Part shown: positions 1-64,000 of the stretch, one piece after another
How the letters are laid out: each line of letters starts with the position of its first letter
How positions within the stretch are numbered: position 1 is the first letter of the stretch
NCBI RefSeq assembly: GCF_001403635.1
Contig: NZ_LN879468.1
Span: 1,697,501 to 1,761,500, forward strand
Source of the DNA: Clostridium massiliamazoniense
GTDB taxonomy: Bacteria > Bacillota > Clostridia > Clostridiales > Clostridiaceae
Direction: 5' to 3'
Length of the DNA: 64,000 nt
The notes under the pieces: generated by a model
Database searches by the model: none
The model's input: the letters and a program-made list of their open reading frames with translations, nothing else
What the model was told of the DNA's origin: nothing
Translations under genes and position numbers: made by a program

Positions 1-1
1 C

Positions 2-217
2 GACTTATTAGCTCTTAAGAACACTCTAATTTTTAAGAATAATAATAGTTATAATGAATTATTTAAAATTAATTTAGAGCAAGAAAATATATCACCAACT
101 AACCTTAATCTAGGTTCCCCTAATGAATACTTCTTAGGAGATGAAAAAATATTCTTTATATATCCTAATAAAACACAAAGTTACTTAATGAAGGATACTA
201 ATGATATTATAAAATAA
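2..217 (+). CDS. C-terminal fragment of an unidentified protein (5' end outside window)
   Basis: An open frame enters from the left edge and stops with TAA at 215-217, giving 71 residues. It contains the stretches LGSPNEYFLGDEKIFFIYPN and SYLMKDTNDIIK. A short beta-rich end with a 'FFIYPN'-like strand resembles the tail of DUF3298/RsiV-type domains of secreted Gram-positive proteins, but this is only an impression and I do not assign a function. It converges on murD and shares a bidirectional terminator with it. Codon use matches the rest of the window, so I take it as a real gene end rather than chance. Confidence 0.6.
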   Translation, partial: DLLALKNTLIFKNNNSYNELFKINLEQENISPTNLNLGSPNEYFLGDEKIFFIYPNKTQSYLMKDTNDIIK

Positions 218-232
218 AAAATACATATAAAT

Positions 233-272
233 AGGCTATTTCAAAAGTTAAATCTCACTTTTGAAATAGCCT
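233..272. terminator. Bidirectional intrinsic terminator between convergent genes
   Basis: A perfect 16-bp inverted repeat (233-248 with 257-272, 8-nt loop) lies between the convergent gene end at 217 and the murD stop at 282. The stem is AT-rich at its base, so either strand can provide a U-rich tail. Confidence 0.8.
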
Positions 273-281
273 TATTACATA

Positions 282-1661
282 CTAATTTAGTTTATTTACT
301 AAATCCTTGAATACCTGTCCCCTTATAGCAAAGTTCTTAAACATATCAAAACTTGCACATGCTGGAGATAAAGTCACTTTATCTCCTTCTTTTGATATTT
401 CTTTTGCCTTCTCTACAGCTTCTTCTAAACTATTAACTACGTAAGTAGGTATTTTTATATTTTTATCCTCTTCAACTTTTTTGAAAGCCTCTTCTATTTT
501 ATTCTTTGTTAATCCAAATAAAATTAATGCTTTTATATATTTATATCCTTCTTCTGCTAAAGGTGCAAAAGGAATCTTTTTATCGTATCCACCTGCTAAT
601 AATATTACTGGTTCATCAAAAGCTCTTAATCCAGCTACTGTTCTAGTTGGACTTGAAGCTATTGAATCATTATAATATTTGACACCATGTAATTCTCTAA
701 CAAATTCACATCTATGTTCTACTCCACCAAAGCTTTCAGCAACACTTTTCATTGTTTCTATTTTAACGTCACTTTCAACAGCTAAAAATGCAGCAAGGAA
801 ATTCTCTACATTATGCATACCTTTTATGATAATATCATCTTTTTTACAAACTTCTTTTCCATGAACATATAAACTTCCATTATCATAGTAAGCGTCTTCA
901 TTGTTTACTTTTTTAGAACTAAATCTTTCAACTTTTCCTTTAGCTTCTTTATCTAATGCTTTTGTTATATCATTTTCATCGTTTATTATTAAAAGACCAT
1001 TTTCATCTTGATATTTAAATATATTTTTCTTTGCTTCTACATACTCTTCCATATCTTTATGCATATCTAAATGATTTGGAGTTATATTAGTCACAACTGC
1101 AACCTCAACAGGTAAGTCCATAGTCATTAATTGAAAACTTGATAGTTCTAATACAACCTTATGATCATCCTTTATTTCTTCAATATTTGCAAATAAAGGT
1201 GTTCCTATATTTCCTCCAACCCAAGTATTATATCCTTCTGCTTTTAATAATTCTGATATTATTGTTGTTGTTGTCGTTTTTCCATCACTACCTGTTACAG
1301 CAAAAACTTTTCCCTTACAATATCTAACAAACTCCTCCATCTCTGAAGTTATATAAGCTCCTTCTTTTGCAACTCTTTGAAGTGCTTCACAATCAATTCT
1401 CATTGATGGTGTTTTAAATACTACTTCAAAATTAGTTAAAGCCTCTAAATAATTTTCTCCAAGTTCTAATTTAACATTTTTCTTTTTGAACTCTTCTGCA
1501 ACTTCTCCTAATTCATTTTCACTTTTCATATCGAAAGCTGTTACATTAGCTTTTAGTTCTACTAAAAAATTTATTAGAGGAATGTTACTAACACCTATAC
1601 CTACTACTGCTACTTTTTTCCCTTTTATAAACTCTTTAAATTCATCAAAATTTTTTTTCAT
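282..1661 (-). CDS. murD: UDP-N-acetylmuramoyl-L-alanine--D-glutamate ligase
   Basis: This cytoplasmic enzyme adds D-glutamate to UDP-MurNAc-L-Ala using ATP, the second amino-acid step of peptidoglycan precursor synthesis. The 459-residue product has the Mur-ligase layout. It starts with a Rossmann-like UDP-binding N-terminus ([10 protein letters not shown], near residues 17-26). The ATP-binding loop TGSDGKTTT is near 123-131. The central domain carries LELSSFQL and NITPNHLD, and the C-terminal domain carries [18 protein letters not shown] and LLAGGYDKK. Length is normal for MurD. The ATG at 1661 follows a strong GGAGG. The gene stands alone rather than in a dcw cluster, common in clostridia; murC is also separate in this window at 46 kb. 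Confidence 0.95.
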
Positions 1662-2137
1662 TTTATAATATCCTCCAAAAGTTTAAAAATCTTATCTATT
1701 ATTAAAATTTTATTACCTCAATTTATCTGATAGTATACTTCAAATCACTCCTATTTTATTGTTCAAATTGGCATTATATCTAATAAAATATTCTATTAAT
1801 AAATACTAACCACCTTTTCATTAATTATAACACCTTATAGAAATTAAATATACAAAAGTCCTATATGATACTAATATTACCTTGTATTTATTCCAATAAT
1901 TTATATATAATTAGTTATATTTAATTTATAGCTAATCAATTCAATATTTTAATTATTCTAAAGGTGAAAAAAAATTGACAAGCCTATAAATTAATTAGAC
2001 TAAAGTTCAAATATTTTTGAATTAAGTCTTTTTATCTTCTTATTATATATTTTCACATTAGGAAGGGAGGTACTATTTCTCTAAATATGTTATTACCTAT
2101 TAAAATAATTTTATATTTAGGAAATAGTGATATATCT
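1662..2137. other. Intergenic region between divergent murD and hydE, with a leader hairpin
   Basis: No gene is visible. A TTGACA at 1975-1980 is a possible -35 for hydE, but the matching -10 (around 1998, GACTAA) is poor. An imperfect hairpin at about 1997-2029 followed by a T-run (2029-2033) looks like an intrinsic terminator reading toward hydE. A strong Shine-Dalgarno-like GGGAGG at about 2063-2068 lies about 70 nt before the preferred hydE start, too far to serve it directly. The murD Shine-Dalgarno is at about 1670. Confidence 0.4.
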
Positions 2138-3205
2138 ATGAATAAACTTATCGAAAAGTTAAAAAAAGAACACCTTCTCACTCGAGAAGAATTAATCGAA
2201 CTATTAAAAGATGATTCTATAAATGAGGAACTTTATAAAGCTGCTGATGAAGTAAGAGATAAAACTCTAGGAAATGAAGTTCATTTAAGAGGGCTTATAG
2301 AATTTACTAATATCTGCAAAAGAAATTGTATGTATTGTGGACTTAGAAGAGATAATAAAATAATTAAAAGATATAGACTTACAGAAGAAGAAATCTTAGA
2401 TTTTGCTGAGAAAGCTGTTAGTTATGGTTACAGAACCTTAGTTTTACAAGGTGGAGAAGATCCTTACTTTACAGTGGAAAGATTAGTCCCATTAATAAAA
2501 AAAATTAAAGCTTTAGGAGTTGCTATAACACTTAGTATAGGTGAAAGAAGTCTTGAAGAATATAAAGCATTTAAAGAAGCAGGTGCTGATAGATTCTTAC
2601 TTAGAATAGAAACTACCGATAAGGAACTTTATGAAAAATTAGATCCAGGAATGAGTCATGAAAACAGAAAGCAATGCTTAAGAGACCTTAGAACTGCTGG
2701 TTATGAGGTAGGAAGTGGTGCTCTTGTTGGGCTACCAGGTCAAACTATTGAATCCCTTGCTGATGACTTATTATATTTTAAGGAATTAGATGCTGATATG
2801 CTTGGTATAGGGCCTTTTATACCAAATGAAGAAACTCCTTTAAAAGATTGTAAAACTGGAGATTTTCATCTTGCTTTAAAAATGATGGCCTTAATAAGAC
2901 TACTATTACCTGATATAAATATTCCTGCTACTACTGCAATGGAAACCCTAGATAAAAACGGAAGAACAATCGCTCTTCAATGTGGAGCTAATGTTGTTAT
3001 GCCTAATGTTACTGAAGGTGAGTATAGAGCCTTATATAAATTATACCCAGGAAAAATATGCATAGGTGATACTCCTGCTCATTGTAGAGGATGTGTTACA
3101 GGAAAAATTAGAGCAATCAATAGAGTTGTATCAGATGGTTATGGATTTAGAGACAACGGTTCTGGTCCTAAAAAAAGAGATGAAAATGGAAAAAGAGTAG
3201 AATAA
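2138..3205 (+). CDS. hydE: [FeFe]-hydrogenase maturation radical SAM enzyme HydE
   Basis: HydE is a radical-SAM enzyme that helps build the diiron subcluster of [FeFe]-hydrogenase together with HydF and HydG, which are not in this window. The radical-SAM CX3CX2C motif (CKRNCMYC) falls at cysteines 60, 64 and 67 from this start. The C-terminal KICIGDTPAHCRGC has the same C-x7-C-x2-C spacing as the accessory cluster site I recall from Thermotoga HydE. The TIM-barrel segments VLQGGEDPY, GALVGLPGQ and IGPFIPNEETPL are all present. I chose MNKLIEKLKK because family members begin here. The frame stays open to an ATG at 2087, which would add 17 residues, and neither start has an ideally spaced Shine-Dalgarno. 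The product is about 355 residues, the usual size. Confidence 0.93.
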   Translation: MNKLIEKLKKEHLLTREELIELLKDDSINEELYKAADEVRDKTLGNEVHLRGLIEFTNICKRNCMYCGLRRDNKIIKRYRLTEEEILDFAEKAVSYGYRTLVLQGGEDPYFTVERLVPLIKKIKALGVAITLSIGERSLEEYKAFKEAGADRFLLRIETTDKELYEKLDPGMSHENRKQCLRDLRTAGYEVGSGALVGLPGQTIESLADDLLYFKELDADMLGIGPFIPNEETPLKDCKTGDFHLALKMMALIRLLLPDINIPATTAMETLDKNGRTIALQCGANVVMPNVTEGEYRALYKLYPGKICIGDTPAHCRGCVTGKIRAINRVVSDGYGFRDNGSGPKKRDENGKRVE

Positions 3206-3225
3206 AAAATTAAAATTTCATAAAA

Positions 3226-3259
3226 AAGAGGATGTATCAAATTACAGATACATCCTCTT
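3226..3259. terminator. Terminator hairpin between convergent hydE and nadE
   Basis: A perfect 13-bp stem (3226-3238 with 3247-3259, 8-nt loop) lies 21 nt after the hydE stop. It has A-rich flanks on the left and a T/C-rich tail on the right. It can end hydE, and readthrough from the NAD operon on the other strand. Confidence 0.8.
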
Positions 3260-3322
3260 CTGCCTTTTATATAGCTATATAGCTTCATCATTTGTGACCA
3301 CTCACCTACGTAAAGAAGCTCT
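3226..3322 (-). repeat. Family-I dispersed repeat, copy A (half element plus terminator hairpin)
   Basis: Read on the minus strand it contains TTTACGTAGGTGAGTGGTCA, then TATATAGCTA, then a GAGGATGTATC hairpin. The same order of blocks occurs at about 8060-8220 and 32430-32604. The left arm of the full-length copy (at 32.4 kb) is missing here. The hairpin end faces the hydE stop. Confidence 0.8.
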
Positions 3323-3347
3323 TTATCACTTTAATAAACTATCTTCT

Positions 3348-4133
3348 TTATTTTAAATTCCAAATAGGAGGCATTTCTGATTTGTGTTTATTTAATTCTT
3401 CTTTTCTTTTAATCTTCTCAAAAGCTTCCTTTGATATGTTTTTTCCACCTGTTAATATATAGTCATCTATTTCTCTATAAGTTACACCCATTTCGTCCTC
3501 ATCTGTTTGACCAGCCCAAAGTCCTGCTGATGGAGCTTTTTCTATTATTGATGTTGGAACTCCTAAGTATCTAGCTAATGTCCTTACCTCGGTTTTAGTA
3601 AGCATTCCTATTGGGTTGAAGTCATGGCCACTATCTCCCCACTTTGTTGAATATCCCACAGTTCTTTCAGATAAGTTTCCTGTTCCTACAACCATATACC
3701 CTAAACTTTGCCCTAAAGCATAAAGTGTTGTCATTCTTACTCTTGGTCTAATATTACTAAGTGCTAAACTACCTAGTTCTATTTCTACCCCTTTTAAAGT
3801 TTTGCATGATTTTTTTAGGGAATCTTCTAGAGCGTCTACAGTTGTTGTTATATCAACTGTTGTATAATCTAAATCAAATTTCTCTATTAATTCTAAAGCG
3901 TCCTTACTATCTTTAGTTCTCTCCATACTATCTCCATATGGCATCATTACTAATAAAGTTTCAACTCCTGCTTTAGCACAAAGTGCTGCTACTAAGGAAC
4001 AATCTATTCCACCACTCATTCCAAAAATAACACCCTTTGCATTAGCTTCTTTTACTTTCTCTTCTATAAATTTTGAGATTTTAATAGCATATTCTTCTGC
4101 ATTTTCTTCTGTAATGAAAAAATTTTTATTCAT
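3348..4133 (-). CDS. nadE: NH3-dependent NAD synthetase
   Basis: It amidates nicotinate adenine dinucleotide to NAD with ATP and ammonia, the last step of the pathway encoded by this operon. The 261-residue protein is one N-type ATP-pyrophosphatase domain and lacks the glutaminase domain of longer NadE forms, so free ammonia is the expected donor. The PP-loop is SGGIDC (residues 40-45); most relatives have Ser where this has Cys. VVGTGNLSERTVGYSTKWGD and LAVPT-like KAPSAGLW are typical of the family. An in-frame ATG at 4148 is rejected because the GGAGGG Shine-Dalgarno lies inside its first codons. The ATG at 4133 sits 7 nt beyond that site and overlaps the end of nadD by 8 nt, pointing to translational coupling. 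Confidence 0.95.
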   Translation of the reverse strand: MNKNFFITEENAEEYAIKISKFIEEKVKEANAKGVIFGMSGGIDCSLVAALCAKAGVETLLVMMPYGDSMERTKDSKDALELIEKFDLDYTTVDITTTVDALEDSLKKSCKTLKGVEIELGSLALSNIRPRVRMTTLYALGQSLGYMVVGTGNLSERTVGYSTKWGDSGHDFNPIGMLTKTEVRTLARYLGVPTSIIEKAPSAGLWAGQTDEDEMGVTYREIDDYILTGGKNISKEAFEKIKRKEELNKHKSEMPPIWNLK

Positions 4134-4758
4134 GTTTTGTCCCTCCATATAAATTATTAATATTTATATATTCTAACACTTCTTTATTAACATAATCTTT
4201 TATTAAAGATATATTGTTTATATTTTCTCTTATAAATGTAGAATTTACTGCTTCATAAGAAGTTTTTTTAAGAATTATAAATTTATTTGTGTATTTTTTT
4301 AGAAACTTAAATCTTTCTAATATTTCTTCTACACTTTGATTTTTTCTTTCTATTACTATAAAATAAAACTCTTCTAATAATTCTATAGGTTTTTCCCAAT
4401 TTTCAAAATCTATTAGATTATCAGTTCCCATAACAAAAGCTACATCTTTATCCTTATATCTATTTTTTATAGCTCTTAAACTATCAATTGTATATAAAAG
4501 ATTTTTAGATTTCACTTCAAGATCACTTACTTCTACTGAAGTTACTCCAGATTTTTTAATTTCATTAACCATTATTTCAAGCATATTTAGTCTATGGAAA
4601 GAACTTATGAGTTCAGGTTTTTCATATTTATCCCCAACTGGTAAATATATAAATTTATCCACATTATTTAAAGATAAAATATCCTTTGATATTTTTTCAT
4701 GTGCTATAGTTGGAGGGTTAAAGCTCCCTCCATATACTGCAATTATTTTTTTATTCAT
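4126..4758 (-). CDS. nadD: Nicotinate-nucleotide adenylyltransferase
   Basis: It transfers AMP from ATP to nicotinate mononucleotide, giving NaAD for NadE. The 210-residue protein is a compact nucleotidyltransferase alpha/beta-phosphodiesterase fold. The N-terminal GGSFNPPTIAH (residues 10-20) carries the TxxH version of the (H/T)xGH motif, and VNSTFIRENI near the C-terminus is the ISSTxIR-like motif. FVMGTDNLIDFENW in the middle is typical of NadD. The ATG lies inside the last codons of pncB (8-nt overlap), with the Shine-Dalgarno AAGGAT in the pncB coding sequence. Its position between pncB and nadE is the biochemical order of the pathway. Confidence 0.95.
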   Translation of the reverse strand: MNKKIIAVYGGSFNPPTIAHEKISKDILSLNNVDKFIYLPVGDKYEKPELISSFHRLNMLEIMVNEIKKSGVTSVEVSDLEVKSKNLLYTIDSLRAIKNRYKDKDVAFVMGTDNLIDFENWEKPIELLEEFYFIVIERKNQSVEEILERFKFLKKYTNKFIILKKTSYEAVNSTFIRENINNISLIKDYVNKEVLEYININNLYGGTKHE

Positions 4759-6214
4759 TATCCTTATACCTTGATATTAAGTTATCCTTAGTTAACCATA
4801 AACTCTTTGATAAATCTACATAATAAGTGTGTGGATTTTCAAATCTAGTAACTTCTTCCCATAGTTTTTCAATTTCCGCTTTACTATATTCTCTTATTTC
4901 CTCTAAAGAAGGTTTTTCATAAACTAATTTACCATTTTCAAAAATAGTTTTTTGTAGTTCAACTGCATAAAAGTTTTGAACGGTTTTCTTCTTCCAAGTA
5001 TGAACTGGATCAAATATTTTGTATGGTTTTGTGTCATCTATTACTTCATCACTCATAGTTATTACATCTGCTATTGCTTTATCTGTTTCTTTATCAAAAA
5101 GTCTATATAACTTTTTAAATCCTGGATTTGAAACTTTTTCAGGATTCTCTGATAATTTTATCCTTGGTATTATAATACCATCTTCTTCTACTGCTACTAA
5201 TTTATATACTCCACCAAATACTGGTTCAGCCTTTGATGTTATTAATCTTTCTCCCACTCCAAAAGCATCTATTTTTGCTTTTTGTCTTATTAAACTTCCT
5301 ATGGTATATTCATCTAAAGAATTTGATGCAATGATTTGACAATCTGTAAGACCAGCTTCATCTAAAAGTTTTCTAGATTTTCTTGATAAATATGCCATAT
5401 CTCCACTATCTAATCTTATTCCCTTAAGTCTTTTTCCCATAGGTTCTAAAATTTCTTTTGCCACTCTTATGGCATTTGGTACACCACTATTCATTACTGA
5501 ATAAGTATCTACTAATAATACACATCCATCAGGGTAATTTTCAGCATAAGTTTTAAAGGCTTCAAATTCATCATCAAATAATTGGACCCAACTATGAGCC
5601 ATAGTTCCTGAAACAGGCATACCAAACTTTTGACCAGCTATAGTTGTAGCTGTTCCTTGAACTCCTCCTATATATGCTGCTCTTGCACCATATACTGCTC
5701 CATCATAACCTTGTGCTCTCCTTGCACCAAACTCAAGAACTGTTTTTCCCTCTGCAGCTCTTACAATTCTATTTGCTTTAGTTGCTATAAGACTTTGATG
5801 ATTTATTGTTAATAATATCATTGTTTCTATTAATTGAGCTTCTATTATAGGTGCTTTAACAGTTAATATAGGTTCACCTGGAAATATTGGAGTTCCTTCA
5901 GGTACAGCATATATTGAACCTGAGAATTTAAAGTCTCTTAAATAACTTAAAAATTCTTCTTTAAATATATTTAAACTTCTTAAATATGATATATCTTCGT
6001 CATCAAAACTTAAGCTTTCTATATATTCTATAATTTGTTCAACACCAGACATTATTACAAAGCCACCATTCTCAGGCACTTTTCTAAAAAACATATCAAA
6101 ATAAACTATTTTATTTTTTAATCCCTCATTTAAATAGGCATTACTCATTGTTAATTCATAAAAATCCATAAGCATTCCTAAAGTTCTTTTTTCTTTTACA
6201 TTAATACTTTTCAA
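4751..6214 (-). CDS. pncB: Nicotinate phosphoribosyltransferase
   Basis: It joins nicotinate and PRPP to give nicotinate mononucleotide, the entry step of Preiss-Handler NAD salvage. The 487-residue length fits the long Gram-positive type. MLMDFYELTMSNAYL at the N-terminus, EFGARRAQGYDGAVYGARAA in the middle, GTMAHSWVQ with the catalytic-type His, and GIRLDSGDMAYLSR are family signatures. The start codon is TTG at 6214, placed 8 nt after AGGAGGG; a stronger ATG is not available nearby. It follows the nicotinamidase gene with a gap of about 55 nt, so nicotinamide deamidation feeds straight into it. The PRPP comes from Prs, encoded at 41.7 kb. Confidence 0.95.
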   Translation of the reverse strand: MKSINVKEKRTLGMLMDFYELTMSNAYLNEGLKNKIVYFDMFFRKVPENGGFVIMSGVEQIIEYIESLSFDDEDISYLRSLNIFKEEFLSYLRDFKFSGSIYAVPEGTPIFPGEPILTVKAPIIEAQLIETMILLTINHQSLIATKANRIVRAAEGKTVLEFGARRAQGYDGAVYGARAAYIGGVQGTATTIAGQKFGMPVSGTMAHSWVQLFDDEFEAFKTYAENYPDGCVLLVDTYSVMNSGVPNAIRVAKEILEPMGKRLKGIRLDSGDMAYLSRKSRKLLDEAGLTDCQIIASNSLDEYTIGSLIRQKAKIDAFGVGERLITSKAEPVFGGVYKLVAVEEDGIIIPRIKLSENPEKVSNPGFKKLYRLFDKETDKAIADVITMSDEVIDDTKPYKIFDPVHTWKKKTVQNFYAVELQKTIFENGKLVYEKPSLEEIREYSKAEIEKLWEEVTRFENPHTYYVDLSKSLWLTKDNLISRYKDNE

Positions 6215-6269
6215 AATATGTCCCTCCTAGAACCTTATTAAAATAAATTTTCTTAGATAAAATTTAACT

Positions 6270-6926
6270 TTATATTATTTCTTTAACTACTTCTATTCCA
6301 TTGTTTCTCATTTCATAAAAAGATATTAAATTATTAAATTCTCTATTATGAAATGGTGCATCATAGGTTTCAACCATATTCTTAGGAACTATAATTCTTT
6401 TATATTGATTAATTTCATTAAAATAAGTTTTAAGTGATATTGCTAAAGTTTTAACACAAATATCTGTACAAACTCCTACTATAATAAAATTTTTTATTTC
6501 TCCATTATTACTTATCCATTTTTGAAATTCAGCGCTATGGAATCCATTAATACTATTTTTTCTTATTGCTACTGAATTTTTATCTTGAAGAAAATCTGCT
6601 AATTCATCAATTATAGATGATTCGCTTGTTCCACAAATGCAATGTGCTGGATAAGAAGAAAATTCAACTGACTTTTCATCATGGCTATCTATAAAAAATA
6701 TCTTATTATAGTCTTTTACTTTAGTAAAAAATTTAATCATTGGATTTATTATTTCTTTAACTTTTTCATTTTGTAGGGGGCCCTCATTATAAAAGCCTTT
6801 AACCATATCAACAACTATTATTGCTGTATTATCTTTAGTGATTTCTTTCCTATTTTCTAAGGAGTTCATGTCTAGGGCTTCAATGTCTTTGAATTCATTA
6901 TTTATTTGCTCTAAAAATTTAATCAT
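6270..6926 (-). CDS. pncA: Nicotinamidase-type cysteine hydrolase
   Basis: It most likely deamidates nicotinamide to nicotinate. The protein belongs to the isochorismatase-like cysteine hydrolases. The Asp-Lys-Cys triad is visible as D40 (IIVVDMVKGF), K123 (IRKNSINGF) and C157 (GVCTDICVKT). DSH at residues 80-82 fits the metal-binding part of nicotinamidases. The operon places it between the NAD regulator and pncB, which favours nicotinamide over other amides; sequence alone would allow a broader isochorismatase-family label. The GTG three codons upstream overlaps the GAGGTG Shine-Dalgarno, so ATG at 6926 is used, giving 218 residues. The gap to nrtR is 18 nt. Confidence 0.85.
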   Translation of the reverse strand: MIKFLEQINNEFKDIEALDMNSLENRKEITKDNTAIIVVDMVKGFYNEGPLQNEKVKEIINPMIKFFTKVKDYNKIFFIDSHDEKSVEFSSYPAHCICGTSESSIIDELADFLQDKNSVAIRKNSINGFHSAEFQKWISNNGEIKNFIIVGVCTDICVKTLAISLKTYFNEINQYKRIIVPKNMVETYDAPFHNREFNNLISFYEMRNNGIEVVKEII

Positions 6927-6944
6927 AAAAATCACCTCAAAATT

Positions 6945-7868
6945 TTATATATTTAAAATCCCATCTATAATAGCTTCTTTTCTTAATCTAAATAACTTTG
7001 ATGGTCTATGAGCCCCTTCTCTTTTACTCTGATCAGTTTCTTCAACTAATGGATTTATCCATCTTCTGAAATTTGATTTTATAAGTTCTCTTCCTAAAAT
7101 CATTTCATAAACTTGTTGAAGTTCAGTAAGGGTAAAAAGCTCTGGTAACAAACTAAATGCTATAGTACTGTATTGAACTTTGTTCTGCATTCTTTCTAAA
7201 GCATAGTTTATTATTTTAACATGATCAAAAGCTATTTTTTCATTTTCATTATTTTCTTTTATTTCATAACTTTCTTCAACGTTAAAATCCCTTATTTTTT
7301 TATTTTCTGTAATTGTGTATTTTAACTCTATACCTTTTTCTTCATTTACAAAGGATAAAGTATAAATACTTTCTAATTTATCTGGCAGTAATTTCTTAGT
7401 ACTCACTAACTCTTTTTTAACAGTAAACCAACCTATATCTTCAGTTCTTTCACCTTTTATTTCTTTTAAGTTATTTCTATTTACTAAAGCCATATATGAA
7501 GCTGATATTACTCTCATTCTTGGGTCTCTATTTAGCTCTCCCCAAGTATATAATTGTTCAAAATAAACGTTCTCTATATTTGTTTCTTCCTTCAATTTTT
7601 TATATACACTTGCCTCAAGGCTTTCATTTATATCTATAAATCCACCAGGTATAGCCCAATATCCTTTAAAAGGATAATTCTTTCTTTTAATTAAAAGAAT
7701 CCTAAGTTCTTTTTCTAAATTTTTTCTTTTTCGATTATCTATTTGCTTCTCACCAACAGTAAATAAAACCATATCTACAGTTACTGAAGGTTTATCATAT
7801 ATACTTTCATCATAACTTTTTAAGAATTCCTCCTCAGGATTATTTTTAACTTCCGAATTAAAGGTCAA
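6945..7868 (-). CDS. nrtR: Nudix-related transcriptional regulator of NAD metabolism (NrtR-like)
   Basis: The 307-residue protein has an N-terminal Nudix domain (about 28-150) and a C-terminal winged-helix region (about 210-300; ALERMQNKVQYSTIAFSLLP, FRRWINPLVEET). This is the NrtR architecture, in which the Nudix domain senses an NAD-related metabolite, ADP-ribose in characterised members. The Nudix box (76-98) keeps G76, E82, E94 and E95, but the usual catalytic R-E pair is K90-K91 and the late Gly is Asn97. Hydrolysis is therefore probably lost, and a sensor role is likelier. It is the first gene of the NAD operon. TTG at 7868 follows GGAGGTG at 8-nt spacing. Autoregulation is inferred from the palindrome just upstream. 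Confidence 0.88.
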   Translation of the reverse strand: MTFNSEVKNNPEEEFLKSYDESIYDKPSVTVDMVLFTVGEKQIDNRKRKNLEKELRILLIKRKNYPFKGYWAIPGGFIDINESLEASVYKKLKEETNIENVYFEQLYTWGELNRDPRMRVISASYMALVNRNNLKEIKGERTEDIGWFTVKKELVSTKKLLPDKLESIYTLSFVNEEKGIELKYTITENKKIRDFNVEESYEIKENNENEKIAFDHVKIINYALERMQNKVQYSTIAFSLLPELFTLTELQQVYEMILGRELIKSNFRRWINPLVEETDQSKREGAHRPSKLFRLRKEAIIDGILNI

Positions 7869-7896
7869 TTTATCACCTCCACACTTATTAATAATT

Positions 7897-7921
7897 AGAT
7901 ATTATCAAAAAGATAATATCT
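7897..7921. promoter_or_regulatory. Putative NrtR operator (perfect inverted repeat)
   Basis: A perfect inverted repeat, AGATATTATC-N5-GATAATATCT, starts about 9 bp after the -10 box of the leftward promoter at 7930-7958. It covers the expected transcription start region, a typical repressor site. That it binds NrtR is inferred from position. Confidence 0.6.
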
Positions 7922-7929
7922 ATATGATT

Positions 7930-7958
7930 ATTATATTCTCGGCCTTCTATTTGGTCAA
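7930..7958 (-). promoter_or_regulatory. Sigma-A promoter of the nrtR-pncA-pncB-nadD-nadE operon
   Basis: On the minus strand, TTGACC (7958-7953) and TATAAT (7935-7930) are separated by exactly 17 bp, about 60 bp upstream of nrtR. Confidence 0.75.
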
Positions 7959-8059
7959 CATTTTCGTTGTAATTTTTTCTCATTTTTTAACATTCACCTT
8001 ATTAGTTGTAAGCTTTACTATTTTTAATTTTCTCTTTATCTCTAAAACTTAATTCATAA

Positions 8060-8220
8060 AAAAACTTCCACTATTTGAACAAAGTGAGTTTGGAAATTTT
8101 AGAAACTGTTGTAGAAAAAATATTAGAGTTTCTTTACGTAGGTGAGTGGTCACAAATGGTGAAGCTATATAGCTAGATAAAAGGAAAAGAGGATGTATCT
8201 GAATTTGATACATCCTCTTT
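8060..8220 (+). repeat. Family-I dispersed repeat, copy B
   Basis: It shares long blocks with the copy at 32.4-32.6 kb, including GAACAAAGTGAGTTTGGAAA, TTTACGTAGGTGAGTGGTCA and the GAGGATGTATC hairpin. The left terminal arm is absent. The hairpin end faces the 3' end of glyS. Confidence 0.85.
8186..8220. terminator. Terminator hairpin downstream of glyS
   Basis: A 14-bp perfect stem (8186-8199 with 8207-8220, 7-nt loop) starts 30 nt after the glyS stop on the minus strand. It is the end of repeat copy B and can also stop rightward transcription. Confidence 0.75.
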
Positions 8221-8249
8221 ACATCCTCTTATATTAATCATTTTAAATC

Positions 8250-9650
8250 TTAAAATTCTAAGCTCTTAGCTATGATGTCTTTAACATCTTCAATTTTAAC
8301 TCTTTCTTGTTCCATAGAATCTCTATGTCTGATAGTTACACATCCATCTGTTTCAGTTTCAAAATCAACTGTTATACAGAATGGTGTTCCTATTTCATCT
8401 TGTCTTCTATATCTCTTACCTATACTTCCAGTTTCATCATATTCAATGTTAAAGTGTTTTGAAAGCTCTGAATAAACTTCATCAGCTTTTTCTGATAACT
8501 TCTTAGAAAGTGGTAATACAGCTGCTTTATATGGTGCTAAAGCTGGATGTAAGTGCATTACTGTTCTTATATCCTCTTTTCCATTACTTTCTAAAACTTC
8601 TTCATCATAAGCTTCAACTAAGAATGCTAAAGCAACCCTGTCTGCTCCTAATGATGGTTCTATAACATATGGGATATATTTTTCGTTAGTTGTTGGGTCT
8701 AAGTAACTTAAATCTTGTCCTGAGTGTTCAGCATGTTTGTTTAAGTCATAGTCAGTTCTATCTGCTATTCCCCAAAGCTCACCCCATCCAAATGGGAATA
8801 AATATTCTATATCTGAAGTTGCATTTGAGTAGAAGCTTAATTCTTCTTCCCCATGGTCTCTCATTCTGATATTTTCTTTGTTCATTCCTAAATTTAATAG
8901 GAAGTTCCAACAATTATCTTTCCAGTATTTGAACCATTCTAAATCTGTTCCTGGCTTACAGAAGAATTCTAATTCCATTTGTTCAAACTCTCTAGTTCTG
9001 AAAGTAAAGTTACCTGGAGTTATTTCATTTCTGAATGATTTACCTATTTGAGCTATACCAAATGGTACTTTCTTTCTTGAAGTTCTTTGAACATTTTTAA
9101 AGTTAACAAATATACCTTGAGCTGTTTCTGGTCTTAAGTAAACTTCATTTTTGCTATCTTCAGTTATACCTTGGAAAGTTTTAAACATTAAGTTGAATTT
9201 TCTTATTTCTGTGTAGTTAAGCTTTCCGCATTTTGGACATACGATATTATTTTTTGTGATGTAGTCCATTAGTTCTTCATTGCTCCAACCATCAGCAGTT
9301 GCAACTTCTGCTCCATTAGCAGTCATATGATCTTCAACTAATTTATCAGCTCTAAATCTAGCTTTACATTCTTTACAGTCCATTAATGGGTCTGAGAATC
9401 CACCAACGTGTCCTGATGCTACCCAAACTTCTCTATTCATTAATATAGCAGCATCTAATCCAACGTTATATTTGCTTTCTTGAACAAATTTTTTCCACCA
9501 AGCTTTTTTTACGTTATTTTTAAATTCAACACCTAATGGGCCGTAATCCCAAGAGTTTGCTAATCCTCCATATATATCTGATCCAGGGAATATAAATCCT
9601 CTATTCTTACATAAAGCAACTATTTTTTCCATAGTCTTTTCTACTGACAT
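8250..9650 (-). CDS. glyS: Glycyl-tRNA synthetase (single-chain dimeric type)
   Basis: It charges tRNA-Gly. The 466-residue protein is the class II alpha2-type enzyme, not the two-subunit glyQ/glyS bacterial form. Class II motifs are visible: [27 protein letters not shown] and [16 protein letters not shown]. The N-terminus ([16 protein letters not shown]) and a Cys pair (CPKCGKLN) are normal for the family. The C-terminal anticodon-binding domain begins near [18 protein letters not shown] at 9650 follows GGAGG. Expression is probably controlled by the T-box leader upstream and it ends at the family-I hairpin. Confidence 0.96.
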
Positions 9651-9712
9651 AATCTAAACCTCCAATTTTTATATTTGTCCTAATTATTTAGGGTTTCTTG
9701 CTATTTTTGAAA

Positions 9713-9925
9713 ATAAAAAAAAGCCTTCATACTTTAAAGGGACGAAATTCTATTCCGCGGTTCCACCCTTCTTAGCAAAAGCTCAACTTTGAATAATGTA
9801 CTCAAAAGCTCCATTCCTATTATCCTTATAGTAATTTGCACCAACCATTACCTCTCTAAAAATAAGACTTAATAGTACTCCTCTTTCTCACTGTACCTAT
9901 TTACTTTTATATTTTGTATATTCTC
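9713..9925 (-). ncRNA. T-box riboswitch leader of glyS
   Basis: On the minus strand the leader contains the T-box sequence AAGGGTGGAACCGCGG (around 9755-9770), then TTCGTCCCTTT and a run of T at about 9715-9722. These are the antiterminator/terminator parts of a T-box. The upstream part has the AGTGAGAAAGAGGAG and GGTAATGG-type Stem I elements. Uncharged tRNA-Gly should pair with it and allow readthrough into glyS. I did not fix the specifier codon by hand. Confidence 0.85.
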
Positions 9926-9953
9926 ATTTTATCAGAACTATATTATAAGTCAA
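9926..9953 (-). promoter_or_regulatory. Promoter of the glyS T-box transcript
   Basis: TTGACT (9953-9948) and TAAAAT (9931-9926) on the minus strand are 16 bp apart, directly upstream of the T-box leader. Confidence 0.6.
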
Positions 9954-10039
9954 TAGTTTTTACTATGATTATACTTAATGGTACATAAAACACTTAACAA
10001 CTATATAAAAATTGCACATTAAACTTTGTTATAATAAAA

Positions 10040-10107
10040 AACTGCTAAAATAACTATATAGTTGAGAGGTCACTAAAAATCTACCTATATAGCTATTTAA
10101 AGCAGTT
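10040..10107. repeat. Short hairpin derivative of repeat family I (copy E)
   Basis: A long imperfect inverted repeat with AACTGCT/AGCAGTT ends and inner CTATATAG arms encloses GAGAGGTCACTAAAAATCTA. The GGTCAC core and CTATATAGCTA end match the family-I element, so it looks like an internally deleted copy. It may also help end transcription after the metallo-hydrolase gene at 10173. Confidence 0.6.
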
Positions 10108-10172
10108 AAAATGCATAATAATTATATATACATTTCTTAATTATATTATTAACCTAATTACAAGATTTTATG

Positions 10173-10895
10173 TTATTTTTGTAATTGATCTACATTGATT
10201 GTTCCGTTATACTCTCCACCATGGTAGCAAAGAACTCTATTTATATCTAAATCTCTTAATTTTTCTAATGATTGTTTTGCTTGCTCTATATCATAATTAT
10301 AAAAATCATTAATTCTTTCTAATTTACCATTTTCTAAAGCTATAGCATCACTTGTTAATAATGTTTTTTGGTCTCTTACATAAATACATATGTGACCTAA
10401 AGTATGTCCTGGCATATCTAAAGTTTCTACTTCTTCAAATATTGGTAATCTATCTCCAGCCTTGAAAGTTTTATCTACTTTAATAAATAAATTTGGGAAT
10501 GCTCCTTTTAAGAAATCAAGGAATCCTCTAGCACCTTCATCTAGTTTTTCTCTGTTTGGTTCTAACATTTGTATTTTTAGTGGAGTTTTTTCTCCTGAAA
10601 TAAATTCAGCTTCTACATCAGTTGAATATATTGTTACATTATCCCCTAAAAGTTCTTTAAATTGTTTTACAGTTCCTACGTGATCTATATCATGATGAGT
10701 TATAACTATACCTTTTAATTTTTCTATACTTACATGCTTCTCTATTTCAGCTTTTAATATTTCAAATTGACCTGGATAAGCTGTATCTACTAAAACAGCT
10801 TTTTCTTCATCAAAAATAAGAACTGGATAAACAGTCATTTCTCTTCCATCATTCATAGATGATGCTTTTAATATTTCTACATTTAATTTACTCAT
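10173..10895 (-). CDS. Metallo-beta-lactamase-fold hydrolase
   Basis: A 240-residue cytoplasmic protein of the MBL superfamily. Visible metal-site motifs are VITHHDIDHVG (the HxHxDH motif in the variant form H67-x-D69-x-D71-H72), MPGHTLGHICIY and DAIAL with a metal-bridging Asp, and LCYHGGEYNG near the end. The second His of the canonical motif is Asp, a variation I have seen in other Gram-positive MBL hydrolases. The substrate cannot be read from the sequence; hydroxyacylglutathione-hydrolase-like or lactonase-like roles are possible. It stands alone between the glyS T-box promoter and a repeat-rich gap. ATG follows AAGGAG. Confidence 0.85.
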   Translation of the reverse strand: MSKLNVEILKASSMNDGREMTVYPVLIFDEEKAVLVDTAYPGQFEILKAEIEKHVSIEKLKGIVITHHDIDHVGTVKQFKELLGDNVTIYSTDVEAEFISGEKTPLKIQMLEPNREKLDEGARGFLDFLKGAFPNLFIKVDKTFKAGDRLPIFEEVETLDMPGHTLGHICIYVRDQKTLLTSDAIALENGKLERINDFYNYDIEQAKQSLEKLRDLDINRVLCYHGGEYNGTINVDQLQK

Positions 10896-10966
10896 AATAT
10901 TTCTCCTTTTTCTTTCGTATAAAATTATCCTATGATTAATTTATGCAATAATATTATCCGATAATC

Positions 10967-11110
10967 ACTAATATCTGTAACACTTCAATATTCTATGAAC
11001 TAAAAATAAACAGACATAGATTCCTAGATAATTTCTACTAAAACTTAACTAAACTCAAAACTTTATTTGAATTAAGTCTCAATTTATATAAAAATTTATT
11101 GTTACTAATC
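10967..11110 (+). repeat. Family-III dispersed intergenic repeat, copy 1
   Basis: ACTAATATCTGTAACACTTC and ATAAACAGACATAG blocks match the region 29801-29884 closely and 57241-57325 and 52735-52815 (minus strand) more weakly. It continues to GAATTAAGTCTCAATTTAT. No open frame crosses it. Confidence 0.6.
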
Positions 11111-11130
11111 AGGATTAAATTAATTGCTAA

Positions 11131-11167
11131 AAAACACAGAACATGATATATTAATGTTCTGTGTTTT
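11131..11167. terminator. Orphan intrinsic terminator
   Basis: A 14-bp perfect stem (11131-11144 with 11154-11167, 9-nt loop) has A- and T-runs on both sides. No annotated gene ends here, since tRNA-Asn already has its own terminator at 11638-11655. It may end a small RNA or a long 3' transcript. Confidence 0.65.
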
Positions 11168-11244
11168 TAAGATAATTATATATGTTTAAAGCAATAATGT
11201 AAAATAAAAATTTTACGTTGTTAATTAATAAAGTTCTACAAATC

Positions 11245-11326
11245 TGTGGATACTTTTTTCTAAAATAGATTGTGGATAACTTTTTAAAAAGTTATCCACA
11301 GCTTACATTCTGAAAAGTTATCCACA
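11245..11326. repeat. Cluster of four DnaA-box-like sites
   Basis: TTATCCACA occurs exactly at 11292-11300 and 11318-11326 (+) and at 11271-11279 (-). A one-mismatch copy is at 11245-11253 (-). The middle two form a perfect 30-bp palindrome (11271-11300). The region is AT-rich and without genes, but no dnaA/dnaN genes are near, so I do not call it the chromosomal origin. Confidence 0.7.
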
Positions 11327-11380
11327 ATTTTATTTATTTTTTAATTTAATATAAACGTAGACTTAATTTAGTTGAAGCTT

Positions 11381-11490
11381 TGACTCCATCTGAATACTTA
11401 GTGAATGTTATCTAAAAGCGTGAGGCTATTTATCTCCTACTTATAGAAGAAAGGAGTATTACAACCTCTAGCTATAAGATAAATTAAAAC
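11381..11490 (+). repeat. Family-II dispersed intergenic repeat, copy 1
   Basis: The block GACTCCATCTGAAT, then GTTATCTAAA, AGGAGTATTACAA and CTAGCTATA, recurs in the same order at 51678-51790. A further family-III-like segment follows at about 11525-11610. The rest of the gap 10896-11668 holds no gene I can support. Confidence 0.5.
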
Positions 11491-11637
11491 CTATTTTATC
11501 TCATAACCAATAACCACAATACGTCAATCTTTTATAAACTTAAGATAAACAATACATGTCCCTAATAACCACCCTAAAATTCAACTTCAATTAAAACTTT
11601 CTCTGAAATAATTCTCAATTTATAAGCAAAAAAAAAG

Positions 11638-11655
11638 CACTGACTATAGTCAGTG
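11638..11655 (-). terminator. Terminator of tRNA-Asn
   Basis: An 8-bp stem CACTGACT/AGTCAGTG with a 2-nt spacer is followed on the minus strand by a run of nine or more T. It lies 13 nt after the tRNA 3' end. Confidence 0.85.
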
Positions 11656-11668
11656 ATATATACAAATT

Positions 11669-11743
<75 letters not shown>

Positions 11744-11845
11744 ATATTTATTACATTATTTATTATATCAATAATAGAAAAAAATGCAATACTTTTTTTA
11801 AAAAAATTAAAAAATATTTTTTGAAGTTATAAATTACATTATAAA

Positions 11846-11870
11846 AAGGAGCTATCTAACATAGCTCCTT
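11846..11870. terminator. Terminator of the greA-lysS operon
   Basis: A 10-bp perfect stem AAGGAGCTAT/ATAGCTCCTT with a 5-nt loop is followed by a T-run on the minus strand. It is about 78 nt after the lysS stop. Confidence 0.8.
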
Positions 11871-11947
11871 AAACTCAAAGTAAGAATTGAGCCTATACTC
11901 ACTCCCACCTTTGACTATTATCTTATTATAACTAAACTATAGATATA

Positions 11948-13456
11948 TTAGTTATTTTGTGGTTTCATAGTTGGGAATAAGATTACATCCTTGATTGATG
12001 ATGAATCAGTTAAGAACATTATTAATCTATCTATTCCTATTCCTAAACCACCTGTTGGAGGCATACCTGTTTCTAAAGCACTCATGAATTCTTCATCTAT
12101 CATGTATGCTTCATCATCTCCAAGATCTCTTTGTTTAGCTTGTTGTTCAAATCTTTCTCTTTGAACTATAGGATCGTTTAATTCTGAGTAAGCGTTACAT
12201 AGCTCTCTACCAAAAACAAATCCTTCAAATCTTTCAGTAAATTCTTCATTTCCTCTTTTCTTCTTAGTAAGAGGTGAATTTTCAAATGGGTAATCTATTA
12301 TGAATGTTGGTTGTATTAATTTTGATTCACCATATTCTTCGAATAAAGCATTAAGAACTTCTCCCTTAGTAACATATTGTAAGTCTTTAGGGAATTCTAA
12401 GTTATGTTTCTTAGCGATTTCTTGTGCTTCTTCATTTGATGATATTTCATTAAAGTCAACACCAGCATATTCTTTAACAGCATCAACCATAGTGATTCTT
12501 CTCCATGGTGGTTTAAAGTCTATTTCAGTACCTTCATAGCTAACTTTAGTTGTTCCATTAACTAATGTACATACTTCAGCTATCATATTTTCTGTAATTT
12601 CCATCATATCGTTATAGTCAGCATAAGCTTCATATAATTCTATAGCTGTAAATTCTGGATTATGTCTTACTGACATACCTTCGTTTCTAAAGTTTCTTCC
12701 TATTTCATAAACTTTTTCAAAACCAGCAACTATACATCTTTTTAAGTGTAACTCAGTTGCTATTCTTAGATACATATCTATATCTAATGTATTGTGGTGA
12801 GTCATAAATGGTCTTGCAGCGGCTCCACCAGCAATAGCTCCTAATATTGGAGTTTCAACTTCTATAAATCCTCTATTATCTAAGAAGTTTCTTATTCCTT
12901 TTATTATTTGAGCTCTCTTTAAGAAAGTAGTTTTTACTTCTGGATTTGTTATTATATCTACTTCTCTTTGTCTATATCTTAAATCTGGGTCCTTTAAACC
13001 ATGCCATTTTTCAGGAAGTGGTTTAAGTGATTTACATATTAAAGTTATTTCGCTTGGTTTAACTGAAATTTCTCCCTTTTGAGTTCTGAAAACTTCACCA
13101 GTTGCTGCAACCCAGTCTCCAAGGTCATAAGTTTTGTATTCCTTTAAAGTTTCTTCTCCAACTACATCAATTTTGATGAATAATTGTAATTTACCATCTC
13201 TATCATGTATATCTGAGAATATAACTTTTCCTTGGCCTCTCTTTGACATGATTCTTCCAGCTACTGTTACTGTTTGACCTTCTAGTTCATCAAAGTTATT
13301 TATTATGTCTGCTGATGAATGTGTTCTGTTTACTTTATAAACATCAAATGGGTCTTTACCTCTTGCTTGTAAATCAGCTAGCTTTTCTCTTCTTAGAGTT
13401 TCCTGTTCGCTATATGCAGCTTCTAATTCGTGAACATTGTTTTCCTCATTTGCCAT
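11948..13456 (-). CDS. lysS: Lysyl-tRNA synthetase, class II
   Basis: It charges tRNA-Lys. The 502-residue protein has the N-terminal OB-fold anticodon-binding domain (about 55-150, [15 protein letters not shown]) and a class II catalytic core. Motif 2 ([17 protein letters not shown]) and motif 3 ([15 protein letters not shown]) are intact. ATG at 13456 gives [18 protein letters not shown], which matches where family members start. A TTG five codons upstream is in frame but has no Shine-Dalgarno. The Shine-Dalgarno before ATG is itself weak, while a strong AAGGGAGG sits about 60 nt further upstream in front of a short GTG leader frame. It follows greA by about 100 nt on the same strand. Confidence 0.96.
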
Positions 13457-13514
13457 TATTAAACCCGTCAAAAAAATATACTGCTATTAGAATATACTTC
13501 TTTAACGGTTTCAC
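13446..13514 (-). other. Possible short leader ORF overlapping the lysS start
   Basis: A GTG-started frame encodes 22 residues ([16 protein letters not shown] in the middle) and stops 10 nt inside lysS. A strong AAGGGAG abuts the GTG with almost no spacer, so initiation there is doubtful. It could couple translation to lysS, whose own Shine-Dalgarno is poor. Confidence 0.2.
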
Positions 13515-13554
13515 CTCCCTTATTTTTTATTTTATTATTTAAATCTAAATCTTA

Positions 13555-14031
13555 CTATCTTCTAATTCCTAAGATTTCAAATTTAGCCATTCCTCCAGGA
13601 ATAGTAACCTCTACTACTTCTCCTACTTTTTTACCGATTAGAGCCTCACCAACTGGTGATTCATTTGATATTTTATTATTCATTGGGTCTGCTTCTGCTG
13701 AACCTACTATTGAATACTCTATCTCTTCATCAAACTCATAATCTTTAACTTTTACAATAGCTCCTACTGAAACTTTTTCAGTTGATATTTCGCTTTCATC
13801 AACAACTTCTGCATTTTTAAGCATAGTTTCTAATTGAAGTATTCTACCTTCTGTAAAAGCCTGCTCATTTTTAGCTTCATCGTATTCTGAGTTTTCACTT
13901 AAATCTCCATATCCTAGAGCTACTTTTATTTTTTCAGTTATTTCTTTTCTCTTAACTGTTTTTAAGTATTCTAACTCTTGTTCTAATTTTTTTAGACCTT
14001 CGTAAGTCATTACATGTTTTTTCTCGCTCAT
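13555..14031 (-). CDS. greA: Transcription elongation factor GreA
   Basis: GreA enters the RNA polymerase secondary channel and stimulates cleavage of backtracked transcripts. The 158-residue length is standard. The N-terminal coiled coil (about 9-75) bears the acidic tip segment [17 protein letters not shown] (about 47-63) that carries the catalytic acidic residues. The C-terminal FKBP-like domain has [19 protein letters not shown] and EILGIRR at the end. ATG follows GGGGAG. It lies upstream of lysS on the same strand, as in many clostridia, and the pair probably shares the terminator at 11846-11870. Confidence 0.96.
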
Positions 14032-14285
14032 ATTTTTCTCCCCTTTATATGATTTATCATAACATATTTTATATCATTTTGATTAATTCAACCAATTGAT
14101 AATTAAGTTTTAAATTTTTCTTATAAATGTCATAATTATAATGTCTTCATATTAATATGTCAACAACTAGCAACTTTTATATTCCTTTTAATAGTTATTA
14201 TATTTTTAATAATAAATAATTAAAAAAAGATTTATACAAATACTATGATTAATTATTAGCATTTATTCATTAAAAGCTCTTTTTT

Positions 14286-15260
14286 TTATTTATCTTTTAA
14301 AAAGCTTTTATATTCCTTTAATATTTCAATTACCTTCTCGGAACTATCCTCAGTATTGATGATATTTTTCATCTCTGCACAATTTGGAAGTCCTTTTATA
14401 TACCATGCTGTTTGTTTTCTCATTTCTCTAACGCCTTTTCTTTCACCATGATATTTAACAGCTAATTGATGATGTCTTATACACATATCAATTTTTTCTT
14501 CAGCAGTAGGAATACTTACTTTTTCTCCCTTTAAAGTCTGATCTATCTGTCTAAATATCCATGGATTTCCCATAGCTCCTCTTGCAATCATTATCCCATC
14601 ACAATTTGTAAGATTTTTAAGTCTTAATGCATCTTCTGGTGTAAAGACATCCCCATTCCCGATTACAGGAATAGATACTGCTTCTTTTAATTGTCTTATT
14701 ATATCCCAATCAGCAGTTCCAGTATACATTTGTTCCTTAGTTCTTCCATGAATAGTTATTGCATCTGCACCAGCTGCTTCTAGTATCTTTCCCATTTCAA
14801 CCGCATTTATGTTATTATTATCATAACCTTTTCTTATTTTTACTGTTACAGGCTTTGTTGCAACCTTCTTTATGCTATTAATAACATCATAGGCTAATTT
14901 TGGATTCTTAAGTAATGCAGATCCATCACCATTCTTTACTATTTTATTTGCTGGGCATCCCATATTAACATCTATAATACATATGTCATCATTTGTATTA
15001 AAGTATTTTTCTGTTACATAAGCCATTATTTCTGGATCACTACCAAACATTTGAGATGCAACAGGTGATTCCTCTTCAGCAACTACCATTAGATCTTCTG
15101 TTTTCTCATTGCCATAATAAAGTGCCTTTGCGCTTACCATTTCTGTATAAACCATTCCACAGCCCATTTCATGACATAATCCTCTAAAAGCTACATCTGT
15201 AACCCCAGCCATTGGTGCTAAAAAAACATCCAAATCAGTTGTTACATTACCTATTTTCAT
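14286..15260 (-). CDS. dusB: tRNA-dihydrouridine synthase B
   Basis: This FMN enzyme reduces specific uridines in the tRNA D-loop. The 324-residue protein has the TIM-barrel start [13 protein letters not shown]. The catalytic Cys lies in [20 protein letters not shown], the flavin contact in [14 protein letters not shown], and [15 protein letters not shown] and [13 protein letters not shown] follow. A small helical domain ends the protein. Its start codon lies 2 nt after the coaX stop, so the two are almost certainly cotranscribed and coupled. B. subtilis also keeps dus near coaX/lysS. Confidence 0.95.
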
Positions 15261-15262
15261 AT

Positions 15263-16045
15263 TTATAACTCCTTATTTTTATCATAAAGTATTTTAAGCC
15301 CTTCTAAAGTTAATCTTGGTTCTATTTTATCTATAACTTTTGTGCCATCATATATAAGTTTAGATAGACCACCTGTAGCAATTACTAGAGGTTCTTTCTC
15401 ACCTAAAGCAGTCATTTCTTCCTTCATCTTTTTAACTATGTATTCAACTTGGCCAATATACCCATATATTATTCCAGCTTGCATACTTGTAACTGTATTT
15501 CTGCATATTAAACTCTTAGGTTTTTCTAATTCAACTCTTGGAAGCTTTGCAGCTCTTTCAAATAATGCTTCTGATGCTATCTTTATTCCAGGGCAGATGT
15601 TTCCGCCTAAATAATCTCCATTTTCAGTTATTGCACAATAAGTTGTCGCTGTTCCAAAATCTATTATTATAAGAGATCTTTTGTAAATTTCATAAGCTGC
15701 TACAGAATTAACTATTCTATCAGCACCTACTTCTTTTGGGTTATCGTATTTTATATTCATACCAGTTTTTATGCCAGGACCAACAATTATAGGGTCTTGC
15801 TTAAAACATTTCCTAATCATATTCTCAATAGAATGCATTATATTAGGAACCACTGAGGATATTATTATTCCATTTACTTCATTAGGATTTAAATCACTTT
15901 GATGGAATAATTGCATAACTTGTATTGCATATTCATCTGAAGTTTTTTTAGGATCAGTTGATATTCTCCAACTTGCTATATAATCCCCATTCTTATGAAC
16001 GCCTAGTACTATGTTAGTATTACCGGCATCAATCAACAAAATCAT
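15263..16045 (-). CDS. coaX: Type III pantothenate kinase
   Basis: It phosphorylates pantothenate, the first step of coenzyme A synthesis, and is distinct from CoaA-type kinases. The 260-residue protein has the ASKHA-fold phosphate motif [13 protein letters not shown] at the N-terminus, [28 protein letters not shown] with the catalytic Asp region, and [11 protein letters not shown]. An in-frame GTG three codons upstream directly abuts the AAGGTGG Shine-Dalgarno, so I use ATG at 16045. A promoter lies at 16128-16155. It is followed by dusB with a 2-nt gap. Confidence 0.95.
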
Positions 16046-16103
16046 CTGTTTCACCCACCTTAATATAATTAAAAGCAGCTATAATGAGCTGCTATATAAT
16101 TCA

Positions 16104-16202
16104 ATGTCCTTTAAATATACAATAATAATTGTAACAACATATGTACATTTGTCAAGCAACTGAACAATGTTATTCCCAATTTTTAGAATATTTAAAGGAC
16201 AT
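16104..16202. repeat. Inverted repeat flanking the coaX promoter
   Basis: ATGTCCTTTAAATAT at 16104-16118 is repeated perfectly in inverse orientation at 16188-16202. The 69-bp interior contains the coaX promoter. The arms are too far apart for a normal operator, and fhs ends 36 bp from the outer arm. Confidence 0.6.
16128..16155 (-). promoter_or_regulatory. Promoter of coaX-dusB
   Basis: TTGACA (16155-16150) and TACAAT (16133-16128) on the minus strand are 16 bp apart. Confidence 0.6.
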
Positions 16203-16238
16203 GAAAAATAAATTTAATTATTTAAAGTTATTATATTA

Positions 16239-17909
16239 TTAAAATAGTCCAACTATAGAACCATCCTCATTTATATCCATTTTATTTGCTGCTGGTACTT
16301 TAGGTAATCCTGGCATTGTCATTATATCTCCCGTTAATACAACTATAAAACCTGCTCCATTAGAAACCCTAACTTCTTTTACTGTTATAGAAAAATTCTC
16401 TGGTCTTCCTAATAATGAAGGATTATCTGAAAGTGAATATTGAGTTTTTGCTATACATATTGGAAGTTTATCCATATTGAATTTTTCTATCTCACCTATT
16501 TGTTTTAAAGCTACATTGGTATAAACAACATCAGTAGCTCCATATATATTTTGAGCTATTTTTAAGATTTTATCTTTTATTGCCTCTTCTGAATCATAAA
16601 GAACTTTAAATTTTGAAGGTCTTTCTTCCATAACTTTCACAAGTTTTTCTGCAAGGTCAACTCCACCTTCTCCACCTTTTTCCCAAACTTCTGTTTCACT
16701 TACCATTACACCCTTAGAAGCACAAAATTCTTTTAAATACTCAACCTCAGCCTTTGAGTCTGTTATAAATTTATTTATAGCTACAACTACAGGTATTCCA
16801 TATCCTTCGATATTTTCTATTTGCTTTTCTAAATTCTTTACCCCTAATTTAAGTGCATCTACATTTTCTATATTAAGTTCATCCTTCTTAACTCCACCAT
16901 GGTGTTTAAGTGCTCTTATTGTTGCTACTAATACTACTGCATCAGGCTTTAACTCACCATATCTACACTTTATATCTAAAAACTTTTCAGCTCCTAAATC
17001 TGCTCCAAATCCTGCTTCTGTAACTGTTATATCAGCTAATTTTAAAGCCATTTTTGTTGCCATAATTGAATTACATCCATGAGCTATATTTGCAAAAGGT
17101 CCTCCATGTATTATTGCTGGAGTATTTTCTAAGGTTTGAACTAAATTTGGCTTTATAGCATCCTTCATTAACATAGCCATAGCGCCTTCTACTTCTAACT
17201 CCTTAGCTAAAACAGGATTTCCATCTAGATTATATCCGATTAATATATTTCCCATTCTTTCTTTTAAATCAGAAAGACTACTAGCCATACATAATATAGC
17301 CATTATTTCTGAAGCAACAGTTATCATAAAGCCATCTTCTCTTAGGAAACCATTAATTTTTCCACCCATTCCAACAACAACATTTCTTAAAGCTCTATCA
17401 TTCATATCCATAACTCTTTTAAATAAAATTCTTCTTGAATCTATTCTTAAAGTATTTCCTTGATGTATATGATTATCAATAGCTGCTGCTAATAAATTAT
17501 TCGCTGCTGTTATAGCATGCATATCACCTGTAAAATGTAAGTTTATATCTTCCATTGGTACAACTTGTGCATACCCCCCTCCAGCTGCACCTCCTTTAAT
17601 TCCAAAAACAGGACCTAAAGATGGTTCTCTTAAAGCTATAATAGCATTTTTTCCAATTTTATTAAGAGCTTGACCTAACCCTACTGTAACAGTTGATTTT
17701 CCTTCTCCTGCTGGTGTTGGATTAATTGCTGTTACTAAAATTAACTTTCCATCTTTCTTATCTTTATTTTTTTTATATATATCTAATGATATTTTACACT
17801 TATACTTTCCATAAAGCTCAATATCATCATCCTTTAATCCTATTTTTTCTGCAACCTTCACTATAGGTTCCATTTTTGCTTCCTGAGCTATTTGTATATC
17901 GCTTTTCAT
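16239..17909 (-). CDS. fhs: Formate--tetrahydrofolate ligase
   Basis: It makes 10-formyl-THF from formate, ATP and THF, supplying one-carbon units for purines and fMet in anaerobes that obtain formate from pyruvate formate-lyase. The 556-residue size is typical. The nucleotide-binding loop TPAGEGKST is at about residues 64-72, followed by [37 protein letters not shown] and [13 protein letters not shown]. The upstream in-frame ATG at 17930 contains the AGGAGG Shine-Dalgarno, so ATG at 17909 is preferred. The gene is monocistronic, and a perfect TGTCGAA (0A-box type) lies about 100 bp upstream. Confidence 0.96.
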
Positions 17910-18006
17910 GGATAAATCCCTCCTAAACATTCATTTATATTTTATAAATAAATCTCTTTTGCTATATAACTTATTATACTAATAAATTTAAATTAATAAA
18001 ATAGAT

Positions 18007-18013
18007 TGTCGAA
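18007..18013. promoter_or_regulatory. Spo0A-box-like site upstream of fhs
   Basis: TTGTCGAACATT contains the 0A-box core TGTCGAA, about 28 bp upstream of a TATAAT (17978-17973, minus strand). Single 7-mers arise by chance, so this is a weak call. Confidence 0.3.
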
Positions 18014-18059
18014 CATTTTATTTCTTTTTTATGTAAATCTTCGTAATTTTACAAAAAAG

Positions 18060-18094
18060 AAATGAGATTGTATTAAATTAATACAACCTCATTT
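18060..18094 (-). terminator. Terminator of ftsH
   Basis: A long stem AAATGAG-TTGTATTA/TAATACAA-CTCATTT with one internal mismatch starts 4 nt after the ftsH stop. It is followed on the minus strand by a TTTCTTTTTT tail. Confidence 0.8.
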
Positions 18095-18098
18095 TACT

Positions 18099-19889
18099 TT
18101 ATGATGCTACGAAGATATTTTCAAATTCTTCACCATCAATTTTTTCTTTTTCTATTAAAACTTGTGCAACAGCGTCTAATTTACTCATATTTGCTTTCAG
18201 AAGACTTTCAGCTCTTTCATAAGCTTCTGAAACTAAGGACTTAACTTCTTTATCAATTTCAGCACTTATTTCTTCACTTACATTTCTACCTTTACTTATT
18301 TCTCTTCCTAAGAATACTTCGCCGTTATTTTCTCCAAATGATATTGTTCCTATTTTTTCACTCATACCATATTGCATAACCATAGCTCTTGCAATACTAC
18401 TTACTCTATCAATATCATTCTTAGCACCTGTACTTATATCACCCATTACAAGTTGTTCAGCTATTCTTCCACCAAGAAGTCCAACCATATCGTCTTTTAA
18501 TTTTGACTTTGATGTGTAACTTCTATCTTCTGTTGGTAAGTTCATAGTGTATCCACCAGCCATACCTCTTGGAATAATACTTATTTCGTGTACTGGATCT
18601 GCATTTGGTAAAAGTCTCATAACAACAGCGTGCCCTGCTTCATGATAAGCAGTAAGCTTCTTGTCATGTTCACTAATAACCTTGCTCTTCTTTTCTGGAC
18701 CAGCTATTACTCTAGTTATAGCTTCTTCCATATCTTCCATATCAATTTCTTTTTTATTTCCTCTAACTGCTAAAAGAGCTGCCTCATTAGTTAAGTTCTC
18801 TAAATCAGCTCCAGTAAATCCTGGTGTTCTCTTTGCTAATACAGCTAAGTCTATTTCTTCTGCTAATTTTTTATTTCTAACATGTACTTTAAGTACTTCT
18901 TCTCTTCCAGCAACATCAGGTGCTGCTACAAGAATTTGTCTATCAAATCTACCTGGTCTTAATAAAGCAGAATCTAGGATATCAGGTCTATTAGTAGCTG
19001 CTATCATGATTATTCCTTCATTAACACCAAAACCATCCATTTCAACAAGAAGTTGGTTTAATGTTTGCTCTCTTTCATCATGGCCTCCACCAACACCAGC
19101 ACCTCTTTGTCTACCAACAGCATCTATTTCATCAATAAATACTATACATGGAGCATTCTTTTTCGCTTGTTCGAACATACTTCTAACTCTTGATGCACCA
19201 ACACCAACAAACATTTCAACAAAGTCTGAACCTGAGATTGTGAAGAATGGAACTCCAGCTTCTCCTGCAACAGCCTTAGCTAATAATGTTTTACCTGTTC
19301 CTGGTGGCCCTACCAATAACACACCTTTTGGGATTCTAGCTCCCATGTCGATATATCTTTTTGGCTCTCTTAAAAAGTCAACTATTTCTTCAAGTTCTTC
19401 TTTTTCTTCCTTAGCACCAGCTACATCTTTAAAGGTAACTTTTTTTCTATCAGGAGAAGCCATTTTTGCTCTACTCTGACCAAAATTCATAGCTCCTTTA
19501 TTTCCACCCTGTGATTGTTGCATTAGCATGAAGAGTACTGAAATACCAACACCCATCATTAATACAGTTATTATTATTTGGAACCAAGATGAATTATTAC
19601 TTGGCGGTTTAAATGTTATTGTAGTACCTTCATTTTTATTTTCTTGCATTAATGCATTGAATGTAGTTTCTGGTACATAAGTTTCATATTGTTTATTATC
19701 TTTTGCTTTAATTTGCACAATACCGTCTCTAACATTCATACTTTGAATTTCGTTATTTGCCCACATTTGTTTAAATGTAGTATATGATACAGCATTTCCT
19801 GTAGTATTATTTGAATAAAAGAAATATGAACCACATATTATTATTGCAAATAGTATAATCCAAGTAGTTGCACTAGACATTTTTTTCAT
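18099..19889 (-). CDS. ftsH: ATP-dependent zinc metalloprotease FtsH
   Basis: FtsH is a membrane-anchored AAA+ protease that degrades misfolded and regulatory proteins. The 596-residue protein has a transmembrane segment at about 8-26, an extracytoplasmic domain, and a second segment at about 103-124. Walker A GPPGTGKT is at 194-201, with Walker [10 protein letters not shown], the second region of homology [20 protein letters not shown], and the zinc site HEAGH. The C-terminal tail is short compared with B. subtilis FtsH. It lies downstream of hpt and tilS in the same order as in Bacillus. Strong GGGGGG precedes ATG; a second Met at residue 4 is also possible. Confidence 0.96.
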
Positions 19890-19966
19890 ATAGGACCCCC
19901 CTCTCTTGATTAATAATATTAAATTTTAACATATGATTTTTTATTTTACAATAATATTAACAAATA

Positions 19967-20515
19967 TTATTTCTCATATATTTCTCTTTTTAGGCTTCCT
20001 ATGAAAGGTAAATTTCTATACTTTTCAGCATAGTCGATTCCATATCCAACTATAAATTCATCTGGAACATCAAAGCCACTGTATTTTACTGTTACATTTG
20101 ACTTTCTTCTAGCTTCTTTATTTAATAATGCTACTATTTCTATACTTTCAGCTTTTCTTGCCTTTAAGTATTTTAATAAATAACTTAAAGTAGTTCCTGT
20201 GTCTACTATATCCTCAACAATAAGTATGTGTTTTCCTTCTATATCATTATCTAGATCTTTTAGAATTCTAACAATACCTGAACTTTCTGATGCCTTTCCA
20301 TAACTTGAAACAGCCATAAAATCTAATTCACAAGGAATAGTTATACCTTTTATTAAGTCTGCTGTAAATACTATAGAGCCCTTTAATACACCTACAACTA
20401 AAAGGTCTTTTCCTTCATAGTCCTTACTTATTGCTGCTCCAAGTTCCTTTACTCTCTTACTTATAACCTCTTCTGAATATAACACTTCTTTAACGTCATT
20501 TTTAATATCAATCAT
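19967..20515 (-). CDS. hpt: Hypoxanthine phosphoribosyltransferase
   Basis: It salvages hypoxanthine (and usually guanine) with PRPP to IMP/GMP. The 182-residue product has the PRPP loop ILIVEDIVDTGTTLSYL, the flexible-loop region MAVSSYGKASES, and VVGYGIDYAEKYRNLPFIG at the end. The start is placed one base after the tilS stop. The longer frame's ATG at 20539 would lie in tilS and upstream of the GGAAGGG Shine-Dalgarno. The tilS-hpt-ftsH order is conserved in Firmicutes. It works together with PunA (47.8 kb), which releases the bases. Confidence 0.95.
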   Translation of the reverse strand: MIDIKNDVKEVLYSEEVISKRVKELGAAISKDYEGKDLLVVGVLKGSIVFTADLIKGITIPCELDFMAVSSYGKASESSGIVRILKDLDNDIEGKHILIVEDIVDTGTTLSYLLKYLKARKAESIEIVALLNKEARRKSNVTVKYSGFDVPDEFIVGYGIDYAEKYRNLPFIGSLKREIYEK

Positions 20516-20516
20516 A

Positions 20517-21917
20517 CTATACTGATTCCCTTCCTTCATAACTTACCTTAAGTAACTTTTTATTTTCCTTTTTTATTTTGTATAGATTACTACTTCTTAT
20601 ACCTGAAATCCATACTATTTCATCATTAAATAAAATTAATGGAATTAGGTCTCTTTTATCTTTGGGAATTTTATTATTTATTAAAATATCTTTAACCTTT
20701 TTTCTACCTGTCATACCAAAAGGTATCATAGTGTCACCATTTTTTCTTGTTCTTACAGTTATTTCATTAACGCCATCAATACTAAAGTATCTTTCATTAA
20801 TATTATTTTTAAGATTAATAACACCGTTATTTTCCAAAAGATTAAAGGTTATTTTACCAAACTTACCTTCAATAGTTTTAATACCTTCGTCTAATTGACT
20901 TAAGTCAAATTTTACTTCTTCATTTATAGTTTTATCAATAGAATATTTATTTATTATTTTTATTTTTCCATATTCATTAATAACTATAACATCATTAGTT
21001 AAATTTATCTTTTTTCCTGTGTTTCCCTTTTGAAGATTTATTATATCGTATATATGCTTCATCTCAAAATTATTTGATATTCCACAAGCATGAATTAAAG
21101 CTTTCCTTATTAATCTTGTTAATAAAGCTTCCTTCTCAGAAAAAGCTTCCTTTTCAATCAATACACTTCCATCTTCTTCTCTTACTAATCCTAGATATTT
21201 TTCATCTACAATATTATTTATAAACTCGACATCCTTAGCAGCGCTATAAGCTAATCTATTTATAGCATTAATAGCATCCTTGTTGAAATTTTTTTCTAAA
21301 AAAGGTATTGCCTTAAGCCTAATTTTATTTCGAGAATAAATTTCTTCTAAATTACTTTCATCTATTCTTGGATTTAGTTCATTGTCTAAACAGTATTTTT
21401 CTATTTCACTTCTTGTTAAAGATAAAATAGGTCTTATGTAGATTTCATCTCTTATAGGTTTTATTCCTACTAATCCATCTACTCCCGTTCCTCTAGCAAT
21501 TCTCATTATTAGAGTTTCTGCCTGATCGTTAGCATTATGAGCTATAGCTATTTTTTTAACTTTAAGGTTTTCTTTTAATTCATTAAAAAAAGCATATCTT
21601 TCATCTCTTCCTGCCATTTCAGTGGATATTTTTCTCTCCTTAGCAACCTTATCTATATTTACTCTCTTAACATAAAAATCTATTCCTAAATCTTCACAAA
21701 ATTTTCTAGCAAATTCTTCATCTTTATTAGCACTTTCACCTCTAAGACAATGATTAACATGTGCTGCTAAAATTTCTATATTTAATTTAGTTTTTAAAGA
21801 ATTTAATATGTGCAAAAGACATATAGAATCAGGTCCTCCAGATAAAGCTACTAAAACTTTATCACCTTCATCAATCATGGAGTTTTCTTTGATATATTTA
21901 AAAACTTTATCTTGCAT
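20517..21917 (-). CDS. tilS: tRNA(Ile)-lysidine synthetase
   Basis: TilS converts C34 of the CAU-anticodon tRNA-Ile to lysidine, switching its charging from Met to Ile, and is essential. The 466-residue protein begins with an N-type PP-loop domain (LVALSGGPDSICLLH, about residues 22-36), with HVNHCLRG and AHNANDQAETLIMR following. It ends with a C-terminal domain containing RTRKNGDTMIPFGMTGRKK. ATG at 21917 is 6 nt downstream of GGAGTGTG; the in-frame GTG nine bases upstream overlaps that site. The tRNA cluster nearby contains elongator and initiator Met tRNAs but no lysidine-type tRNA-Ile. Confidence 0.95.
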   Translation of the reverse strand: MQDKVFKYIKENSMIDEGDKVLVALSGGPDSICLLHILNSLKTKLNIEILAAHVNHCLRGESANKDEEFARKFCEDLGIDFYVKRVNIDKVAKERKISTEMAGRDERYAFFNELKENLKVKKIAIAHNANDQAETLIMRIARGTGVDGLVGIKPIRDEIYIRPILSLTRSEIEKYCLDNELNPRIDESNLEEIYSRNKIRLKAIPFLEKNFNKDAINAINRLAYSAAKDVEFINNIVDEKYLGLVREEDGSVLIEKEAFSEKEALLTRLIRKALIHACGISNNFEMKHIYDIINLQKGNTGKKINLTNDVIVINEYGKIKIINKYSIDKTINEEVKFDLSQLDEGIKTIEGKFGKITFNLLENNGVINLKNNINERYFSIDGVNEITVRTRKNGDTMIPFGMTGRKKVKDILINNKIPKDKRDLIPLILFNDEIVWISGIRSSNLYKIKKENKKLLKVSYEGRESV

Positions 21918-22020
21918 AAATAACACACTCCATCGTTTAAATTCAATAACTATTATAACATAAATTAATAATTTATTGTAACCAATAAAGAAAAGTCAAA
22001 AATACTTTGACATATAAAAA

Positions 22021-22063
22021 GATAGTGTTGTAAAAAAAATTAATTAAACACAACAACACTATC
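22021..22063 (-). terminator. Terminator of spoIIE
   Basis: An 11-bp perfect stem GATAGTGTTGT/ACAACACTATC is followed by TTTTTATAT on the minus strand, 16 nt after the spoIIE stop. Confidence 0.75.
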
Positions 22064-22078
22064 ATTAAGGATTTATTA

Positions 22079-24475
22079 CTAATTAAGAGCATAAATTTTA
22101 GATACAAGAACAGTCATATCATCTTTTGCTCTTCCTCCTGCTTTCTCCTTTGCAACTGCTAAAATTTCATTAGATAATTCTTTTGCAGTTTTAGCTCTAC
22201 TAATTCTTAAAAGTTCTACTAACCATTGATTATTTAAATCTCCACCTTTATTCACATCTAATATTCCATCACTTATGGTTACAATAAATTCTCCACCCTT
22301 TAGCTTTTTATCTAATATATCTGTATCTGGAGAATCTAAAACACCAAAAGGTAAAGTTTTTGATTCTATTACTTCTACATTCTTTCCTCTTTTAATAAAG
22401 CTTTCTACAGCTCCAACCTTTATAAACTTAATATCACCTGTATATAAATTTATTTTTTGCATATCCAAGGTTGAAAATTTTTCTTCCTCACTAAATTTAA
22501 TAGACATTATAGAATTTATAGTATCAATAGCTATTATTTCATTAAATCCTACTTCACTAAACTTCTCCATCATTTCAACAGTTAACTTACTTTCAGCACC
22601 AGCTCTAGACCCTGAACCCATACCGTCACAAAGTAATGCTAAATGTTGCCCATTTTTATTTTTCATTATACTATGAGAGTCTCCTGTATATTTTTCACCT
22701 TCTTTAGCTATTAAAGACACATGGGAACTTACATGAAATTTTGGAGCCTCCTCTATTAAAATCTCACAACATTGACTATTTGGATTTATATTACACTCCT
22801 CACCTATTGCCATAGTCTTCCCTAATGCTTTATTAACAATTGGCAATAATTCTTTAATACAATATTGAGTTCCTCCACAATTATACATGGCTATTTTTAT
22901 ATTATCTCTTCCTGACCTATCTCTATAACAAAATAATTCTCTGAATTTAATATTGTTTTTTATTAATTCTTTCCTTATTATTTTTTCAATATCAATAGCT
23001 AAAGCAACTTCTTTGTTAAAATCATCAATGATTTCTTCAACAGTCACAGACATATTATTTAAATGGTCAGAAAGTAATTTACGCCCTTCTCCTAACCTTC
23101 TTTTCACAGTTTCTTGAAGAATATGAGTATTTACTAACTCACTAGATACTTTAATAAGAGTAGCTTTTTTCAAGCATTTTTTTTCTAAACATATAGGAAA
23201 TCTAGCCTTTCCTTCTTCACAATTTTCTATTAATTCTGCAAAAGCTGTATAGGTCTCATGCATTTCTCTTTTCCAACAAACCTTTTTAAAATCACAGTCT
23301 GCACAAACTCTATCTGCCAAATTATTAATTAATGCTTCACCCTTATTTTTATTAACTAATTCCTCATTCTCTACAATAGTATTTAAAGTCACACTCATAG
23401 TAGTTAATACATCTGCAAAATTTCCAAGCCTAAGAGCTAACTCATCTTTCATCTTTTTAAAATGAAACTCATTAAAATCTTCTTGCTTCTTCTCTTCGTC
23501 AAATTCAACTTCTATTTTATTAATAAATTTTTTAGGTAACAATAAAAAGATAACTGCTCCTAATCCTAATTCATAAAAAGTGTATTTTGTAATAGTTCCT
23601 CCATAATAAGTTATTATTAAATAGCTCACTGAGAAAGCTAAAATTGTTAGAATTTTTCCTCCCTCTTTAAAAATAGAAGCAACTAAAGTACTTATACCAT
23701 ACACAGCTACAGCAAAAGCAAAATTTTTTGTTGTAACTCCAAGGAGGATACCTAATATAATTCCTATAACTGAACCATTATTTCCTCTTACTATATAAGA
23801 AAATAATAAAAGTACTACTACTGAAAATATTCCTCTCACATATATATTAAAAATTGAAATTGATCCTATTCCTACTATTAACAATGATAATAATAATTCT
23901 ATACTTATTATTTCTTCAGATGTGAAATAATGATTATTATTTATTTCACTTATACACTCCATAGAATAATTCATCAAAAAATATGCTGGTATTATAAAAA
24001 CTACATTCATTGATGTCACAGATAAGTTCCATACTATATCTTTGTTTAAAATCAGAAAATTATATCCCATTATAAAAGTAAAAAACACTATAAATTTAAT
24101 TAAAGTTAATTCTACTCTTTTCATTTTCATAGGTATATAATTTAATCCCATAGCCATGAGGGATAAAGCAATATATATAACTACATTTTCTGATAAATTC
24201 CCTAGGGTTATATATCCTGCAATAACACCCGTCAATGCCATTATTATTTCTTTATTATTATTTCTTTTATTAAAAACTAACATATAAGCAACTCCAAAGG
24301 GTGCTATAGTTTTTATAATAGTAAAATTAACAGGAATATTCACTCGACTTAGTAGAAACCCCATAACTAAAAGAAACAATAAGCCAAGATAATTTTCCTT
24401 TGCTTTTTGTGAAATATTATTTTTTCTTTCTTCTTTAACTCGTACATAACTTTTCAAATCTACACCGTATTGCAT
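22079..24475 (-). CDS. spoIIE: Stage II sporulation protein E, PP2C-type phosphatase
   Basis: SpoIIE dephosphorylates the anti-anti-sigma factor SpoIIAA at the polar septum and so activates sigma-F in the forespore. The 798-residue protein has about ten membrane segments in residues 25-320. A cytoplasmic Cys-rich linker carries CADCDFKKVCW and CLEKKCLKK. A C-terminal PP2C/RsbU phosphatase domain (about 590-798) has ALLCDGMGSGSRAG and FIVTISDGILDVN, which provide the metal-binding Asp residues. Length is close to B. subtilis SpoIIE. It sits next to the tRNA cluster and yabR/divIC as in Bacillus. The promoter 145 bp upstream has an unusual 21-bp spacer (24618-24650). Confidence 0.95.
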   Translation of the reverse strand: MQYGVDLKSYVRVKEERKNNISQKAKENYLGLLFLLVMGFLLSRVNIPVNFTIIKTIAPFGVAYMLVFNKRNNNKEIIMALTGVIAGYITLGNLSENVVIYIALSLMAMGLNYIPMKMKRVELTLIKFIVFFTFIMGYNFLILNKDIVWNLSVTSMNVVFIIPAYFLMNYSMECISEINNNHYFTSEEIISIELLLSLLIVGIGSISIFNIYVRGIFSVVVLLLFSYIVRGNNGSVIGIILGILLGVTTKNFAFAVAVYGISTLVASIFKEGGKILTILAFSVSYLIITYYGGTITKYTFYELGLGAVIFLLLPKKFINKIEVEFDEEKKQEDFNEFHFKKMKDELALRLGNFADVLTTMSVTLNTIVENEELVNKNKGEALINNLADRVCADCDFKKVCWKREMHETYTAFAELIENCEEGKARFPICLEKKCLKKATLIKVSSELVNTHILQETVKRRLGEGRKLLSDHLNNMSVTVEEIIDDFNKEVALAIDIEKIIRKELIKNNIKFRELFCYRDRSGRDNIKIAMYNCGGTQYCIKELLPIVNKALGKTMAIGEECNINPNSQCCEILIEEAPKFHVSSHVSLIAKEGEKYTGDSHSIMKNKNGQHLALLCDGMGSGSRAGAESKLTVEMMEKFSEVGFNEIIAIDTINSIMSIKFSEEEKFSTLDMQKINLYTGDIKFIKVGAVESFIKRGKNVEVIESKTLPFGVLDSPDTDILDKKLKGGEFIVTISDGILDVNKGGDLNNQWLVELLRISRAKTAKELSNEILAVAKEKAGGRAKDDMTVLVSKIYALN

Positions 24476-24617
24476 ATTATACCGCTAGTAAAACCTATAA
24501 CAAATTAACATAGTCCTCTAGCAACCCCACCACCTTTTACTTTACACATATAAAATGAAACTTTAGCTTCTTATAAGCTCTAATTAATCTCTTGAATAAA
24601 TTTCATTTCATACAAAT

Positions 24618-24683
24618 ATTATAACAATGGCTTCTGTAAATATATGTCAACAACTGGTGAAGTATTACTATTTTCATTAGACA
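24618..24683 (-). promoter_or_regulatory. spoIIE promoter with 21-bp spacer and candidate 0A box
   Basis: On the minus strand a perfect TTGACA (24650-24645) and perfect TATAAT (24623-24618) are 21 bp apart rather than 17. In B. subtilis the Spo0A-activated sigma-A promoter of spoIIE has the same long spacing. A TGTCTAA (24683-24677), one mismatch from the 0A-box TGTCGAA, lies just upstream. Beyond it, up to 24756, I see nothing. Confidence 0.65.
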
Positions 24684-24756
24684 AATATTTGTATCATATT
24701 TATCTATTTTACAATATTATTACTTTTTATTCCTAAAGTAGTTTCATATAAAAAAA

Positions 24757-24789
24757 ATAAGACAATAAAAAAGAATTTTATTGTCTTAT
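24757..24789. terminator. Second hairpin downstream of the tRNA operon
   Basis: A 14-bp perfect AT-rich stem (24757-24770 with 24776-24789, 5-nt loop) lies 40 nt beyond the tRNA terminator and before the spoIIE promoter. It may be a backup terminator in either direction. Confidence 0.45.
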
Positions 24790-24828
24790 CATATCAATAT
24801 TTGAATTATTTTATTTACTAAAACAAAA

Positions 24829-24850
24829 AAGCAATCCACATGGATTGCTT
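24829..24850 (-). terminator. Terminator of the nine-gene tRNA operon
   Basis: A 10-bp perfect stem AAGCAATCCA/TGGATTGCTT is followed by TTTTTGTTTT on the minus strand, immediately after the last tRNA. Confidence 0.85.
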
Positions 24851-24939
24851 TGGTGCCGAAGACCGGAATCGAACCGGTACGATGTGTTAGCATCGCAGGA
24901 TTTTAAGTCCTGTGCGTCTGCCAGTTCCGCCACTTCGGC
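24851..24939 (-). tRNA. tRNA-Leu (anticodon TAA), ninth of operon
   Basis: An 89-nt minus-strand gene starts GCCGAAG and ends CTTCGGCACCA (CCA encoded), with a long variable arm and the anticodon region GACTTAAAATC. The sequence is identical to the copies at 25036, 25304 and 25571. Confidence 0.95.
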
Positions 24940-24954
24940 ATATTATAAAATTTT

Positions 24955-25030
24955 TGGTTGCGGGGACAGGACTCGAACCTGTGACCTTTGGGTTATGAGC
25001 CCAACGAGCTGCCAACTGCTCCACCCCGCG
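24955..25030 (-). tRNA. Initiator tRNA-fMet (CAT), eighth of operon
   Basis: The 76-nt gene begins CGCGGGG and ends CCCCGCAACCA. The unpaired C1-A72 and the three G-C pairs of the anticodon stem (GGGCTCATAACCC) mark the initiator type. Confidence 0.95.
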
Positions 25031-25035
25031 TTATT

Positions 25036-25124
25036 TGGTGCCGAAGACCGGAATCGAACCGGTACGATGTGTTAGCATCGCAGGATTTTAAGTCCTGTGC
25101 GTCTGCCAGTTCCGCCACTTCGGC
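25036..25124 (-). tRNA. tRNA-Leu (TAA), seventh of operon
   Basis: Same sequence as the other three tRNA-Leu copies in this operon. It starts the last, incomplete repeat unit, in which elongator Met is missing. Confidence 0.95.
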
Positions 25125-25142
25125 TTAATATTATTTTTTAAA

Positions 25143-25219
25143 TGGTAGCGGGAACAGGATTTGAACCTGCGACCCTTCGGGTATGAACCGAATGCTCTAG
25201 CCAGCTGAGCTATCCCGCC
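25143..25219 (-). tRNA. Elongator tRNA-Met (CAT), sixth of operon
   Basis: The 77-nt gene starts GGCGGGATAGCTCAG and ends TCCCGCTACCA, with anticodon loop GTTCATACC. Its body resembles elongator Met rather than the lysidine-modified tRNA-Ile. Confidence 0.93.
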
Positions 25220-25223
25220 ACAT

Positions 25224-25299
25224 TGGTTGCGGGGACAGGACTCGAACCTGTGACCTTTGGGTTATGAGCCCAACGAGCTGCCAACTGCTCCACCCCGCG
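25224..25299 (-). tRNA. Initiator tRNA-fMet (CAT), fifth of operon
   Basis: Identical to the copy at 24955-25030; unpaired C1-A72 and GGGCTCATAACCC anticodon arm. Confidence 0.95.
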
Positions 25300-25303
25300 T
25301 TAT

Positions 25304-25392
25304 TGGTGCCGAAGACCGGAATCGAACCGGTACGATGTGTTAGCATCGCAGGATTTTAAGTCCTGTGCGTCTGCCAGTTCCGCCACTTCGGC
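25304..25392 (-). tRNA. tRNA-Leu (TAA), fourth of operon
   Basis: Identical to the other tRNA-Leu copies. Its start is 267 bp from the next copy to the right and 268 bp from the next to the left. Confidence 0.95.
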
Positions 25393-25409
25393 TTAATATT
25401 ATTTTTTAA

Positions 25410-25486
25410 TGGTAGCGGGAACAGGATTTGAACCTGCGACCCTTCGGGTATGAACCGAATGCTCTAGCCAGCTGAGCTATCCCGCC
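25410..25486 (-). tRNA. Elongator tRNA-Met (CAT), third of operon
   Basis: Identical to the copy at 25143-25219, including most of the flanking spacer. Confidence 0.93.
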
Positions 25487-25490
25487 ACAT

Positions 25491-25566
25491 TGGTTGCGGG
25501 GACAGGACTCGAACCTGTGACCTTTGGGTTATGAGCCCAACGAGCTGCCAACTGCTCCACCCCGCG
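25491..25566 (-). tRNA. Initiator tRNA-fMet (CAT), second of operon
   Basis: Identical to the other two fMet copies. Only 4 bp separate it from each neighbour, so processing must cut every short spacer. Confidence 0.95.
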
Positions 25567-25570
25567 TTAT

Positions 25571-25659
25571 TGGTGCCGAAGACCGGAATCGAACCGGTAC
25601 GATGTGTTAGCATCGCAGGATTTTAAGTCCTGTGCGTCTGCCAGTTCCGCCACTTCGGC
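25571..25659 (-). tRNA. tRNA-Leu (TAA), first of operon
   Basis: First gene after the promoter at 25692-25720. Sequence as the other tRNA-Leu copies, CCA encoded. Confidence 0.95.
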
Positions 25660-25691
25660 ATATTTAGTTTGTCGCCTTAACGACAAGATTT

Positions 25692-25720
25692 ATTATACAT
25701 AAGAATATCTATAGTGTCAA
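25692..25720 (-). promoter_or_regulatory. Consensus promoter of the tRNA operon
   Basis: Perfect TTGACA (25720-25715) and perfect TATAAT (25697-25692) on the minus strand, 17-bp spacer, 33 bp before the first tRNA. As strong as expected for a stable-RNA promoter. Confidence 0.9.
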
Positions 25721-25740
25721 CACTTTTTTTTATAAAAAAA

Positions 25741-25762
25741 TGAAGCTATTTTTTTAGCTTCA
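25741..25762. terminator. Terminator downstream of yabR
   Basis: An 8-bp stem TGAAGCTA/TAGCTTCA with a T-rich loop is flanked by A- and T-runs on both sides. It is about 50 nt after the yabR stop and just before the tRNA promoter, so it insulates the two units. Confidence 0.75.
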
Positions 25763-25810
25763 TTTTTTAACCGATAATATTTTAAAATATACTTAATTAC
25801 ATAGATCGCA

Positions 25811-26221
25811 CTAGCTTAAAGATCTTCTATTTCTTGATCTTTGCTCTTGATTTTTCTTAACATCTTGTAATCTTTCTTCGCTATCCTTTAAGAATTTTGA
25901 CATTATGTCTTCAAAGTTTGCTGAAGATTGTTGTTTCTTTTTGTTACTGCTCCAGTCAACTTCTGCTGGTTTTACAGATTTTCTTTTAGGTGGCATAGCT
26001 TGCTTAATTGATAAGCTTATTTTTCCTCTATCATCTACTGATAAAACTTTAACTTTTACTACATCATTTTCTTTTAAATGCTCTCTTATGTCTTTTACAA
26101 AAGAGTCTGCGACCTCTGAAATGTGTACTAGCCCTGTTTCTCCTTCCACTTCTACAAAAGCACCGAAGTTAGTTATGTTTGTTACTTTTCCTTCTAATAT
26201 GTTTCCTGCCTCTAAGGTCAT
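25811..26221 (-). CDS. yabR: S1 RNA-binding domain protein (YabR-like)
   Basis: The 136-residue protein has one N-terminal S1/OB-fold domain (about 5-72: GKVTNITNFGAFVEVEGETG, LVHISEVADSFV, KVKVLSVDDRGKISLSIKQ). A basic, low-complexity tail follows (PPKRKSVKPAE, ERLQDVKKNQEQRSRNRRS). S1 domains bind single-stranded RNA; the exact role of YabR in Firmicutes is not settled, and general stress protein 13 relatives have the same build. It lies directly downstream of divIC, as in Bacillus. The Shine-Dalgarno is AAGGAGG. Confidence 0.88.
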   Translation of the reverse strand: MTLEAGNILEGKVTNITNFGAFVEVEGETGLVHISEVADSFVKDIREHLKENDVVKVKVLSVDDRGKISLSIKQAMPPKRKSVKPAEVDWSSNKKKQQSSANFEDIMSKFLKDSEERLQDVKKNQEQRSRNRRSLS

Positions 26222-26293
26222 GTTAAAAAGATTCCTCCTTAAAAATAATCATATATACTATTATAAACTTATAATAATATCATTTTAATTTAA

Positions 26294-26569
26294 TTAATTC
26301 TGAAAAGAATTAATTATTACTTTCTCACCCTTTTTTATCATTCCAAGCTTTTCTCTCGCTACATGCTCTATATATGCATCACTTTCAGAGTTTTTTATTT
26401 CATTTGTTAACTTAGAATTTTCTTCGTTTAATCTATTAAGTTCTTCCTCTACGTTTTTCTTTTCTTCCTCAACTCGTCTAACTGCTATTTCTTGTCTGAA
26501 ATAACTTGCTGAAAAAATTGATAGCACAAGAATTATTCCTAGTCTTCTAACTAAAACATCCTTCTTCAT
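26294..26569 (-). CDS. divIC: Septum formation initiator, DivIC/FtsL-like
   Basis: This small bitopic division protein works with FtsL and DivIB at the septum. The 91-residue product has a short basic cytoplasmic end, one membrane segment at about 9-25 and a heptad-rich extracellular coiled coil at about 33-65 (EEEKKNVEEELNRLNEEN). It ends with the conserved region EHVAREKLGMIKKGEKVII typical of DivIC/FtsB. Order after yabQ and before yabR is the same as in B. subtilis. ATG follows GGGGAG. Confidence 0.9.
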   Translation of the reverse strand: MKKDVLVRRLGIILVLSIFSASYFRQEIAVRRVEEEKKNVEEELNRLNEENSKLTNEIKNSESDAYIEHVAREKLGMIKKGEKVIINSFQN

Positions 26570-26649
26570 TTACTCCCCACCCTTATATAATTAAGGTATA
26601 TATATTCATTTTAAACACTCTAAGGAAGTTATTCAAGCAAATTCTCTAT

Positions 26650-27024
26650 TTATTTTATAAATATATTTTTAATTACGTATCTTATATTTTTAAAAACAAT
26701 CCTAAATACTGTTGAAATCAAAATAGCTACATTATTTTCAACTTTTACTAAATATTTAGAAAATGTAGCTAAATAAAATATAAATCCTAAAATTAATATA
26801 GAATAAACATAAATATTCAAGAATGCATAGTTAACTACTAGTAAAAATGTAAATATAGAAAGTGAACAAAGTATCCAAAATAAAATATCTTCTACTATCA
26901 TGATAAGTTTAGGTAATTTAAAACCTCTTATTAATCTATATATATCAAAAAAAACCCCTGCTAGTATTCCCCCAAAAAAAGAAAATAAAACTATTGAAAA
27001 TTGTAATTTTAAAGGTAATATCAT
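26650..27024 (-). CDS. yabQ: Spore cortex biosynthesis protein YabQ
   Basis: YabQ is a sporulation membrane protein needed for cortex formation in B. subtilis. The 124-residue product is strongly hydrophobic, with about four membrane segments (about 7-26, 40-60, 65-88 and 95-112). The conserved stretch FFGGILAGVFFDIYRLIRGF after the first segment is typical. Its ATG begins one base after the yabP stop, so the two are coupled. The assignment rests on this motif, topology and the yabP-yabQ-divIC order. Confidence 0.88.
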   Translation of the reverse strand: MILPLKLQFSIVLFSFFGGILAGVFFDIYRLIRGFKLPKLIMIVEDILFWILCSLSIFTFLLVVNYAFLNIYVYSILILGFIFYLATFSKYLVKVENNVAILISTVFRIVFKNIRYVIKNIFIK

Positions 27025-27025
27025 A

Positions 27026-27319
27026 TTAACCTCTCTTTGGAAATTTTTTAAATATACTTAATTTCTTTCTTTTCTTTTTTGGATGAGTTTTATAATTTAA
27101 TGACTTTATTTTTCCTGATATACACACATTTCCATCTTTAACGTCTATTTTGTTTATTTTTAAACATTCACCTAAAATTTGTAGAGCTCCTAAAATTGTA
27201 TTTAAATTAATTTTTTCTTCATCAAAATTAATAACTTCAAGAACTCCTGTTACATTTAAAACTTTTCTATCTTCTAACTTTAACTCACTTTTTCCACTCT
27301 TGGTTATATTATCTTCCAT
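27026..27319 (-). CDS. yabP: Sporulation protein YabP
   Basis: YabP belongs to the YabP/YqfC family of mother-cell sporulation proteins. The 97-residue product contains LEDRKVLNVTGVLEVINFDE and TILGALQILGECLKI, characteristic of the family, and ends in a very basic tail (THPKKKRKKLSIFKKFPKRG). The longer frame starting at 27367 is rejected because the GGGGGG Shine-Dalgarno lies immediately before the Met at 27319. It precedes yabQ without a gap. A sigma-E-type promoter would be expected but I could not fix one by eye. Confidence 0.88.
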   Translation of the reverse strand: MEDNITKSGKSELKLEDRKVLNVTGVLEVINFDEEKINLNTILGALQILGECLKINKIDVKDGNVCISGKIKSLNYKTHPKKKRKKLSIFKKFPKRG

Positions 27320-27383
27320 ATACTTTCCCCCCAAAAATTCATAGTAAAGTATATTATTATATTCCAAGAGTTATGACTAAATT

Positions 27384-27644
27384 CTATTCAGTGTCTTCTT
27401 CCCCTTCTAAAATTTCATACATATTTCTTGCGTCTTCTTTTTTAACATGTTCCGCTACATTAGTTATTCTTGCCTTTAATGTCTTATTTCCAAAAATTAT
27501 TTCTATTATATCTCCTTCTTTTACTGAAGTTGATGATTTTGCTACTTTGTCATTTATACTAACTCTTCCACTTTCACAAGCTTCTTTTGCTACAGTTCTT
27601 CTCTTTATAATTCTTGAAACTTTTAAATATTTATCTAATCTCAT
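27384..27644 (-). CDS. yabO: S4-domain RNA-binding protein (YabO/RqcP, Hsp15-like)
   Basis: The 86-residue protein is an S4 RNA-binding domain (MRLDKYLKVSRIIKRRTVAK, ACESGRVSINDKVAKSS, VKEGDIIEIIFG) plus a short tail. B. subtilis YabO/RqcP helps RqcH extend stalled nascent chains with C-terminal tails on 50S subunits, and the same role is inferred here from similarity and gene order. It sits between hup and yabP as in Bacillus relatives. ATG follows GAGGAG. Confidence 0.9.
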   Translation of the reverse strand: MRLDKYLKVSRIIKRRTVAKEACESGRVSINDKVAKSSTSVKEGDIIEIIFGNKTLKARITNVAEHVKKEDARNMYEILEGEEDTE

Positions 27645-27709
27645 ATTTTTCTCCTCTCAAATATATTATCAATTAAAACTTCATCTAAATATAATTTTGT
27701 ATAAAAAAA

Positions 27710-27725
27710 CCCGAGCTATCTCGGG
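27710..27725 (-). terminator. Terminator of hup
   Basis: Stem CCCGAG/CTCGGG with a 4-nt loop is followed by seven T on the minus strand, 27 nt after the hup stop. Confidence 0.9.
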
Positions 27726-27751
27726 CTTTGCTACAAAGTTACCTAAGTAAA

Positions 27752-28027
27752 TTATTTGTTTACTCTTTCTTTGAATTCTTTTCCAGCTTTGAATACTGGT
27801 GCTTTTGAAGCAGGTATTTGAATAACTTCTTTAGTTCTTGGGTTTCTTCCTTCTCTAGCTGCTCTTTCTCTAGTTTCAAAAGTACCAAATCCAACTAATT
27901 GAACTTTGTCTCCACCTTCTAATGCTTCTTGAACGCTCTCCATGAATGCTTTTAATGCCACTTCAGCATCTTTCTTTGTTAAATTACTTTTTTCAGCCAT
28001 GCTTGCGATTAATTCTGCTTTATTCAC
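27752..28027 (-). CDS. hup: DNA-binding protein HU
   Basis: HU is a dimeric histone-like protein that bends and compacts DNA. The 91-residue product has the N-terminal helices MNKAELIASMAEKSNLTKKD, the core VQLVGFGTFETRERAAREGR, the beta-arm NPRTKEVIQIPASKAPVFK and the C-terminal GKEFKERVN. The start codon is GTG at 28027, 8 nt downstream of GGAGG. It probably forms its own transcription unit with the strong terminator at 27710. B. subtilis keeps hbs elsewhere, so the location is a clostridial feature. Confidence 0.96.
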   Translation of the reverse strand: MNKAELIASMAEKSNLTKKDAEVALKAFMESVQEALEGGDKVQLVGFGTFETRERAAREGRNPRTKEVIQIPASKAPVFKAGKEFKERVNK

Positions 28028-28224
28028 TTTTACATCCTCCTTGAAATTTAGTAATTTACTATAAAGTATTTTATAATTTAGTAAAAACTATAATATATAT
28101 TATAATATTATATATTTAGCCATTTGTATAGTCCTAAACTGCTATTTTACAGTATTTAAAGTTTTTTTTATAAATTTTCTTGCAAATGATAGTATTTTTC
28201 TAATTAAATTTAATTTCTATGATA

Positions 28225-29604
28225 CTATTTTTGTTCTAATTTTACTCTTTCCCATAATACATTCATTTCATCAATATTCAATTCCTTTAATTGTTGCCCA
28301 TTTTCTATTGCTCTTTTTTCTATTGCTGAAAATCTTCTTATAAATTTTTCTATTGATTTTTCTAATATTTCTTCACAGTCTAGGCTTAATAATCTTCCTA
28401 TATTAACAGTTGAGAAAATTACATCCCCAAGTTCATCTTCTATTCTTGTCACATTTTTACCCTTATATACATCTTTAAATTCTTTTATTTCTTCTTCTAA
28501 AGATTTTATTGCTTCATCAACATTTTCAAAATCAAATCCAACCTTTGCAGCTTTTTTTTGAATTTTTCTTGCTCTTATTAAAGAAGGTAACCCCATAGCT
28601 ACTCCATTTATTTCATCAGTTATAGTTTCATAACCTTTTTCTACTTTTTTTATTTCATCCCAATTTTCCACTACGGCCTCTGAAGTTTTAGCAATCTCAT
28701 CACCAAATATATGAGGGTGTCTAAATATCATTTTATTGCATATTCCTTCAGTTATATCTGTTAAATCAAACTCATTATTTTCTTCTGCTATAAGCCCATG
28801 GAATACAACATGTAGTAAAACATCTCCTATTTCCTCTTCCATAGCTTCTAAATCCTTTTTATCTATAGCATCTAAAACTTCATAGCACTCTTCAACCAAT
28901 TCTCTTTTTATACTTTCATGGCTTTGCTCTCTATCCCACGGACATCCATTTGGTGCTCTTAAAATCCTTATTATATTAACTAAATCATCAAAGCCTCTCT
29001 TTTGTTGCTTTATATATATCATAGAACTTATATCTAAATTCTTCTCATTTTCTAATTGTAATATTTTAATATTTTTTATAACACTATATTGATTGCCTTT
29101 TAATTCCCCTAAATAGATTACTTCTATATCATTTTGATAAATTTCATAAATTCTCTTTGAAACACTCTTCGCAATTTCTTTGTTTCCTATTCCATGTACA
29201 ACAAACTCTTTATCTTTTCTTATCTTCTTTAATTCATTAAAATGTAAGCCTTCAATCCTTTTATCATAATCAACATTTAAATAAGCCAAATCTACTAACC
29301 CGCTACCACTTATTAATTTATAGTTTATTTTTTTCTCTTTTAATAATTTGATTAAAGTCCTTCCAAAGAAATAATCATTTATTATATTCCCAACAACCAT
29401 AATCGCTACTTCTTTTTCTTTATCAATTAATTCTTCTAGACTATTAGTATTAATTTTTTCTACCTTACTTTTATTTTCATCTGATACTAATTCCAAAAGT
29501 GAATCTATTAAGTATGTCTTCTCAGATTTTTCTATGTATTTATTTATATCTTTTTTTAATTCATCTAAATTTTTAGTTATTTCTAATCCTATTATCTTAA
29601 GCAT
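28225..29604 (-). CDS. mazG: MazG-family NTP pyrophosphohydrolase with degenerate methylase-like N-terminus
   Basis: The 459-residue protein has two parts. The C-terminal half (about 205-459) is a MazG pyrophosphohydrolase with tandem units: LRAPNGCPWDREQSHESI, ELVEECYEVLDAID, EEEIGDVLLHVVFH, then ELGDVIFSTVNIGRLL. MazG proteins remove aberrant NTPs. The first ~200 residues hold the position of the tetrapyrrole (SAM) methylase domain of YabN but lack its usual glycine-rich start motif and look strongly diverged. The order spoVB-like, mazG, hup, yabO fits the yabM-yabN-yabO series. ATG follows GGAGGG. Confidence 0.9.
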   Translation of the reverse strand: MLKIIGLEITKNLDELKKDINKYIEKSEKTYLIDSLLELVSDENKSKVEKINTNSLEELIDKEKEVAIMVVGNIINDYFFGRTLIKLLKEKKINYKLISGSGLVDLAYLNVDYDKRIEGLHFNELKKIRKDKEFVVHGIGNKEIAKSVSKRIYEIYQNDIEVIYLGELKGNQYSVIKNIKILQLENEKNLDISSMIYIKQQKRGFDDLVNIIRILRAPNGCPWDREQSHESIKRELVEECYEVLDAIDKKDLEAMEEEIGDVLLHVVFHGLIAEENNEFDLTDITEGICNKMIFRHPHIFGDEIAKTSEAVVENWDEIKKVEKGYETITDEINGVAMGLPSLIRARKIQKKAAKVGFDFENVDEAIKSLEEEIKEFKDVYKGKNVTRIEDELGDVIFSTVNIGRLLSLDCEEILEKSIEKFIRRFSAIEKRAIENGQQLKELNIDEMNVLWERVKLEQK

Positions 29605-29963
29605 AATTTTCCCTCCTACTATTACACACTTTAAATCTTTCTAAGAACAATTACTACTATAATCTTTAAGTTATTTTAAAAATAAATTCACAATATTTAA
29701 TTAAATTAATTATAACTTATATTTCTATGATGTCTACAGAACTATTTTATTATTAATAGTTTTATTTCATAATATTTCTTACTCTGCTTTTTATCTAATA
29801 ACTAATATCTGTAATACTTCACTACTCTATAAATTAGATATAAACCAATACACATCTCTAGATAACTTTCACTAAAATTCAACTTATAAAATAAGTTGCA
29901 TTAGAATCAAAAAAATTTAACTTTTTATAATCTAATGCAACCTCATTATTTACAATATTTAAT
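29605..29963. repeat. Intergenic region with family-III repeat copy 2 and a long hairpin
   Basis: ACTAATATCTGTAATACTTC and the following ~80 bp (29801-29884) match 10967-11050. A perfect 11-bp inverted repeat GTTGCATTAGA (29895-29905 with 29931-29941) follows and may terminate the flippase gene at 29964, though its T-tail is poor. No gene is visible in the gap. Confidence 0.55.
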
Positions 29964-31505
29964 TTAACCTCTTCTATTTATTTTTCCTTTTACGTAATCA
30001 TAATTAAATACACCTAAAATTAATATTGCTACTATATAGATACCTCCACCTACAGCTATTGATAAAACACAGTTCATCATTATACTATTCATTCTATCTA
30101 ATAAAAATAAAAATAAACTTAATGTACAAATAATCATTATTACTGATGCTAACGCTGGCTTAAGAAATACTTCACTTAAATTACTTTTATATTTCAATTT
30201 AATTTTCATAGATACTAAATTTAAAATGCTAACAACAACATAAGCTATTATAGTAGCAATAACAGCACCTTGTATATTTAACTCTTTCATTGGAACCAAA
30301 GTCATAGTCAACACTATTTTTATTATTACAGCTATAAACATGTTTATTATAGGTTTTACATAGGAACCCACCCCCTGCAAGATGGATGTGCTTATTTGTG
30401 TTAAAGTCATAAAAGGGATGCTTAAAGATAAATATCTAAGTATATTTGCTCCCCCTTCTCTTCCAGGAAATATAGTTATCATAATTGGTTCAGCAAGAAA
30501 GAAAAGACCTAAGCAACAAGGAAGTGCAATAACTAAAGCTAATTTCATAGCCATAGATATTTTTTGATTTAATTCATTTTTATTTTTTAATAAATATTTT
30601 TCAGCTATAATAGGTATTATTGATGAACACAGTGCTATGGATAAAGTTAATGGTATATGAACCAATGCAGAAGCTTTTCCTGTAAATTGTGAAAATAAAA
30701 TTGTAGCTTCTGAAGGTGACATTCCTGCCTCTAATAATTTTTTCGGTACCAATACTGCATCTATCATTCCCATTATACTAACTACAGCTGCTCCTATTGA
30801 TATAGGGATAGCCATTAATAATAACTTTCTTAATCCACCTCTTACCTTATAATTTGAATATGTTTTATTCATTTGCTTTTTTTCTTTATTATATTTTACT
30901 AATAAATATAAAGCTGCTAAAATTGCCCCTGCTGTAGCTCCAAAGGAAGCTCCTCCTGCTGATACTGCTATGCCCTTAGGTAATAATAAATAAGCTAGTC
31001 CAACTCCAACAATAACTCTACCAACTTGTTCAAATAATTGAGATATAGCTGAAGGAGTCATATTTTGATATCCTTGAAAAAAACCTCTTATAGGATTTAC
31101 TATTGCTATAAACATTGGTGCTAAAGATATTCCTAACATAGAATAATAAGCTTCCTTTTCCCAATGAAATAAATTTATTATGTCCTGTCCTAATAAAATC
31201 AATAAAAGGCTTGTACATATAGAAAGTATAAACATAACTTTTATTGCTACATTCATCATATAAAAATTTTCTTTTTCTTTACCTGATACATTATTTTCTG
31301 AAATTATTTTTGATAAAGATATAGGTATCCCCGTTGATATGGCTATAAAAAAGCTATATAGAGGATATGCTAATTGATAATATCCAAGCCCTTGATCTCC
31401 TATTAACATTACAATTGGCCATCTAAAAAATAAACCTAGAAACTTTGCTAAAATACCAGCAACACCTAAAATTAAACTCCCTTTTATGAGAGATTGTTTT
31501 TTCAT
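29964..31505 (-). CDS. SpoVB/MurJ-family polysaccharide (lipid) flippase
   Basis: The 513-residue integral membrane protein has about 14 hydrophobic segments and belongs to the MVF/MATE-like exporters, related to SpoVB and to lipid II flippases. The N-terminus GSLILGVAGILAKFLGLFFR and the segment PIRGFFQGYQNMTPSAISQL are typical. In B. subtilis the syntenic gene between spoVT and mazG is yabM, a paralogue of spoVB. Whether this copy moves lipid II in vegetative cells or in the sporulating mother cell cannot be told from sequence. ATG follows GGAGGTG. A Cys-free active site is normal for this family. Confidence 0.88.
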   Translation of the reverse strand: MKKQSLIKGSLILGVAGILAKFLGLFFRWPIVMLIGDQGLGYYQLAYPLYSFFIAISTGIPISLSKIISENNVSGKEKENFYMMNVAIKVMFILSICTSLLLILLGQDIINLFHWEKEAYYSMLGISLAPMFIAIVNPIRGFFQGYQNMTPSAISQLFEQVGRVIVGVGLAYLLLPKGIAVSAGGASFGATAGAILAALYLLVKYNKEKKQMNKTYSNYKVRGGLRKLLLMAIPISIGAAVVSIMGMIDAVLVPKKLLEAGMSPSEATILFSQFTGKASALVHIPLTLSIALCSSIIPIIAEKYLLKNKNELNQKISMAMKLALVIALPCCLGLFFLAEPIMITIFPGREGGANILRYLSLSIPFMTLTQISTSILQGVGSYVKPIINMFIAVIIKIVLTMTLVPMKELNIQGAVIATIIAYVVVSILNLVSMKIKLKYKSNLSEVFLKPALASVIMIICTLSLFLFLLDRMNSIMMNCVLSIAVGGGIYIVAILILGVFNYDYVKGKINRRG

Positions 31506-31655
31506 ATAGCACCTCCAAAATCTAATTAATAATAATCTTAAAGTAGTAAAATATTTAGTTAAACTTAAAAATTATTCCTCTTTATTATTATTTAAATTTT
31601 GAAGGTATTATTACTTATTTTATGTATAGTTAGAATTATTCATTGAAAAACTTAA

Positions 31656-32207
31656 TTATTGTTCCATTTGCTTTCCTAGAAAAGCAGCTGCTGTTTCTGC
31701 TAATTTTTTTTCTACTTCTCCAAAGGATTCATTTTCTTTTGATACCATTATAACAGTTCCTATGGCATCACCCTCAGCTATAATAGGAGCGATTACTTGT
31801 GCTTTATATTTATCTTCTACATTTTCATCAGAATATAAAGGTATTATTTTTCCATTATCTCCTCCTAAAACAACTACTTTTCTATTTTCCATAATGTCTT
31901 CTAACTCATCACTTATTTTTCTTTCCATAAAATCTTTTTTAGTAGTTCCACTGACAGATATAAACATGTCGTTATCACTAATCAAAACAATATGGTTTGT
32001 TGCTTGTTGTAATGAATCAGCATACTCCTTTGAAAAATCAGTTAACTCTCCTATAGGTGAATATTTCTTTAAGATTACTCCACCTTCTCTATCTGTAAAT
32101 ATTTCTAAAGGATCTCCCTCTCTTATTCTTAATGTTCTTCTTATTTCTTTTGGTATAACAACTCTACCTAAATCATCAATACGTCTAACTATTCCTGTTG
32201 CTTTCAT
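31656..32207 (-). CDS. spoVT: Stage V sporulation protein T
   Basis: SpoVT is an AbrB-like DNA-binding regulator that modulates sigma-G-dependent genes in the forespore. The 183-residue protein has an N-terminal swapped-hairpin AbrB domain (MKATGIVRRIDDLGRVVIPK, TLRIREGDPLEIF, residues 1-50) and a C-terminal GAF-like domain (about 55-180). A possible sigma-G-type promoter lies at 32255-32283. ATG follows GAGGAGG. The position between mfd/prsA and the SpoVB-like gene matches the Bacillus order. Confidence 0.95.
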   Translation of the reverse strand: MKATGIVRRIDDLGRVVIPKEIRRTLRIREGDPLEIFTDREGGVILKKYSPIGELTDFSKEYADSLQQATNHIVLISDNDMFISVSGTTKKDFMERKISDELEDIMENRKVVVLGGDNGKIIPLYSDENVEDKYKAQVIAPIIAEGDAIGTVIMVSKENESFGEVEKKLAETAAAFLGKQMEQ

Positions 32208-32254
32208 TAGTATCTTACCTCCTCAAGGTTAAACTTTTGTTTTGTCTACAGTAA

Positions 32255-32283
32255 TAGTATTTTTAATATTTGAAATTTTATAC
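32255..32283 (-). promoter_or_regulatory. Candidate sigma-G-type promoter of spoVT
   Basis: On the minus strand GTATA (32283-32279) and AATACTA (32261-32255) are 17 bp apart, resembling the forespore -35 GnATR and -10 CATnnTA elements. B. subtilis spoVT is sigma-G dependent. Confidence 0.4.
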
Positions 32284-32367
32284 ACATTGGTTATATTTTT
32301 GTCTAGTTGTTTTTTCATCTCCATTAATAACATATTTAAATCTATGTATTTTTTTTATCTGCTGAGA

Positions 32368-32604
32368 TAGCTATATAGGTACAAAATGCTGTGACCATTG
32401 AACTAGTACTAGAAGCTCTTTATTTTTGAACAATAGTTTCGTAAAAAAATTTCCATTGTTTGAACAAAGTGAGTTTGGAAATTTTAGAAACTATTGTAGA
32501 AAAAATATTAGAGCTTCTTTACGTAAGTGAGTGGTCACAAATTATGAACCTATATAGCTAGATAAAAAGCAAAGAGGATGTATCTGTAATTTGATACATC
32601 CTCT
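32368..32604 (+). repeat. Full-length family-I MITE-like element (copies F+C)
   Basis: Perfect 12-bp terminal inverted repeats TAGCTATATAGG (32368-32379) and CCTATATAGCTA (32549-32560) bound a ~193-bp unit. Its two arms stay complementary for about 70 nt each, including GTGACCA/TGGTCAC, AGAAGCTCT/AGAGCTTCT and ACAATAGTTTC/GAAACTATTGT. A nested inverted repeat fills the centre. The terminator-like hairpin 32573-32604 follows at 12 bp, as in copies A and B. No protein is encoded. Confidence 0.8.
32573..32604. terminator. Terminator hairpin downstream of the PrsA-like gene
   Basis: Perfect 12-bp stem AGAGGATGTATC/GATACATCCTCT with an 8-nt loop identical to that of copy A, 12 nt beyond the stop of the foldase gene. 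Confidence 0.75.
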
Positions 32605-32616
32605 CTATTTTTACTC

Positions 32617-33885
32617 CTATTTAGCAGGAGTTGTTGTATTCTTATCGTTTGATTGGTTTTGTTGAGTAGTTGACTGCTCAGTTGTTTGGCTTTGTGTTCC
32701 ACTTTGTTGAGTAGTTGACTGCTCAGTTGTTGTTCCTGATTGACTTTCACTTGTTGAAGTTTTGTCTAATATAGGATAACCTAATCTATCTGTATAAGTC
32801 TTCATATTAGCTTCTTTTTCCCATTTAGCAAGGGCTTGTGATATAGCTTGATTGTTCTCTTGAGTTTGAACAGCTTTAAGCGCTTGATCTTTAACTTTAT
32901 CAAATGGTAATACTTTTGGCGCTGTGTAGTTATTAATAAATATTACATTGTAAGCTCCTGTGCTTCCTACAGAAGAATCTATTACTCCTGATATTTCACC
33001 ATTCTTAGTTAAACCATTTAAAGCAGTCATAAAGTTCTTATTAAAGTTGCTATAGTTGTATGGTATTTTACCATTATCAGCTGAATTACCTGTTGTTAAT
33101 CTTCCACCAGTTTGTTTTGTTGAATCTATATTGTTAGCAGAAGCTATTTTTTGGAATATAGCTAATTGTTGAGCAACAGTTAAGTTCTTATCTTTAATTT
33201 CACTTTCATATTGAGCTCTTAATTTTTCTGCTTCTTCTTTAGTGCTAACAACTATTTGATATACATCAGCACTTGCTGGTTCAGTAAATTGACTATCTTT
33301 ATTTTCATTGTAGTATGTTTGAGCATCATTTTCTGTTACTTTAACATCTTTAGTTATATAGTTAGAAAGCTCTTGAACTTTAACTTGTTGAGTTATCATA
33401 TTATTAAATTCTGCTTGAGTCATTCCTGTCATTTGAAGATACATTGCTTCATCAACATCTATACCTTGACTTTGCTTAATTTCTGCAAAGAATTTTTGTT
33501 TTTCAGCTGCAACTAATTTATCCATATCAGCTTGAGTTGGTATTAACTTAAGATCTTGAACTTGTTTATCTACAATAGCTTGAACTTCTAAGCTTTCAAC
33601 AACTTTTCCTCTTTGTTGTATTATATATTGCTTAGCTTGAGAGTTTTCCATTAAGTTACCTTGAATTTCTTGTGATAATGTTTGATAAACATATTTCATT
33701 TGTGGATTTTCTTCTACTTGATTTACAGTTATTTTTTGACCGTAGACTTCACCAACTACAGTATTTTTTACAGCATTTGGCGTCTTTTCAATCATTCCAG
33801 AGTTAATAGCTATTGCAACGATTATTATTACTATTACAATTATTGCAATAAGCCCCCCTATGATTTTTTTTGAATTTTTCATCAT
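32617..33885 (-). CDS. Membrane-anchored PpiC/SurA-type peptidyl-prolyl isomerase (PrsA-like)
   Basis: It probably folds proteins just outside the membrane. The 422-residue product has one N-terminal membrane anchor (about 8-29). There is no lipobox Cys, so unlike B. subtilis PrsA it is not a lipoprotein. A helical SurA-N-like region follows, and a parvulin-type domain (about 205-345: VYQIVVSTKEEAEKL, GGRLTTGN, LTKNGEISGVIDS). The C-terminus (about 380-422) is a Ser/Thr/Gln-rich tail with TTEQSTTQQ repeated, encoded by a direct DNA repeat. Two ATGs in tandem are possible starts. In B. subtilis this spot between mfd and spoVT has no prsA. Confidence 0.85.
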   Translation of the reverse strand: MMKNSKKIIGGLIAIIVIVIIIVAIAINSGMIEKTPNAVKNTVVGEVYGQKITVNQVEENPQMKYVYQTLSQEIQGNLMENSQAKQYIIQQRGKVVESLEVQAIVDKQVQDLKLIPTQADMDKLVAAEKQKFFAEIKQSQGIDVDEAMYLQMTGMTQAEFNNMITQQVKVQELSNYITKDVKVTENDAQTYYNENKDSQFTEPASADVYQIVVSTKEEAEKLRAQYESEIKDKNLTVAQQLAIFQKIASANNIDSTKQTGGRLTTGNSADNGKIPYNYSNFNKNFMTALNGLTKNGEISGVIDSSVGSTGAYNVIFINNYTAPKVLPFDKVKDQALKAVQTQENNQAISQALAKWEKEANMKTYTDRLGYPILDKTSTSESQSGTTTEQSTTQQSGTQSQTTEQSTTQQNQSNDKNTTTPAK

Positions 33886-33961
33886 TCTACCTCACTTTAT
33901 TGATCTAACATAATTTAAAAATAGTATATCAATTTCTTGAAAATTTTTCAATTTACTTTTC

Positions 33962-36900
33962 TTATTTTGTTAATTGATTTAGAATTTCCTTGAAAACCTT
34001 CAATAATTCCTCTTTCTTTTCCTCAGTAAATCTGTATGAAAAAGCAGGCTTTTCACCTAATCTAATCAATATATTTTCTTTATGAAATTTTAAAAGATCT
34101 ACGAATAATTGTTTATCTGTTCGTTCTCTACTTTGGAACTCAAAAATTATTTCATTTCCCTTTTCCTTAATCTCTTCTATATTTATAGTCTTAGCTCTAC
34201 TCTTTATATAGGCTATATCCATAAGATTATATACGCTTTTAGGAATTGTTGAATATCTATCTTCAAGTTCTTCTTTTACATACTGATAATCTTCAGCATT
34301 TTCAATAGCTGCTATCTTTTTATAAACTTCAATTTTCTGAATTTCATTTTCAATATAATTTGATGGTATAAAAGCATCAATTTTTATATCTACTACAGTT
34401 TCAACTGGCTCCATATCTATTTCACCTTTTATAAGCTTTATAGTATCTTCAAGCATTCTACAATATAAATCATATCCAACATTGGACATATGCCCATGTT
34501 GAGATGATCCCATCATATTCCCTGCTCCTCTGATTTCTAAATCTCTCATGGCTATTTTAAATCCTGAACCAAGTTCTGTAAAATCTTTTAAAGCCTTAAG
34601 TCTTTTTTCAGCTACTTCTGTTAGTATTTTATCTTTCTGATAAACAAAGTAAGCATAAGCAACCTTATTACTTCTCCCAACCCTACCTCTTAATTGGTAC
34701 AATTGTGACAATCCCATTTTATCAGCATCATGAACAATTAAGGTATTTACATTGGGCATATCTATACCTGTTTCTATAATTGATGTACATACTAAAACAT
34801 TAGTTTCTTTATTCATAAACTCCATTAATTGAGTCTCTAATTGTCTTTCTGTCATTTGTCCATGGATTATAGTTATATTACATTCTGGAACCAATTCCTT
34901 TATATAACTTGCCATAGATTCTATACTTTCAACTCTATTATAAACAAAGAAAACTTGACCATCCCTATTTATTTCTCTTAGTATAGCATCTCTTATAAGT
35001 TGGTCATTTTGTTCTACAACATATGTTTGAATCGGATATCTTTCTTCTGGTGGAGTTTCTATAACTGATATATCCCTAACACCAGTAAGTGACATATGAA
35101 GTGTTCTTGGTATAGGAGTTGCACTCAATGTTAGTACATCTACATTTTTCTTTAAATTCTTTATTTTTTCCTTTTGAGTAACACCAAAACGTTGTTCCTC
35201 ATCCACAATTAAAAGACCTAAATCTTTAAACTCAATATCTTTAGATACTAATCTATGAGTTCCTATAAGTATATCTATATTTCCTTCTTTTAGTTCCTTT
35301 AAGGTTTGAGTTTGTTCCTTTTTATTCTTGAATCTACTTATTACATCTATTTTTATTGGGAATCCAGAAAATCTCTTCACTAAATTCTTATAGTGTTGTT
35401 CAGCCAGTATTGTTGTAGGAACTAAAAAAGCAACTTGCTTCCCATCCATAACAGATTTAAAAGCTGCTCTTATGGCAACTTCTGTTTTTCCATAACCAAC
35501 ATCTCCACAAAGGAGTCTATCCATAACTTTTTCTGATTCCATATCTGATTTTATTTCTTCTAATGATGTAATTTGATCTGGAGTTTCTTCATAAGGAAAT
35601 TCATCTTCAAACTGTCTTTGCCATTGTGTATCTTTAGAAAACTTATGTCCTTTAAGAGTTGATCTAGTTGCATAAAGCTTAACAAGATCCTGTGCAATTT
35701 CATTAATTGACTTTCTAACCTTAGCTTTAGCTTTTTGCCACTCATTACCACCTAGTTTATTAACCTTTGGCATTTTCCCTTCTGAGCCTATATATTTTTG
35801 TACTAAATCTAATTGTTCAACAGGTACATAAAGTTTGTCACCCTTTAGATATTCAATATCTAAATAATCTCTTTTATTTCCACCTACATTTATTTGTTTA
35901 ATTCCTTTATATACACCTATTCCACTATTAATATGAACAACATAATCTCCTGGTTTAAGCTCACCAAAACTCTTTATCTTTGCTGTTCCTTTTTGTTTTT
36001 TAGAAGTTTTTTGTTTCTTTCTCTTGCTTTCACCAAAAACCTCTTTATCAGAAATAATAGAAAGATTTAATTCCTTAAATTCAAAACCTTTTCCTAGGTT
36101 TCCGAATGTCACAACAACCTCTCCATCTTGTACTTCATCAACAATATCTTTATAGGTACTTTCAATTGAGTTTTCCCTAAGAGTTTCTACTAATCTCTCC
36201 CCCCTAGGTCTTGTACCTGCAAGTATTACTGTTTTATAACCCTTTTCTTTCTTTTCTACAATATCATTTATTAATAACTCTAATTTTCCCTGATAACTAT
36301 TATAGACTACTTCATTGAAAACTACTTTCTCAGCACTCTTAATAAAACTCTCTCTCTTCTCTAAGGTATTTAAAGTTATTACATCCTGTAATTTAAGACG
36401 GTTATATACAGTATTATCATCAAGTATAAGCTTACTTTGTGACGGAAGTATGTCACCTCTTTCTAAAAAGGCCTTAAAATTTTCTTGAAATTCATAAATA
36501 GTACTCTCTACTTTTCCTTTGCATCTTTCTGGATCATCTACTACAAATAAGAAGTTTTCTAGATAATCAAAAAGTGTTGCAGGCTTTTTAAAAATAAAAT
36601 TAACATAGCTATCTATCGTTTCAAAACTCCAAGTTTCTTTTAATCTTTCTGAGTTATCATTAACTATTTTTGTAATTTTATTCAGAACCTCTTTGTCCTT
36701 TATTCCACTTTCTTCATACTTATGAAGTTCTTCTTTTAATTGACTTATTGTATTATCTATAAGTTCTTGATTTAATATTATCTCCTTTGCAGGAAATACT
36801 TCTATAGATTTAACTTGCTCTATACTTCTTTGTGATTCCGGATTAAAACTTCTTATTGATTCTATTTCTTCTCCAAAAAACTCTATTCTATAAGGATTAT

Positions 36901-37465
36901 TATAGTGAGGTGGATATACATCAAGAATTCCTCCTCTTACTGAGAATTCTCCCTTACCTTCTACAACTTCCATTCTTTCATAGCCACATTCAACCAAATT
37001 TTGCACAATGGTTTTAAGCTCTACTTCTTCCTGTAAAGAAAGTGTAAAGCTATGGCTTTTATAAAGTTCTATAGGAGTATATAATGCTACCAAAGATTCA
37101 ACAGAAGTAACAATTATTTTCTTCTTATCATTTAATATTTCCTTTATAACCTTTAATCTAGCCCATCTTAAATCTCCAGAAATAGCATCTATATTATAGA
37201 ATACAACTTCCTTTGCTGGTAAATAATAAACATCCAAACTATATAAACTTAAATCTTCATATATTTTTCTAGCTTCTATATCATTATTTGTTACTATAAC
37301 CATTGACCTATCTGATTTTTCATATATACCGTTAAGAATATAACTTTTTCCCGAATCACTAAGACCATATATTCCTAAAGGTAACATCCTATCATTTAGT
37401 AACTCATTTACTTTTTTAAATTCATTACTCTCAATTAATGGGCTCATTAAACCTTTCAATCTCAT
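33962..37465 (-). CDS. mfd: Transcription-repair coupling factor
   Basis: Mfd removes stalled RNA polymerase and recruits UvrA to lesions. The 1167-residue length is normal. Domains in order are a UvrB-like N-terminal region (about 1-330) and the RNA-polymerase interaction domain (about 500-570, PGDYVVHINSGIGVYKG). The translocase follows, with Walker A LLCGDVGYGKTEVA, the DEEQ box LIVDEEQRFGVTQ, motif III LSATPIPRT and motif VI QLRGRVGRS. A TRCF C-terminal domain closes it. ATG at 37465 is preceded by GGTGGTG. It lies 29 nt after pth, as in Bacillus. Confidence 0.96.
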   Translation of the reverse strand: MRLKGLMSPLIESNEFKKVNELLNDRMLPLGIYGLSDSGKSYILNGIYEKSDRSMVIVTNNDIEARKIYEDLSLYSLDVYYLPAKEVVFYNIDAISGDLRWARLKVIKEILNDKKKIIVTSVESLVALYTPIELYKSHSFTLSLQEEVELKTIVQNLVECGYERMEVVEGKGEFSVRGGILDVYPPHYNNPYRIEFFGEEIESIRSFNPESQRSIEQVKSIEVFPAKEIILNQELIDNTISQLKEELHKYEESGIKDKEVLNKITKIVNDNSERLKETWSFETIDSYVNFIFKKPATLFDYLENFLFVVDDPERCKGKVESTIYEFQENFKAFLERGDILPSQSKLILDDNTVYNRLKLQDVITLNTLEKRESFIKSAEKVVFNEVVYNSYQGKLELLINDIVEKKEKGYKTVILAGTRPRGERLVETLRENSIESTYKDIVDEVQDGEVVVTFGNLGKGFEFKELNLSIISDKEVFGESKRKKQKTSKKQKGTAKIKSFGELKPGDYVVHINSGIGVYKGIKQINVGGNKRDYLDIEYLKGDKLYVPVEQLDLVQKYIGSEGKMPKVNKLGGNEWQKAKAKVRKSINEIAQDLVKLYATRSTLKGHKFSKDTQWQRQFEDEFPYEETPDQITSLEEIKSDMESEKVMDRLLCGDVGYGKTEVAIRAAFKSVMDGKQVAFLVPTTILAEQHYKNLVKRFSGFPIKIDVISRFKNKKEQTQTLKELKEGNIDILIGTHRLVSKDIEFKDLGLLIVDEEQRFGVTQKEKIKNLKKNVDVLTLSATPIPRTLHMSLTGVRDISVIETPPEERYPIQTYVVEQNDQLIRDAILREINRDGQVFFVYNRVESIESMASYIKELVPECNITIIHGQMTERQLETQLMEFMNKETNVLVCTSIIETGIDMPNVNTLIVHDADKMGLSQLYQLRGRVGRSNKVAYAYFVYQKDKILTEVAEKRLKALKDFTELGSGFKIAMRDLEIRGAGNMMGSSQHGHMSNVGYDLYCRMLEDTIKLIKGEIDMEPVETVVDIKIDAFIPSNYIENEIQKIEVYKKIAAIENAEDYQYVKEELEDRYSTIPKSVYNLMDIAYIKSRAKTINIEEIKEKGNEIIFEFQSRERTDKQLFVDLLKFHKENILIRLGEKPAFSYRFTEEKKEELLKVFKEILNQLTK

Positions 37466-37494
37466 TCTTTAACACCACCAATCAAACTAAAAAA

Positions 37495-38064
37495 CTATAT
37501 TTCTATAGTTACCCCATTAAACTTATTCATTGATTCCTTTACATCATTTTTTATAGCCTCTATCACAGCATCATTAACTACTGGAATAACCTTGGACATG
37601 TGTCTCCATTCATCATCTTTAAATTTTCCTAATACATGTGATACTAAGTCATGTTCTGGAGCACCAACTCCTACCTTAATTCTTGGAAACTTATCTCCTC
37701 CAAGATTTTTTATAATACTCTTTATGCCATTGTGCCCACCAGCACTTCCTTTTTCTCTTATTCTAAGTTTTCCTATATTAAGGCTTATATCGTCGTATAT
37801 TACTAATACTTCATCTTCTGTAATGTTGTAAAAATTCATGACTTCTCTTATACTGTCTCCACTAAGATTCATATAAGTTGTTGGCTTTAATAATATAACT
37901 TTTTGCCCCTCTATGATTCCAGTTCCATATAATCCTTTAAATTTTTCCCTATTTATATCAATGTTATACTTATTTGATATATAATCAATTATTTCAAATC
38001 CAATATTATGTCTAGTTCTTTCATATTCCTTTCCCGGATTTCCAAGCCCAACTATTAAGAACAT
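37495..38064 (-). CDS. pth: Peptidyl-tRNA hydrolase
   Basis: Pth frees tRNA from peptidyl-tRNAs dropped by ribosomes; the Bacillus gene is also called spoVC. The 189-residue product has [20 protein letters not shown] with the catalytic His near residue 20, [23 protein letters not shown] with the catalytic-region Asp, and [13 protein letters not shown]. The Met at 38064 is taken as start because GGAGG lies between it and the upstream in-frame Met at 38091. Confidence 0.96.
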
Positions 38065-38156
38065 TTTATTACCTCCATCATTAAAATACATCTAAATTAT
38101 ATCAATAAATATAATTTATGTGTAATCTTTCTTTTTTATTAATTATTATAAAAAAG

Positions 38157-38214
38157 GCTGTATCAAAAACTTTAGATAAATCTTACTTAGAAATTTATCT
38201 GCTTTTGATACAGC
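38157..38214 (-). terminator. Terminator of the two-component/HtrA-like operon
   Basis: A long hairpin with outer stem GCTGTATCAAAA/TTTTGATACAGC and inner stem AGATAAAT/ATTTATCT is followed by six T on the minus strand. It begins 8 nt after the stop at 38222. Confidence 0.8.
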
Positions 38215-38221
38215 TCCACTT

Positions 38222-39352
38222 TTATTGTTGATTTTTTGTATCTAACTTGAGGCTAACAGTTACTTCTTTTCCACCTCTAAGTATTGTACAAGGTACTGAA
38301 TCACCTACAATATTTTCATTTAATGCTCTAAATATGTCATTTATATTGTTAACTTTAACATTATTTATTCCGGTGATTATATCTGTAGGTCTTATGCCAG
38401 ATTTATAAGCACTTCCTTGTGGTTCAACCTCTTCAACATACACACCTTGTTGACCTTTTAAATTTATTCCTTTAATTCCTAAAAACACTCTTGAAACGCT
38501 ACCATGACTAATTATTGAATCAATTATTTTACTTGCATAATTTATTCCTATGGCATAATTTAATCCATTAGCATTAGATGATGATGTAGACGGAACTGTT
38601 GTAACACCAATTACTTGCCCACTCATGTTAACTAAAACTCCACCTATGTTAGCTTGATTCAAGTCAGCATCAGTTACTATAACACCAGTCTTTACATCTT
38701 CTCCTTGTTCATTAGGTACAGTTATAACCTTATCAACAGTACTAACTATTCCATTAGTTACAACACCTAATCCCTCTTCACCTGAATTATTTCCCATTGC
38801 CATTACAAATTCACCTTGTTTAATACTATTACCTATACTTATAGGTATTAGATTATTTACATTTATTTTTAAAACAGCAATATTGGTAACTTCATCTTTT
38901 CCAACAAGAGTTGCATTAAAATTTTCTTCACTTAAGTTAGGTATGCTTACAACTATGTGCTTAAAATCCTTAATTTCTGAATATGCTGTTACTATATATC
39001 CATTTGATTTATAAACAAAACCTGTTACATTCATTTTTCCTTCACCATTACTTATAGTAACTAATGATGGTTCTACATTATTAACAGCATTAGTTGTCGC
39101 TTGATTTAGCATATATCCTACTTTATTGACATTATTCTCACTTGTTAAACACTTAGATAGATAATTCTGGAACCATTGGCTCTCTATAACAGCAATTGCT
39201 ATTAAAAGTGATAACATAGCAATACAAAAAGCTACTACTATATACTTAACAAATGATTTAATTTTTTTATAATTCTTTCGTTTTCTTATTACTATAGCAC
39301 CTTTTTTATTTTCGCTATTATCCTCTGTTCCTTTATTAAGCTTTATCCCCAT
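38222..39352 (-). CDS. HtrA/DegP-like PDZ protein lacking the catalytic triad (pseudoprotease)
   Basis: The 376-residue protein has a cytoplasmic basic start, one membrane anchor (about 33-57), a trypsin-like domain (about 85-285) and a PDZ domain (about 287-372, GVYVEEVEPQGSAYKSGIRP). All three catalytic positions appear changed. The usual His in 'VTNxH' is S125 (IVTAYSEI), the Asp in 'TDLAVLK' is N157 (TNIAVLKI), and the Ser in 'GNSGGPL' is I236 (QANIGGVL). The surrounding fold motifs remain, so this reads as a maintained, non-catalytic homologue rather than a decaying gene. It follows a histidine kinase by 21 nt, so it may sense or bind unfolded envelope proteins for that system. This role is inference. 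Confidence 0.85.
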   Translation of the reverse strand: MGIKLNKGTEDNSENKKGAIVIRKRKNYKKIKSFVKYIVVAFCIAMLSLLIAIAVIESQWFQNYLSKCLTSENNVNKVGYMLNQATTNAVNNVEPSLVTISNGEGKMNVTGFVYKSNGYIVTAYSEIKDFKHIVVSIPNLSEENFNATLVGKDEVTNIAVLKINVNNLIPISIGNSIKQGEFVMAMGNNSGEEGLGVVTNGIVSTVDKVITVPNEQGEDVKTGVIVTDADLNQANIGGVLVNMSGQVIGVTTVPSTSSSNANGLNYAIGINYASKIIDSIISHGSVSRVFLGIKGINLKGQQGVYVEEVEPQGSAYKSGIRPTDIITGINNVKVNNINDIFRALNENIVGDSVPCTILRGGKEVTVSLKLDTKNQQ

Positions 39353-39373
39353 CCAAGCCTCCTAAATAATATG

Positions 39374-40819
39374 TTAATCCATTTTTGTTAAAGTAAAGGC
39401 AAACTTAACTCCTTTTCCATCCTCTGAGTTTTCTACCCAAACTTCTTCTCCATGGCTTAAAATAATATTTCTAACTATTGAAAGACCAAGCCCTGTACTT
39501 TCCTTGTTAGTTCTAGACTTATCTGCCTTATAAAATCTTTCCCAGATATGTCTTAATGTATCCTCTTCTAAAGGTACTCCATCATTGTATATTACAACTA
39601 CAACTCTATTTCCCTTAGATTTTGTCATTATTTCTATATTTCCACCTTCAGTACAATACTTAACTGAATTATCAATTAAATTTGTACATACTTGAATTAT
39701 TTTGTCTCTGTCTGCTTTTACATATAAATAATCTCCCTCAAGAGTAATACTTACATGTAATTTTTTATTTAATATTTTTGGCTCTAGATTTACTGCTGAA
39801 GTTTTTATTATCTCATTTATATCTACTTTACTAAAGTTAAACTTTAACTTTCCTGTCTGCATTGCTGATATATCTAACAAGTCTGTAATAAGTCTTGTTA
39901 ATCTTTCTGTCTCTTCATATACCTTTTGTAAATAGAAATGTTCTTTATCTGGAGGTATTATTCCATCTAATATACCAGCTATAAATCCTCTTATTGAAGT
40001 CATTGGAGACCTCAATTCATGTGATACATTAGAGATAAACTCTCTCCTGTTAGTTTCTACCTTTTCAATGGCTTCTGCCATAAAATTAAAGGAAGTGGCA
40101 AGTTCTCCTAGTTCATCATTAGAATTTATATTAACTCTTTCCCCAACATCACCCTTAGCTATTTTTTGAGATGCTTCATTTAAAGATTCAATTGGGTCTA
40201 TTATAAATTTCTTACAAACTGTATATATTACAATACTTAATATAATAAGAGCTATTATCACAAATATCCAAATTATAAGGTAAATTTTATTAAGCATAGA
40301 ATCTATTTCACTTAATGGTGTCTCTATTATTATAGATCCATTTAGATAATTTTGATAATATATAGGCTTATAATAATAATTATACCCACCCTTGTCAAAA
40401 CTCATTATACTTTTATTGTTTATAGCTTCTCCTCCGACTTGAGTAATTTTAGTAAATTTAAGATTATTATCACTTGGGTCTGATACAGCTATTACATCAT
40501 CTTGACTATTAAGTACAATGATTTTAGCATCTAAGAAGTTTTTGCTAAATTGTAAGATTGTATTTAATTGATCTAGTCCTGCTGTAGAATTGGTTACATC
40601 AAAACTTTGGTTACCTTCACTTACATAAACATTAACCGCTTGCCCTATTATCATATTAACTTGATTTATTTTTTCATTTCTATATCCTGTATAATAATTC
40701 CTTACAGTTGCAGATAAAATAAAAGCTATTATGGCAAAAATGATACCCACAATTGCCATAACGCTTATTAATAATTTTGAAACTAAACTGGTTCTTACCT
40801 TTTTACTTTTTAGTTTCAC
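39374..40819 (-). CDS. Membrane sensor histidine kinase
   Basis: The 481-residue kinase has membrane segments at about 15-37 and 179-201 with a ~140-residue extracytoplasmic domain between them. A HAMP linker (about 200-253) follows, then HisKA with phospho-acceptor H267 (FISNVSHELRSPMTSIRG) and the HATPase with NLIDNSVKY, FYKADKSR and STGLGLSIV. It starts with GTG that shares one base with the response-regulator stop, so the pair is coupled. The PhoR/ResE-like build does not reveal the signal; the HtrA-like gene downstream hints at envelope stress. Confidence 0.93.
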   Translation of the reverse strand: MKLKSKKVRTSLVSKLLISVMAIVGIIFAIIAFILSATVRNYYTGYRNEKINQVNMIIGQAVNVYVSEGNQSFDVTNSTAGLDQLNTILQFSKNFLDAKIIVLNSQDDVIAVSDPSDNNLKFTKITQVGGEAINNKSIMSFDKGGYNYYYKPIYYQNYLNGSIIIETPLSEIDSMLNKIYLIIWIFVIIALIILSIVIYTVCKKFIIDPIESLNEASQKIAKGDVGERVNINSNDELGELATSFNFMAEAIEKVETNRREFISNVSHELRSPMTSIRGFIAGILDGIIPPDKEHFYLQKVYEETERLTRLITDLLDISAMQTGKLKFNFSKVDINEIIKTSAVNLEPKILNKKLHVSITLEGDYLYVKADRDKIIQVCTNLIDNSVKYCTEGGNIEIMTKSKGNRVVVVIYNDGVPLEEDTLRHIWERFYKADKSRTNKESTGLGLSIVRNIILSHGEEVWVENSEDGKGVKFAFTLTKMD

Positions 40820-41505
40820 TATTTAACCTCAAATTTATATCCAACTCCCCAAACAGTTTCTAATTGCCAATTTTCACCTTTATTTAACTTTTCTCTTAAT
40901 CTTTTTATATGAACATCAACGGTTCTTGAATCCCCTGGATAATCATATCCCCAAACTTCACAAAGTAATTGTTCTCTTGTGAAAACTTTATTTTTATTAC
41001 TAGCTAGGTAGTATAATAACTCAAATTCTTTTGGTGGCATTTTTATTTCTTCGTCTCTATAAAGGACTTTATAAGAATTAGTATCTATAACTAATGAAGG
41101 GAATGTTAATACATCTTCCTCAGTTTTATCAACTGAATATCTTCTCATAACAGCCTTAACTCTAGCCATAACTTCTTTTGGTTCAAAAGGCTTAACGATA
41201 TAATCATCTGCACCTATTTCAAGAGCTAAAACTTTATCAAAAACCTCCCCTTTAGCAGTAAGCATAACAACTGGAGTGTTCCCTTCTCTTCTAATCCACT
41301 TTAAAACTTCAACCCCATCCATTCCTGGTAACATAACATCTAATAACACCATATTGGGTTTATAGCTTGAAAAAACCTCTTGTGCTGTTTTTCCATCATT
41401 AGCTACCTTTACATCATAATTTGCACTTTCTAAATACATCTTTAGAACTTGGCAAATATTTTCATCATCATCTACCAGTAAAATTTTTCCTAATAATCCG
41501 TCCAT
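40819..41505 (-). CDS. OmpR/PhoB-family response regulator
   Basis: The 228-residue protein has a receiver domain (1-120; acidic pocket VDDDEN, phospho-acceptor D56 in VLLDVMLPGMDG, conserved Lys in YIVKPFEPKE). Its C-terminal winged helix (about 132-228) carries the recognition helix region SRTVDVHIKRLREKL and GVGYKF. Met at 41505 is used because AGGAG lies just upstream, inside the longer frame that would start at 41547. First gene of a three-gene unit with the kinase and the HtrA-like protein. Confidence 0.94.
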   Translation of the reverse strand: MDGLLGKILLVDDDENICQVLKMYLESANYDVKVANDGKTAQEVFSSYKPNMVLLDVMLPGMDGVEVLKWIRREGNTPVVMLTAKGEVFDKVLALEIGADDYIVKPFEPKEVMARVKAVMRRYSVDKTEEDVLTFPSLVIDTNSYKVLYRDEEIKMPPKEFELLYYLASNKNKVFTREQLLCEVWGYDYPGDSRTVDVHIKRLREKLNKGENWQLETVWGVGYKFEVK

Positions 41506-41635
41506 AGTTTCACACACTCCTAATCTAATTTTTGTATTTAGTTCCATATATTTGTAACTATTCTGTATATTTATTTAACAAAAAAAGATATTTTTTTTAT
41601 TATACCACAAATTTCATCATATTTGTTACAAAAAA

Positions 41636-41668
41636 AACATCTAAAAAGCATAATACTTTTTAGATGTT
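41636..41668. terminator. Terminator of prs
   Basis: A 13-bp perfect stem AACATCTAAAAAG/CTTTTTAGATGTT with a 7-nt loop is followed on the minus strand by a run of T. It lies 30 nt after the prs stop. Confidence 0.8.
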
Positions 41669-41697
41669 AAAAAAAACTTTAAATTACTGAATAAATC

Positions 41698-42663
41698 TTA
41701 TTGTAATTCTTCAAATAATCTACTTAATGGTTCATCATCGTAGATTCTTTCAATAGCATTAGCTAATAAAGGAGCTACTGATATTGACTTAAATTTTTCT
41801 AATCCATCTCTTTCTGGAAGTTTTACTGTATTTAACATAACAAGTTCTTCTATAGAAGATGCATTTATTCTATCAAAGGCTGGACCTGATAAAACACCGT
41901 GTGTACAACAAGCATAAACATTCTTAGCTCCTAAGTCTTTTAAAGCATTAGCAGCATTTGAAATTGTTCCTGCTGTGTCTATCATGTCATCTATTAATAT
42001 ACAAACTTTATCATTTATATCGCCAATTATATTCATAATTTCTGAAACATTTGCCTTAGGTCTTCTTTTATCTATAATAGCTATAGGTGCATGTAATTTA
42101 TCTGCAAATTTTCTAGCTCTTGTTACAGAACCTAAATCTGGAGAAACGACAACTACATCATCTCTTTCTGCTAGTCCTTTTTCAACAAAATAACTAGCTA
42201 GTATAGGACAACCTAACATATGGTCAACTGGAATATCAAAATATCCTTGTATTTGTGGTGCATGTAGATCCATTGTTAATACTCTGTCTGCACCTGCTGC
42301 TGTTATTAAATCAGCTACTAATTTTGCTGTAATTGGATCTCTTGATTTTGCTTTTCTATCTTGTCTTGCATAGCCGTAGTATGGCATAACTGCAGTTATT
42401 CTACCAGCAGATGCTCTTTTGAAAGCATCAATCATTATTAATAATTCCATTAAGTTATTATTTACTGGACTACAAGTTGATTGTACTATAAATACGTCAC
42501 AACCTCTTACACTTTCATTTATATCTACTGATATTTCTCCATCACTAAAAGTCCCTACTTTAGCTTTTCCTAAAGGTAATCCTAACTTTTCCGCTATTTC
42601 CTGAGCTAATTCAGGATGGGAGTTCCCTGTGAATATTTTTATATTTTTATACTGATTTTCCAT
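41698..42663 (-). CDS. prs: Ribose-phosphate pyrophosphokinase
   Basis: It makes PRPP from ribose-5-phosphate and ATP, feeding purine, pyrimidine and NAD synthesis (PncB here) and acting as ligand of PurR. The 321-residue protein is a class I enzyme: [15 protein letters not shown], the ATP loop region [12 protein letters not shown], the metal site [18 protein letters not shown] and the PRPP loop [21 protein letters not shown] precedes ATG by 11 nt. It follows glmU by 56 nt, the same order as gcaD-prs in Bacillus. Confidence 0.96.
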
Positions 42664-42719
42664 TGTCGTGAAGACCTCCTTAAAATAATCCCATTTGGCA
42701 TTTGTTATATAAAAAAATT

Positions 42720-44078
42720 TTATTTTTTCCTATTTATCCAACCCTCAATATTATTTTGTCTAGCTCTTGCAATTGCAAGGCTTCCCTCTGGAACCTTCTG
42801 TGTTATGGTAGATCCTGCTGCGATATAAGTGTTGTCTTCTACCTCAACTGGTGATACTAAATTAGTATTGCACCCAATAAATGAATTGTTACCTATAATA
42901 GTTTTATGTTTTTCTTTCCCATCATAATTAACTACTACAGTTCCACATCCAAAATTACATTTTTCTCCAACCTCAGCATCTCCAATATAAGTTAAGTGTG
43001 ATACCTTGGTATTATTTCCTATAGTAGATTTTTTTATTTCTACAAAGTCACCTATTCTAACTTTACTTCCTATATTAGATTCTGGTCTAACATAAGCAAA
43101 TGGACCAATTGTTGTATTATCTCCAATTTTACTATCAAGTATTACTGAACTTTGTATTTCTACTGAATCTGCTATTATACTGTTAGAAATTCTTGAATTA
43201 GAATAAATTACACAATCTTCACCTATTACTGTTTTTCCTTCTATTACGTTATTAGGATAGATTATTGTGTCTCTTCCTATTTCTGCCTCCATAGAGATAT
43301 ATGTGCTGTTTGGATCAATTATAGTAACACCATTATCTAAATGTTTTCTATTTATTCTTTTTCTTAATATTCCTTCAACAACAGCTAATTCTGCTCTTGA
43401 GTTAACCCCTATTGTTTCTTCGAAATCAGTTATCATTGCACCTACTTTTTTATTTTCTGATTTTAAAATACCAATAACATCAGTTAAGTAATATTCTCCT
43501 TGTGCATTATCATTTGATAGCTTTTCTAAACTTTCTAGGAGACTTTCAATATCAAAACAATACATTCCTGCATTTATTTCTTTAACATTTAGTTCCTCCT
43601 CAGAACAATCTTTATGTTCAACTATCTTTTCAACTTCATCATTATTTCTTATAATTCTTCCATATCCTGTTGGATTTTCAATTACTGAAGTTAATAATGT
43701 AGCAAAGTTATTTTCATTAATATGTGTATCTATCAATTTGATAACAGTTTCCTCTTTTATTAAAGGTGCATCTCCAGTGAATATTGCAACTACTCCTGAT
43801 TTACCTTGAAGAAATTCTTTGGCACATTTAACAGCGTGTCCTGTTCCTAGTTGTTCTTCCTGTAGTGAATAAGAAACTTTTCTTGATGCAGTACTTTCTT
43901 TAACAAGCTCTGCTCCCTTTCCTATTATTACATTTATATCTTCAATATTAGCTAGTCTCATGGTATCTATAACATGGTTTACCATCTCTTTACCACAAGC
44001 TTTATGAAGTACTTTAGGAAGCTTAGATTTTATTCTAGTTCCTTGACCCGCTGCTAATATTATAGCACATTTTTTCAT
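42720..44078 (-). CDS. glmU: Bifunctional GlmU (UDP-GlcNAc pyrophosphorylase / GlcN-1-P acetyltransferase)
   Basis: It makes UDP-GlcNAc, the sugar precursor of peptidoglycan and wall polymers. The 452-residue protein has the N-terminal uridylyltransferase domain (about 1-225; [38 protein letters not shown]). The C-terminal left-handed beta-helix acetyltransferase domain (about 250-445) is built of hexapeptide repeats, with [27 protein letters not shown] and AAGSTIT. Both parts look complete. The gene is upstream of prs; spoVG lies 5' with its own terminator between them. Confidence 0.96.
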
Positions 44079-44387
44079 AAATTCACCTCATTATGCTAAA
44101 AATTTATTAAATAGGCTATGCTAATTATTTAAAGTTATCTTTTTTTCTATTTATTCAATTACAATTATATTTTAAATACCTATGGTTTTCAACATCAAAC
44201 CATAACAATAAAGATTTATATATATGATTATAAATTTATCTTCTATCTACTAATAACAGAACTTCCATATCTTTTAAATATCAGGATAATATTAGTTATT
44301 ATTTCTATGATTATAACTATTTTTAAAATTTAAAATAAAAAAAGCAAAAAAAATAAAAGGAAGTAAACTTCCTTTTATTTTACCCTT
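44079..44387. other. Intergenic region between spoVG and glmU
   Basis: It holds the spoVG terminator at its right end and the glmU Shine-Dalgarno (GAGGTG) at its left. In between is AT-rich DNA in which I see no gene and no convincing promoter. Confidence 0.5.
44351..44380 (-). terminator. Terminator of spoVG
   Basis: A 14-bp perfect stem AAATAAAAGGAAGT/ACTTCCTTTTATTT with a 2-nt spacer is followed by a T-run on the minus strand, 8 nt after the spoVG stop. Confidence 0.85.
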
Positions 44388-44657
44388 TTATACTTCTTCA
44401 GTATTTTTTACTTTTTCGTATTCATTCAGAATAGCAGTCTGAATTTTTTCTCTTGTTTCAGTGTTTATTGGATGAGCTATATCCTTAAATTCACCATCTG
44501 GTGTTTTTCTACTTGGCATAGCTATAAATAAACCACTTTGTCCTTCAATAACCTTAATATCATGAACTACGAATTCATTATCAAAAGTTACTGATACTAT
44601 TGCTTTCATTTTTCCTTCAGAAGCTATCTTTCTGATTCTTACATCTGTTATTTGCAT
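44388..44657 (-). CDS. spoVG: Septation/RNA-binding regulator SpoVG
   Basis: SpoVG is a small regulatory protein that affects septation and cortex synthesis during sporulation and binds nucleic acid in several Firmicutes. The 89-residue product begins [20 protein letters not shown] and contains [20 protein letters not shown] and [15 protein letters not shown], all characteristic. The Met at 44657 follows GGAGGTG; the longer frame start at 44684 lies upstream of that site. A sigma-H-like promoter is at 44692-44719. Confidence 0.96.
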
Positions 44658-44691
44658 TTGACCACACCTCCAGTTGCTTTTCAATTATTAT

Positions 44692-44719
44692 ATTTCTATA
44701 TTTCTTTTAAAAATCCTCT
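44692..44719 (-). promoter_or_regulatory. Candidate sigma-H promoter of spoVG
   Basis: AGAGGATTT (44719-44711) and ATAGAAAT (44699-44692) on the minus strand are 11 bp apart. They resemble the sigma-H elements RnAGGAwWW and RnnGAATww, with one -10 mismatch. B. subtilis spoVG is a classic sigma-H gene. Confidence 0.5.
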
Positions 44720-44757
44720 TTTTTATTTAAAATTTTTTGGTTTTTTTTATCATTTTA

Positions 44758-45579
44758 TTATTTTTGTGGAATATTCTTTGAAGGGACTACTTTTATTCCT
44801 GCTCCTTCACTTAATTCTTCTATATCTACAATTGAAATATAATCTTCTACAACTTTATTATTTGAAATTTTATTATCTACCAATACCCCAATACCAACTA
44901 ATTCAGAATCAAATTCTTTTAATAGATTAAGAATACCTTTAGCAGTTCCTCCGCCTCTCATGAAATCATCTATAAATACACATTTACTTCCTACTCTTAA
45001 TGATTTTTTAGATAAGCACATCTGCTGAATACGTTCTGAAGTACCTGATAAGTAATTTATTGAAATTGTAGATCCTTCTGTAACCTTACTATCTCTTCTT
45101 GCAACTACTACTTGAACTCCTAAATTTTTTGCTACTTCATAAGCTAAAGGAATACCTTTTGTTTCTACAGTTACAATATAATCAATTTCTTTATCTTTAA
45201 AAAATGATGCAAGTAACACCCCCGCTTTACTTATAATAGCTGGGTCAAACATTAAATCTGTAACATAAATAAACTTGCTCGCTACTAATCTTTCTTCTGA
45301 ACTCATAAGTTCACAAAGTTCATTTACAAATTCACTGATTTCCTCTTCTCCCATATTAGGAACAAATTTTATTCCACCTGCAGCCCCTGAGATTGTCTCT
45401 ATGGTTCCCATAGACATCTTTTCTAAACTATCTCTAACTATTACTATATCTTCACTTATTGTTGATTTTGCTGCATTTAATAATTCTGAAAATCTATTTA
45501 ACCCTATAATTTTATTAGGATTTTCTTTTAATATTTTAGTTATTATAGCTACCCTACTATTTCTACTTAATTTTTCCAT
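44758..45579 (-). CDS. purR: Pur operon repressor PurR
   Basis: PurR represses purine synthesis and transport genes; PRPP relieves its binding in Bacillus. The 273-residue protein has an N-terminal winged helix (about 1-75, RNSRVAIITKILKENP, AAKSTISEDIVIVRDSL) and a phosphoribosyltransferase-like domain. The PRPP motif CVFIDDFMRGGGTAKGI has the usual type-I form. The PurR-SpoVG-GlmU-Prs order equals that of B. subtilis, although the yabJ gene is missing between purR and spoVG. ATG follows GAAGGTG. Confidence 0.95.
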   Translation of the reverse strand: MEKLSRNSRVAIITKILKENPNKIIGLNRFSELLNAAKSTISEDIVIVRDSLEKMSMGTIETISGAAGGIKFVPNMGEEEISEFVNELCELMSSEERLVASKFIYVTDLMFDPAIISKAGVLLASFFKDKEIDYIVTVETKGIPLAYEVAKNLGVQVVVARRDSKVTEGSTISINYLSGTSERIQQMCLSKKSLRVGSKCVFIDDFMRGGGTAKGILNLLKEFDSELVGIGVLVDNKISNNKVVEDYISIVDIEELSEGAGIKVVPSKNIPQK

Positions 45580-45978
45580 ATTAGCACCTTCAATCTATAC
45601 GAATTATTTTTCTAATATTTCTTTTAATATTCATATTTTATTCAATATTTACAGTAATATCAATAATTTATTTAAAAATTTTATTCATTATTTCAATTTT
45701 TTAACATTTATTGTATGTTAATCATATTATTATTGTTATAGTCAGAAATTTGTGTTTTTGTTTGCCTAAAGGAAATATATTCTAGATTATTAGTTTATCA
45801 TCTTAATTTAAAATTTCAAAGCACTTTAAATTTAACTCTTTAATACAATCTATTAACAATCTACCCTTAAATTTTTATATCCTTTTATGCATTTATTTAT
45901 AAAAATTATTAAATAGTGTGTGATTTTATGAATTTGTGTATATAATTAAAATGTGAAGAAAAAAAGGAGTTGGTAATT
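45580..45978. other. Divergent intergenic region purR / murC
   Basis: AT-rich DNA without a gene. TATAAT at 45941-45946 is a good -10 for murC, with only a weak -35 upstream. I did not find a convincing PurBox for purR autoregulation. Confidence 0.4.
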
Positions 45979-47352
45979 TTGTCTTTTAATTTAGATAGAG
46001 ATATAAATAAAAAAGTACATTTTATAGGTATAGGTGGGGTTAGTATGAGTGGACTAGCCGCTATACTTCTTAATGCTGGATATAAAGTTTCAGGTTCAGA
46101 TTCAAAGGAATCAGAACTTACTGAAAGATTAAAAAGTAAGGGTGCAGAAATATACATAGGACATAAGAAAGAAAACCTAAATAATGTTGATATAGTTGTA
46201 TATACTGCTGCAATTCCAATGGATAATCCAGAAATAATAAAAGCTAAAGAAATTAATGCTGATCTTATGGACAGAGCAGCCTTTCTTGGTTACTTAATGA
46301 AATCTCATCATTTAAATGTTGCTGTAGCAGGTACTCATGGAAAAACTACAACTACATCAATGATAAGTCACATTGCCTTAGAAGGAAATCTTGATCCTAC
46401 AATTTTAGTTGGCGGAGATTTAGATATAATAAATGGAAACTATAGAGTTGGTAACAGTGACTACTTCATAACTGAAGCATGTGAATATAAACAAAGCTTT
46501 TTAAGATTTTACCCTTATGTTGGAATAATCTTAAACATAGATGCTGATCATTTAGATTTCTATAGAGATATCAATCATATTGAGGAAACTTTCTTAGAAT
46601 TTTCTAAACTAATACCAGAAGATGGCTTCCTAATTGGTAATGCCGATGACGCAAGAGTAAACAAAATAATGGCTCAAAGTAAGGCTAATGTTATTTCTTA
46701 CGGTGTTGAAAATGGTATTTTAAGAGCTACTAATATTACATTTAAACCTAATGGTTGCGCTAAATGTGATGTTGAATACAATGGAAATGTTATCCTATCA
46801 TTAGACCTTAACGTTCCAGGAATGCATAACCTATCAAACGCTTTAGCTGCTGTTGCTACAGGAATTGCCTTTAGTTTAGATAATGCAAGCATTGTAAGAG
46901 GTCTTGAAAGCTTTGGTGGTGCTCACAAAAGATTTGAATTTAAAGGTGAAATAGATGGAATAAAAGTTATTGATGACTATGCACACCATCCTGTTGAAAT
47001 AAAAGCAACTTTAAGTACAGCTAAAAACATGGACAGCAAAAGAACTATTTGCGTATTCCAACCACATACTTATACTAGAACAAAAACTTTATTCGATGAA
47101 TTTGCAACTTGCTTTGGTGATGCAGATAAATTAATCCTTATGGATATATATGCTGCAAGAGAAAAAGATACTGGACTAGTCAATTCTGTGGAACTTGGTG
47201 ATGCCATAAGAGCTAATGGAGTAGATTGTGTAAATGTTCATTCCCATGAAGAAGCTCTAGAAGTGGCTAAATCAATATTAGAACCTGGTGACCTGTTTAT
47301 GACTGTAGGAGCAGGAGATGTTGTTAAAGTTGGAGAAGCATTATTAAAATAA
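45979..47352 (+). CDS. murC: UDP-N-acetylmuramate--L-alanine ligase
   Basis: It adds L-alanine to UDP-MurNAc, one step before MurD. The 457-residue protein has the N-terminal [14 protein letters not shown] loop, [14 protein letters not shown] for ATP, the central [10 protein letters not shown] and EACEYKQSF, and the C-terminal [25 protein letters not shown] and [10 protein letters not shown]. The proposed start is TTG at 45979, about 9 nt after AAAGGAG; another TTG at 45970 overlaps the Shine-Dalgarno. It is the first long rightward gene after 40 kb of leftward ones and stands alone with its own terminator. Confidence 0.95.
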
Positions 47353-47383
47353 TCTAAAACTTATAAAATTATTAATATATGGA

Positions 47384-47416
47384 TTAAAGGAGCTATATTT
47401 AAAATAGCTCCTTTAA
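47384..47416 (+). terminator. Terminator of murC
   Basis: A 13-bp perfect stem TTAAAGGAGCTAT/ATAGCTCCTTTAA with a 7-nt loop, 32 nt after the murC stop. Confidence 0.8.
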
Positions 47417-47847
47417 TTATTGGAAAAGCTAAATTAACATTAATTTTTCAACTATTACTTTCTATGTTATATTAAATAGACGGTTTGTTGAAAGTATTTA
47501 ATTATTGCTTATTAGTTTTGTCTAAAATAAATCTAGTTTTTAAATAATTCTTAAATTCTTATCTTATTTAAGTGTTTTTTTTCAAATTTAATAGTTTAGT
47601 TACTTAATTATTAAATTTTATTAATTTTTTTAATTTTAATATTCTTATTATTGTATTATAATTAAAATAGAACTAGGAAACATTTTGTTATTACATGTAT
47701 TTTTCTACAAATTATTTATATTGCTAATAACTTTATGTTTTACTTTAATGATGACTATTGAATTAATTTAGTTTCGATTAAAACTAATAGTGATTTTTTC
47801 AAAAAAAGAAATCGTTAACATTAAATTAAAACTTTGAGGTGATTAAG
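47417..47847 (+). other. Intergenic region upstream of punA
   Basis: No gene and no purine-riboswitch core are visible. A weak hairpin of GATTTTTTC/GAAATC type at about 47791-47812 precedes the GAGGTG Shine-Dalgarno (47836-47841). A clear promoter was not found. Confidence 0.35.
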
Positions 47848-48666
47848 ATGGATTTATCAACAAAAATTAAGAATGCTGCAGATTATATCTTAGAAAAGTC
47901 AAAATATAAACCAGAATTAGGTCTAATACTTGGCTCAGGACTTGGTGCTATAGCTGACACTATAGAAGATGCTGAATACTACAACTATAATGAATTACCA
48001 GGATTCCCTGTATCTACTGTTGAGGGACATGCCGGAAGATTAGTTATAGGTAAATTAAAAGGAAGAGTTGTTGTTGCTATGCAAGGTAGATTCCACTACT
48101 ATGAAGGCTACACTATGCAAGAAGTAACATTCCCTGTAAGAGTTATGAAACTTCTTGGAGTGGAAAAACTAATTGTTACAAATGCAGCTGGTGCTGTAAA
48201 CACTAACTACACTCCTGGAGATCTAATGATAATTTCAGATCATATTAATTTTTCTGGAGCTAATCCTCTAGTTGGTAAAAATTTAGCTGAGTTTGGAACT
48301 AGATTCCCTGATATGTCAGATGCTTATGACAAAGATTTAAGAGCAAAAGTTAAAGAAATAGCTAAAGATTTAAACATGTCTTTACAAGAAGGTGTTTATG
48401 CAATGTTTAGTGGTCCTACTTACGAAACTCCAGCTGAAATAAGAATGGCTAGAACTATGGGAGCTGATGCTGTTGGTATGTCAACTGTACCAGAAGTTAT
48501 AATTGCAAAGCATAGTGGCTTACAAGTTGTTGGTATTTCATGTATGACAAATATGGCTGCTGGAATCTTAGATCAACCATTAAATCACGAAGAAGTTATG
48601 GAAACTTCAGAAAGAGTGAGAAAAAGCTTCATAACTTTAATGACAAAAGTTATAGAACAAATTTAA
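47848..48666 (+). CDS. punA: Purine-nucleoside phosphorylase
   Basis: It splits purine nucleosides with phosphate into base and (deoxy)ribose-1-phosphate. The 272-residue protein is the trimeric PNP-I type. It shows LGLILGSGLGAIADTIE, FPVSTVEGHAGRLVIGKLKG, QGRFHYYEGYTMQEVTFPVR, TNAAGAVN, FSGPTYETPAEIRMA and VGMSTVPEVI. GTG at 47839 is part of the Shine-Dalgarno, so ATG at 47848 is used. The next gene on the same strand is a nucleoside transporter, so uptake and cleavage are probably regulated together. Freed hypoxanthine or guanine can go to Hpt. Confidence 0.95.
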   Translation: MDLSTKIKNAADYILEKSKYKPELGLILGSGLGAIADTIEDAEYYNYNELPGFPVSTVEGHAGRLVIGKLKGRVVVAMQGRFHYYEGYTMQEVTFPVRVMKLLGVEKLIVTNAAGAVNTNYTPGDLMIISDHINFSGANPLVGKNLAEFGTRFPDMSDAYDKDLRAKVKEIAKDLNMSLQEGVYAMFSGPTYETPAEIRMARTMGADAVGMSTVPEVIIAKHSGLQVVGISCMTNMAAGILDQPLNHEEVMETSERVRKSFITLMTKVIEQI

Positions 48667-48686
48667 TAAAATTCGCTACGATACAT

Positions 48687-48806
48687 GCTAAATTCTAACC
48701 ACAATTAAATTAAATAAATTAAAAATTGTTTTATTCTTTTGGGGGAAAGAATTTAGCAATCTTATTCTGATGAAATCATAGCTGCCCTCGGGTAGCTATT
48801 TTTTTA
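48687..48806 (+). promoter_or_regulatory. Structured leader and intrinsic terminator upstream of nupC
   Basis: A perfect 10-bp stem GCTAAATTCT/AGAATTTAGC (48687-48696 with 48748-48757) encloses smaller pairings. A GC-rich hairpin (48778-48799) with seven T follows. The terminator lies about 33 nt before the nupC start and no promoter is visible after it. It may end punA or attenuate nupC. Confidence 0.6.
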
Positions 48807-48838
48807 TAAAATTAGACATCAGTAAAGGGGGACATATA

Positions 48839-50074
48839 ATGAGTAGATTCACTGGAATACTAGGAATTATAACTATTTTAGGGGTTGCATACCTATGCTC
48901 TGAAAATAAGAAAAAAATTAATTGGAAATTAGTAGGAACTGGATTATTATTACAAGTATTTTTCGCATTTTTTGTCTTAAAAACACATATAGGACAATTC
49001 ATTTTCTCAAAATTTAATTATGTTATAACTAGCTTGTTAAACTTTACACAAGAAGGTACTAACTTCTTATTCGGACCTTTAACTAATGGTTCTGGACCGT
49101 TACCTGCAGGTTCAGTATTTGCATTAAATGTATTGCCTACAATGATTTTCTTTGCATCTCTTATGAGTGTTTTATATCATTTAGGAATAATGCAATTTGT
49201 TATTGGTCTTGTATCTAAAGGATTATGTAAACTTTTAGGAACAAGTGGAGCTGAAACTTTAAGTGCTGTTGGTAATATATTCTTAGGGCAAACAGAAGCT
49301 CCTTTACTAGTAAAACCTTATGTAAAGAAAATGACTAGATCAGAACTTTGTGCAATCATGGTTGGTGGAATGGCTACAGTTGCTGGTGGTGTTATGGCTG
49401 GTTACGTTTCAATGGGAATTAATGCTGGTGACTTAATGGCTGCATCAATAATGGCTGCTCCAGCAGGATTACTTTTAGCTAAAATGCTAGTACCTGAAAC
49501 AGAAACACCTGAAACTGCTGGTGGTGCTACTATAGAACTTGAAAAAAGTAGTTCTAGTATAATAGAAGCTGCTGCAAATGGTGCTTCAGAAGGACTTGGT
49601 CTTGCTCTTAACGTTGGAGCTATGCTTTTAGCTTTCATAGCATTAATAGCTCTTATTAACGCTTTACTTGGATTTATTGGTGGATTTGTACATATGGATT
49701 ACCTTAGCTTAGACTGGATTCTTGGTAAATTATTTGCTCCTATTGCATGGTTATTAGGAGTTCCTGCTCAAGATATAGGAGCTGCTGGTACTCTTTTAGG
49801 ACAAAAAATAGCTATAAATGAATTTGTAGCTTACTCAGATTTAGCTAATCAAGTTGCTTTAGGTACTCTACAACCAAAAACAATATTAATTTTAAGCTAC
49901 GCTCTTTGTGGATTTGCAAATCTTAGCTCTATAGCTATACAAATAGCTGGTATCGGTGGACTTGCTCCAGAAAGAAAAGGAACAATTGCAAAATTAGGTT
50001 TCAAAGCACTTCTTGGTGGTGCAATGGCTACCTTCTTAACTGCATCAATTGCAGGTGTATTGTTCGGTGCTTAA
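48839..50074 (+). CDS. nupC: Concentrative nucleoside transporter (CNT family)
   Basis: This membrane symporter imports nucleosides, probably with H+ or Na+. The 411-residue protein has about ten hydrophobic segments. The CNT signatures are clear: NIFLGQTEAPLLVKPYV, GGMATVAGGVMAGYV, GLALNVGAMLLAFIALIALI, GQKIAINEFVAYSDL and LCGFANLSSIAIQIAGIGGL. ATG follows AAGGGGGA. It is downstream of punA, with a 172-nt structured gap, and ends at a strong terminator. Substrate preference (purine or pyrimidine nucleosides) is inferred from punA only. Confidence 0.93.
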   Translation: MSRFTGILGIITILGVAYLCSENKKKINWKLVGTGLLLQVFFAFFVLKTHIGQFIFSKFNYVITSLLNFTQEGTNFLFGPLTNGSGPLPAGSVFALNVLPTMIFFASLMSVLYHLGIMQFVIGLVSKGLCKLLGTSGAETLSAVGNIFLGQTEAPLLVKPYVKKMTRSELCAIMVGGMATVAGGVMAGYVSMGINAGDLMAASIMAAPAGLLLAKMLVPETETPETAGGATIELEKSSSSIIEAAANGASEGLGLALNVGAMLLAFIALIALINALLGFIGGFVHMDYLSLDWILGKLFAPIAWLLGVPAQDIGAAGTLLGQKIAINEFVAYSDLANQVALGTLQPKTILILSYALCGFANLSSIAIQIAGIGGLAPERKGTIAKLGFKALLGGAMATFLTASIAGVLFGA

Positions 50075-50086
50075 TTAAATTATAAT

Positions 50087-50128
50087 AAAAGAACCTATAG
50101 AATAAATAAAATTTCTATAGGTTCTTTT
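50087..50128 (+). terminator. Terminator of nupC
   Basis: A 16-bp perfect stem (50087-50102 with 50113-50128) followed by T-rich sequence, 13 nt after the nupC stop. Confidence 0.85.
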
Positions 50129-50542
50129 TTTGCTTTTATATTAAAATACCAACTTTTAAATTTATCTTAATATTACTATCTTCTCTACATTTTTTTTTAT
50201 AAATCATTATTAATATTATTATTTTTTAAATTTAAAAGCTTTTATGAAATAGATTTCATAAATTTATATAATATATTTCTATTTTTATCATAAAAATAAT
50301 ATCTGTAATTTATATTATCGAAATCTAAAACTATTTTACAAGTTCTCAATAAAGTTTTATTATTAAAACATAATTTATCACAAAATGTATTGCTTAATTT
50401 GTATTGATAAATTTTCAGAGATTAATTTCATTGATAAAACTATTTCCTTTGAGAGCTCTATTTAATAGGGTTCTTTTTTTGTGGATAACTTTTTATTTTT
50501 TCAATTGTGGATAACTTTTTTATTTTTAACTTGTGATTAAAA
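50129..50542. other. AT-rich intergenic region with two DnaA-box-like sites
   Basis: TGTGGATAA (reverse of TTATCCACA) occurs at 50480-50488 and 50506-50514, in direct orientation 26 bp apart. A GAGCTCTATT/AATAGGGTTC hairpin with a T7 tail (about 50451-50480) precedes them. No gene is visible. Confidence 0.5.
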
Positions 50543-51619
50543 TTATTTTATTATAGTTAATTCTTTATTATATTTATTTAGAATTTCACAACCATCTTCT
50601 GTTACCATAACTAAATCTTCTATTCTAACCCCTATATCATCTTTAAGATAAATTCCTGGCTCTATAGAAAATATCATTCCTGGCTTTAATATATCATGGT
50701 TAACTGAACTAACATTACCGAAATCATGAACTTCTATTCCTATACAATGTCCAGTTCTATGAGTAAAGTACTCACCGTATCCCTTTGATATAATATAATC
50801 TCTAGCAGCTTTATCTACATCTGAAAATTTAATCCCTGGTTTAACAGCTTTTATAGCTCTCTTATTAGCTTCTAAAACTATTTCATATATTTCTCTATGT
50901 TTTTCTGAAACTTCTTTATAGAAAAATGTTCTAGTCATATCTGAACAGTAATTTTTATTTCTACATCCTGTGTCTATAACTATACAATCCCCTACTTTAA
51001 GTTTATTGTTCCCTGGCATACAATGTGGATCAGCAGCATTTCCTCCATAAGCTACAATAGGTGGGAATGAACACCCTTCTGTTCCCTTTGCTTCATATTT
51101 TTCAGTAATAATACTGGCAATTTCTTTTTCTGTTTTTTCTTCAGAGATAAGTCCTTTTATTTCTGCCATAACTTCATCATTAATTTTTGAAGCTTCTCTC
51201 ATTAATTCTTTTTCTAATTCATCCTTCTCCATTCTTAATTCATCTATTATAGGAGATGCATTAAAATAAGATTTTGCAGCGTTATTATCTATAAGACCTA
51301 TTAGAAAATGAGCTTTCCAATCCTTGTCCACTCCTAAAGCTTTACTATGATCTATAACTTTGCCTAATACTTCTACTGGATTTTCAATATCATCATACCA
51401 AACATAGTCCATGTCCTTATTTTCTTCTACAACAAAAAGCTTATTTATAACAAATTTATGCTTTCCATTAGTATTAAGATATAAACATACCATTCTTTCT
51501 CCCGAATGAATTTCTTGTCCTGTTAAATAAAATAAAGAAGAAGTTGAACTTACTAATATTTGTTCTACTCCTCTCTTTTTCATTGATTCTAAAACCTTGT
51601 TTATTCTTTCATTATTCAT
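50543..51619 (-). CDS. M24-family Xaa-Pro aminopeptidase
   Basis: It removes N-terminal residues preceding proline, with two metal ions. The 358-residue protein has a creatinase-like N-terminal domain (about 1-125) and a pita-bread catalytic domain. Metal ligands are visible in order: VIDTGCRNKNYCSDMTRTF (two Asp), HRTGHCIGIEVHDFG (His), FSIEPGIYL (Glu) and VRIEDLVMV (Glu). Met at 51619 follows GGAAGTGAT; the longer frame start five codons upstream overlaps that site. It is monocistronic. PepQ and PepP cannot be separated by eye. Confidence 0.92.
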   Translation of the reverse strand: MNNERINKVLESMKKRGVEQILVSSTSSLFYLTGQEIHSGERMVCLYLNTNGKHKFVINKLFVVEENKDMDYVWYDDIENPVEVLGKVIDHSKALGVDKDWKAHFLIGLIDNNAAKSYFNASPIIDELRMEKDELEKELMREASKINDEVMAEIKGLISEEKTEKEIASIITEKYEAKGTEGCSFPPIVAYGGNAADPHCMPGNNKLKVGDCIVIDTGCRNKNYCSDMTRTFFYKEVSEKHREIYEIVLEANKRAIKAVKPGIKFSDVDKAARDYIISKGYGEYFTHRTGHCIGIEVHDFGNVSSVNHDILKPGMIFSIEPGIYLKDDIGVRIEDLVMVTEDGCEILNKYNKELTIIK

Positions 51620-51960
51620 TTTATCACTTCCCAAAATAATTATTATATAAAATGAGATTTAATTCATAGAGAGTTAATACTCCATCTGAATTTTAATCGA
51701 GGTTCTCTAAATACCTGTATCTAATGGCCTCTATCCTATAAAATATAAGAGCATTACAAGCACTAGTTATATGCTAAAATTATAACAAATTTAAAAGAAT
51801 AAATATATTATATTCCAAAATGTTAAATATGTTAAATTTTAAGAAAATAAATATATTAAAAATTAAAATGTAATTCATCTTAAAATAATATATTTTTCTT
51901 TTAAAAAAATATATAATAATTAATGGTATATTATATATTTAAATTTTGGAGGATAATTTA
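51620..51960. repeat. Divergent intergenic region with family-II repeat copy 2
   Basis: ACTCCATCTGAAT at 51679 and the following ~100 bp (TGTATCTAATGGCCTC, GCATTACAAGCACTAG) match 11381-11490 in order and spacing. The remainder is very AT-rich upstream DNA for the phosphoesterase gene, without a gene. Confidence 0.5.
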
Positions 51961-52659
51961 ATGAAACTAGCAATTATTTCAGATATACATGCAAATTTAT
52001 ATGCCTTAATAAAAGTTTTAGAAGATATAGATAGCGAGAGTGTAGATAATATAATTTGTCTTGGAGATTTAGTTGGTTATGGACCTCACCCAAACGAAGT
52101 TATAGCTTTAATAAAAAGAAAAAATATAATATCTCTTAAAGGAAATTACGATGCAGCTGTTGTAGCTAATGAATTTAATTACATAAGAAACGATAACATT
52201 AATGCTTTCTCACTACCTTGGACTGTAGAAGAATTAAGAACTTCAAATAAGTATTATTTGGACAATCTTCCAAGTACCCTAACTTTAGATGTTTGTGGAA
52301 AGAAAATCAAATTTGTTCATGGTAGTCCAAGAAAAATAAATGAATATCTTACTGAAGATAATCCAGATATTCCAGAAATATTAGGTAATATTGAAGAAGA
52401 CATTTTAGTATGTGCTCATACTCATTTACCTTATGGAAAGCAAATAAAAAATAAAATAATAATAAATGATGGAAGTGTTGGTAAACCTAAAAATGGAACA
52501 CCTCATGCTACTTATGCAATATTAGATGTTCATAATGATACTAATCCAAAGGTTAAATTTAAAACAGTAGAATATGAATATAATAAAATAATAAAAGATA
52601 TGGAAATGAAAAAGTTCCCTACTATGCTTATTTCATCTTATAAAACTGGAAAAGCATAA
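51961..52659 (+). CDS. Calcineurin-like metallophosphoesterase
   Basis: The 232-residue cytoplasmic protein has the metallophosphatase metal motifs in order: ISDIHANLYAL (Asp, His), LGDLVGYGPHPNE (Asp), LKGNYDAAV (Asn, Asp replacing the usual GNHD), VHGSPRKINEY and CAHTHLPY (His residues). It is the YfcE/MJ0936-like single-domain form acting on phosphodiesters or phosphomonoesters; the substrate is unknown. ATG at 51961 is 7 nt after GGAGGA, while the upstream in-frame Met would sit before that site. It ends at the terminator 52664-52699. Confidence 0.88.
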   Translation: MKLAIISDIHANLYALIKVLEDIDSESVDNIICLGDLVGYGPHPNEVIALIKRKNIISLKGNYDAAVVANEFNYIRNDNINAFSLPWTVEELRTSNKYYLDNLPSTLTLDVCGKKIKFVHGSPRKINEYLTEDNPDIPEILGNIEEDILVCAHTHLPYGKQIKNKIIINDGSVGKPKNGTPHATYAILDVHNDTNPKVKFKTVEYEYNKIIKDMEMKKFPTMLISSYKTGKA

Positions 52660-52663
52660 TATA

Positions 52664-52699
52664 AAAAAGTGGGTAAAGATTGAACTTTACTCACTTTTT
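52664..52699 (+). terminator. Terminator of the phosphoesterase gene
   Basis: A 15-bp stem with one mismatch (52664-52678 with 52685-52699) followed by T-rich DNA, 5 nt after the stop. Confidence 0.75.
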
Positions 52700-52734
52700 A
52701 TTTATTACATCTATAGTTAAAACCTAATCCTTAT

Positions 52735-52815
52735 ATAATTAAAGCTTTATCTAAAATTACATAAGAATGTATGTCTATTTATTTTTCACTTATATTCTAG
52801 ACACTAGACATAAAA
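52735..52815 (-). repeat. Family-III dispersed repeat, copy 4
   Basis: On the minus strand TGTCTAGTGTCTAGAATAT, AAATAAATAGACATACATTC and TTTTAGATAAAGC follow the same order as in the 57.2-kb copy (ACTAGTGTCTATAATAT and AACAGACACATATCC). Weaker match than copies 1 and 2. Confidence 0.4.
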
Positions 52816-52832
52816 TAACTTAATTTAATAAA

Positions 52833-52969
52833 TTAAAATATATCTAAAAAATCCAATAAAAATCCTATAATTAATCCTAAAAAAATCCCAATAGTAATTT
52901 TATCAATTATTATTCCTATAACTAAACCTATTATGAAGCATAAAAAAAAATTACTTCTCTATCTTTCAT
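52833..52969 (-). pseudogene. Small two-helix membrane protein frame interrupted at a T9 tract
   Basis: ATG at 52969 has a good Shine-Dalgarno (AAGGAG, 6-nt spacer). As written, the frame gives MKDREVIFFYAS and stops. One extra T in the nine-T run (minus strand of 52942-52950) would open a 45-codon frame reading MKDREVIFF-LCFIIGLVIG-IIIDK-ITIGIFLGLIIGFLLDFLDIF and ending at TAA (52835-52833). That product would have two Gly/Ile-rich membrane helices with a short loop. It may be a phase-variable or slippage-read gene, a dead gene, or a sequencing error in the homopolymer. I do not recognise the family. Confidence 0.45.
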
Positions 52970-53076
52970 ATACTCCTTATCTCCCACAAACCCTTATTTT
53001 TAATATTTATTTTAAAAATCTAGCCAATCTATTTATTTACATAAATCTTCTATCAATATATTTTATGCTAATCATA

Positions 53077-53105
53077 TTGATTTTGTTAATAACTTATTGT
53101 AGAAT
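53077..53105 (+). promoter_or_regulatory. Promoter of the asnS T-box transcript
   Basis: TTGATT (53077-53082) and TAGAAT (53100-53105), 17 bp apart, just before the T-box leader. Confidence 0.55.
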
Positions 53106-53114
53106 TAAAATTAA

Positions 53115-53392
53115 TTAAATTATTTATATACTATGACGAGAAGAGTAAGTTTTGGATTTTACTTTTAGCGAGTGAGTTATGGTGAAAGTCTCACAGTAAT
53201 GCCTTAACCCAAGAACATCTCTGAGTATCTAACTGAAAAACTTTTAGTTTAGTAGGCTTAGACGGAGCCAAACCGTTATTCTTTGGACAGCATTATTTAG
53301 TGTTGATTATGAGTTGGCTACATAATCTTTGTAGCAATTTGGGTGGTACCGCGGATATACTTTCGTCCCATTAGTGGATGAGGGTTTTTTTT
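53115..53392 (+). ncRNA. T-box riboswitch leader of asnS
   Basis: The leader has the T-box core GGGTGGTACCGCGG (about 53341-53354), the following TTTCGTCCC, and a terminator hairpin (about 53367-53384) with eight T. Upstream GTGAGTTATGGTGAAAGTCTCAC and AGAACATCTCTGAGTATC are Stem I/II-type elements. AAC triplets suited to an Asn specifier occur in Stem I (for example in TATCTAACTG), but I did not fold it. tRNA-Asn is encoded at 11.7 kb. Confidence 0.9.
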
Positions 53393-53496
53393 ATTCCCAA
53401 AATTACTAAAACTTCTCTAATATATATAATAGATCTTGATTCAGCTTACCTGAATCTTTACTCCAATTAACTACAAAAAGAAAGCGAGGATTTTTC

Positions 53497-54894
53497 ATGA
53501 AAGATGTAATATTAGTAAAAAGTCTTTATAGAAACACTGATGAATATGCAGACAAATCGGTTAAAATTTCAGGTTGGATTAGAACTCTAAGAGCTTCAAA
53601 TGCTTTTGGGTTCATAGAGGTTAATGATGGTTCTTTCTTTAAGAACGTTCAAGTTGTTTTTGATGCTGATAAAATACAAAACTATAAAGATGTTTCAAAA
53701 TTACCTATTAGTTCATCAATATCTGTAGTAGGTAAATTAATTTTAACCCCAGATTCAAAACAGCCATTTGAAATTCAAGCAGAAGAAATTATTGTTGAAG
53801 GTATGTCAAACTCAGATTACCCACTACAAAAGAAAAGACATACATTTGAATACTTAAGAACAATAGCACACTTAAGACCTAGAAGTAACGCATTCTCAGC
53901 AACTTTTAGAGTAAGAAGTGTTGCAGCTTATGCTATACACAAATTCTTCCAAGAAAAAGGATTTGTTTATACTCATACACCAATTTTAACTGGTTCTGAT
54001 GCTGAAGGTGCTGGAGAAATGTTCAGAGTAACAACTCTTGACCCACTTAACGCTCCATTAACTGATACTGGTGCAGTTGATTATAACCAAGATTTCTTTG
54101 GAAAAGAAACAAATCTTACAGTTTCAGGTCAATTAAATGCTGAGTGTTATGCTTTAGCTTTTAGAAATGTTTATACATTTGGACCTACTTTCAGAGCTGA
54201 AAATTCAAATACAGCAAGACACGCTGCTGAGTTCTGGATGATAGAACCTGAAATAGCTTTTGCTGACCTTCAAGATGATATGGATTTAGCTGAAGATATG
54301 CTTAAGTATGTTATAGAATATGTTATGACTGAATGTCCTGAAGAAATGGCTTTCTTTAACCAATTTGTAGATAAAGGATTAATCGAAAGGCTTCAAGGAA
54401 TTATTTCTTCTGACTTTGGAAGAGTTTCTTACACAGAAGCAGTTGATTTACTATTAAAATCAGGAAAAGAATTCGAATATCCTGTTGAATGGGGAATAGA
54501 TCTTCAAACTGAACATGAAAGATATTTAACTGAACAAATATTTAAAAAACCTGTATTTGTTACTGACTATCCAAAGGATATTAAAGCATTCTATATGAGA
54601 TTAAATGAAGATGGAAAAACAGTTGCTGCTGCAGACTGCTTAGTTCCTGGTATAGGAGAAATCATAGGTGGAAGCCAAAGAGAAGAAAGATTAGATGTTC
54701 TTAAAGCTAGAATGGCTGAACTTAACCTTAAAGAAGAAGATTACTGGTGGTACTTAGAGCTTAGAAAATACGGAGAAACTAAGCATGCTGGTTTTGGATT
54801 AGGATTTGAAAGATTAATAATGTACATTACTGGTATGTCAAACATAAGAGACGTAATACCATTCCCAAGAACTACAGGACAATGTGATTTCTAA
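53497..54894 (+). CDS. asnS: Asparaginyl-tRNA synthetase
   Basis: It charges tRNA-Asn directly. The 465-residue class II enzyme has the N-terminal OB fold (about 15-110, [20 protein letters not shown]), [13 protein letters not shown]-like [15 protein letters not shown], motif 2 [20 protein letters not shown] and motif 3 [18 protein letters not shown] follows GCGAGG at 8 nt. Transcription should depend on uncharged tRNA-Asn through the T-box directly upstream. It ends at a bidirectional terminator shared with the convergent GGDEF gene. Confidence 0.96.
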
Positions 54895-54930
54895 GAAAAA
54901 AAGAGGAGCTATTAAAGCTCCCCTTTTTCA
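54895..54930. terminator. Bidirectional terminator between asnS and the GGDEF gene
   Basis: The stem formed by AGGAGCT and AGCTCCC with A- and T-rich flanks lies directly after the asnS stop and overlaps the end of the convergent gene at 54912. Confidence 0.75.
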
Positions 54931-56537
54931 TATTCTATTTTATTTTTTCCTGTCTCTTTTGATTTGTAAAGAAACTTGTCTGCTTCTTCAATTTTTCTTT
55001 CTATATCTATACTATTCTTACAATAAGCAACTCCACCACTAATGGTTATTCTGTGTCCATTTTCCCAAACTAATTCACCGATATTAATCCTTAGTTCTTC
55101 TAACTTTTCAATAAATTCTTCAAATTTAATATTTTTAGCTATAATCAAAAACTCTTCTCCCCCATATCTACCAATTATAAAATTATCATCTAAGTTTTTT
55201 TTCATTACTGATACAACATCTTTTAAAACAGTATCTCCAAATAAATGACCATACTTATCATTAACTTGTTTATAATCATCTATATCTAACATTGCTACAA
55301 TAATTTCATTATCCTCATTTTTATATTTTTCTATTTTTTTATTTAAATAGGCTCTATTATAGGCTCCTGTTAATTCATCTTTATATAAAGCCTTGTTAAG
55401 ACACGCTACCTTTTTCCTTTTTTGCTTATACTTTTTCACAAGTATTACTAATATGATAGATGTTAAAATAGCAAAAGATAATATCGCTATTAGAAACTCC
55501 TTAGCTTTTGATAATAATATCTCATTTAAAACGTAATTTGGATTAGTTCCTTGAATGTAATTTAATATAGCTGAATTTATATTTCGACAAGTACCTATAT
55601 ATTTTGAATTTTCCTCTATATATTCATGATAATATTGAGTTGATAATTTATATTCTCCAATGGCTTCATAGGATTGAGCTAAGTCATTTAAGGTTAACAT
55701 ACTTAATCTATAGTTCCCTTTGCCTTTAAGTAAATTCATAGTTTTTTTCAAATCGATTATAGCTTGTTTATAATCACTTTTTTTATAATAAAGTTCTCCA
55801 AGACAATAATAATATTGACTTTCTGAAGACTTATCATCTAAATATTGAATATTTTTAAATGCTAATTTTAAATTTCTACTTGCTCCATCTAAATCTCCTG
55901 TAATCAATTGAATATTAGTAAGATTAAGTAAAGATAAAACAAATGCATTTTTATCATTATCTACTTTAGCCTTATTTACAGCCTCTATGGCAACATTCTT
56001 TGAATTATTATAATTTTTCCTTAATAAATAATACTGAGAATTTAATATTTCATTGTAACTATTAATGACTATACCAAATCTCTTTATCAAAGTACTAGCG
56101 GCATTAAAATATTCTTCTCCTAAAGAATAATAGCCAAAATTACAACATATATTAGCTAAAATAAAATATATATCACTTATTTGTGCAACATAGGTTACAT
56201 CTCCTGTATTAATATAAAGCTCTTTTAAATTTTCTATTTCCTTTGTAGAAGTAGTTAGTAATAAGGCATAATCTTGATTATTAATGGCTTCTCCCATTAC
56301 AACTCCTCTATTATTACTATTTTTATTTAGCTTTTTTATATATTGGTATTGATAACTTGAATTACTTAACTTATCTATATCATTTTGAAAATTACTTGGT
56401 GTAAAATTCATATACAACTCTTTATTCTTAATTCTATTGCTTTCCTTTGGTTTATTTAAAGTAAATAATACATTTGAACTTAAGATTTCAAGAAATATCA
56501 AAAGTATTATAAACAACTTTTTCCACCGATCTAGCAT
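54912..56537 (-). CDS. TPR-containing membrane diguanylate cyclase (GGDEF)
   Basis: It probably makes cyclic di-GMP in response to an extracytoplasmic signal. The 541-residue protein has an N-terminal membrane/signal segment (about 5-27), a helical region with tetratricopeptide-like repeats (about 90-330; YYCLGELYYKKSDYKQAIID, LAQSYEAIGEYKLSTQYYHE), a second membrane segment (about 345-367) and a C-terminal GGDEF domain (about 380-540). The active-site motif is RYGGEEF, with DELTGAYNRAYL and LDIDDYKQVNDKYGH intact. The RxxD inhibitory site is absent; the segment before the active site is KKNLDDN. The TPR part is therefore outside the cell. ATG follows GGAGG. Confidence 0.9.
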   Translation of the reverse strand: MLDRWKKLFIILLIFLEILSSNVLFTLNKPKESNRIKNKELYMNFTPSNFQNDIDKLSNSSYQYQYIKKLNKNSNNRGVVMGEAINNQDYALLLTTSTKEIENLKELYINTGDVTYVAQISDIYFILANICCNFGYYSLGEEYFNAASTLIKRFGIVINSYNEILNSQYYLLRKNYNNSKNVAIEAVNKAKVDNDKNAFVLSLLNLTNIQLITGDLDGASRNLKLAFKNIQYLDDKSSESQYYYCLGELYYKKSDYKQAIIDLKKTMNLLKGKGNYRLSMLTLNDLAQSYEAIGEYKLSTQYYHEYIEENSKYIGTCRNINSAILNYIQGTNPNYVLNEILLSKAKEFLIAILSFAILTSIILVILVKKYKQKRKKVACLNKALYKDELTGAYNRAYLNKKIEKYKNEDNEIIVAMLDIDDYKQVNDKYGHLFGDTVLKDVVSVMKKNLDDNFIIGRYGGEEFLIIAKNIKFEEFIEKLEELRINIGELVWENGHRITISGGVAYCKNSIDIERKIEEADKFLYKSKETGKNKIEYEKGEL

Positions 56538-56590
56538 ATATCCTCCGTCCTAAAGCTTTCGAATAATTTTTCTATAGATTCGTTATAAGT

Positions 56591-57208
56591 TTATTTATAA
56601 TGAGATGTATCTCCTTTAATAATCATATTATATCCATCATTAGAAAAATCAATTTCTGTTAAACTAGTTTGTCCAATAAGAGGTTCTCTCCAAAAATCTT
56701 CAATCTCATAACCTTCAAGTTTACATAAAAAGCTTTTTATAGTTATAGCATGAGAAACTAAAAGTATTGTTTTATTTTCATTATTTTTATCTTCTATAAT
56801 GTTATTTATAAAATTACAAACTCTTTCTCTAACCTCAAAAAAATCTTCTCCACCATGAGTTGCCTTATATTTATGAGGCTTATTCCAGAAATTATAGTTT
56901 TGTTCTTTATAATCACTTTCTACAATACATTTATCTAAGCCTTCCCATTTTCCTACATTAATTTCTCTCAAATCATTATGCTTAATTATTTCTATATCTC
57001 TATAACCTCTTATTATCTGTGATGTTTCATAAGCTCTTCCTGTAGGACTACTATATATTTTATCTATTTTTACATCTTTTAATCTCTCATTTAACCATTG
57101 TGCTTGATTTCTACCAAGTTCGCTTAAGGGCGAATCTCCCCAGCCTTGCATCTTTCCAACTTTATTCCACTCAGTTTCTCCATGTCTAACTAATAAAATT
57201 TTTATCAT
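56591..57208 (-). CDS. Histidine phosphatase (phosphoglycerate-mutase-like)
   Basis: The 205-residue protein has the RHG motif LLVRHGETEWNKVGKMQGWG with the phospho-accepting His, SPLSELGRNQAQ, YSSPTGRAYETSQII, LREINVGKWEG with the acid catalyst Glu, and LVSHAITIKSFLC with the second His. The branch fits cofactor-dependent phosphatases such as GpmB/PhoE or CobC. No cobalamin genes are near, so a general phosphatase is the safer call. ATG follows GAGG. It is 53 nt upstream of the GGDEF gene on the same strand and may share a transcript. Confidence 0.88.
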   Translation of the reverse strand: MIKILLVRHGETEWNKVGKMQGWGDSPLSELGRNQAQWLNERLKDVKIDKIYSSPTGRAYETSQIIRGYRDIEIIKHNDLREINVGKWEGLDKCIVESDYKEQNYNFWNKPHKYKATHGGEDFFEVRERVCNFINNIIEDKNNENKTILLVSHAITIKSFLCKLEGYEIEDFWREPLIGQTSLTEIDFSNDGYNMIIKGDTSHYK

Positions 57209-57550
57209 TTTTAAGACCTCGCCTATTTTAAATTTTATCTAATGACTAGTGTCTATAATATTTTAATTTTCTCTAATTTAGAGGAAAACAGACACATATC
57301 CTAAATAACTTAAATTTCTCATTGCTCTTGCTATGAGGTAAAGTAAAATCTACTAAATACTCCTTATATTATAAATCAATCTTATATATTCTTAAAGCAT
57401 ACTACTAAAACTCAAATTGGTTAACCTCTAAGATATAATGGTATTTTTTTAACAAAGACCTATATTCAATAATTTTAATTAATAGATTTAAATGTTTTTA
57501 TTAAATTGCTTAACATTTAATGAAAAAAAGGAGTCTTTTGACTCCTTTTT
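57209..57550. repeat. Intergenic region with family-III repeat copy 3
   Basis: ACTAGTGTCTATAATATTTT and AAAACAGACACATATCCTAA (57241-57325) resemble the copies at 11.0 and 29.8 kb. The right end holds the pepA terminator. No gene is seen. Confidence 0.45.
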
Positions 57551-57552
57551 TT
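57523..57552 (-). terminator. Terminator overlapping the pepA stop
   Basis: A 13-bp perfect stem AAAAAAAGGAGTC/GACTCCTTTTTTT with a 4-nt loop. Confidence 0.85.
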
Positions 57553-59023
57553 ATCTTAATTTAGCTAATTCGTAAAGAATTCTAGCCCCTTCTCCTGTTG
57601 CTCCTTTAGGACAATAATCAACTGCTGAACCTAACCAAGCAGTTCCTGCTATGTCTAAATGTAACCAAGGTTTATCTTCAACAAACTCACCAATAAATAA
57701 ACCTGCAGTTATTGTTCCAGCATGTCTGCCACCAACATTTTTAAGGTCTGCAATATCTGATTTTATAAGTTTTTTGTATTCTTCAAAAGCAGGTAATTTC
57801 CAAACCTTTTCTCCAGTTAATGAAGAAGCTTTCTCTAAATCATTGTAAAACTCATCATTATTTGTAACGACTCCTGTTGCTGTTGTTCCTAAAGCAACTA
57901 AAGCTGCACCTGTTAAAGTAGCTATATCAACAACTTCACTAGCTCCTTCTTTTCTTATTGCATAAGTTACAGCATCAACTAAAGTTAATCTTCCTTCTGC
58001 ATCTGTATTAAGTACTTCTATATTTTTTCCACCCATTGATCCTATTATATCTCCTGGTTTATATGAAGCACCTGATATAGCATTTTCACAAGCAGCAACT
58101 ACAGCTACAACATTTTTCTTAATATTCTTTTGAGCAATTAAGCACATAGCTCCAATTACAGCAGCAGCACCACCCATATCAGATTTCATTGTATCCATTG
58201 AAGTACTTGGTTTTAATGAGTATCCACCAGTATCAAAAGTTAATCCTTTACCAACTAAAGCTAATCTCTTATCTTTGTTATCTGGCTCTCCAAAGTGTCT
58301 CATAACTATTAACTTAGGCTCATTTATTGATCCCTTAGCTACATTTAAGAAAGCTTCCATTCCTAATTCTTCGATTTCTTTTAAGTCTTTAACTTCAACT
58401 TCAAAACCAAACTCTTTTCCAAGTTTAACAGCTTCATCAGCTAATAAAGATGGAATCATTATATTTGCAGGTTCATTAACTAAATCTCTTGCTATAATAG
58501 TTCCTTCTGAAAGCATAACTGCTTCTTCAACTACTGCTTCAAATTGATCTAACTCAACATTGCATCTATGTCCACCTAAATCTACTATTAAATCCTTAGC
58601 CTTTTTTTCTTCTGTACTGTATTTATCAAATTTATATGCACCTAATATTAAACCTTCTGTAGCTCCTTTTACGAATCCTGCCATTTCAAATTTTTCTAAA
58701 TATGGTAATCCTACAAATACTTCACTACTCTTTAAAGTTTCTAGGTTCTTAATAACTTTACCAAAAGCTTTTCTTACTTTATCTACAGTTAACCCATCTT
58801 CTTTTCCAAGCCCTAAGAAAACTATATCTTGAACACGACCATCTTTTGTTCTTGTACTATTGAAAGTTGTTCCAAAAGCACCTTTGAATTGATCTCTTTC
58901 TTCTAATCTTTTTAATGTGTTATTAACTTCTTCATTAGGTATACTTAAATTGCCTTCAAAGAATGGAAATATTATAGTATCTACCTCTCTGCAAGCTTTT
59001 TTATTTATAGTTACTTTTATCAT
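57551..59023 (-). CDS. pepA: Leucyl aminopeptidase (M17)
   Basis: This cytoplasmic aminopeptidase with two metal ions removes N-terminal residues from peptides. The 490-residue protein has an N-terminal macro-like domain (about 1-165) and the catalytic domain. ALVGKGLTFDTGGYSLKPS has the Lys and Asp ligands, and the diagnostic NTDAEGRLTLVDAVTYA follows. VVDIATLTGAALVALG and GATGEGARILYELA close it. ATG follows GAGGTG. It stands alone, with its own terminator. Multicopper or DNA-binding side roles known for E. coli PepA cannot be judged here. Confidence 0.95.
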   Translation of the reverse strand: MIKVTINKKACREVDTIIFPFFEGNLSIPNEEVNNTLKRLEERDQFKGAFGTTFNSTRTKDGRVQDIVFLGLGKEDGLTVDKVRKAFGKVIKNLETLKSSEVFVGLPYLEKFEMAGFVKGATEGLILGAYKFDKYSTEEKKAKDLIVDLGGHRCNVELDQFEAVVEEAVMLSEGTIIARDLVNEPANIMIPSLLADEAVKLGKEFGFEVEVKDLKEIEELGMEAFLNVAKGSINEPKLIVMRHFGEPDNKDKRLALVGKGLTFDTGGYSLKPSTSMDTMKSDMGGAAAVIGAMCLIAQKNIKKNVVAVVAACENAISGASYKPGDIIGSMGGKNIEVLNTDAEGRLTLVDAVTYAIRKEGASEVVDIATLTGAALVALGTTATGVVTNNDEFYNDLEKASSLTGEKVWKLPAFEEYKKLIKSDIADLKNVGGRHAGTITAGLFIGEFVEDKPWLHLDIAGTAWLGSAVDYCPKGATGEGARILYELAKLR

Positions 59024-59239
59024 AAAATCACCTCTATATTAAGTATTTCTTAAATATAATTAAATATTTAAAATTAATCATTATTATTCAAATCATTTCA
59101 GAGTAAATTACTCTACTAATTATTATTTTAACACTTTTTTATATAATTGTAAGTAACCTTAGATACATTTTTTAAAATTCTATTAATTTTTTATTATTCA
59201 TCACATAATACTCTAATCTATATATGAAATTATCTTCTA

Positions 59240-59746
59240 CTAAAATTCAAGTAAATTCACTTTCTTTTCCATTAAACTGCTTTTTACATCTATTATTCTT
59301 TGATTTGATGATCCTTTAAATTTAAGATTATCATTCTTTAAAGCTTCTTCAAATCTTCCATCAACTAATATATCTATATTTTCAATTAACTCTCTCCACC
59401 CAGATATTTTATCTAAGTTCTCTAATATATATTCAAACTTATAACCTGTAAATACCCAAATATTTAATCCTATTTCTTTAAATCTTTTTGCCATATAAGC
59501 AAAACTTTCACCCTGTTCTAAAGGATCACCACCACTAAAGGTAACACCTTTTATCATAGGATTATTTTTCACATCCTCTATTAAAGAATCTATATCAAAT
59601 TCCTCTCCACCTTCAAAATCATGTGTTTCTGGATTAAAACATCCTTTACAATTATGCTTACATCCTTGAGTAAAGAAAACCCTCCTAAGTCCTGGTCCAT
59701 TAACCAAACTTTCATAAGCTATTCCAGATAACCTAACCTTCTTCAT
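59240..59746 (-). CDS. nrdG: Anaerobic ribonucleotide reductase activating enzyme
   Basis: NrdG is a radical-SAM enzyme that puts the glycyl radical on NrdD. The 168-residue protein has the CX3CX2C motif CKHNCKGC at C29, C33 and C36, GVTFSGGDPLEQ for SAM binding, and the short length typical of NrdG. Met at 59746 is used because the longer frame's ATG is itself part of GGAGGAG. No nrdD is visible on either side, which is unusual since the two are normally neighbours. An intrinsic terminator stands directly before its Shine-Dalgarno. Confidence 0.9.
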   Translation of the reverse strand: MKKVRLSGIAYESLVNGPGLRRVFFTQGCKHNCKGCFNPETHDFEGGEEFDIDSLIEDVKNNPMIKGVTFSGGDPLEQGESFAYMAKRFKEIGLNIWVFTGYKFEYILENLDKISGWRELIENIDILVDGRFEEALKNDNLKFKGSSNQRIIDVKSSLMEKKVNLLEF

Positions 59747-59771
59747 GTAAAACTCCTCCATTAAAAATCCT

Positions 59772-59802
59772 AAAAAAATATGGCTGTCTCAAAACAACCA
59801 TA
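59772..59802 (-). terminator. Terminator/attenuator just upstream of nrdG
   Basis: On the minus strand TATGGTTGT/ACAGCCATA (one G-U pair, 6-nt loop) is followed by seven T, only about 10-17 nt before the nrdG Shine-Dalgarno. No leftward gene ends here. Confidence 0.65.
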
Positions 59803-60021
59803 CTTATATTATATATTATTTTATTTCATTAAATACAAGGATGTAATTACCAATAACTTACTATTCCCTAAATTTAATCTCTTTCCTAAAAAAATTTATA
59901 TCTATTTTATACTTTCTACTTTCTTCTACTTCCATAATCAGATTATATATTATTAAAAAATAAACTCCAAATTATAAAAAAAATTTGTCGAACGATTTTT
60001 ATTTACATTTTAATCCTATAA

Positions 60022-60066
60022 TTGTACTATTTAACTATAAACTGTATATACTGTTTATATACAGTT
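60022..60066 (+). promoter_or_regulatory. gntR operon promoter with overlapping operator palindrome
   Basis: AACTGTATATA-N5-TATATACAGTT (60040-60066) is a perfect inverted repeat. It overlaps a TATATA -10 (60045-60050), which lies 17 bp from TTGTAC (60022-60027). The layout suggests self-repression by the GntR regulator encoded next. Confidence 0.65.
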
Positions 60067-60099
60067 AATAACAGTCCGTAAATAAAGGAGACTAGGTTC

Positions 60100-60474
60100 A
60101 TGAATATAATTATTTCAAATACTTCCTCAGTTCCTCTTTATGAGCAAATAAAAAATCAAATAGAAAGTTCCATTCTAAAAGGTACTATTACTACTGGTGA
60201 AGCTTTACCTTCTATAAGATTTTTAGCTAAAGAGCTTAAAGTAAGTATTATAACAACCAAAAAAGCTTATGAAGAACTTGAAAAGGATGGACTAATAGAA
60301 ACCATTGCCGGAAAAGGTTCTTTTGTAGCAAATAAAAACAGCTCTAGATTAAGAGAACTTGGAATTTCAAAATTTGAAGATAATCTAACAAACGCTATAA
60401 AAATAGCTAAATCTATAAATCTATCTTTAGATGAGTGTGTAGAAATTTTAAAAATTATTTATGAGGAGGACTAA
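60100..60474 (+). CDS. GntR-family regulator, YtrA subfamily
   Basis: The 124-residue protein has an N-terminal winged helix (about 1-75; PLYEQIKNQIESSILKG, ALPSIRFLAKELKVSIITTK, KKAYEELEKDGLIETIAGKG, SFVAN) and only a short helical C-terminus (about 80-124). This is the YtrA subfamily, which lacks a large ligand domain and normally controls a linked ABC transporter. The transporter genes follow at 2 nt. The palindrome at 60040-60066 is the likely operator. ATG follows AAAGGAGA. Confidence 0.93.
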   Translation: MNIIISNTSSVPLYEQIKNQIESSILKGTITTGEALPSIRFLAKELKVSIITTKKAYEELEKDGLIETIAGKGSFVANKNSSRLRELGISKFEDNLTNAIKIAKSINLSLDECVEILKIIYEED

Positions 60475-60476
60475 AA

Positions 60477-61334
60477 ATGAATGCGGTAAAATTAAATAAT
60501 ATACAAAAATCTTTAGGAAACTTCAACTTAAATATTGATAATTTAGAAGTTAAAGAAGGCTATATTACAGGATTCATTGGGAAAAATGGTTCTGGTAAAA
60601 CAACAACAATAAAACTAATTATGAATATGTTAATTCCTAGTAGTGGTGAAATAACTCTTTGGAATAAAGAAATGTTAAACAATGAAATTGAAATTAAACA
60701 ACAAATTGCTTATATAGGAATTGATTCTGGATTTCCTATAGATTCTAAATTAAAAACAATAAAAAAAATTATTTCTCCATTTTATAAAAATTGGGATGAT
60801 AATATTTATAAAAACTATATAAAAAAATTTAATTTAGATGAAAATAAAAAATTTAAGGATTTATCTCAAGGAATGAAAAAACAATTTGAATTAGTTATTG
60901 CCCTTAGTCACAAACCTAAACTTCTTATAATGGATGAACCTACAGCAAATCTAGATCCTGTTATAAGAAATGAGCTTTTAGAAATACTCAATGATAATAT
61001 GCAAAATGGAGACTTATCAATTTTTTATTCAACTCATATAACTAGTGATTTAGAAAAATCCGCAGACTTTATATATTTTATTGATAAAGGAAAAATAATT
61101 TTAAAAGGCGAAAAAGACAACCTTTTAGAAAGCCATAGACTTGTTAAAGGACCTTTACACTTATTAAATGTAGAAAGTGAAAAATTATTTATTTCTATAA
61201 GTAAAAATAGCTTTGGCTTTGAAGGATTATGCTCTGACTTTAAAAATGCATATAACTTTTTTGGTGATGAAGCTAACTATGAAAAAGCAACTTTAGATCA
61301 TATTATGTTCTATTATACAAGGGGGAACAATTAA
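60477..61334 (+). CDS. ABC transporter ATP-binding protein
   Basis: The 285-residue ATPase has Walker A GKNGSGKTT (35-43), the signature DLSQGMKKQFEL, Walker B LLIMDEPTANLDP and the switch His in YSTHITSDLE. The C-terminal ~70 residues have no known motif. It resembles YtrB/EcsA-type exporters that pair with an ABC-2 permease, which is the next gene; they overlap by one base (TAATG). Substrate unknown; in Bacillus, ytr-like operons respond to cell-wall antibiotics, so antimicrobial export or sensing is a reasonable guess. Confidence 0.9.
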   Translation: MNAVKLNNIQKSLGNFNLNIDNLEVKEGYITGFIGKNGSGKTTTIKLIMNMLIPSSGEITLWNKEMLNNEIEIKQQIAYIGIDSGFPIDSKLKTIKKIISPFYKNWDDNIYKNYIKKFNLDENKKFKDLSQGMKKQFELVIALSHKPKLLIMDEPTANLDPVIRNELLEILNDNMQNGDLSIFYSTHITSDLEKSADFIYFIDKGKIILKGEKDNLLESHRLVKGPLHLLNVESEKLFISISKNSFGFEGLCSDFKNAYNFFGDEANYEKATLDHIMFYYTRGNN

Positions 61335-61984
61335 TGAATAACATTATTAATTTAGTAAAAAAAGAATTTTTAGCAATTAATATTCTTCATCCAAGATATT
61401 TATTAATAATAATTATGGCTATTGCTTACAGTTTATTTATTCCTAAGTTCGTACCTATTTCCTATTACATGCTAACTCTGATAATAGTCATTAATTCATT
61501 CTATATGGATGAAGCTTCAAGAGGTAACTATTTAACCTATTCACTACCTGTAAGCAAGAAGGAATACATTATTTCTAAATATATTTTTTCTTTAGTATCA
61601 ATATTAATCATAGTATTAATAATTTCTATAGGTAGCTTTATAGGGAACACTCTATGTACCTCTCTAGGTTTATCCATAGGAGAACCATCTTTATTATCAT
61701 TTAAAACAACTTTCTTATTTGGAATAAGTCTATGTTTATGTATGGTTGGCATAATAATCCCTGCTATTATAAAATTTACTTACAAAAATTTATCCGCTAT
61801 CTTTACAATAATTATGCTTGCTATGGCTTTTAGTGCTAGTTCCTTAATGACTAATCTGCCTAAAGATATTTCAATTAATATAAATAATCTAGCTATAATT
61901 GCTTCTTTAGCTTCAATATTATTATTCTTTGCTTCATTCTTTATAAGTAAAACAATAATGAAGAAAAAAGAAATATTAAACTAA
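61334..61984 (+). CDS. ABC-2 type transporter permease
   Basis: The 216-residue hydrophobic protein has about six membrane segments (about 20-40, 43-58, 85-106, 126-150, 157-176, 185-207), which fits an ABC-2-like permease half. The cytoplasmic stretch DEASRGNYLTYSLPVSKKEY between segments 2 and 3 is typical of this group. It overlaps the ATPase gene by 1 nt and ends at a strong terminator, so it is the last gene of the three-gene operon. Confidence 0.85.
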   Translation: MNNIINLVKKEFLAINILHPRYLLIIIMAIAYSLFIPKFVPISYYMLTLIIVINSFYMDEASRGNYLTYSLPVSKKEYIISKYIFSLVSILIIVLIISIGSFIGNTLCTSLGLSIGEPSLLSFKTTFLFGISLCLCMVGIIIPAIIKFTYKNLSAIFTIIMLAMAFSASSLMTNLPKDISININNLAIIASLASILLFFASFFISKTIMKKKEILN

Positions 61985-62012
61985 AAAAGAGACCTTTATT
62001 AGGTCTCTTTTT
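61984..62012. terminator. Terminator of the gntR-ABC operon
   Basis: A 12-bp perfect stem AAAAAGAGACCT/AGGTCTCTTTTT, beginning at the last base of the permease stop region and also facing the convergent small genes. Confidence 0.85.
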
Positions 62013-62021
62013 AGATTAAAT

Positions 62022-62186
62022 TTATCTCGGGAGATGCTGTATCATAGTCCATGAAACATCTCTATTTCTGTATGTAGGCATTACTTCCCCTTGTTTTAAT
62101 GCAACAGCTGTCTTTCCATGTTCTTCTGTTCTCCATATTCCTGATACTGGACAAATATCTCCTGTTAATATATTCTTTCCTATCAT
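62022..62186 (-). CDS. Small YjzC-like protein, copy 3 of a tandem trio
   Basis: ATG at 62186 follows GGAGGAAG and opens a 54-residue frame. It starts MIGKNILTGDICPVSGIWRT and contains EHGKTAVALKQGEVMPTYR and WTMIQHLPR. It is about 60% identical to the two copies upstream. The CPxSGxW, GxxMP and W near the end resemble the YjzC-type small-protein family, a call from memory that needs a profile search. The single Cys near residue 12 is conserved in all three. It diverges most from the others, which suggests older duplication. Confidence 0.8.
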   Translation of the reverse strand: MIGKNILTGDICPVSGIWRTEEHGKTAVALKQGEVMPTYRNRDVSWTMIQHLPR

Positions 62187-62262
62187 TCTTTCTTCCTCCT
62201 GCTCATTTATTTTTAAACGTTTACTATAACTATTAAAAATTTTTCCCCATATTAATATTCTA

Positions 62263-62436
62263 CTATTTTAACTTTTTAGGTAAGTGTTGAATCATTCTCC
62301 AGCTTACTTCCTTATTTCTATGTGATGGCATTATTTCCCCTTGCTTTCTTACCACCGCTGTTTTTCCATGTCCTTCTGATCTCCATATTCCTGATACTGG
62401 GCATCTTTCACCTGTTAAACTTCTTCTTCCTATCAT
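62263..62436 (-). CDS. Small YjzC-like protein, copy 2 of a tandem trio
   Basis: A 57-residue frame with ATG at 62436 after GGAGGAAG. It contains MIGRRSLTGERCPVSGIW, RSEGHGKTAVVRKQGEIMP and WRMIQHLPKK with an extra LK at the end. It differs from copy 1 at one internal residue (Asn for Ser at about 41) and in the end. The 76-bp spacers on both sides carry the same Shine-Dalgarno context but no clear terminator. Function unknown; the length and the basic charge could suit a zinc- or nucleic-acid-binding peptide, which is speculation. Confidence 0.85.
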   Translation of the reverse strand: MIGRRSLTGERCPVSGIWRSEGHGKTAVVRKQGEIMPSHRNKEVSWRMIQHLPKKLK

Positions 62437-62512
62437 ATTTTCTTCCTCCTGTTTCTTTTTTAACTTTATCTTATTATATTTAAACTGAATTTTTTATCAT
62501 TTTAATAATTCA

Positions 62513-62680
62513 TTATTTCTTAGGTAAATGTTGAATCATTCTCCAACTTACTTCCTTACTTCTATGTGATGGCATTATTTCTCCTTGCTTTCTTACCACT
62601 GCTGTTTTTCCATGTCCTTCTGATCTCCATATTCCTGATACTGGACATCTTTCACCTGTTAAACTTCTTCTTCCTATCAT
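62513..62680 (-). CDS. Small YjzC-like protein, copy 1 of a tandem trio
   Basis: A 55-residue frame with ATG at 62680 after GGAGGAAG. It contains MIGRRSLTGERCPVSGIW, RSEGHGKTAVVRKQGEIMP and SKEVSWRMIQHLPKK. It is nearly identical to copy 2, and most nucleotide differences are at third positions, a sign of selection on the protein. First of the three in transcription order, so the promoter should lie in the AT-rich gap to its right. Confidence 0.85.
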   Translation of the reverse strand: MIGRRSLTGERCPVSGIWRSEGHGKTAVVRKQGEIMPSHRSKEVSWRMIQHLPKK

Positions 62681-63318
62681 ACTTTCTTCCTCCTGTTTCC
62701 TTTTTTTAATTTATCTTATAAGTTACTCTATTTAAACTACATTTTTACAATAATTAAATTTTAATTTTTAAAGCTAATTTTTATTAATTTATTATTTTTA
62801 GCTTTTGTTCCTTGCTACAATCTTAGTATATCATCAAATTAATTATTTGTGGGTTAATGTTGTGTAAAGAATATCATCTTTCATTTACACTTAATTCATT
62901 AATCTTATTATTTGTAAATCAATTCACATTTTAGTTAATATTTTATACATATTAAATACATTTAATAGTAAAATTTAATTTTTAAATATGGATTTTTCTT
63001 TAAATTAATTCCATTTTATTGAATATAATGTATAAAAAATAGCATTTTTATAAATTCATAACTCTATATATTCATATTTTCTTTTATCCTAATATGAATA
63101 ATTCAATTTTAAAACTTGCAATTTTCATATTTTTCTTCTTTTTAAAACTAACAACTATAATAAAAAAATATTAAAACTTCACTTCTAATCAAAAATTAAA
63201 TAGATAAAGTTTCCTAATAAAAGAATCTGTATGAAATCAGTACTTTAATTTATCTAATAGCTAAATAAAAAGTAAAAAGGACATATCTGTAATTCGATAC
63301 ATCCTCTTACTTATTAAA
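62681..63318. other. AT-rich intergenic region upstream of the small-gene trio
   Basis: No gene is seen in about 640 bp. An AGCT...AGCT-type weak hairpin lies near 62770-62800, and a degenerate family-I repeat end is at 63250-63308. The promoter of the trio is expected here but I could not fix it. Confidence 0.4.
63250..63308 (+). repeat. Degenerate family-I repeat end (copy D) with hairpin
   Basis: TCTAATAGCTAAATAAAAAG and AGGACATATC-TGTAATTC-GATACATCCT correspond to the right end of copies B and C with several substitutions. The hairpin (about 63276-63308) starts 10 nt after the aconitase stop and has the same loop start TGTAATT. Confidence 0.55.
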
Positions 63319-64000
63319 CTACATACCTTTATTATAATTTAATGTTCCTCCAGCTTTAATTATTTCAATATCTTTTTCTGATAATTCTACTTTAACTTTA
63401 AATGTATAGTTTTTACTTATATTTTTTGCTGTTAAAATTCCCTTATCTATCTCTTCATATATATTATCAAAAGTTAAACTGTCCATAGGTTCTATTTTTT
63501 CGTAGTCCTTTGGATTCTCAAAGGTCATTGGTACTATACCACTATTAATTAAATTTGCCTTATGAATTCTAGCAAAAGATTTAACTAAAACTGCTCTTAT
63601 TCCTAAATAAAGTGGTGCTAGAGCTGCATGTTCTCTACTTGAACCTTGACCGTAATTCTCTCCTCCTACAATAAATCCACCGCCATTATCTATGGCTCTC
63701 TTAGGAAACTCCTCATCTATTGTACTAAAACAATAATTAGCTAAATAAGGTATATTACTTCTATAAGGCAATAACTTAGCATTAGATGGCATTATATGGT
63801 CTGTAGTAATATTATCTTCAGCTTTTAAAACCACTTTACCCTCTAAAGATTTTCCTAAAGGCACATTAAGAGGAAATGGTTTAATATTTGGTCCTCTTAC
63901 AATTTCAACATCTTCATTAATACTAGCTGGTTTTATTATCATACTATCGTCAATAATAAATTTATCTACATGTATATCTGAAAAATCAACTTCATAATCT
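63319..64000 (-). CDS. Aconitate hydratase, C-terminal part (5' end outside window)
   Basis: The frame runs from the right edge of the window to the stop at 63319, about 227 residues. It is the C-terminal swivel domain of an aconitase: NITTDHIMPSNAKLLPYR, GGGFIVGGENYGQGSSREHA, LYLGIRAVLVKSFARIHKAN and LINSGIVPMTF. The substrate-binding SSREH motif is intact. The frame is open upstream of the Met at 63942 (HVDKFIIDDSM), so that Met is internal. The short-loop sequence looks like the ~640-residue aconitase type of anaerobes rather than the 900-residue AcnA, but the Fe-S part is not visible. Isopropylmalate isomerase is less likely given the length of this domain. Confidence 0.9.
   Translation of the reverse strand, partial: DYEVDFSDIHVDKFIIDDSMIIKPASINEDVEIVRGPNIKPFPLNVPLGKSLEGKVVLKAEDNITTDHIMPSNAKLLPYRSNIPYLANYCFSTIDEEFPKRAIDNGGGFIVGGENYGQGSSREHAALAPLYLGIRAVLVKSFARIHKANLINSGIVPMTFENPKDYEKIEPMDSLTFDNIYEEIDKGILTAKNISKNYTFKVKVELSEKDIEIIKAGGTLNYNKGM

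Follow-up and report, generated by a model that had tools for sequence, protein, structure and literature searches.

The question raised by this locus is what kind of entity a short non-coding palindrome between two clostridial genes represents, a mobile element or a structured RNA. The palindrome lies in a window (the whole stretch of DNA analysed, 64 kb in length with a GC content of 28.6%) whose minus strand carries spoVT, a peptidylprolyl-isomerase-like gene, mfd and pth, and it is flanked by the stop of the isomerase-like gene (32617) and the start of spoVT (32207). From this gene content the window is taken for part of a Clostridium chromosome. The isomerase-like gene (32617-33885) scores 192 bits, below the NCBIfam cut-off of 303, and is presumably of the PrsA type; a 29-nt perfect direct repeat (32658-32731) is found close to its 3' end. 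An earlier note on this DNA described a unit of about 193 bp with perfect 12-bp inverted ends, and regarded it as either a non-autonomous mobile element or a mobile structured RNA. The intact element consists of the following features.

32368..32560, plus strand: intact hairpin element, single form, 193 bp, paired end to end, with perfect ends and a model match
32368..32379, plus strand: left end, 12 bp, TAGCTATATAGG
32549..32560, minus strand: right end, 12 bp, exact inverse of the left end

The perfect inverted ends are present as described (32368-32379 and 32549-32560), and folding together with a frame check confirms a non-coding unit of about 193 bp that forms a hairpin over its full length and is overlapped by no frame of at least 100 aa. 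The end-to-end fold of positions 32360-32566 reaches -75.1 kcal/mol on the plus strand (z -9.5) and -70.4 kcal/mol on the minus strand (z -12.3), with 0 of 200 shuffles as good on either strand. The complementary arms of about 70 nt that had been proposed exist as blocks of 20, 30 and 23 nt, although these are only 90, 70 and 83% complementary, respectively. Similarly, the original span of the element (32368..32604) has to be shortened, since the palindrome occupies 32368-32560 and the remainder (32561-32604) lies outside it, in a separate terminator-like hairpin. By eye, TA is seen at both outer ends of the window element and in two other genome groups, which is compatible with a target duplication. 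A match resembling a promoter (32270-32297) does not exceed the chance expectation (2 found versus 2.1 expected).

Relatives of the element and terminator hairpins occur together elsewhere in the window.

32570..32607, strand not assigned: terminator-like hairpin, 9 nt from the stop of gene 32617-33885, with a terminator match on both strands
8032..8175, plus strand: second copy, without left end and with a decayed left arm, 88% identical over 145 nt in the right three quarters
8189..8217, strand not assigned: terminator hairpin adjoining the 8.1-kb copy, before the stop of gene 8250-9650, with the shared terminator arm
3272..3354, minus strand: fragment behind the hydE-like gene 2087-3205, 80% over 83 nt
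3228..3257, strand not assigned: terminator hairpin adjoining the 3.2-kb fragment, with the shared terminator arm
10063..10095, plus strand: short fragment of the right end, with a T-box leader on one side and the stop of gene 10173-10895 on the other, 82% over 33 nt
63256..63306, plus strand: terminator hairpin and short end remnant (the remnant by eye), without the hairpin module, before the stop of gene 63319-63942, with the shared arm

Of the relatives previously listed at 3.2, 8.1, 10.0 and 63.3 kb, the first three match the palindrome by blastn, whereas the item at 63.3 kb has no blastn match to it at E up to 1 and is related through the terminator arm and, by eye, a short end remnant. 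The covariance model R1, described below, matches the 8.1-kb copy at 8032-8128 with 51.4 bits, compared with 130.5 bits in the intact copy. The match lengths and model scores indicate that the window contains an intact and a decayed copy as well as three fragments. The terminator arm of 32570-32607 recurs at 3.2, 8.1 and 63.3 kb, and matches to it with at most one mismatch are more numerous in the window than expected (7 versus 0.65), as are those to the 12-bp end (10 versus 2.26, with two places counted on both strands and three lying away from any relative). At all five places, as judged by eye, the 3' end of the module or remnant faces the stop codon of a gene on the opposite strand. The window also contains T-box leaders at 53124-53373 and 9735-9900, the latter upstream of a glycine-tRNA ligase gene and with the fragment at 10063-10095 just past it, and a run of nine consecutive tRNA genes (24851-25659) in near-regular Leu(taa)-Met(cat)-Met(cat) order that is apparently a recent amplification.

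As judged from the aligned sequences, the conserved part of the element is the inner 140 nt and not the ends. In the window copy this part is organised as follows.

32395..32533, plus strand: conserved structured module, model R1 (140 positions), covariance model match of 130.5 bits
32440..32447, plus strand: internal loop, 5' strand, CGTTAAGAA type, here CGTAAAAA (14-sequence alignment)
32457..32476, plus strand: conserved apical motif TGTTTGAACAAAGTGAGTTT (14-sequence alignment)
32483..32487, plus strand: internal loop, 3' strand, TTTAG, with TTTA invariant in 14 sequences

The first alignment, made before any model, comprised 13 of 30 fetched loci and the window copy. It contains 23 invariant columns, which include the loop motifs of the core (CGTTAAGAA opposite TTTAG, and the apical TGTTTGAgC..GcGAGTTT), and RNAalifold predicts 39 pairs from it, of which 32 have changed on both sides; 13 raw copies fold alike. 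When 46 matches (45 of them distinct) were fitted to the R1 model, 35 of the 39 pairs showed double changes and 95.3% of cells were paired. The 468 double-change cells in these 46 matches compare with 121.5 after shuffling (0 of 500 shuffles as high) and at most 118 after sliding, and covariation of the kind required of a structured RNA is present beyond both controls. The narrow form of the apical motif is found in 40 of 46 and 36 of 50 matches, several of the misses being near variants, and stem identity is 0.74-0.78 inside three genomes versus 0.56 across the 46-row set. Some modules are enlarged: two (L174:191-396 and L315:4197-4396) carry about 60 additional nt in the apical domain, and seven modules in L260, L262, L263, L264 and L269 have, by eye, an additional hairpin segment in the right arm that is similar in all of them and looks like the insertion of another small palindrome.

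The two strands of the module do not fold equally well. In free folding without the model, the modelled strand was the better one in 43 of 46 copies (G-U 237 versus 115). For the related genomes G094-G096, in which 2 of 72 matches at contig starts were left out, it was the better one in 50 of 70 copies, with G-U about equal (267 versus 247). Four partly overlapping alignments give ratios of G-U to A-C among stem pairs of 24:5, 112:40, 83:14 and 77:17, with one near-fixed G-U column supplying 9 of the 24 and 39 of the 83 G-U. The better folding of the modelled strand and the excess of G-U suggest that the molecule that folds is RNA or a single strand of DNA, the former presuming that the module is transcribed. 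With its covariation and one-strand folding bias, the module fits the option of a mobile structured RNA raised in the earlier note at least as well as that of a non-autonomous mobile element.

The element is widespread and, in some genomes, abundant. Among 206 genomes (the family of Clostridium sp. Ade.TY (G003), taken as Clostridiaceae), blastn yields matches in 34 at E<=0.001 with three candidates scored per genome, the strongest of which cover the interior only. The R1 model detects the module in 85 of the 206 at E<=0.01 (15 scored per genome), and in 30 of 391 genomes of the class at E<=1e-4 (8 scored), 23 of which do not belong to the 206. In one carrier, Clostridium zeae (G001), all 15 candidates scored are modules. 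Four strong carriers, chosen for closer counting with 150 candidates scored per genome, contain at least 64, at least 76, at least 118 and at least 38 copies. The expectation of many more copies is supported by these at least 38-118 modules per carrier genome, and that of a non-autonomous, mobile, multi-copy element is likewise supported, in both cases by other species only. The sequences proposed as search handles did not serve: a pattern around the GTGAGTGGTCAC block has 0 exact matches in the genome collection (a 15-base version matched 33 viral contigs), and a 10-base version of the end, sought in the flanks of 168 copies (a few being one copy under two locus names), occurs in the intact window copy and in one flank of L134 but in no other; a similar stretch is present in L344, a further locus of the genome that contains L134. 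The R1 model matches three viral contigs that carry the apical motif, with 40-66 bits (L341:47-122, L342:1133-1253 and L340:1418-1539), representing a possible route between hosts. The plasmid collection contains no match at E<=1e-5 to the window element or to a double element, and Rfam 15 recognises nothing at the window element or at the modules of seven relative loci; its one sub-threshold match, to a microRNA-precursor model (25.8 versus 195 bits), was rejected. The titles, abstracts and passages surveyed in the open-access literature on clostridial palindromic or mobile-hairpin repeats, structured RNAs and the motif strings yielded no description of the family.

Copies are located next to gene ends. 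With frames defined by length, without a gene finder, the midpoint of a copy falls inside a frame of at least 100 aa in 0 of 120 copies. The 84 gaps that hold copies comprise 38 convergent, 45 same-way and 1 divergent, compared with 75 convergent, 325 same-way and 86 divergent among all 486 gaps of the same loci (copy-holding ones included). Within same-way gaps, 30 of 42 cases have the copy closer to the upstream stop; of the single copies, 20 of 26 are antisense. Frames whose stop faces the element end within 110 nt of the model edge in 63 of 89 cases on the 3' side and 10 of 41 on the 5' side, while start-facing frames lie this close in 3 of 25 and 1 of 22, respectively; the location counts exclude 2 of 50 matches (one of 29.5 bits and one that is the reverse of another). 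The polarity in terms of gene orientation is weak (56:13 versus 18:13 in G094-G096, p 0.025; 33:12 versus 23:9 in the others, p 1.0), and outside G094-G096 the polarity of the 3' side is visible in distance and not in gene orientation.

Comparison of related genomes demonstrates that the occupancy of particular sites differs. The 72 model matches in G094-G096 lie in 20 loci that, like many other loci, were picked for copy density, and neighbours less than 1 kb apart are arranged minus then plus in 22 of 22 cases. Gaps within these close pairs measure 30-399 nt in 20 of the 22, the other two (808 and 937 nt) enclosing frames of 100 and 116 aa. Such double elements recur as units: a 20-kb query with one of them has at least 16 matches in G094/G096, each covering 690 or more of the 755 bases with 69-76% identity, and G175 contains two 1.66-kb double elements that are 95% identical at different sites. 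One element of G095 (L259:12261-13015) is absent from the same place in G094 and G096 (L316, L317), where a shared 36-nt hairpin with a perfect 16-bp stem is found, and a hairpin resembling it also occurs mid-way in double elements. At a second site G095 has a single element versus an ordinary-looking terminator in G096, and three more sites hold different members (in opposite orientation, single versus double, or shortened). Elsewhere G096 retains only an end-like stretch. In contrast, both copies of L263 as well as the pair L262:5741-6336 have counterparts at the same place in G095. No clean empty site was found among the sites compared in G094-G096, the absent sites carrying other terminator-like hairpins. 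For the window copy, the PrsA-like protein is only 39-41% identical to its three best counterparts in the 206 genomes, so no close relative is available that could display an empty site; in three other relatives, too distant to be informative, spoVT has no module within 8 kb.

The outer arms are common to copies in most genomes compared and copy-specific as a rule only in G139. Four copies in G139 have arms of 81-103 nt beyond the model that are 94-99% paired, and each of the four pairs with its own other arm (scores of 114-191, compared with at most 37 for the arms of other copies). Across six other genomes, the own arms were best in 0 of 33, 0 of 21, 1 of 16, 2 of 5, 1 of 5 and 0 of 4 copies. 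Whole-genome searches with two G139 copies (40 candidates scored each) matched other copies mainly in the core, with one match extending 32 nt into the arm and the remainder short and weak. The arms of L345 and L346 extend 28-55 nt into the ends of flanking frames. The two convergent frames of L346 share their last 11 residues (KSKSETNEKTA), indicating that the end of one gene was duplicated, in inverted form, from that of the other. Among 151 rows (some copies being included under two locus names), 34 have paired arms that overlap an adjacent frame by at least 9 nt, in some cases elsewhere than at its 3' end. On this evidence, the arms in G139 look like the product of fold-back copying of the flank. 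Another copy (L125, the same as that of L171) has arms of about 190 nt that are 84% paired and enter 114 nt into the 3' end of the neighbouring frame.

Genes that might move the element were sought beside the copies. The 25 largest frame clusters in loci with copies look, by eye, like ordinary genes, and no transposase was recognised among them. The double elements of G174 and G175 contain no frame longer than 56 aa between their hairpins, one kind of double element carries a 52-aa acetyltransferase-like remnant (14.8 bits versus a Pfam cut-off of 24.3), and eight loci of G095 and G096 have stop-to-stop frames of up to 79 aa that overlap the hairpins. A long Y1 transposase appeared promising as the mover in a chosen subset of genomes, yet neither the flanks nor all 206 genomes supported it. 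Several long Y1 transposases per genome occur in G190, G174 and others, and the one tested from G174 has a sub-threshold DnaA-like match at its C-terminus.

On balance, it is probable that the palindrome belongs to a non-autonomous mobile element of clostridia with a lasting hairpin core, a trans-acting mover and arms that can be built by fold-back. The element would have been amplified separately in each clostridial lineage, and its core would consist of fixed loop motifs on stems that are free in sequence but obliged to pair. A trans-acting factor, putatively an enzyme, would read the folded core and bring about movement, and the element would settle, or be retained, between a stop codon and the next gene, with the 3' end of the core often abutting the stop of an opposite-strand gene. 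DNA synthesis could then fold back at the hairpin and copy the end of the flanking gene, generating outer stems on the spot; each such copy would acquire its own paired arms, as in G139, and later moves would carry these arms along, making them family-wide in other genomes. A bolder version, which is conceivable and put forward only tentatively, is that of a clostridia-wide class of elements that are read as a folded strand rather than through the sequence of their ends, build their own outer stems shell by shell by inverted copying of the adjacent gene end, its coding sequence included, land at gene 3' ends and maybe take over termination, served by an enzyme of an undescribed kind.

Other explanations account for parts of these observations. 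Elements of the IS630/Tc1 type produce a TA target duplication, and the palindrome could be an ordinary miniature inverted-repeat transposable element (MITE), i.e., an internally deleted relic of an insertion sequence with such a duplication, in which the hairpin is a by-product of long inverted repeats. This is rather unlikely: although the perfect ends, the lack of coding sequence, the TA seen by eye at the outer ends in the window and two other genome groups, and a size within the 70-300 bp quoted in PMC3733652 are all consistent with it, a by-product hairpin would preserve neither the pairing of unrelated stems nor the fixed loops from genome to genome, the ends are not common to the copies, and the arms in G139 are copy-specific. 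The position against stop codons, the near-absence between divergent genes and the better folding of one strand would also suit a structured RNA or 3' untranslated element, present in many copies, with a role for the host (e.g., at mRNA ends, in termination or as an RNase III target) that was spread by recombination and not transposed. Such a role is unlikely as the explanation, however, given that the same sites in related species are empty of the element or hold different members, that 1.66-kb units 95% identical to each other occur at two sites, and that only 85 of 206 genomes contain the module.

The origin of the arms allows a further reading, in which the core inserts into the tips of existing palindromes such as terminator hairpins and the arms are the target rather than the product. 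Double elements do seem, by eye, to occupy places at which a relative carries a hairpin of terminator type, and there are element flanks similar to its arms; nevertheless, arms of 80-100 nt that are 94-99% paired and extend into coding sequence exceed terminators and themselves require an inverted duplication, which makes tip insertion improbable. Finally, a large counterpart of the REP/RAYT system, for which the mover would be a long Y1 transposase carrying a DnaA-like helix-turn-helix at its C-terminus, has very little probability. Y1 frames of at least 185 aa were found, by eye, in 17 of 22 chosen carriers versus 6 of 22 chosen non-carriers (Fisher 0.002), but 20 loci (3.4-9.0 kb) around Y1 genes contain 0 modules at E<=0.05. 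Over all 206 genomes, modules are present in 35 of 66 with the protein versus 50 of 140 without it (p 0.02, uncorrected for kinship), and the module-rich G094 and G096 are not among the 66.

Most descriptions of small bacterial palindromic repeats deal with one species at a time, while a family that is united by its structure throughout many clostridial genomes lends itself to comparison in the way an RNA does, and reveals the features that a mover or binder has to recognise. If the flanking gene is truly the template of the arms, new C-terminal codons are being written onto neighbouring genes, and the arms constitute a natural record of fold-back DNA synthesis.

Several known systems resemble the element in part. 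Group IIC introns insert behind terminators in one orientation; unlike these, the element has no Rfam intron match in seven relative loci and no frame longer than 56 aa between the hairpins of double elements (G174, G175). REP sequences are 20-40 bp long with a GTAG or CGTC foot; PMC3733652 outlines them as extragenic palindromes that occur as singles and paired units and notes G-T pairing in them. The likeness to REP/BIME, as far as that outline goes, lies in the extragenic palindrome, its single and paired units and the G-T pairing; the 193-bp palindrome ends in TAGCTATATAGG and has neither the 20-40 bp size nor a GTAG-type foot, and, in contrast to REP/RAYT, the surroundings of 20 Y1 genes (in 18 loci long or mixed, in two of about 190-200 aa) are free of modules. 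Clop-1 (93 nt, C. perfringens) and Clot-1 (74 nt, C. tetani), listed in Tables 3 and 4 of PMC2267715, are likewise repeated clostridial stem-loop families, and are by their description shorter than this module; part of the present family may already have been seen in that work. The bacterial MITEs bcr1, ERIC, NEMIS, EFAR and RUP form hairpins and are described in PMC3733652 for single species or groups. As portrayed there, they are similarly non-coding, repeated and gene-adjacent with strong structures, and differ from the present element, which has one core with persistent loops across many genomes of a class and copy-specific outer arms in one clostridial genome. For MITEs as a whole, the account in PMC3733652 gives 70-300 bp with terminal inverted repeats of 15-30 bp, and the window element is non-coding and 193 bp long, with end arms of 20 nt that are 90% complementary and perfect over the first 12, and with dispersed copies in the window and in four other genomes. 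On these points the element works like a MITE and may belong to this class, as a small dispersed palindromic repeat.
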